From contig MU624543.1 in NCBI GenBank assembly GCA_025349905.2, positions 1 through 34,185 on the forward strand: a DNA stretch of 34,185 nucleotides, given 5' to 3'. Made by a program: the position numbers and the translations under genes. Positions 1-34,185 of the stretch are shown here, one piece after another; position 1 is the first letter of the stretch, and each line of letters starts with the position of its first letter. The stretch comes from Blastocladiella britannica (lineage: Eukaryota; Blastocladiomycota; Blastocladiomycetes; Blastocladiales; Blastocladiaceae). A model generated the notes under the pieces. The model had not been told where the DNA came from. It ran no database searches and saw nothing but the letters and a program-made list of their open reading frames with translations.

Positions 1-13
1 AAAACACATAAAA

Positions 14-2047
14 ATGACCTCCTCTAGACCGCGGAGAAGTGCGGCTGCTGCGGCTGCTGCGAGTGCTGGCGCTTACACGCCCAAAGACTCTGATTTCGAA
101 GAAGAGGACGACGAGGAGCAATTGGTCACCTACACACAGACACAAAAGGCACCTGCCAAGAACCAAGGCAGCCCAAAAGACGATGATGGCGACGATAGCA
201 CCATGCCGATTGGTTTTTTGTTTGGCCGATTTGGTCCCAGCCTGCTAGAACGCCTCATGGCCGGTTTGTACTGCCTTCGCACAACCATTTTTCGACAAAC
301 AGCCATGTACTCAAGGCCCACAAAACAGACGAGGGTATCACGTCCTTTTCGGAAGTGGTCAGCACCAGCGCAACCCCCGCTTCATCGGTGACACCCACGC
401 CAGTGAAACGCGTTCGCGGTCCGCGGCTCGTGGTCAAGGAAGAGGATTTGCGCCGATCGTCGCGGCACACCTCCACCAACAAGCGCCAGCACTCTGAGTC
501 GCGCGGCAGTGGAGACGACGAGAGCGACTATGCGCCCGAGCGCAAGTCATATCGTACTGGCACTGGTCATGGACGGACGGTATGTTTTTTTTCCGTTCTC
601 AACCAACGACAAACCTCAATAACCACATGTCAAGTAAACCAGGGCCCAGCAACAGAGCTAGACGAAGAAACGGGCAAAATAACGGGCAAGCAGTCCGAGC
701 TCTCGCACTTGTTTTTGCCGCACCCACTGATCCGCGATCGCACGATCTTGGCGCGACACGGTCACGTTCCATTTAACCCGATCGGGTCGCTGTACCCGTC
801 GCGGCCTGCTGCCAGTGTATGCCTTCTCCTTTTTCAATTTTTTTTTATTGGACTGACACAGCCTCATTGTCAAATAGAAATGCGGAGTGCATGGGTACAA
901 CAACACGCACACAACTTGACCCAAAAAACCCATGACTAACCCCTTAATAACGCAGACCCCCGGTTGGCGGAATCGCTGGCACCGAAGAGTCTGGCGCCGT
1001 TTCCATTTGCGACAACTCGGGATACGACGGCGGCCAAGAGTCGGACAACGACGGCAATGTCATTGAGTACTGCGGCTCGGGTGGGCGCGATCTAAGTGGT
1101 ACGTCTATTTCCTTCCATCCAATCAAATGGACCGAACTGAAACTCTGGAAAAAAAAAAAAGGAAACAAGCGCGTGGCCGACCAGACCAAAGATCAGCAAC
1201 TCACTGGCTTTAACCTCGTGCTTGCTAACGCGGTCGACTTGGGCCTCCCTGTCCGCGTGCTTCGAGGATCTAAGTCCAAGTCTCGCTACCGCCCAGCCCC
1301 GGGTCACTTCCGGTTCGCTTCCTTATTTTTTGGACTCATCTTCTCGCTTTTTTAACCACAAAAGTGAACAGGTATGAGGGACTCTATACGGTCCTCAATT
1401 ACCGATGGGAGACGCAGCCCTCGTCCAAGAAGTCCGTCAAAGTGCTTGTATTCACGTTACAGCGCCGGACCGGCCAGCCCGCGCTTTCGACACTCCCAAC
1501 GTCGTTCGAAGACCCGAGGTACGGCGCTGTGCTCCAAGGGATTCTCGCCGAGCGCGGGCTCTCTGAATCCCAGTTCCGACGCCGGCAGCTCGCGGCGCGG
1601 CGCAGTCTGTCGTCGGCAACGTGGGACGCGGTGGTGCGCGCCATCAACTCGAGCATGGGATGCCCTTCTGACAGCGAGGGTTTGTCTGGATCCGATTCTG
1701 CTGCTGCAACCGAGGACGAAGAAGGTGAGGATGAGCAGGTGGTGGAGCAGGAAGTGGAGGTGCTGCCGGCACTACCGCGACCCAAAACTCGCATCACACG
1801 CACCTCTGCTGCCGCTGCCGCTGCTTCTTCTTCTGCCTCGTCGAACGCGGGCACTCGCGTCGATTCAGCTGTCGCCAGTAGCTCGAGCTCGTCCGCGCCG
1901 TCACCGGACTTGATTCCTCCTCCCCTGCCGCCGACCATAGCGACGAGGTCGACTCGCGCCACACGGAGTTCTCGCAATACTTTTTCCATTGAATTGCCGA
2001 CCAAAAAGGCCACGCCGACCAAGAAGACGATCGTAAATAATCAGTGA
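14..2047 (+). CDS. SRA/YDG-domain (UHRF1-like) modified-cytosine DNA-binding protein
   Basis: Supported exons: 329-579 (or an upstream variant), 643-816, 878-894, 956-1098, 1162-1312, 1372-2047. The spliced product reads through a complete SRA fold: a GSLYPSR segment, GVHGPPVGGIAG, YCGSGGRDLSG, NKR, then LPVRVLRG and RYEGLYTV. SRA domains bind methylated or hydroxymethylated cytosine by base flipping; GSGGRDLSGNKR matches the NKR finger of UHRF1. N-terminal to the domain is an acidic Ser/Lys-rich region; C-terminal is an acidic, Ser/Ala-rich low-complexity tail. I see no RING, PHD, Tudor or SET domain, so this is an SRA-only protein of about 540-555 residues. The 5' end is uncertain: exon 1 from ATG 14 can be joined as 14-263/329, 14-212/329, 14-219/303 or 14-124/241, all in phase. 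Nuclear location is inferred. It converges on the FOP-like gene, with 33 bp between stops. Confidence 0.85.
878..894 (+). other. 17-nt microexon of the SRA gene
   Basis: The exon before it ends in phase 0 at 816 (donor GTATGC). The exon after starts at 956 and needs two bases to stay in the SRA frame. The only fit I found between them is 17 nt, preceded by AAATAG and followed by GTAC. It encodes Lys-Cys-Gly-Val-His plus two bases of the following Gly. This restores the conserved R-x-x-S-x-x-GVH-x-P order of SRA domains, which is the main argument for it. The flanking introns are 61 nt each. Confidence 0.8.
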
Positions 2048-2080
2048 TCCAAAAATGTAGTTTCCATTTTATTTTGCAGG

Positions 2081-3791
2081 TTACTTGCCTGCCCCGGCCA
2101 CCAACCGTCCCAGATCGTGCTGCTGGTGCGGAAGGGGCAGTTGGAATTTCACTTGGCTCAGCTCCAAGTACCGCGCGACCTTGTCGGTGGCCAATTCTAG
2201 CCCATCGAACCGGGACGCCGCCGCGTCGTCGTCACTGCGAATCGAGTAGTCTTCAGTCAGCAGGAGGCCTGACTCGTCCATGTAACTCGCATCATGTTCC
2301 TCTTCGATCGATCCAGGTGTCGCCACTGTCCCCGAAACCGTCACCGCCGCAGCACCAAGGTCAAGGGCTGATACTTTGTTACCGATGCTGATGTTGCTGC
2401 TGGTCTCCTCGGACAGAATCTCCTCCGAGGCAATCTCCTCATCCTCGTCTTCGTCATCGGTGGCATTCCCAGCAGCCGCCCCGAATGACAACATTTCCGG
2501 CTTGCGAACAACTACTGGAACCGGTTTTGTGGTCGGGGAGGACGCGAAGGGCTCGGTCGCCGCCACCACAGGTTGAAGCTCATGTTCAGAGGAAGAAGGC
2601 ACACGTCGCTTGACGCGCTCACCCCACGGCGTCGAAGCAGTCGTCGATACCAGCGGCGCCGATGTCGTCGGATGAGGCGATCGCGGCGACATGATCGGCG
2701 AGGGGGCCGGGGATGCGCCGGGGGACGGAGTCGTGGTTGCCAGCAAGACTGGGGCCGCAAACCGGGCCAAGACGGGTGGCAGACGGCCTGGCGCTGCTGT
2801 TGGTGGAGAATTGGGGACCATGTCATGAGGCGCTGCTGCTGCGACTGGTGCTGGCGGTTCTGTAACATTCGGAGCAGGCGCAACCACTGGACGCAGTGGC
2901 GGCGAAACCGTGACGCTTGGTTTGGGCACTTCTGCCGGCGTTGTTACGATCGGTGGGGATGCTGCCGTGGCGGGTGGGAAAAGCGCGTCCGGCAACTTTA
3001 CTGGAAGATCAAAGAGCTTTGGCATGGGCATGGACACTAGCGCTGCGATCGGCATGGACACGGGTGCTGTCACGGGTCTAGATGCAGGTGCTGCCACCGG
3101 CACAGGCACGGGAGCTGTCACCAGCATGGACACGGGCGCTGCCGCTAGCACGGGCACGATCGCAGGCTTGGGATGCGTCGCCGGCATCGCTGTCGCGGGA
3201 GAGAACAGGAGTGACGGCATCGCCACAGCCGCAGAAACCGGCAGCCCCGCTGGCTTGAAATGAGCAACAGTCGTCGCTTGCTTCACAAGTCCCTCGAGCA
3301 CTGATACTCCAGAGAACACCGGATCGGATGTAGGATCCACGCCCAGTGCCATTCCCAGCGCACTTCGGGTTGTTGCCCCCGCCGTGCTGTTCAGATTGCC
3401 GTGCTCGAGAGCCAGCGTGTGGCGCGAATGCTCGAGGCCATGAAATGCGAGGCATTCGGTGATCAGTCCAAAGAGCGGGCTGGGGAGCCGAGAGGCGGCG
3501 TGGTGCGGCGTTGCGGCGCTTGTACCAGCCTTTTGGGATGCAAGGAGGGCGTACGCAGAGTCGGCAAGTTGGGCCTGCAGTAATTTGGCGCTCAGTATTC
3601 GCCATTTACAAAAAATATTAAGGAATGGATTGTACCTTGATCTTGGAAAGGGTGCCATGGCGATCCAGCTCAGATCGGAGAATGTTAGCCAGCTGCTTCA
3701 CTTTGGCTGTTTCGCTCGGATCCGAATGGCCGTGCATAGTTGCAGCGCTGCTGTTGTAAAGTGACGAATGGGCTGCGACAGGGGGCACCAT
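2081..3791 (-). CDS. FOP/CEP43-like (FGFR1OP N-terminal domain) centrosome or basal-body protein
   Basis: Two exons, 3636-3791 and 2081-3574, with a 61-nt intron, give about 549 residues. The spliced N-terminus has a TLSKIK-AQLADSAYALL helix, followed after about 30 residues by LFGLITECLAFHGLEHSRHTLALE. This is the FOP/TONNEAU1 dimerisation region with its LisH-like motif. The intron falls exactly between K and A of the conserved IKA segment. Proteins with this N-terminus (FOP/CEP43, CEP20, plant TON1) act at centrosomes, basal bodies or cortical microtubule sites. The rest is a long Pro/Ala/Val/Thr low-complexity region with degenerate APVSMPV-type repeats, then an acidic patch and a short helical C-terminus. 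FOP itself is about 400 residues, so this one is expanded. The start could instead be an internal Met 18 residues later. The promoter must lie in the 91 bp before the next gene's stop. Confidence 0.7.
3025..3170. repeat. Degenerate short repeats coding Pro/Val/Ala/Thr/Met units
   Basis: The FOP-like gene contains irregular, partly alternating units reading (minus strand) as variants of APVSMPV and TAPVPV. The plus strand shows recurring GACACGGG(T/C)GCTG words. This looks like slippage-driven expansion of a low-complexity linker rather than a mobile or structural repeat. Confidence 0.5.
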
Positions 3792-3882
3792 ATCTATGGA
3801 TGGGTCGATCGTCTAATTAAAAATATGTGTTTGCTTGGATCCGAAAGAGAGAGATTAAGACATGGGAAAAAAAGTGTATGTA

Positions 3883-6148
3883 TTATGGAACTTGCTGCAT
3901 GACATATGGATTGTGCAGGTTGGGAAGCATGACTTGTGACGCTTCGACCCGAGGACGGTAGAGCTCGATCCTCCGGAGCCTCTCAGTCAAGTGATCTAGC
4001 TCTTCCGCGTCGAATTCACCGTCGTTAGTTCCATGGGCATCCTTGGTTGAGAATGAGGGCCCATCGCGCACAACGCCCAGCCTTACGCCCACCGTGTTGC
4101 CGGCACTGCCGACCGCCGCGCGTGCTGCCCGAGCCACGGCGTGCGTTGCGGCCGGCGTAGTCAGCACAGGTACGTAAGGCGACCCGGCGACCGTCGCATA
4201 CGTGGTCCCCGTGGAATTGGCGCCTGGAACATGCTGGGTTGGCGCAGCGGTGGCCACGCCCTGCGCCGTCAAGAGCCACCCGTCGTGCACGGCACACGCT
4301 ACTGCTGGCAGCGTTTCGACCAGCCGGTTCCAGGCATCCGTGGCCAAGTGGGCGCCCGCGCCATTGTCCGAGTTGGCTATCACCACCCATGCCGCGTCGC
4401 GCAGGTGAGGGATTGCGAGCCAGTAGATGGATTGGGTCATACGAGGTCCGACCGCGTGCACCGTCTCAATCGTGGGTGACGAGCGGCATAGGGCCGCCAC
4501 CGCGTTGTCGCCAATCTCGTTGCAGTCTATGTAAATATATGTCGTGTTATTGTCTCCATAAGGTGTATGCATTGCGGCTGAAAAAAAAAAAGGAGGACAT
4601 ACCAATGATTCGAATCCAACGCAGCTTTTGGAGCGACCCGGCAGCAGCCAACTCCAGCACGGCGCTCTCGGTAACGAGATTGACTGCCTGCCAATCCAAA
4701 TCTCGGACCTCACCCAAGCACCCACCCGACTTGGAATCCCCGCCGCAAAGTGCTTTGAGGCCACGGTCCGTGAGGGGTGATGCCACCAGCCGGAATTGGC
4801 GCAGCAGCGTGAGGTGCGTCGCCAACACCTCGCACGCCGCCACCGACATGCTTGGCGCGTGCAAAATCTCGAGTGCCGTCAGCGACGGGCCTAGCAGCGG
4901 CGCCATCTCGGTAATATCCTCCACCGGCGCGCCTATCAAGACCAGTTTGGCCAGAGCACGCGTACCAGACGCGTGGGCGGCGCGAACAAGGGCCAGGGTG
5001 CCTGTCCGCCCGTCCACTGCCGACCGGGACGCCAAAAAGGTCAAGTGAAGGACCGCCAGTCTGGGGAGTGGCGGGAGCTCGGCAATGGGCTCGGTCATGG
5101 GCACGCCCTTGATCTCTAGCCGCTCCAGCGACCCCGCATGGCGGGCAATGGCGGCAGCAATACCACGCCAGGAAAGGAGTCGAGGACCAAGGACCGGGTC
5201 TGCGCGTAGGGCCAGGGACCGTAACTTTAAAGTCAAGCCGTTGGCAATGTACGCGAGCGCGTTGTCCGAGAGCGCGCCGCCGCCGACGGTGAGCGACACC
5301 AGCTGGGAGAGTGCGCGGGGTGGCAGCGACAGAAACACCGGGTCAAGGACCACCGCGGGTGCCCATGCCAGGTCCAGGTCTGTCAACATTGGTGCAGCGG
5401 CTAGCGCCTGGCGCACGGCGGCGGGAGTCAGCTTGGACGCGTCGTGGATGTGCAGCGTGAGGCGCCGCAGCGCCGGCGCGCGCATCACCGCCGCCACCAG
5501 TGGTCGGTCGAGCGCCAGATCGGCGGCGCCGCCCACCTGCGCGCCCGAGTAGTGCACTGCCAGGTGCTGGATCAATGTTCCGTACCCTGGCCGACGCGCC
5601 AGCACCTTGGACAGCTGCAGTAAGCCCAGGAACCCGTGGAAATTGTGGAAGATCGCGGTCGCCCATGCCACGCGCGCGGCGGGACCGGCAAACGCCTTGC
5701 TCACACGCAGAGCCGCGTGGGCGGTGGGTCGGCCAGCGTGTCGCAAGATGCGATGCAGAATGTGAGGGTTGTGGAGCACGCGATGCATGGCCGAGTGGGT
5801 CGCTGAAGTCGCCGATGCACGGTGGGAGCGATCGACACGATGGTCGTCTCCTCGGGTCGAATTATTTTCTCCCACATTGCGGTGGGCGACATTGTGCCCA
5901 TGTTTTAATACGGTTGCAGTACTCATGGCGCCAGTGCTGGTGCTGGTGCTCGAGCTGGCATGAGCATGACCACTCGAGTGCGAAACAATTGGCGATAACT
6001 CCGTTATTGTTGCAGTTGCTGTCGTCGTTTTTGGCCCTTTGTCTGCCTCAACTGCTCCAACTGCCAGGCGATAGCTGCGTGGTACGGCCGGGAGCATGTC
6101 TTTTTTTTTTCGTTGGGATTGTTGAAGTGCAGAGTCTGAATCGTTCAT
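3883..6148 (-). CDS. F-box-like / leucine-rich repeat (RNI-type) protein
   Basis: Two exons, 4603-6148 and 3883-4526, with a 76-nt intron; the phase-1 junction restores IID-CNEIGDNAV. The product is about 729 residues from the ATG at 6148, which follows an A-rich leader; an in-frame ATG at 6244 would add 32 residues. The first 120 residues are Ser/Thr/His-rich and probably disordered. Next comes an F-box-like segment (HPHILHRILRHAG...ALRVSKAFAG), then irregular leucine-rich repeats such as LRRLTLHIHD, LTDLDLAW, LVSLTVGGGALSDNALAYI and LERLEIKG. This arrangement resembles SCF ubiquitin-ligase substrate receptors (GRR1/FBXL). The role is inferred, and no specific orthologue is recognisable. The tail (AWVVIANSDNG onward) is Ala/Thr/Val-rich and matches nothing I know. 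Confidence 0.65.
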
Positions 6149-6902
6149 GTTTTTATTTTTGGTGAAGTCGTGGAAGAGCATCAAAGGAAAATTGATGGAT
6201 CCCCCACCTTCCTCCACCGATCCTTCCCTTGCGACCCTGCCCATTCACGATCCAATGTCAAAAGTATTACAGGAATTACTCTTAATATTATTCTAATCAA
6301 ACCAATTGTGCATTTACAAATTCCACCCACCACACTCGATCATATAGTTGAGCTCGGATATTGGACCCGACTGCGCGCCCGTATACTGGATACCCCAACG
6401 CTTTTTGCGCCTCCATCTGTCGGATTCCTTAGTTATAAACGAAAGTAAATCGAATTGGAACTCGAAACACACCGCACTGCGTCTGCGTCGTACGCGCCAA
6501 CCCACCCACAATTTTTTTTTTTTTTCGGAGAGGCGTTTTGAAGTTTGAAGTTTCTTTTTCGGAAAACAAAAAATCACAAAAAAAAAATTCATTCGCCACC
6601 GCCGTGTGGTGCGTGTGCCCTTTTTCACTTTCTCTTTCCTTACCGCTGCCGTTGTCCGCTCCGTCAACGACAACAGCTTTTTTTTTCGATATCCTCGCTC
6701 GTCTTCTGTCGGCGCCATCGACACATTGACCAAAACCTTGCGGAACAAACAGCACACGCCCGACGCCCACGCACCTATACGCACCCTTCTCTTGAAGTGC
6801 CGACCGTCCGCGCCACCGACCGACCGGCCCTTTCTCTTCTTCTCGTAACTTCTCCCGTCCCGCACACCGTCTAGTTCGGCTCTGAATCCATCCCTGGCAC
6901 CA
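6149..6902. promoter_or_regulatory. Divergent intergenic region between the F-box/LRR gene and CK1
   Basis: It holds no convincing gene. The left 100 bp may be 5' coding or leader of the F-box gene. The middle is AT-rich with T13 near 6511-6523, A-runs near 6575-6587 and a T9 near 6679. The last 300 bp before the CK1 ATG are pyrimidine-rich on the plus strand, like a leader. A TTATAAA-like word lies near 6433, but it is too far from either ATG to call a TATA box with confidence. Confidence 0.45.
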
Positions 6903-7628
6903 ATGTCTGCGTCACCAAACATTGTGGGCGTGCACTACAAGGTGGGCCGCAAAATCGGCGAGGGCTCGTTTGGCGTGATTTACGAGGGCACCAACCTGCT
7001 CAACAACACGCTGGTGGGCATCAAGTTCGAGTCGCGCAAGTCCGAGGCCCCGCAGCTTCGCGACGAGTTCCGCACCTACAAAATCCTGGCCGGGTGCGAG
7101 GGCATTCCGTTGTCGTACTACTTTGGCCAGGAAGGGCTACACAACATCTTGGTCATTGACTTGCTGGGTCCGTCGCTCGAGGATGCGTTTGACATGTGTG
7201 GTCGGAAGTTTACCATCAAGACCACCTGCATGCTGGCCAAGGCGATGGTATTTATTAACTTTTCTTTTATTTTAGTGGGATTTGGATTTTGGGGGTGGTG
7301 GGTGCAGGCCCAACTTAACTCTACCCTCAAAAACCCATGATTTGACGATTTACCTAACTCAACTGAACAATTAGATTACGCGCGTCTGGTCCGTGCACGA
7401 GAAATCGCTCATCTACCGCGACATCAAGCCCGATAATTTCTTGATTGGCCGCCCTGGGTCCCGCAACCAGGCCACCGTGTACATGATCGACTTTGGCATG
7501 GCAAAGCACTACCGCGACCCCAAGACCAAGCAGCACATTCCGTACCGGGAACGCAAGTCGCTCTCGGGCACGGCCCGTTACATGTCCATCAACACCCATC
7601 TTGGTCGCGGTATGTTTTTTTTTCTCTT

Positions 7629-7659
<31 letters not shown>

Positions 7660-8579
7660 CGTGCTCTGACACCAAGAAAAAATCATAGGTACAATGTCGA
7701 CAGCGTTCACCTGAGCATGCAAGTGTACATTCGGTACCTCGCATTGGAGATGGACAATATTTTTTTGACTGGTAACTCACTCCACCAAAATCTAAAGAAC
7801 AATCTCGCCGCGACGACTTGGAGGCCCTCGGCCACGTGTTCTTTTACTTTTTGCGAGGCTCGCTGCCGTGGCAGGGCCTCAAGGCCCAGACCAACAAGCA
7901 AAAGTACGAAAAGATTGGTGAAAAGAAGCAAATGACGCCCGTCTCGGAGCTGGCCGAGCGGTGCCCAACCGAGTTTGCCGACTACCTCACGTACGCGCGC
8001 AAGCTCGGGTTCGAGGAGGAGCCCGACTACCGGTACCTGCTCCAGCTCATGGACAGCTGCCTACAGCGCCACGGCCTCGTGGACGACCAGGTCTTTGACT
8101 GGATGGCGTCCGAGCAGTGGAACCAGCTCTGCGCCAACAGCCGGTACGCGGCTCAACAGGCGGCAGCGGCCGCTGTCGACCCCGTGGCCAGCAGCAGTGG
8201 CGTTGGGGCGGTCGCGCAGGACCCGTACGCGTCGGCATCGCGCACCAACCGGTACTCTGCGCAGGCTGGCACTGGCGCACCGGGCTACGGATCCACGGGT
8301 CCCAACATGTCGGCGTCAGCACTGCACAGCCACTCGGTCGGCGGCACACAGCAGCGGCCCGCACTGGCCGACGCATCCCATGTTGCCACCCACACGTCGG
8401 CGGGCCGCATGCACGCGACCGACCCGCACTCGGTGCCCGCCCCCGCGCAGGCGCAGGCGCAGCACCAGCACCAGCAGCAGCAGCAGGTAGCGGCCGTAGC
8501 GCCGCCGTCGCCCGTGCCCGCCAAGATTCCCCTGTGGCGCCGCATGTTTTGCTGCGGTGCCGGGTCGCATGAAGCGTAG
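6903..8579 (+). CDS. Casein kinase I, Yck/CK1-gamma type, putative palmitoylated membrane kinase
   Basis: Exons 6903-7247, 7375-7609 and 7798-8579 give 453 residues. The kinase domain is intact: glycine loop [19 protein letters not shown] (beta-3 Lys), catalytic [23 protein letters not shown] in place of DFG, and the CK1 signature [25 protein letters not shown] and [12 protein letters not shown] point to CK1-gamma/yeast Yck rather than CK1-delta. The C-terminal 150 residues are Ala/Ser/Gln/His-rich and end [14 protein letters not shown]. The Cys-Cys pair in a basic/hydrophobic setting resembles the palmitoylated Cys-Cys tail of Yck1/2, so plasma-membrane anchoring is inferred. Yck kinases act in morphogenesis, nutrient signalling and endocytosis. 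Introns are long for this window (127 and 188 nt); the second carries a T28 tract. Confidence 0.95.
7632..7659 (+). repeat. T28 homopolymer in CK1 intron 2
   Basis: Uninterrupted run of 28 T residues, 22 bp after the donor of the 188-nt intron. It is probably length-polymorphic and prone to sequencing error. It lies wholly in non-coding sequence. Confidence 0.95.
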
Positions 8580-9950
8580 GCGACGGCAAGATGGGGTATC
8601 GGCACCAACCTCTCGTGAGTCGAGCGTGGACATTCCAGAAGAGACGCAGTCCAAGCGCGCGCGGCGTCGGTCGTCTGGTTGAATGCTCGTACCCTCCCTC
8701 TTTCTCTCCCTTCTCCTTTTTACATTATTATTATTATTTTTTTCTCGTTCCTTTTTCCTACAGCACACTCCCTTTGATTACATTACTCTTTTTTTTTTTC
8801 TCTCCTTGTCCTTTGTTTTGGAGCAAGCCATGTTGTGTGCTCGTTTTCCCCTTCCACTGATCTCTTCCTTTTTTTTGCTTGTGCTAAAACCCCGCGTCCC
8901 CCAAGGCCCTTTCCCTTTTCATCCTTGGATCATACGTACCTCGCAAATATAATACAAATACAAAAGCAGTGATGTTGGGTTTGGCGGTGTGGGAGTGTGA
9001 GTGAGTTAACGCCACTCGTTTTTTTTTTGTCAGTGATCTTTCGTCCGCCTCTCTTCAATGCAGCAGCGAGCGTACACTCCAATACACGAAATTTCAAAGA
9101 AGTCCGATTCTTATTTTCTGGTCCGTCCGCATTCGAATTACCTACCGTGAGGCTGCGCACCCGAATACGCGCGCGCCTCGTCTGGACTGTTTGTGATTGT
9201 ATCGAGAAAAACTGTGTCCTGTGTGTGCCGTGTGCTCTACTCGCCTTTCATTTTTTTCTTAAATAATATCCGCTCCCTGCCGTCAGCACAGCGGATTATT
9301 ATTGTTGGTTTTTTTTTTTTCTCGCCGACTCTCATTTTGCACGGCGGCGCCCGAGCGCAGACCAATGAATCGAGCCAACCACAACAACAAGAAAAGAAAT
9401 CCAAGGAAAACCTGGATGCAACGGCCGACGGTTGTGGACTCGGTCGTGGGCGTGACGGAGAGTGGTTGGAAATCATCCTGTTGTGCTGTTTGCGCCTCAC
9501 AACAGAAAAATAAAAACCCGCCACCTTCAGCAACTCCATCCAAGGCTGCCGAGTTCCTCGCCTGGACCGCTCAGCTACCTGCACCCTGGTCACACCACCA
9601 CCGCTGCCCAATTCCGCCGGCTCACCGGATGACCGCTGTCACTTGAACTAATTCCGTGGCCACACCTTTTTTTTATTCCCTTTTCTCGTGTCTCCCCACG
9701 CGCACACACACCATGGCACTCGATACTTGATAATACATAGACACTGGCTTTGCCCAATTTGACCTTGCGTCTTGTTCAAGCTTACTCACCGACATTGAAC
9801 GTTAAAACAGCCCCTGATTTCCTCGTTCTAAACTACATTTGGTACGTCGCACCTCTCCGGTCATACGCTACACGCAACCCCGTGTCCTGACATTATTCTC
9901 TACAGATCCTCCCCCGTCCTTTATTTCGTCCATTTGCATACCAAAACAAA
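8580..9950. other. Gene-free region between CK1 and Ras (3' UTR, promoter, 5' leader)
   Basis: About 1.37 kb in which I can support no gene. The first 350 bp are C/T-rich on the plus strand, as expected of the CK1 3' UTR, and end in an A-rich patch near 8945-8966. The rest has T tracts (9019-9027, 9309-9320), scattered GC-rich patches and only short ORFs with no family resemblance or splice logic. A non-coding 5' exon or leader intron of Ras could be here, but the sequence does not show it. No tRNA-like promoter boxes were seen. Confidence 0.5.
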
Positions 9951-10856
9951 ATGGCATCAAAGGGAAATTACCTCCGGGAGTACAAGCTTGTTGTTGTTGG
10001 CGGTGGTGGTTCGTTATATTTATTCTTTTCGCGTTTGTGCCAACTGGATTGCTCATTGCAATTTGGTATAGGTGTTGGCAAGTCCGCCTTGACTATCCAG
10101 TTCATCCAGTCCCATTTCGTGGACGAGTACGATCCGACGATCGAGGGTGCGTACCCCCTCTCTCTCAGTTTATTCGCGTCCCGCCAGTCACTTACTATTA
10201 CGACTCATACAGATTCGTACCGCAAGCACTGCATGATTGACGAAGAGGTCGCACTCCTTGACGTGCTCGACACCGCCGGCCAAGAAGAGTACAGGTACCG
10301 CCACTCACATGTTTTTTTCTCTTATCCCATATTTCCATCAAAACTTATTCACATAATACTACAGTGCTATGCGAGAGCAGTACATGCGCACCGGCGAGGG
10401 CTTCCTCATGGTGTACTCGATCACGTCGCGGAACACGTTCGAGGAAATCTCCACGTTCCAGCAGCAGATCCTGCGCGTCAAGGACAAGGACTACTTCCCC
10501 ATGATCCTCATTGGCAATAAGTGTGACTTGGAATCCGACCGCGTTGTTCCCCAAAACGGTATGTATATTTTTATATTCTTATGACAAAGAAATGAAATTC
10601 TGACTTAATGGAATACATAAAAACAGAGGGCCGCGATTTGGCACGCAAGTTCCAGTGCAAGTTCATCGAGTCCTCGGCCAAGCAGCGCATTAACGTTGAC
10701 GAGGCGTTCTACAACCTGGTTCGCGAGATTCGCCGGTACACGGACACGTCCGCGGACCCGGCCGCAGCTAAGAACGGCACCGGCGGCCGGCGGCCAGCCA
10801 AGCCCACCAAGGCCAACCGAAAGGACAAGCCTTGGAAGCAGTGCATGATCCAGTGA
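9951..10856 (+). CDS. Ras small GTPase
   Basis: Five exons (9951-10008, 10072-10146, 10213-10294, 10365-10558, 10627-10856) with introns of 63-70 nt give 212 residues. All Ras motifs are present: P-loop VVGGGGVGKSAL, switch I/effector [29 protein letters not shown] and ESSAK. The protein ends in the CaaX box CMIQ, after a Lys/Arg-rich hypervariable region with an upstream WKQ, so farnesylation and plasma-membrane attachment are expected. The extra N-terminal [10 protein letters not shown] is typical of fungal Ras. The P-loop and catalytic Gln are wild type. Several introns fall inside GTP-binding motifs; the first splits the P-loop between GGG and GVGKS. Function is inferred from the family: growth, morphogenesis and cAMP signalling. 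Confidence 0.97.
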
Positions 10857-11121
10857 TCCTCCTTTTTTTTTTCTTCTTTCTTTGTTCCGGTTTGTTACCC
10901 CGTGCTCCCTCCACCCCTCCTCCTCTTGTCTGACATACTTTTGAGGTTTTTTTTTAATTATTTTATTGTTTTTGACGATTATTTGCGAGAGAAAATATAA
11001 ATCACGTTCCCAAATAGTTTTGATTTTCCCATTTCTTCCAAGCATTAATTTACTCGAAAAATCATACGTCCACACGAGAAACTACCAACCGACAAGGGTG
11101 ATCCTTTCAACAAAAGCTGGC

Positions 11122-14100
11122 ATGGATTTGAATTTGACCTTGTTGTGCGTCAATCGAAACCCACACTTTCAACTTGGGGACTGACTTTCTCATTTGAGGA
11201 CAGAAAAACGCATGGATACCGGCGAGGACTGTCCGTAGCATTCGCCAGCGCCCATTCGATCGTATTTGCCAGTGAAAACACGCTGGTATGGGCCGATCTC
11301 TTGACCAACGACAGCGAGCTGATTGTGACCGCGGATGGGCCCATTGGAGCCCTGGCCGGCATTCCATCCTGTGATGCTTACGTATCAAGGGCGCGGCCGA
11401 CCACAAGCGCTGCCGGTATCACCACTGCTGGAGGTAACATCCCTGGCCTGGAGCCGCTCCACCGCGACGGCAGCAACAAGAAGCGCGTGGCAGGTGGATG
11501 GGCGGCAAACAATGATCATGGGCAGGAAAAGGATGAAGAATCTGCTCGCGACAGCGGCGGTGCAGGAGAGGACGAGACCGACATCAGTGGCGACGACAGT
11601 GCTGTGATTGCATTCTGCGAGTCCGGGTCGCCGGCGATCCAGCTTTTGGGCCGAATGCCCGGGGCCATGCGGCTCGGGTCGTGCATGATCCGAGACTCTC
11701 GCAATGTACCCGTAATTCATTTGGCGTTCCTCCCGCGCGCATCGCCCGGGTCTGCCGCTCGGATCCTGGCTTCGGTGCATGACTTGCCTGACCTCACAGT
11801 CACGCTGTGGGATACCTTGGCACGGGCGCCGCTGTGCTCGCTCTCGCACGCTGTCGCGGACATTCCGCGATGGCTGGTAGCTGTCCCTGACACCCGTAAC
11901 GCTCGCGCCACCACATCGAACGGTCCCCCGCATACCGCCGGATCCACAGCTGCCGCTAGTGCTTCAAACGGCGTTGATGGAACACCCGGTGTGGCCCGGA
12001 CCTGTCTTTTGGTTGCGTCGGCTGACACCATGACGGTGATTTCGGTGCGCGAGACGTTCCACGGGTACCAGCTGACCTCCACCGACTTGCCTCCGATCGT
12101 GCACACTGCTTCATTCTCGGGCATTGACGACGAGCTGTGCACAGTCTCCGGCGCGCCAGTGTACGTGCAACAGAGCTCCGATAGCACTTCCACGGCAGCC
12201 GTACTGGCGCCCGTACGAGCCGGCCATGCGCTGGGAATTGTCAGTCGCACTGGCGATGAGTGGGCGGACGAGGAAACCGAGTCGTGGACCGACTGGTACA
12301 GTAGCATGATGCCGCCGTCAACATCGTCGTCATTCGCAGAGCCGGTACCGGCGGATGATTATACCAACAATCTGCCATGGGGTACCACCCCGATTGCCGG
12401 CGTGTTCCCGAGCCACGCGTCCGAGTCGGTGTGGGTCGTGGTGACGTGTACCGGTGACGTGTACTGGGTCGACATGCCGCGGCACCAAATGCTGACGCAC
12501 TCTCGCACGTTAACCGGCGGCGAATTTGGCGGTGGTGAGCGGTCGGACTCGGAGCCACTGACTATTTTGGCTTCGGCTCGTGCCCCCGTCTCGATATCAA
12601 CTTCATCGCTGGCCAACAGGGACGCTGCCGGGACTTTGCTCGCCGCCGCAGTGCACAGCGACATCGGCGCGGCAGACCCCGTGGCCACCGCCTGGGTCGC
12701 TCCGCGCGGGACGCACGTGGTTGTTTCCGTGCGCGGCCGGATGTGGTCGGTCTCTGCTCCGTCCGGCTTGTTCCCAGACAAGCAGCTCGCCGCTACACCC
12801 AACGACCCCGGAACTCCAGTCATGCTGGCCACCCATCACTTTTCCGGCGGCGGCAACGCCGTGCAAGATGCGCCTATCGCCATGGCAACTTTGTCGGCGC
12901 TTGACTGCGCGCTCTTGATTTCGCGAAATGGAGCTATTGCTCCCATCCTTCTCAGCGACACGTCTCCGGGTCCGTTGTCGGTCGCAAAGCGGGACGCAAT
13001 GGATCCCACGCCCGTTCCTGGACTTGCTGCTCTTGGCCCGATTAGTTGCGCGGTTGGGATCGAGGGCACGCATATGGTTCTGGTGGGTTGCGCACAAGGA
13101 ATTGCCATGTTGGAATGGTGTGGAAATGACCTTCCGCCGACCATTGTCCGGTCCATGGCGCTTCCTCGGGCTCCCATAAAGGTTTGTACATTTAAATTGA
13201 TAATGGTACCAAGTATTGACCTTGATATTAAACACGCAGATTGAAATCGAGTACCAGACGAGCCTGGTCTGCGTATTGTTCAAGAGCGAGAGCGAGGTGG
13301 ATGCCGCGGCAGGAACTGGATCAGCTTCATATGCATCAAACCAGCGTCCCGGGTCGCGCGTCTCGGGCAATGCCGCCACCAGCCTGAGCAGCAGCGACCC
13401 AGCGTTAGCCGCGGCATGGATCCTGGACCTCGACACCTTGCAGCGCCACAGCCACGTCACGCTCGATCTCCCGATCGTGCCCGACTGCTCGTGGGACGCA
13501 GTGACCGAGCAGTCAGTGGCGCTGCTGGTGCTAGCGCGCGAACCGCTGGACGCGCACTCGGCCAGCGGGCGGCGCATCGACCCAGTGGCTCCCAGCACCA
13601 CCGTGACCACGGCTCTGTTTATCTGCGCGGTGGCGCGCGAAAGCGATCCACGGAAAGCCGGGCTCGCGGCCGTTTCGCCTGCCACCACCACCATTTCGGC
13701 CGTGGTGCGGATTCCAGACACGGTTCTGGCGTTCGGCATGCCCGCAGCCCCGCCCGCAGCCGCCACCCGGCTCATCTGCTGCCTGACTGCCGACGCCGCG
13801 TTCAAGGCGTATGCGTTATCGGCCACGTCCACGGCGATCGCTGCGCCGGCGCTGGTCACTGCCGCACATACCAAGATGCACGGCGCGCGTGTGGTGCTGG
13901 TGGGTGGTGCGGCAGTCACGGTCGCGGGCGACGGCGTGGTGTGCGTGCGCAGCGTGCGTGACTTGGACCGCGCGATGCGGTCGGTTGCGCACGCTGCACC
14001 GGTCCGCGCCGTCTCTGTCTCGTCGTCGCGGATCGTTACACTTGGCGCTAATGGACTGGTAAGGGTGTGGAAGTGGAAGGTCGCGGATGACGGCGGACAT

Positions 14101-17100
14101 GTGGCCGAAGGGTGGGCCGAGACTGTTGTGCGTTATTTCTTTTTTGGTTTGAGGGGAGCCAACACGTACTCATGCGTTGATAACAATAGAAACAACGCGC
14201 AGCCGAGGCCATGGCGCAACTAGCGACCCAGCGCGGCCAAGAAGTCTCGCCCGAGCAAAAATCCATGGCCGCGACCATCAAAGGCAAAGTCGATGCGCTT
14301 GCAGCCAAGCTGCGCAGCCTAGTGGCCGAAAATGCCACGGTTGCCAAGGACAATGAGCAGCTGACGCCCGACCAGCTACTGGTCAATGCCGCGCACGCGG
14401 CCGAGCTGATGGACCAAGGCACACAGGCGGTGGCGGAGGCGCGGTCAGCGATCTTGCAACTGAATGCCAAGCACGAGGCCGAAGTTGAGCTGATCCGAAA
14501 AGAAAAGTGGGAGCCGATGGTGGTTCCGGGCAAGATTGTTTCGGGACTGGCGATCCAGGGACTCGCGGTCTCGAATTACGCGGTGCGCGCGACTCCCGCC
14601 GCCACTACACGCGCACGGCAGCGCATATTGGTGCAGCGGCGCGTGCGAATGGGCCTTGAGCAGACGTCTGGGGCATCCACTGTCGCGGCACTGTCCTCAT
14701 CGTTTGCCGGCGGTTCTCCGAACGGTGTTGCCACTTCACCCACGTCCGACACTGCCCCCGATGACAACGACGCCACGGCTGCTGGTATTGCAGCGGGAGT
14801 TACTGAGCAGCCACTGAGCCCATGGCAGGCTCTCATGTACCCGTCGACGCGGCTGACGACGCCCGAGTGCATTCGTGCTCAGATCGTGATGCTCGAGGCG
14901 CACGCCGACGAGCTGCAGGCAGCGTTCAATGCGCGATTCGATGCGTCCATTACCGCCAAGTCCGAGACGCTGGCCAAAGTGGCGGAAAAGTACGACCGTA
15001 TGCGCGGTGTGTACGATGAGCTGGGCCAGCCACCGCCTCCGGCCATTGCCGCCGCGTCGAGCGCGTTCGAGCTGGGCGACGGCGAGGTGCCCGAGCGGAT
15101 CTTTATCGTCGATGACTCGGAGCTGGCCGGAGTGCCCAAGTACCTGACCGAGGAAGAGGAAGCGAGGCTGGCCGAGCAGCGGCGCCAGGACGCCGAGCGG
15201 GCCAAAAACTCGTCCGACGACAGCCGCGCGCGGGCGCTCTCCGACATGATGGGCGGGGTGCTGGTCAAGGACGAAAAGGCGTCGGCGATTCCGTCGGCGC
15301 AGGCGGTACCGAAACCCGAGGTGCTCGAGTCCAACAAGCCCAAGCTCGAGTGGACCGAGGACGAGAAGCGCGCGGTGAAGGAGTACGAGAAGAAGGTGTC
15401 CACCATCAAGGAGGAGCAGGAAAAAGCGCGCAAGGCGCTCGAGTCGGAGCTGCGCAAGCTCGAGGCCGGGGTCGAAGAGTTGAGGGCCGGGTTCGATGCT
15501 CGCGTGTTTACTTTGCTGGAGGACAAGATGGAGACGGACGCGCAAGTGCACATGGCGCTGCTCCGCGCGCTCATGCTGGCGCGGCAGCTGGTGGCCTCGC
15601 GCCAGAACGACGACGAGCTTTCGCGCTTGAACGCCCGCGCCACCATCATCAAGGCGCAGCGCGCGTCGGCCGTCAGCGAGCTGCCGGATATCAAGTTGGC
15701 GGTGGACTCGCAGCGCGAGGTGCATGATCTGGCGGTCAAGCGCGACCGCGAGCTCGAGCGGTTTGCGAAGAAGGAACTGATGGCCCCCGTCATTGCCGGA
15801 GCTCAGCTGTCGCTGCCCAACGAGACCATGTGGAAGCTGTACCGCAAGCGCGATGGCGATGGGCATGCGCCGTTGAGCAACGCTGACTTTATTGCGGGCA
15901 TGACCACCGCGCAGTGGAACTACCTCAACGAGCTGCGGTCACGCAAGCTGCAGGCCGAGGCCGAGGTCCGTTTATATTCATTCTTTCTAATTTTTCTCAA
16001 GCGAGCGCTCATAACAAACTGAAAAACAGATCCGAAGTGCATTGCTCAAGCTGCGGCACAGCCAAAAGCTCGCCGAAGCGCTCGTGGGCCAGGCTGAACA
16101 ACTTAAGGCCGAGGCTGACGAGGTGACACGCATCACCGTGAACCTGGAGCGCGACATTTACGCGGCCCGGTACGATGCGCTTGACCTATTTATCCTCAAG
16201 CAGGGCCAAGTGGAGGTCCCGCCGGCGCCGGTAGTGACCGACTACTCGACATCGGTGCTGATTCACCGCAGACAAGTGGAAGATCTCAACGTTGAGATCC
16301 GACGGCTCGGGCAGACCAAGCTGGACGCGCTCAAGGAGATGCGCAACTACCGGCGCGGGATTCTGGCGCTGGATTGGGAGACTAAAGTGCTCGAGTTCCA
16401 GGCCGGCGATGTGCTGCTCAAGACCAAAGACCTACAGTTACTGCGGGTCAGCAAGTCGATGCAAGAGTTCTTGCGGTCGGGCGACGAGACCGCTGCCGCC
16501 AAGCAGAACGGCAACCTGGAGCGGCAGCTCGAGTACGCGGACGCGGCGTTCGAGCACAAGCTCGCGGACCGCCGCAAGACGGTGCGTGCGCTCAAGAAGC
16601 AGGCGCGCGACAAGGCGTCGACCAATCAGGCGCTCGGGTCGCAGATTGCGCAGCTGCAGTCCACGGTGGCGACCCGCGAGACGATCCGGCGGGCGGCCTC
16701 AGTCCCGAGTACCGCCGCTGCCTCTTCGTCTCTGCCGTCGACCCCTCGCGCCCCTGGCTCTCCTCCGCGGACGGCTTCTCCGGCTCGTCCTGTGGTGTCG
16801 CGACTCCCGCTTGGTGCCCTCTCCAAGAAACCTCCCCACCGACTCACTACGGGATCGCGCGACGACTCGCTCTTGGCCGAAATTGCACAAAAGCGGCAAC
16901 TGGCAGATCTTGCGCGCGCGCAAGCACAGGACATTGCGGTGCTGGCGGCAGAGGTGCATCGCTGGCGCCTCAAGACGTTCCCTGCCTTCCCCAGTGTGCC
17001 CGTGCACACTGCACCCGGTGGGCAGCAGTACCTTGAGCAGCAGCAAAAGCAGCAGCGCGCTCTTGCAGCTGGGAACCGAGGGGATGGTCGTGGAGCTATT

Positions 17101-17103
17101 TAA
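11122..17103 (+). CDS. CFAP43: CFAP43 (cilia- and flagella-associated protein 43; WD repeats plus coiled coils)
   Basis: Five exons: 11122-11144, 11204-13181, 13240-14127, 14190-15965 and 16030-17103, giving 1912 residues. The first coding exon is only 23 nt and joins MDLNLTLL to KTHGYRRGLSVAF; without this 59-nt intron no in-frame ATG exists. Residues 1 to about 960 are a degenerate WD/beta-propeller region (for example VTLWDTLARA and ANGLVRVWKWK). The rest is coiled coil with CFAP43 landmarks: KEKWEPMVVPGK near 1068, SRARALSDMMGGVL near 1310, then WTEDEKRAVKEYEKKVSTI. CFAP44 is the nearest alternative but lacks the RALxDMM block. CFAP43 and CFAP44 form the tether of inner dynein arm I1/f to the axonemal doublet, so this gene marks a flagellated organism. 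Human CFAP43 is about 1665 residues; extra length is in low-complexity inserts. Donor GTCCGT at 15966 is atypical. Confidence 0.88.
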
Positions 17104-17221
17104 TCTTTTTTTTTGCACATGAAAGGGAAGCTACATTGAACGTCTAATGCGCGAAGGAGGCAAGATTGAAGCGAAAAACAGAAGGGGTCCAAGACGAGAA
17201 GAGAGAAAGGAGAACGTCAAC

Positions 17222-18541
17222 TCATTCCACCGAGTGCGGAATCGTTGCCGAAAGGGCCCCATGCTCGCCGCGCGGGCTCGATCGTCCATTCAGCTTGCGG
17301 CGACTGCGCTCGGCCGACGGTTTCATGATCTGTTTTCAACAGCACGATTAGGATGTTATATAAGCGCTATCAAAATAATGAGGGCGTACCAAAAAAGAGC
17401 AGTGCAGGTTCGCGTCGACAGTCATGATTCCAGCGGCATTGTCAAACTCGCCGCCTGTAGTCAACAAAAGTGTAAGTGTCATAACAATAATGAAAAAAAG
17501 GTGAAAAGAAAAACGAACAGTATAATGGCGCCGAGAATATGGTCACGAGCTTGCGGTCAGCGAAAAACTCGTATCCGTCCTCGGTGACCTGGTGTGCGCG
17601 GCAAATCAGGTCGAGCTCATGCTTTTCCACGAACCGATGCACCACGTCGGCACCAAACGTGAACGAGATTCCACGGTCGTTTTCGGACCACCCAGAGCCC
17701 TCCGTGTCCGGGTCGGCCCACAGCAGGTCGCTGATCAGGCCAGTGTCGGGCACGTCGGTCGGGCGCACCACTCGGCGAATCTGCTCCATGGACTGCAAGT
17801 CGGGCGACAGGCCGCCGTGCATGCAAAAGATGCGCTCGGCAACAATGGCGGCAATGGGCAGGCAGTTGAAGCAGTCGGTGAAGGTTTTCCACAGTTTGAT
17901 GGTATACCTGCGCTTGCCTGTTCCATTATGTTTTTTAGTGAGTTTACTCTGAGCGCAGTAAAAGTGGAAAATAAAAAAAAACACGTACACTCATCGTAAA
18001 AGCCATAGACGCGGTTGATGCTGGCGCACTCGTGGTTGCCGCGCAGAATGAAAAAGTTGTCGGGGTACTTGATTTTGTACGCCAGAAGCAGGCAGATCGT
18101 CTCGAGCGACTGCTTCCCACGGTCCACGTAGTCGCCGAGGAACAGGTAGTTGGAGTCCGGTGGGAAGCCTCCGTGCTCAAACAGCCGCAGCAGGTCGTAG
18201 TACTGGCCGTGGATGTCGCCTGTAGTTGCATTGCATCAGATTATGTTTCAATGAAGTGGCATATGAGAATACATACCGCAAATCTGAATTGGCGCGTCCA
18301 GCTCGAGCAAGATGGGCTGGGACAGGAACACCTCGCGCGCCGTCAGGCAAAGCCACTGAATCTCCCACTCCTCAAGGTTCACGAGCTGAGCGCCGCGTGC
18401 CTGGCGCATGGCCAGCAGGCGCGTGATGATGGAGTCGAGGTCGACTTGCACTGCGTCTTCCATGTCGCCGTAGAGTGGTTCAGACGCGAGATAGTTCTGC
18501 TCGTCGTCATTGTCGTAGTGTTGTTGTTGGTCATCAGCCAT
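17222..18541 (-). CDS. Serine/threonine protein phosphatase PP1 catalytic subunit (divergent)
   Basis: Five exons (18277-18541, 17989-18219, 17519-17917, 17390-17454, 17222-17329) with introns of 57-71 nt give 355 residues. Metal and catalytic motifs are intact: [40 protein letters not shown] and CRAHQV. The sequence tracks PP1/GLC7 rather than PP2A or PPZ ([28 protein letters not shown]). It has a 28-residue acidic/Gln-rich N-terminal extension and a basic tail after CSFLIMKP. The near-invariant SAPNYCGEFDN block reads SAPLYCGEFDN, the Asn codon being replaced by TTA; the neighbouring Tyr and Cys are kept. PP1 works through regulatory subunits in the cell cycle, glycogen metabolism and cilia. 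It converges on CFAP43, with 118 bp between stops and only T/A-rich sequence there. Confidence 0.93.
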
Positions 18542-18968
18542 TTTTCTTTTAGGTGTATGGTGGTTTTTTGGTATTAGTGAAGTACCTTAAAAGAGAGAAG
18601 TCGGCGGCAGCAACTACAGCTACAGCTACAGTATCAGTAGCAGCAACGGCGGGGGCGGCGGCGGCGTGGGCGGAGGGTCAAGGACTGAAACAGACGTAAA
18701 CCGCGCGCGAATGGCACCTTATTCAGGGGTCCCTTTTTGCTGAATTGGAATTGGATTCTTTTTCTCTCGCTCTTTTGCGGTGCGTCTTGGCAAGCTGCAG
18801 GCTGGCCGGTACAATAGAAAAAGGGAGCAGCGGCAGCGATGTGGTGCAGAAAGAGAGGAGAGTCGCGAGTTTGAGGCCGACCATCTCATGAGTTTCGTGT
18901 GGCGCACTTCATTTCGCACTTCACACGAGAAGAAAAAAAAATGCATTCAATTTGATCGAACAGGTGCT
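18542..18968. promoter_or_regulatory. Intergenic region upstream of PP1 and downstream of Cys-rich gene 1
   Basis: No gene is supportable. The part next to PP1 holds purine/trinucleotide-rich sequence, including three CTACAG-type units near 18614-18632 and a GGCGGCGGC tract near 18650-18665. This probably belongs to the PP1 promoter or leader. The distal part, A-rich near 18931-18942, probably contains the 3' UTR of the Cys-rich gene, whose stop is at 18969. Confidence 0.4.
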
Positions 18969-19237
18969 TCAGGGAGGGCAGACCACACAGCCCATGGAGC
19001 ACGCGCGCGCGCAGCCGTCCCTGGGGTGCTGGTTGCATTTGTTGATGCAGTTGTTGTAGCAGCTTTCAACCCGGTGGCAGGGTCTCACTGTAGCGTTTTA
19101 AGTCAGGATTTGTTTTAACAGCAATCCGAGGAGAGCGCCATCCCACTATTCACATGGACATTGCCAGCGGTGCTGGCAGCAGGAGCAGCGGCCGCAACAG
19201 CGACGAAAGCAAAGAAGGCGAGGATCGAGGCGCGCAT
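18969..19237 (-). CDS. Small secreted cysteine-rich protein 1 (novel family)
   Basis: Two exons, 19147-19237 and 18969-19087, with a 59-nt intron (donor GTGGGA, branch-like CTGAC, acceptor CTACAG), give 69 residues. The first 18-20 residues (MRASILAFFAFVAVAAAAPA) are a clear signal peptide. The mature tail has eight cysteines spaced C-x5-C-x3-C-x3-C-x7-C-x3-C-x3-C-x2-C and ends at VVCPP. The neighbouring gene at 19690-19973 encodes the same layout. CxxxC pairs on two predicted helices recall alpha-hairpinin-like helix-loop-helix folds, but I recognise no family. Function is unknown; a secreted stable miniprotein (effector, antimicrobial, signalling or wall component) is inference. A TATA box lies 71 bp upstream. 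Confidence 0.75.
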
Positions 19238-19689
19238 TGTGTATGCTTGTATTTCCTTGGCTGGGTATTGAAAAAAAAAAAAAAGGACTGAGGAACACTT
19301 CGCACCATTTTATAGTATTTGGCCTGCCTGTAAACGCACGTACTTGCCTGCCTGCCAGGCAGTGAGGGCCAATTTCGTTAAAACTGCATGCATATTCAAA
19401 AAATCACGCGGGTGCCAGGCAGATATGAATCGGTTAACTGAGACATGGAACAGAATGTACGCTCACGACCATCATACGATGCCAAACTGCTCAAGGATCC
19501 GGTACCGAACCTTGATCAACCCTGCGCAACTTCTGAATCGGCGAAACCGTCCCATTTTTTCGTAGTGTTACCTACAGCAACCAATATTTACCTTGGCGAC
19601 CTGGTGGCTTTGCCTCGCATTGATTTGATTTACATTGGGTAAAAAGAAGGATGATCCAAGAAATAATACATTGATTTACATGTTCAAAT
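19238..19689 (-). promoter_or_regulatory. Upstream region of Cys-rich gene 1
   Basis: It contains an A14 tract (19271-19284, in the probable leader), a TATA box (19308-19314) and, further upstream, GC-rich words. GCCTGCCTG occurs at 19322-19330 and 19346-19354, and TGCCAGGCAG at 19353-19362 and 19413-19422. The latter two share the CAGGCA core of the former on the opposite strand. No coding potential was seen here apart from short random ORFs. The right end should hold the 3' UTR of Cys-rich gene 2. Confidence 0.45.
19308..19314 (-). promoter_or_regulatory. TATA box of Cys-rich gene 1
   Basis: TATAAAA on the minus strand, ending 71 bp before the ATG at 19237. The paralogous gene has a TATA-type element at a similar distance. 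TATA boxes are otherwise scarce near the start codons in this window. Confidence 0.6.
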
Positions 19690-19973
19690 TCACGGGCAAT
19701 GGTAGCAGCCGTCAGCGCAGATATCGAAGCAGTCGTTGCTCGGATGCTGCTGGCAGCGGCGGGCACAGCGCTCAGCGCAGCCGGAAACAGCGTGGCAGAT
19801 CGGGCCTATCACAATATTTGCATACCGAGACGTTTGGTCAACAATGAATAAATGCCGGGTGTCTTGATCAACATACCGCCAGCAACAATGGCCTTGTCTT
19901 GGAGAGCGGGGAGAGCCGGAGCAGCAGTCGTGACGGCGACAAGGGCAAAGAGTGCGAGGATCGAGGCGCGCAT
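19690..19973 (-). CDS. Small secreted cysteine-rich protein 2 (paralogue of protein 1)
   Basis: Two exons, 19877-19973 and 19690-19805, with a 71-nt intron (GTATGT donor, GATAG acceptor), give 70 residues. The start MRASILALFALVAVTTAAPA is nearly identical to that of the neighbour and is a signal peptide. After a short linker come eight cysteines in the same C-x5-C-x3-C-x3-C-x7-C-x3-C-x3-C-x2-C spacing, with a shared CxQHPxxxC loop. The gene lies in tandem with the first copy in the same orientation, with one intron in the same phase and place. A local duplication is therefore clear. The loop between signal peptide and first Cys differs completely, while the signal peptide and Cys frame are conserved. 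Function is unknown. Confidence 0.78.
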
Positions 19974-20035
19974 TGTATTGTATTGTGTAGGTGTGCTGCT
20001 TTGGATACAAAAGTTTTGAAGGAGATCGGTCTGCT

Positions 20036-20042
20036 CTTTATA
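20036..20042 (-). promoter_or_regulatory. TATA box of Cys-rich gene 2
   Basis: TATAAAG on the minus strand, ending 63 bp before the ATG at 19973. Its placement matches the TATA box of the paralogue. The leader between them contains ACACAATACAATACA just before the ATG, resembling the ACACA just before the ATG of gene 1. Confidence 0.55.
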
Positions 20043-20230
20043 CCGCGCTCTCACATTCCCAAATCCGAGAGTACACCCTTGGGACGAATGATCGCTCGTG
20101 TATTGTATTGTAAATTTAGTACTTGACATGCGGCTGATCACAAAATGTCGCTCGTGTTGATCAGAAACAGGCGCGGTACGACACCAAATACCGTCACCCA
20201 GTCGCATACAATATTCATAGTTGATAAAAA

Positions 20231-22642
20231 TCACCCGTGCATTGACCAAGATCGCTGGAAGGCCGTCCCCAACCGTACGCCGAGCTGGGAAATCAGTTCC
20301 GCGTCGCGCTCCCACTGCGGGCCGGAAAGGGCATTGACCAACAGCTGGAGGCCGCTGTGGTTCTGATTCTCCACCGCGTCCGCGACCATCGCCTCCCATT
20401 CCGCGAGATCCACATCAGACAGGTTGCGAGCGCCATCGGCAAGGGCGTCGACACGAAGCTGCCAGAGCCACAGAGGAGATCGGCGCGACATGGTCGCACA
20501 CAGCACCACCGTGCCCGGAATATGCTGCGCGAGCACCGCCACGATCCACGCGGGCACTAAAGTTCGTTTTTGATACGCGACACACGCCACCGCCCCGGCA
20601 ACGGTCGGCGCCCCGGCAAGCGGGTGCGTAGCGGTATACTCGCGCCCGCCCTTGCTAAAGGGTTGCAGCCGAGTGGCTGAGCCGCGGGCAACGACGCGGG
20701 CAATGGTTTGCTGGAGCACCTCGTTGTCGGATTCCAGCGTGAGCAGAGGATCGTACATCTCGGACGGCGGCGGTGGCAGGATCGAATAAAGCGCGTGCTG
20801 AATATCAGTGCGTGTCGCTGGTCCATCGCCGTTAGTTCGAGCCGTAGCCGTTTCATTGCGCTGGGACAGGGCCAAAAACAGCTCGATCCGATCCGAGAGC
20901 ATGTAGTCCGTGTCCAAAATCTCGAGAACCCGCGCCCACGAGTCGTCGGGCCTTGCTTGAATCGCGGAAATGAGGCGCAAGACGTCCTGCGTATCCGCAC
21001 TGAGGCCGGTGCCAGTTGAAATCGCCTGCAGCAGCGGCTCCAGTAACTCAACGAGGTCGAGTCGGGCAAGGTAATCTTCGTTGCTCAATACGATCGGGAG
21101 GAGCTCGCTTGAATTGACGTGATCCGCCACCACCATGGTATACGCCGCATTGTCGTCGCCGTGGATCCGCGCCAAGAGCCGCAGTGCAAGGTTAACGACG
21201 CCTTCTGTAGGGGAGTCGAGTCCTGATAAAAAAATTAACAAATCATTCATTGTCAGTGTCAAAACTCGGAATGCAAAAAAAAAAAAAAAAAAAAAAAAAA
21301 TAAACGAACCAGTGGCAACAACCGCAAGCGCGCCTCCATCCAGGTGCTGATTTGCAATCTCCATCAAGGTATTCTGATGCATCTTAACCTCCCCCACTTC
21401 CCAGTCATCAATCATCACGTAGTGGAGCATGTGCCTTGGTTCCACCAGCCGCTTTTCGATCATCACTGGCAGCAGATCGTGGTGGCCCTTAACCACCCAG
21501 TCCGTCACGTCGAAACCACTCGAGTTGTACCCGCGGGCGGCAAACCCCTCTGCGTCCAATCGATCCAATTCGGGCAAGTCCTCATGAATAAAGAACCAGC
21601 GGAACGTGTCGTATTCCCATGCGGTGCGCGTCAAGGACGTGGTGGTTTCGAAATACTGGCGTGGAAGCAGGTATCCGTGTGCCTTGAGCCAAGTCCAGGT
21701 CGGTTGCACCGCTCCTTCAAAGGAGCGCGTGGCGAGTGAAGGCAACACGATCGACGTGATATGCCTGGTTTTGATCCACGACACCCATTCCGGCACATCC
21801 AGCAAGAGCCGCGCGCTGACCAAGTAGTCCAACGCTTGCACGTGCCCCTCGATCGCAGCCGTGAGAGCCCAGTACATGGGAAGCGTGATCGGTTTGACCG
21901 CGTCGTCGAGGCCGTCCTGGTCGCCGTGGTGCTGCGAAACGACCCTGCGGATCAATTCCCGGTCGTCGAGTCCAAACCGCATCCACGTCCGCAGCGGTGC
22001 GCGCGAGGTGGCTAGAGTAGGGATTAAGGGCCCAAGGCCCGCAAGAGCTGACTCGAAGTGCGACAGCTCGCCCGTGATGAGAAAAAACGCGGGCAACTGC
22101 AGCGCCTCGGGGATGCAGCGCAGGCGCGGTAAAGATTCGAACTGTTGGTCGTCCTCTGGGACCAGAGCGTCCCAATCGGCCACGAGCTCGGCGAGCGGTC
22201 GGTTGTGGTCCATGTATCGCTGCCACCGGCGCGGCGATAAGAGGTGGTCGAGCGGGATGGTTTGCTGAAAGACGTGGTGGCGGCCTTTAATATCATCGTT
22301 TCCCTCATCGTCGTCTTCGTCAGCCTCTTCGTCGTAAAATTCAAACGATCCCGCCACCTGCGCGCGCCGGTGGTTCTTGATGATATTTTTGAAGTACCAC
22401 GTGACGGGCGTTGCGAGGCCGCGCGTGTCCGAGTACATCTTGTCCATGTCCGACGGGGAGTCGCAGTCAAAGTACTCTTGCATGACCCAATCGTCAACAG
22501 TCAAGCACGTGTGGGACCAGGCAAGGATGACGGCGCGGGACTGGGCGTGGGACAGCAGTGAGCTCGCGGAAACGATATGGGCGCCAGGGTTGGCGTGCTC
22601 AAGGACGCTGACGAGCAGGTCATGGGGCAAGTGCTCCAGCAT
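20231..22642 (-). CDS. Unrecognised 774-residue protein with F-box-like N-terminus
   Basis: Two exons, 21310-22642 and 20231-21222, flank an 87-nt intron with a GTTCGT donor and ATCAG acceptor; the phase-1 junction reads VVATG-LDSPTEG. The N-terminus (MLEHLPHDLLVSVLEHANPG) resembles an F-box helix. An acidic stretch (DEEADEDDDEGNDD) follows near residue 105. The centre has ankyrin-like helix pairs (LPMYWALTAAIEGHVQALDYLV, DWVVKGHHDLLPVMIEKRLVEP), and the C-terminal half is alpha-helical. I know no family match; it may belong to the ankyrin-like F-box expansions of zoosporic fungi, which is inference. The intron length is a multiple of three with no stop, so both spliced (774) and retained (803 residues) forms are translatable. 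The stop lies 257 bp upstream of Cys-rich gene 2. Confidence 0.6.
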   Translation of the reverse strand: MLEHLPHDLLVSVLEHANPGAHIVSASSLLSHAQSRAVILAWSHTCLTVDDWVMQEYFDCDSPSDMDKMYSDTRGLATPVTWYFKNIIKNHRRAQVAGSFEFYDEEADEDDDEGNDDIKGRHHVFQQTIPLDHLLSPRRWQRYMDHNRPLAELVADWDALVPEDDQQFESLPRLRCIPEALQLPAFFLITGELSHFESALAGLGPLIPTLATSRAPLRTWMRFGLDDRELIRRVVSQHHGDQDGLDDAVKPITLPMYWALTAAIEGHVQALDYLVSARLLLDVPEWVSWIKTRHITSIVLPSLATRSFEGAVQPTWTWLKAHGYLLPRQYFETTTSLTRTAWEYDTFRWFFIHEDLPELDRLDAEGFAARGYNSSGFDVTDWVVKGHHDLLPVMIEKRLVEPRHMLHYVMIDDWEVGEVKMHQNTLMEIANQHLDGGALAVVATGSFIFFFFFFFFAFRVLTLTMNDLLIFLSGLDSPTEGVVNLALRLLARIHGDDNAAYTMVVADHVNSSELLPIVLSNEDYLARLDLVELLEPLLQAISTGTGLSADTQDVLRLISAIQARPDDSWARVLEILDTDYMLSDRIELFLALSQRNETATARTNGDGPATRTDIQHALYSILPPPPSEMYDPLLTLESDNEVLQQTIARVVARGSATRLQPFSKGGREYTATHPLAGAPTVAGAVACVAYQKRTLVPAWIVAVLAQHIPGTVVLCATMSRRSPLWLWQLRVDALADGARNLSDVDLAEWEAMVADAVENQNHSGLQLLVNALSGPQWERDAELISQLGVRLGTAFQRSWSMHG
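21275..21300 (+). repeat. A26 homopolymer (T26 in the transcript) in an intron
   Basis: Run of 26 A on the plus strand, inside the 87-nt intron of the minus-strand gene 20231-22642, 9 bp after its donor. If the intron were retained, it would encode a run of phenylalanines. Confidence 0.95.
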
Positions 22643-22659
22643 CTTTGATTTTTTTGAAA
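22643..22659. promoter_or_regulatory. 17-bp gap between two divergent start codons
   Basis: The minus-strand ATG (22640-22642) and plus-strand ATG (22660-22662) are separated by 17 bp containing a T9 run. Core promoters and leaders of one or both genes must therefore overlap the other's coding sequence, unless the plus-strand gene really starts at an internal ATG (22836). Confidence 0.5.
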
Positions 22660-23702
22660 ATGATACCTGATATCGCCAACGTCATTCTCGCATTTGCGAT
22701 CTGGGATGCGCAGACCCCGCACGATGCGAGACAGGTGCTTTGCGTGCTTCCATGCTCGGACGCGCCCGACGTGATATGGGCTGGCTTGACTGCTCGCTCG
22801 GTCGAATTTGTGCGACTCATCTTTTTAAGTGTATCATGCAGACAATCTTACGTTTTTACAATGAAAAGACAGTGGAATTTGCCTCGAAAGAACGAGGAGA
22901 CAAGCGCATATGGTCCCTGCGACACGCTATTGCCGGAGGTACGAGTGGTAGCCTGGAAATCAGCATTGTTGGTGGGAACATTTCCGAGCAAGGCATCGCA
23001 ATCATGAGCTTGTGCTTGGGATTGCGGCAACAGCGGCATCGGCACGCGCGCCTGTCCAGGCTGATTCTCAAGTTTAACGAGCTTGGCGACGCGGGCGTGC
23101 AGGCCCTCGCTCCTTTACTCCCACGAACATCGCTGACCAAACTGGTTCTCTGGCGAAATGGGATTGGCGATCCCGGCGCCGAGGCGATTGCCGTCGTGCT
23201 ACCACCATCGCTGACCGAGCTGAGCCTTGGCGACAACCAGATCGGCGACTCAGGCGCAAGCGCGCTTGCAGCCGCCATGCCGCCAGCTCTGGAAACGCTC
23301 AATCTATGGATCAACCGGATCGGTCCCGCTGGCGCCACCGCCATGGCTGCCGCGTTACCACTGTCGCTCACAATGCTGTACCTTTCGGACAATCCGATTG
23401 GTGATGCCGGCGCTGAGGCGATTGCGCGCCATATGCCACCGCAGCTGGCCAGTTTGTACCTCGACAGCTGCAAGATTGGTGATACCGGTGCAATCGTGCT
23501 TGCTGATGCGGTGCCGCTGTCGCTGAAGGAGCTCGGCCTGAATGGAAATTGGGTGGGTGATCCTGGCGCGCTTGCCATTGCCGCCAAGTTACCTGCTGCG
23601 CTGGCCGCATTGGATCTCAGAGCCAACCGATTCGGCTTTGCTGGCAACGAAGCGCTCCGCCGTACCTGGCCTCCTCGCCATGTCAGGGATCTGGAGTTAT
23701 AA
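22660..23702 (+). CDS. Leucine-rich repeat protein, NLRC3/RNI-like
   Basis: The LRR part is unambiguous: from 22842 to 23702 the frame encodes about seven tandem repeats of 26 residues with the pattern LxxLxLxxNxIGDxGAxAIAxxLPxS. These are ribonuclease-inhibitor-type repeats, as in NLRC3-like and many fungal/oomycete LRR proteins. The 5' end is uncertain. An ORF from ATG 22660 (MIPDIANVILAFAIWDAQ, F-box-like) joins the LRR frame if an intron 22771-22841 (71 nt, phase 0) is removed, giving 323 residues. Donors at 22735 or 22801 also keep phase. Alternatively translation starts at ATG 22836, giving 288 residues. No nucleotide-binding domain or membrane segment is present, so it is probably a cytosolic protein-binding scaffold or F-box receptor. 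The stop is 14 bp from the stop of the convergent Dbp8 gene. Confidence 0.75.
23052..23660 (+). repeat. Tandem 78-bp coding repeats (26-residue LRRs)
   Basis: About seven consecutive units each encode a 26-residue leucine-rich repeat. The ATTGGCGA(T/C) + GGCGC word (Ile-Gly-Asp...Gly-Ala) recurs at roughly 78-bp steps, for example at 23163, 23241, 23397 and 23475. Units differ mainly at solvent-facing positions after the LxxLxL strand. Confidence 0.8.
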
Positions 23703-23716
23703 ATGTATCATATTCT

Positions 23717-25452
23717 CTATTTGGTGCGAGATTTGGCACTGGTCCGTGCCCGCTTTGCTGGTGCCGGCCTTTGCTCCTCGACCACCGCGCGTGGTGGCTC
23801 GACCACTGCGTCGAGTGCCTTGCGCTTCTTGGATGCGACAGGTGCTGCCACTGCAGGCGGAGATGGAGGAGAGGCCGCCTCCTCGTCCGAATCGGCATCG
23901 CCATCGACCGCCTCCGCCTTGGTATCTTCCACGTCCAACTGGTGCTGCTTTTTCATGTTGATTTCCTTTTTAGTACCAAACCCGGTATCTTCCAAGTGCT
24001 ATTAATCATGGAGGTGAGCCAAATCCAAAAGGAAAAAGAAAATGATAGACATACCAGCAACGCCTCGCGCTTGGCGACATTGACCTCGTTCAAAAAGTCC
24101 ATCTGGTTAATCTCCTCGTCGTCCACGTCGTACTTTTCGAGTTTCTTGCCGAGCTTCTTTTCAATGTTGAGCACCACGTCCACATCATGCTCGCTCGCCA
24201 TTGAGACCGCCATCCCCCCACGGCCAGCACGCGCGGTACGGCCAACTCGGTGAATGTAGTCGGTGGCCGAGGCCGGAACGTCAAAGTTGATCACTAACTC
24301 GACCTTGGGAATGTCGAGTCCACGCGACCCAACATCGGTGGCCAGCAAAATGTCCACCACGTTGGACTTGAACTTGGCAAGCGACGCGACGCGCTCGGTC
24401 TGCGTCATGAAGCTGTGCAGGGCTGTAGCTCGGATGCCAAAGTTTTGCAGCAGTGCCAGTACCAGTGCGCATGTCCTGACCATTTGTTTTGTTGTCAGTT
24501 GAATTGAGGCCAATACAATGAAAAGGTACATACCGGCACTTGTTGGTAAAGATAATCACGCTCTTGTCCTTAAAGTCGGACCGCATCAAGTACACCAGGA
24601 ACGCCTCCTTGACGGACCCCGGCATAAACAAGTACCGCTGGTCGAGCTGCTCGTTGGCCTCGTACTTTTCGCTGCTGCGGTGCACAAACACATTCTGAAG
24701 CGCTCCATCAGTGGTGGCATCGCCAATTAGCGACTCGATCGACTTGGTCATGGTGGCCGAAAACAACAATGTCTGGCGCGTGGAAGGAAGTTCGCCAAAC
24801 AGCCGTTCCAGGTCGTCCGAGAACGTCGGGTGCAGCAGCCGGTCGGCCTCGTCCAGGACCAGGAACTTGATTTTGCGCAAGTGCAGGGCCGTGCCCGAGT
24901 TGAGGTGGTCCACCAGTCGCCCGGGAGTGCCAATCACCACATGCGGCCGCTTTTGCAGCGCCAGTGCCTGGGCCATCATATCTATTCCATTTTTTATATG
25001 GAGTCAGTCCTTGCTCTTCTTCGTCTGATATTGAAAAGGTAGTGGTACCCATGCCACCAACCACCACCGCCTCACGCAAATTGATCCCCGATCCTAAGGC
25101 GCGGAACTGCTCGGCGATCTGGAACGCGAGCTCGCGCGTCGGCGTTAGCACCAGCGCGTACGGGCCGTACATGTCGCGGGCCAGCGATTGCACGATGGGG
25201 AGCGCGAAAGCCGCGGTCTTGCCTGACCCGGTTTTGGCGTTGCCGACCACGTTTTTACCTTTTCAATTATAGCACTTCAGCGTTGCGATTCTTTGATATT
25301 GAGTAATATAAAGTGTATGTACCAGCAAGAATCGGCGGGATGCATGCAGTTTGAATGTCGGACGGCGACGAGATGGCAAGCGACGCCAGAATGTCCACGA
25401 GCCACCGGTCAATGCCAAGGTCCTTGAAGGTTGGGGTTGCTGCTGTTGTCAT
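23717..25452 (-). CDS. DBP8: DEAD-box ATP-dependent RNA helicase Dbp8/DDX49
   Basis: Five exons (25323-25452, 25049-25258, 24534-24981, 24055-24475, 23717-23998) with introns of 56-67 nt give 496 residues. Helicase motifs run in order: Q motif [14 protein letters not shown]...[13 protein letters not shown], Ia PTRELA, Ib [53 protein letters not shown]. The C-terminal signature ([15 protein letters not shown], then [11 protein letters not shown]) matches Dbp8/DDX49 rather than other DEAD-box groups. Dbp8 acts in the nucleolus in 18S rRNA maturation and the small-subunit processome. The last exon ends in an acidic/Ala-rich then basic tail ([20 protein letters not shown]), suitable as a nuclear or nucleolar signal. 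The last junction is the least certain but is phase 0 and preserves the conserved tail. Confidence 0.92.
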
Positions 25453-25779
25453 TTTGTACTTTTCCGATAATTATGTGGGAAGAGGAAAATAGTTTTCGAA
25501 AAAGTACGCTCTTTTAGCACGTGGGACGTTGAGCCTGCATACTTTTCAGTGACTCCCTCACTTGGAAAAAGTAGAATGCATTACTTGAAGAGACGATAAA
25601 GGAGGGGGGTATGGTCGTGTGCAATGCAAGGCATGCACCAACAACAAAATAAAAGAGAGAAAACGAAAAGGAAAAGGATGGATGAAGATGGCTGAGTTGC
25701 AAAAAAGGAGGGGCAGGTACGAGTTAAGAAAGGAAGGGGGGAGAGGTATCGACAAGAAAAGAAAAGGAAAAGGGGAATG
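25453..25779 (-). other. Intergenic: Dbp8 promoter and Cdh1 3' UTR
   Basis: No gene seen. On the minus strand, the part downstream of the Cdh1 stop is strongly pyrimidine-rich (CCTTTTCCTTTTC-like blocks, 25655-25775), as in other 3' UTRs of this window. The stretch next to the Dbp8 ATG is A/T-rich with no clear TATA box. Confidence 0.45.
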
Positions 25780-28700
25780 TTAACGAAGTAAGGGTGCTGG
25801 TCCTGATCGGCGGGACGCGCTGCCCCATTCGGCCACCACAGATGATGCCACTGGAGTTGCAGCAGCAGCAGCGATAGAGTCCGATGAGGAAGCGGCTGGG
25901 AACATGCGCCAGATCCGCAACGTCTCGTCGCCAGCGGCCGTGGCCAAACACGTCCCGTCGGGCGACAAGCTCGCGTACAACACGCGCGATGAGTGGCCCG
26001 TGACCGACGTGAGCTGGCGCGGCGGGCACCCGACCATTTCGGGTGACCCATCTGGCTGTGCAATCACCATGCCTCCAGTGGGGGTGCTGCTGTTAAGAGT
26101 AGACAAGGTCGGAATTCCGAGCCGAGGAAGCGTCGCCCGCCGTCTTTGCTGCTGCTGCTGCTGGTACTGCTGTCCATGCATGGCGCGCTCTCCTGCAGCC
26201 GCCGCGGCCGCCGCCATGTTTCCAGGTGACGCCGGATCGTACTCCCAAAGAGAAATGGCGTGCTCCGAGTAACCGTGGGTCGAGACAATCTCGGTCTTGG
26301 ACGTGCGAGACCACAACAGATTGCACACTTGGGAACCAGTGTGCACCGTGTGCACCGAGCGAAGCGCGATCGGTTGCTGCTGGGAGCTTCCGCTGCTGGG
26401 ATTCTGCTGCTGCAGCGGCTGCGATGCGCGCAAGTTCCAGACGCGGATGGTCTGATCGGCTGTCCCACCGCCCGTGACGAGAACTCCGGACTATTTACCA
26501 TTCAGATGGGTTAGTCACACAATAATTAAATGATATAAAATCAATGTACATGATGTGGCGACCACGCCATAGCTTTGACCGCCGCCTTGTGCTCTGCCAG
26601 CACGTATAGGGGCGACGCCGTCACTGGTCCGACCGCATTCGATGTTGTAGATTTCCGCGGATCCCAGATATACGCCCGGTTATCGTTCCCGCCTGACGCC
26701 AGCATCGCGAGATCCGGGCTCCACTGCAGTCCACAGACCTCGACGCGGTGGGCAGCCAGCACCGCTGCCGGCCGATCAGGGGCGCGGTGATCCCACTGCT
26801 CGATCCGCGCGTCCTTGGTGCCCGCGTATATCTGGTCTCCACACCAAGCCAGTACGCCGACGCGGGACAAGGGTGTGGTGTTCTGGCGGAATGTACGGAC
26901 GCGGCGGCCAGTGGACGAGTCGATCAAGTGCACGAGCCCAGCCGCGGTCCCGATCGCCAAGTAGTGCCCGCGGCCAGCCCATTTCAACGACGTGACCGTG
27001 TCGCCCTCGGGCTCCAGGTCGAGGATCCGCGACACGGCCGCGGTCTGCGAGGACCACAGGTACACGGAGGCGCCGAGAGCAACCGCAATGATGCCGCGAG
27101 ACGACCAGTCGAGTAGATTGAGGTAATAGTCGTCCTGTGGATATGTAGCGGTTTTTTAGTTTCAATGTTTGATGAATAATTAGGTGAAGAACGCACGCAA
27201 ATCCCAGGAGCATCCAAAACACGGGTCGGCACGCCCGAAATCATGTCGAGCCTGCGACGAACCGCATCCCCCTGGCGCTGGTGCGCAGCGATCCGAGCAG
27301 CCACAGTCGGTGTAATAGGTCCACGGCCACGCGCCGCAAACGGGTTGATGGCCAGAATGGTAGACGCGCCAGTGGGAGCTGCGGGGGTGCGCGGAGGTAC
27401 CCGATGTGCGAGCGTGCGGCGTGATGCTGCTGCTGCCACTGTTGATGATGATGGCGGCATGGGCAAGACTGCCGAAACCGCCGGGGTCCGCGGGGGCGAG
27501 TCGGTGGGACGTGCAGAGTCGATGCGGCGCGGGGGCGATGTTGCCGGTAATGATGTGGGCATCGCAAACGGCGGCGGTTGTGCTGATTCGGTTTCGGTGC
27601 TATTTCCACCATTCCGCGATTGTGCAGTGCGAGGAGGAGGAATTGCTGTCGACAAGCGCTCAAGAGGTGGGGGAGACCGGCGTATGGGAGCCGCGCGTGG
27701 TGGCGTGTGCGGCGCGTCGGTCGGGTCCCGGAGCAGGTCGGGATCGCTCATGAGCTGCGAGTGGATCACGCGCGAGAAAAACGTGGCCGACGGGTCCCCA
27801 GCCGTGGTCAATGCTGGATCGGGGAACGGCGAGCTCGGCGGGTACAGCGACGCGGGCCTGGTCGGAGTTGCGTCGCGAGCGCGTGATTGAATGAAGCTGT
27901 GTTCATTTTTTTTAACTTTTGTGCGATGAGTATAAAAGTTAAAGGACAGATAAAGAAAAAAACAAACTAACCGATCTCGGACTGGCGCTCGCGCACGGCG
28001 TGGCGAAGGAAGCGGACCGTTGGGGGTGGACGCGCGGGGGGCGTATGCGGCGGCTGCCGGCGCTGCCCACGCGGTCTGGCCCACCGTTTCAGCATCTTCT
28101 TCCTCTTCTTCATAGCTCGTTTCGTCATCGTCGTCCATGTCAGTAGTTTTGTCAAGATCCATACTAGAGCCAGTGCCATAATCAAGTACAGGTCCATTGA
28201 CCAAGCGGTGTCTGGGTCGCTGGTGATGGTGGTGGTAGCCTCCAAATCCTTCGTCGGCATCGTTCGGGCTCGGCGGCGACGGTGGCAGCATCGGGCGTGC
28301 CAGCGCAACAGAAGAGGCGCGGTGATCCGCTTCGCTCTCGTTGCCAACCAGGGTGCCAGCGTTGTGACAGCACGAATAAGGGGGGCTGGTCGGCGCAGGC
28401 GACAAAAGGGACATGCGAGCGACGTTGGCAGTAGATATGGTCAGTGGTAGCGGAGCGATATCGATCGCTGGCGGCGATACTGGAGCCAGGGCCAGCGAGA
28501 TCGGCGGCGGAGTAGTCGCCCGGAACCGGTGGTTGCGCACGGGAGCGCATTTCGGTGGCCGGGCCGACGTCGCCGCTGCTGCCGCCATCCCCAATGATGA
28601 AGGCGACGAAGACGATAACGACAAGGACGACGATGGGTGATGGATGGGCGGCGACAGCCGGACCATGAGCGGCGTGGAGGCGGGCGAGCATGCGGGCGAC

Positions 28701-28885
28701 GGGCGCGGGGACCGCACCGACAGCCCACCGGTCGTGGTGGCGTGCATTGGAGGTGGTGTGTTGGGCCGTGAGCACGGTGGCGAGAAATGCAAGACCGGTC
28801 CAGTTGCTGCCACCGAAGCCGTAGATGCTGGCGATGCCGATGTCGATGGCATGAGCGGTGGATTGGTGGTCCTGGCCGAGGTCAT
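25780..28885 (-). CDS. CDH1: APC/C activator Cdh1 (Fizzy-related) WD40 protein
   Basis: Four exons (27972-28885, 27197-27896, 26550-27134, 25780-26490) with introns of 59-75 nt give 969 residues. VLDAPGIC-DDYYLNLLDWSS marks the start of the seven-blade propeller; blades include VCGLQWSPDLAMLASGGNDN, VTGGGTADQTIRVWN and GDETLRIWRMF. VSTHGYSEH identifies the Cdh1/FZR branch, since Cdc20 has SGHG at this place. Cdh1 recruits substrates to the anaphase-promoting complex in late mitosis and G1. The C-box is formed across intron 1 as DRFIQSR, against the usual DR[FY]IPxR. The protein ends LLR rather than the usual IR tail. The N-terminal 300 residues are Ser/Pro/Ala-rich with an acidic patch and many SP/TP sites, likely Cdk targets. 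About 75 residues are inserted before the last blade. The start is the first in-frame ATG. Confidence 0.9.
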
Positions 28886-29249
28886 GATGAATTTCTTAGA
28901 TGGGGGCAATGTGCGAATGTGTGATGTGCTCTCTGTGCGGAAGTGTGCAAGTCGTGCAAGTCGATTTTTTTTGGATTCTCTTTACTGTCTCTCTCTGGCT
29001 TTTCGGGTTCGCAATGGGCTCGGTCGGACGGTTCAAGTGCAAGTCAATTTAAGTCGAGGTTCTGGGAGAGGATTTTGATTGATTGGGAGTTTTCCCTCAA
29101 GAAGAGTGCTTTGCCATCCCGTGACGCTTGGGAAGTGTCGACCTTGGCGACCTTTGCACAAAGACACCCAGGTTACTCGCTCAAAGGACCATCGGCCACC
29201 TCCATCTCGAATTGAAAAAAGATTCATTGATCACACACCACAACCCAAA
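28886..29249 (-). promoter_or_regulatory. Upstream region of Cdh1 / 3' region of the GTPase gene
   Basis: No gene. The word GACTTGCAC (minus strand) occurs three times: 28945-28953, 28954-28962 (head-to-tail) and 29037-29045, that is about 60, 69 and 152 bp before the Cdh1 ATG. A T8 run lies near 28964. The right third should contain the 3' UTR of the gene whose stop is at 29250. Confidence 0.45.
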
Positions 29250-31801
29250 TTACATGCGAATCGCGTACTTGGCAATCGACTCAATCAGCTCCTCGGCAAT
29301 ACCCGCCAGACCGCCGTCCAGGAACAGCTGCTGCTCGGGCACGTTCCAGCGCGACGAGACGTACTGGTGGTGCTGCACAAACATCGGCGCGACGGCAACG
29401 CGGCGCTGGTGGTGCATGGCGCGGGCCAGACGGCCGTACGCGCCGCGGGTGGCCAGCGCGACCTCGAGCGGGATCGACTCGTCGCGGATCAGGTTCGCCG
29501 CGCGCTCCAGGGCCAACAGCTCGCGGTGCGCTCCCGCCAAGTCAGCGGCGCCCATGCGCGACCAGCCGAGGGCCAGTTCCGGGCGACGACGGCACGGGGT
29601 CAGGGCGGCCATTTCGGCGGCCAGGACGGCACGGCGGGCGTGCAGGGCGGTAATCTCGCGCGCGTACAGGTCGCGGCGGCCGGTCATGAGCTTGGCGAGC
29701 GGCGTGGCGCCGGCGAAAAGCACCGACGGGATCGCGGCCTCCATGACAAACGCCGACGGCAGCACGATGCGGCGACGGATCGCCAGCGGAATGCCCGTGG
29801 GAAGCACCTCGCGCACGCCGCGGATCGGGAACGCCGCGTCCTGCACGTCAAACGACAGCAGCGTGGCGGCGCGGCGCAGCTGGTGGCGGCGGAGCGCCTC
29901 GTGCTTGCGGATACGGCGCAGAGCCTCGGCCGAGCGGACACCACCGTACAGCGCCGAAGCAGAGCGGAGAGCCAGTTCCTCGGCCGCAAACTCGAAATCG
30001 TCGACGATGCGGGTGCGGGCGGGCACCGCCGCAAACTCCACCAGCTCCTCCGAGTCGAGACGCAGCAGCGCGTCCTCGATTTGGTCCAGCTGCGCCTTGA
30101 GCGCGATCGCCGACGCCGAGGGCACAATCTCCGACATGCCGCTGATGTTGGTCATGGACCGCACCGCCGCCATCTTCTTGGCCAGCACCGACTCCAGCAG
30201 CACATCAATCTCGCGCACCGCCGTGGGCTTGACCAGGAGCGGGTTGATGAGCTTGGACTCGAACAGCTCGGCTTCCAGCATCTGGTTCTTGAGGAACATC
30301 TGCTGCTGCTGCTGCTGCTGCTGCTGGATGCGACCGCCAATGGTGGCCGAGTTGTACGACAGGATCGAGTCGACAGCCGACACCGACGACACGGTGAGCT
30401 GCTCGAGCACGTCCATCAGGTGGCCGACGGCCTCGTACCCGAGCGCGCGAATACCGGCGCGGGCGCCCATGTTGACAATGTTGTCCATGGGGACGTGGAT
30501 GGCGCGCATCTGCGGGAACCCAAGGGTGGTGGCCAGGAGGCGGTCAAACTCGGTCGCGCGCGGGCCCAGGTCGAAAAGGTTGAGCGGCGAGTTGCGGAGC
30601 GACGACGACAGGCGCGAGCGGGGCAGCTGGCGCAGCGCCGAGCGGAAGTCGTAGCCCGAGTGCACCACAATCAGGTTCTTGGTCAGCGTCGACAGCGGCG
30701 TCAGGTACGAGCGCAGCGCCATGAGCGACGCGGCATCGTACGGGCGGTTGGCGCTTTTATCAATGTGTCAGTTTGAGAAGGCCATAACTAAAAAAAATTG
30801 GTAAAAAACATACTTGACGACGTAGATCAGGGCCGACGGGTTGCCGTACTGGCGGATCTCGGCCAGGGTCGCGGCAAGGTGGTCAAAGTCCGCGAGCGGG
30901 TTGGCCAGCATGGCGTCGTCCAGGAGGCCGGGGGTGTCGATCAGCTCGAGGGTGAGCATGGCGTCGGCAACGTCGCGCTCGGCGGCGGCCTCGGTACGCA
31001 GCGACATTTCCAAGTTGCGGTCCTCGAGCGCGTCCTCGATCGCCTCCAGACGCTCGGCCTCCGCGGTCTCGCGGCGCAGCGTGTAGTCGGCGGCGTTAAC
31101 GTCAATGTTGGACGACTGGGCAGCCAGGTCAAGGTCCAGGTCCGCCAGCAGGTCCTGCAGGGAGCGCACGTCGGCGGCGCGGCCAGAGGCGTTGGCGTCG
31201 GCCAGGTCCATGGCCAGCGCGTCGCGGGCAATCTTGATGGCCTCGGCCTCGGCCATGGTCTCGTCAATCATGTCCGCTGCGTGGCGGCGGATACCGCTGT
31301 ACGACGACGACGAGGCGCCGTTGTAGATCGAGTCGGCCGCGGTGCGGCCGCACATGCCAGTGGCAGCGGCAGCAGCGGAGACAGCCGCGGCCTTGCGAGC
31401 GGCCGCCGCCAACATCACCTTGCGGCGGGGCATGTTGAGCTGGTAGCGCTGGGCGTGGCGGGTGGTCGACGACAGGCCGTTGCCAATCAGCAGCGACTCG
31501 GCATCGAACGGCTGCTCGGCGTACTCGTGCAGGAACTTGATCAGCGTCGACTTGCCCTGCTGCGTGGACCCGATCACGGGCACAATCAGCTTGCGCGAGG
31601 TGGCCGAGGTCGAGACCAGCGCGGACGACGGGTGGGTGGTGGAGACTAATATGCATGATTATTATTGAAGTGGATCAGTTTGTGGGTGCATGGTCGTGAG
31701 GAGAGAAAGAACCACCGCGGACAGGGAGACCTGACAACAACTCAGAGACGATCAAGGCAAGGCAAAAAGAAGCACGTACACGGCGTCGAAGAGGTAAACA
31801 T
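29250..31801 (-). CDS. Large AIG1/IAN-like P-loop GTPase with helical extension
   Basis: Three exons (31780-31801, 30814-31645, 29250-30753) give 785 residues. The first exon is 22 nt (MFTSSTP plus one base), followed by a 134-nt intron. Without it the P-loop frame has no ATG. GTPase motifs: G1 GSTQQGKST (residues 33-41), a possible G2 in LSSTTRHAQ, G3 LIDTPG (about 244-247), then LIYVVNANRPYD and a G4-like NLIVVHSGYD. DTPG and IYVV...NLIVVHS recall AIG1/GIMAP/Toc GTPases, but no orthologue is evident. About 200 residues separate G1 from G3; most of this is an Ala/Glu/Asp-rich helical insert (for example LLADLDLDLAAQSS). The C-terminal 450 residues are helical with a poly-Gln stretch and no membrane segment. 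GTP binding is inferred from motifs; function is unknown. Confidence 0.68.
30300..30326 (-). repeat. CAG microsatellite coding poly-Gln
   Basis: Nine CAG triplets on the minus strand (CTG on plus) within the GTPase gene, encoding nine glutamines before MFLKNQML. It is uninterrupted and likely to vary in length between strains. Confidence 0.9.
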
Positions 31802-32140
31802 TTTGTATGGAGGGAGGATAGAGGGGAAAAGGGTATACAAGGCCACGCTTGAGGAAAGGTAGCAGTTGAAGAGGAGGGAGGGAGGTGGTCCGACTTTATA
31901 CCTCAGAATTTCTTCGGAGGAGCTGCATGCGGACAAGCATTCCCGTGCAAGCGCGGCGAGGTGCCAAATGGAGGGAAAACCTTTTGATTCGGGAAAGTGG
32001 ACCGATCGCAAAACGGGCAAGTCGTGGAATGTCCTCGCCCTCGCATTTACGGAATATTCTTGTCCACTTTGGCCATCAACTGCGGACAACGCGAGCAAAC
32101 CAAATAATATGCGAAGTGCGTGGTATTATTGTATGAAGGC
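31802..32140 (-). promoter_or_regulatory. Upstream region of the GTPase gene / 3' region of the GH19-like gene
   Basis: No gene seen. TATAAA on the minus strand at 31895-31900 lies 94 bp before the GTPase ATG and could be its TATA box. The sequence between is C/T-rich on the minus strand, like a leader. The remainder probably holds the 3' UTR of the gene ending at 32141. Confidence 0.4.
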
Positions 32141-33537
32141 TCACAACAACAGGAAGGACAGCCCCAGCAGCGAAATCAACAGCATGCTTGGCGACGATAC
32201 ACGCATGCTGCTCCCCGACGCAACCCCGGTCGTCTTTGGCTTGTTGACCCCGTCGTAGGTGGTCAGGTTGGTTGCTGGCTTGAGCTGCGCGGCAATCGGG
32301 ACCGCGTCCAGGTAGTACTGGAACCGCTGCCCGATCGAGGTAGTAGCCCCCGTGGGGAACATGCAATTCGAGACCTTGAAGAACCCGGAGGCGCCCGTGG
32401 ACGGGAACCCCGACCCGGGCTGCCCAACGCCCGTGTCCGAATCGGTGCGCAGGTCGCCGCACCCGGGCATCCCCATGGACGCGGCGCCGTAAATGAACCA
32501 CCAGGCGCCCGACGACCAAAACACGTCCGTGTTGCGTGCCAGAGACGTCAGTGCGTTGCGCAAGGCCGTGTCGTTGGTCAGCGCGCCGCCCACTTTGCCA
32601 TAGTCAATCACTTTGATGGACGGCGGGTTTCCGGGCTCGAGTAGGGCTGGGTACATGTAATCGCGCGCACCGGCTTGGAACACGGGTAGTGCCTTGAGCA
32701 TGGCCGGGTAGGTGCTTGTGGACAGGTGCATTGATCCTATATAATGGATATGGTCAGTTAAATGGTTTAAAAAAAGGAATAATGGAATACATACCAGTGC
32801 CAAAGTCGATATTGGTCCAGCTCTGGTTCAGGGACTGCGTCGAGTACCGAGCATGAGCCAAGAACATGGCGACGCGCGACGGACAGTCCATACCCGAAAT
32901 GCTCAGCACCGTGTTGAGCATGTCGACGTACTTTGGGCAGTACGGGCATGCGGCCGGCCCACCCATGAATGCCGACAGCGTGCACGCGTCGAGCTTGACT
33001 TTGAAATCGCATTTCAGTGGCGGGAGTTTTGCCACCGCCGCGTTAAATGACTCGGTGGCATTGGTGCCCGAGGTGGTGACCGAGACCGATGCCCATGCCG
33101 ATACCGATCCGGACACGGCCGCGAAATTGGCGAGTGCATCGGTCCGCGTTTGGTTGTCGACGGTCGGTGGTGCGGCGCATTTTTTGCCCCATGCAATCGA
33201 CGCAATTTTCGGGTCGCAGTTGCCAGACGCGCAGTCATTGTCCGGGTCGCACGCGTCGGGAGCGGTGGAGCACCTTTTTTGTCGTTGTTTCCATTTTTGG
33301 ATCAGTTTGCATTTCCCTTTCTCTTTTCAACTTGGTTGGTTAAAATACATACCAGCCAAGAGTCTTGGAGCAGCACCCAGTGTTTCCGCATGGATTGTCG
33401 ACATTGAACACGTTCCCAGCGGCCACGGCCTTGGTGAAGGCATCGCCGCCGCATAGTTGCGCAGACACGGAAAGCGGAGAGGAGGCGAGTACGACCGCCA
33501 ACAGGGCCGCCAGGAGTGGAGATGGGAGCAAGTGCAT
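32141..33537 (-). CDS. Secreted CBM18 (hevein-like) + GH19-like protein, probable GPI anchor
   Basis: Three exons (33353-33537, 32795-33273, 32141-32736) with introns of 79 and 58 nt give 419 residues. Residues 1-26 are a signal peptide ending SVSA. Spliced residues 48-80 read NPCGNTGCCSKTLGWCSTAPDAC...CASGNC, a hevein-type chitin-binding domain (CBM18) split by intron 1. The following region resembles GH19 chitinases: FLAHARYSTQSL at the position of FLAQTSHETTGG, DFGTGSMHLSTSTY at YYGRGPIQLSxNY, and a C-terminal NCMFPTG...IGQRFQYYLDAV. The catalytic Glu of HET is not present and the loop bearing the second Glu seems missing, so it may bind rather than cleave chitin. The Ser-rich C-terminus plus a hydrophobic end (MLLISLLGLSFLLL) suggests a GPI anchor. 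The GH19 relationship is by motif order only. Confidence 0.6.
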
Positions 33538-33762
33538 TTTATATTTTGTATATAAGTGTGAAAGATGTGGGCGAGAAAGAGGAGGTGGTGACGGACACAC
33601 AGGTATTTTGTGCGTTGACGCGAGCTGTTTCGTCGTAAGCGTGGCTTGGGATTCGGACCGTATCTCGCATCCGTTTTTGGATCGCGCGGCGGCGCGGTGC
33701 AGCAGTCGACTGTCGACCTGTCCCTTTCGGTCACCGTCGCGTTTAATGTCAAAAGGGAGCCT

Positions 33763-34185
33763 CTATCTCGAACCTCTTTTTTTCTTAAATGGAACAAGCA
33801 AAGCTTGCGATCCGTTGCGAGGGATTTCGCTCCCAGCTGCGGCCTTGGCCGCTGCCCTCGCCTTGGCCGCCGCGACCTTGGCCATCATCTTCGCCGCCAC
33901 TTCCTTGTACTCGGGCGACGCAAACAACTCGGCCTCCCGGACAGCCGCCGTCGCCTTCGCCGCCTTCACAAATGCCACCGCCACCGCACAGTCCTCGGAG
34001 AGCTGCGCCACCTTGGCCACGTCCTCGGCCGACCATGAGTTGCCCGCCCGAGCCGCGGGCCGCGCAATACAGCTTGAGGGCATCCCATCGGGCCTCGTGG
34101 TGCGCTTGGTGAATCTCGAGCTCGGCCTTGACATCGTCCGCCGGAATCGAACCCTTGGGAGCGAGAGCCCGCAGTTTCTTGAGGC
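33763..34185 (-). CDS. 3' part of an unrecognised Ala/Lys-rich protein (5' end outside window)
   Basis: The stop is at 33763 and the gene runs off the right edge. The last 90 residues (SWSAEDVAKVAQLSEDCAVAVAFVKAAKA...) are strongly helical and Ala-rich, with a basic end (PFKKKRGSR). Upstream, the protein-like reading (LKKLRALAPKGSIPADDVKAE..., then EIHQAHHEARWDALKLYCAARG) lies in a different frame. The two meet around 34030-34060 without an obvious intron, which suggests a frameshift, a sequencing error in GC-rich DNA, or a missed short intron. I recognise no family. Confidence 0.4.
   Translation of the reverse strand, partial: ASRNCGLSLPRVRFRRTMSRPSSRFTKRTTRPDGMPSSCIARPAARAGNSWSAEDVAKVAQLSEDCAVAVAFVKAAKATAAVREAELFASPEYKEVAAKMMAKVAAAKARAAAKAAAGSEIPRNGSQALLVPFKKKRGSR

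Follow-up and report, generated by a model that had tools for sequence, protein, structure and literature searches.

An eight-cysteine miniprotein family of Blastocladiella britannica, predicted to be secreted and to fold as helical hairpins

Genes A and B, which neighbour each other on the minus strand of the window (the whole 34,185-nucleotide stretch that was analysed, lying in contig C4), almost certainly belong to a multigene family that encodes secreted miniproteins in Blastocladiella britannica, an aquatic-type fungus of the Blastocladiomycota. At least 17 genes whose architecture was complete and readable were found in the assembly. An 18th member, P0009, was known only as a GenBank protein; it was not located by the genome searches and had no counterpart among the 17. 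The best explanation overall was a family of hairpin miniproteins released against microbes or competitors, to which we assigned a probability of about 0.45.

The architecture of A and B was alike. An exon for the signal peptide and pro-region came first, and the eight cysteines were encoded by a second exon beyond a short intron in phase 1 (Table 1). The predicted spliced precursors had 69 residues (A) and 70 residues (B), with the final cysteine 1-2 residues before the C-terminus. The first-pass annotation, made from the letters of the window, had described two secreted miniprotein genes with the same eight-Cys frame, and this was borne out with the outer coordinates (18969..19973) exact. 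The signal peptides that it had called near-identical matched at 15/19 positions. The common intron phase held under the spliced gene models, and the TATA boxes lay at the distances that it had given (63-71 bp). Its unrelated pro-regions were seen in the pairwise comparison of A with B, but those of the paralogues C622 and C188a looked intermediate when aligned by eye. In the case of gene A, the donor GTGGGA was weak. It was chosen because the resulting length and phase match the other 16 family introns, and an alternative 32-nt intron was dropped, given its length and the additional Cys that it introduced. Among the 16 family promoters read, TATAAA was present between -92 and -66 in 10 (mean 0.08 and maximum 2 in 500 Markov resamples of these promoters), and the form TATAAAGAG was present in 8. 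A 196-aa minus-strand ORF (window 19809-20399) spanned exon 1 of gene B together with its promoter and could mislead automatic annotation.

Table 1. Features of genes A and B (window positions) and members of the two subfamilies
Feature	Position	Strand	Remarks
Gene A	19237-18969	-	
TATA box, gene A	19309..19314	-	TATAAA ending 71 bp upstream of ATG
Gene A exon 1	19147..19237	-	signal peptide + pro-region
Gene A intron	19088..19146	-	59 nt, phase 1; donor GTGGGA (inferred), acceptor CAG
Gene A exon 2	18969..19087	-	eight-Cys domain + stop codon
Gene B	19973-19690	-	
TATA box, gene B	20037..20042	-	TATAAA ending 63 bp upstream of ATG; form TATAAAGAG
Gene B exon 1	19877..19973	-	signal peptide + pro-region
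Gene B intron	19806..19876	-	71 nt, phase 1, GTATGT...TAG
Gene B exon 2	19690..19805	-	eight-Cys domain + stop codon
Subfamily I			nine genes: C4 A, C4 B, C4:41487, C622, C188, C118 (two), C379, C42
Subfamily II			eight assembly genes: C242, C96, C319, C1 (two), C276 (three)

The frame C-x5-C-x3-C-x3-C-x7-C-x3-C-x3-C-x2-C was identical in A and B, as had been claimed. The window contained two occurrences, against zero in 300 Markov-1 resamples of it, and a chance origin was rejected on this count. All 18 members had eight cysteines. The exact spacing of A and B (5-3-3-7-3-3-2) was kept in five of them, and in four more only the first spacing deviated, being 4 or 6. In subfamily II, the nine members showed 5-3-3-5-3-3-1, one with 7 in the middle. 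The subfamilies were distinguished by the last spacing (2 vs 1) and the central loop (7 vs 5, one exception), with an inner CX3CX3C-X5/7-CX3CX3C that was invariant across the 18 members.

The assembly that was scanned comprised 15,261,140 bases in 624 contigs. The searches within it used signal-peptide DNA and single protein domains as queries, and the counts are lower bounds. All 17 introns were GT-AG, phase 1 and 55-73 nt long, and copies were clustered in twos or threes on C1, C4, C118, C188 and C276. Three loci were left out of the 17. In the second C188 copy, exon 1 was out of frame with the Cys exon under the usual family splice sites, so that it was either decayed or otherwise spliced. 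The copy at C284:21460-21549 (L030) had an unreadable signal peptide and an out-of-frame Cys exon, and this relic suggests gene loss within the family. At the contig edge C536:1-54 (L047), the final 18 residues of the C379 copy were found with differing sequence downstream, which is a partial duplicate or an assembly edge. A dibasic KR lay immediately before the Cys domain in the two tandem C118 copies (C118:23628-24454, L009 and L010), with the intron falling inside its R codon; it was absent from this place in the other 16 members. Judged by sequence, it is likely to be a Kex2 site.

A 20-base signal-peptide pattern was matched against the assembly. Ten places had two or fewer mismatches; nine were family members (including the uncertain C188 copy), and the tenth, on C178, was in another coding frame. 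None of the nine places with three mismatches was a complete member, three having no starting ATG and six being translated. Since the matching places were family members, in another frame or incomplete, a signal peptide common to other gene families was rejected. At C295:8587-8606 (L021), one of these six, an ORF began with MRTSIFALF like the family signal peptide and then diverged. No six-Cys domain was found in this 3-kb locus, and the ORF is possibly a relic or a chance match. A weak match on C180 (E 0.03) contained no domain of the eight-Cys type on inspection.

The annotation in GenBank appears to miss much of the family. Nine of the 17 genes, including A and B, were not among the annotated proteins matched in the protein database searches. 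Six of the nine GenBank proteins returned were exactly the spliced models, five of which had been predicted before the GenBank model was consulted. BC828DRAFT_404898 of B. britannica was identical over 70 residues to the spliced C188 copy, which places the DNA in that species or a strain almost identical to it. P0004 was the C319 product with seven additional N-terminal residues. P0005 (BC828DRAFT_189603) had exon 1 in common with the C42 gene (C42:38801-39073, L013), and its different splice resulted in the loss of the eight-Cys domain.

No homologues outside B. britannica were returned by protein searches needing shared 5-residue words, two of which were limited to the best 7,990 and 7,993 candidates. 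Relatives may exist in Allomyces, Catenaria or B. emersonii. No Pfam or NCBIfam family was above cut-off (8 and 5 sequences scanned). In the Pfam scan, six of the eight sequences were without any row up to E 10, and the others gave Bee_toxin (E 0.18) and TIL (E 0.38), below cut-off. The weak NCBIfam rows (E 0.12-0.89) were bacterial radical-SAM Cys-X3 peptides, which probably reflect CX3C spacing only. These results agreed with the earlier statement that no family could be named. The code had also been called unfamiliar, and it proved less so. The inner six cysteines satisfied C-X3-C-X3-C-X4-20-C-X3-C-X3-C in 18/18 members, which is the motif published for the 6C alpha-hairpinins of plants (PMC11591084, in the part available).

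The helical hairpin that had been proposed for A and B was predicted by AlphaFold in both subfamilies, as two antiparallel helices with a joining loop. For the gene B domain (19803-19693 translated), the mean pLDDT was 88.6 and pTM was 0.50, with helices H9-19/H25-31; in subfamily II, the helices were H36-47/H51-58. It is thus quite probable from the models that the mature domain of ~35 residues folds as a helical hairpin. The structural comparison with Foldseek covered 9 and 8 ranked chains. In sequence, the similarity to known hairpin peptides was not significant. Profile rows against PDB for EcAMP1 and vicilin peptides were weak (E 0.16-8.3).

A conserved scaffold with a diverged surface had also been proposed. 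Because synonymous sites approached saturation in the family comparisons, the mean pN/pS values, which were 0.09/0.47 for the signal peptide and 0.45/0.55 for the mature domain in subfamily I (pN 0.61 without cysteines) and, with a weaker contrast, 0.28/0.60 and 0.37/0.43 in subfamily II (pN 0.51 without cysteines), showed that surface residues other than the cysteines are under little constraint and did not indicate positive selection. The tandem duplication was left in doubt. A and B adjoin, but the A domain was as close to C622 (44% identity) as to B (43%), and A grouped with C622 before B in both trees (92/88 for the whole precursor and 86/63 for the mature domain, no firm support). The trees were poorly resolved, with 1/15 inner branches well supported in each. 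Overall, the interpretation in the first-pass annotation was partly supported.

Based on the above results, we considered how such peptides might act. The mature domain would form two short antiparallel helices. Three rungs would link Cys2-4 of helix 1 to Cys5-7, which would lie on helix 2 or directly behind it, and a fourth, Cys1-Cys8, would close the ends. The pro-region would be cut off, in two copies via Kex2-type cleavage at the KR adjoining the domain. The stable folded peptide could then be exported and bind to some target that other microbes or competitors carry, and surface residues on the fixed scaffold might diversify through birth and death of copies. By analogy, a role as secreted defence or competition peptides was considered possible. 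It was favoured because of the signal peptide, the many cysteines, the way in which the sequences vary around a fixed frame, and the known roles of similar scaffolds. In the available parts of the sources, plant hairpin scaffolds have antifungal, antibacterial, trypsin-inhibiting and ribosome-inactivating activities (PMC7191063), and animal ones have ion-channel, crustacean-toxic and insecticidal activities (PMC11722136). The net charge of the 17 mature domains was -1 to +2, which argues against simple membrane lysis and favours a specific target.

Likeness to plant defence and animal venom peptides makes the family candidate weapons or signals of the fungus. Self-signals passed from cell to cell, such as peptides for mating, aggregation or sporulation that have diversified to become specific, would also be small secreted precursors with a pro-region and near-neutral charge. 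The KR processing site in two copies and the restriction to one lineage within the protein searches made are consistent with them. However, eighteen highly divergent paralogues would be a large number in a signal-receptor set, and we regarded this role as unlikely. The eight cysteines, the near-neutral charge and the secretion would also suit proteins with a structural, surface-active or metal-binding role at the wall, the spore or the surface of the zoosporangium; His was present in 8/17 mature domains, and other small Cys-rich fungal proteins are surface-active (PMC8596622, in the part available). Weak constraint on the non-Cys mature residues would nevertheless be surprising if they formed a structural or metal site, the cysteines are expected to be oxidised in the secretory pathway, and the Cys-Cys doublets of hydrophobin type were found in 0/17 precursors. 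We considered this reading quite unlikely. Protease inhibition, with the inter-helix loop serving as reactive site in the manner of VhTI and BWI-2 from plants, would use the same scaffold with its central loop, and the trypsin-inhibiting alpha-hairpinins carry a reactive Arg between two CXXXC motifs (PMC7191063, in the part available). The loops of the family, such as NQHPRDG, QQHPSND, RAHPYDG and KKHPSPG, had no conserved Arg or Lys, and this function appeared improbable.

The helical-hairpin scaffold itself is already known. One extra Cys on each side of it in a blastocladiomycete multigene family was not described in the titles and abstract starts of the open-access matches listed, and the listed papers naming B. 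britannica concern other subjects. To our knowledge, the lineage is not known for such peptides, and little work seems to exist on the peptides that zoosporic fungi secrete. We tentatively suggest that a flagellated early-diverging fungus may have independently built a venom- or immune-like hairpin arsenal with a fourth, end-closing disulfide and with 18 or more paralogues that diversified around a single frame. Activity on other microbes would make it a stable diversified scaffold in this lineage and a further convergence on the disulfide-locked helical hairpin.

Hydrophobins have eight cysteines with two Cys-Cys doublets, unlike the precursors of the family. Ole e 6 (PDB 1SS3) was the top PDB profile row for alignment A5 (E 0.16). 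It presumably has a curated Pfam family, and no curated Pfam match linked it to the 8 sequences scanned; no paper matched for it as a disulfide helical hairpin in the open-access literature. The scaffold comparison drew on the available parts of PMC3969231, PMC8198727, PMC7191063, PMC11722136 and PMC11591084. In these, Ole e 6 of olive pollen has six Cys and two antiparallel helices with a short connecting loop (PMC8198727), like the predicted family fold, whereas it is without the flanking Cys pair of the fungal members. The 6C alpha-hairpinins, which have plant or algal hosts, share the Cys motif and the helix-loop-helix predicted here. They have four to six cysteines (PMC11591084), whereas the fungal members have eight, with one added on either side of the motif. 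That limit is not strict, as two eight-Cys plant candidates are retained in the same source; both of their additional cysteines are N-terminal of the motif, in contrast to one on each side in the fungus. The CS-alpha-alpha peptides, which are animal venom or stinging peptides, include scorpion kappa-KTx, cone-snail vil14a, Cerebratulus B-IV and acrorhagin I. They are disulfide-stabilised helical hairpins whose shared motif is explained by convergent evolution (PMC11722136). In our searches, kappa-KTx 1.2 was the top PDB profile row for alignment A7, which was weak and not significant (E 0.09). Among these peptides, those of scorpions contain two to three disulfides (PMC11722136), against up to four in the fungal members. 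B-IV and acrorhagin I have four disulfides (PMC11722136), the number that the eight Cys of the fungal members would allow. If the proposal of an independently built hairpin arsenal is true, the family would be a fungal counterpart to plant hairpinins and animal hairpin toxins.
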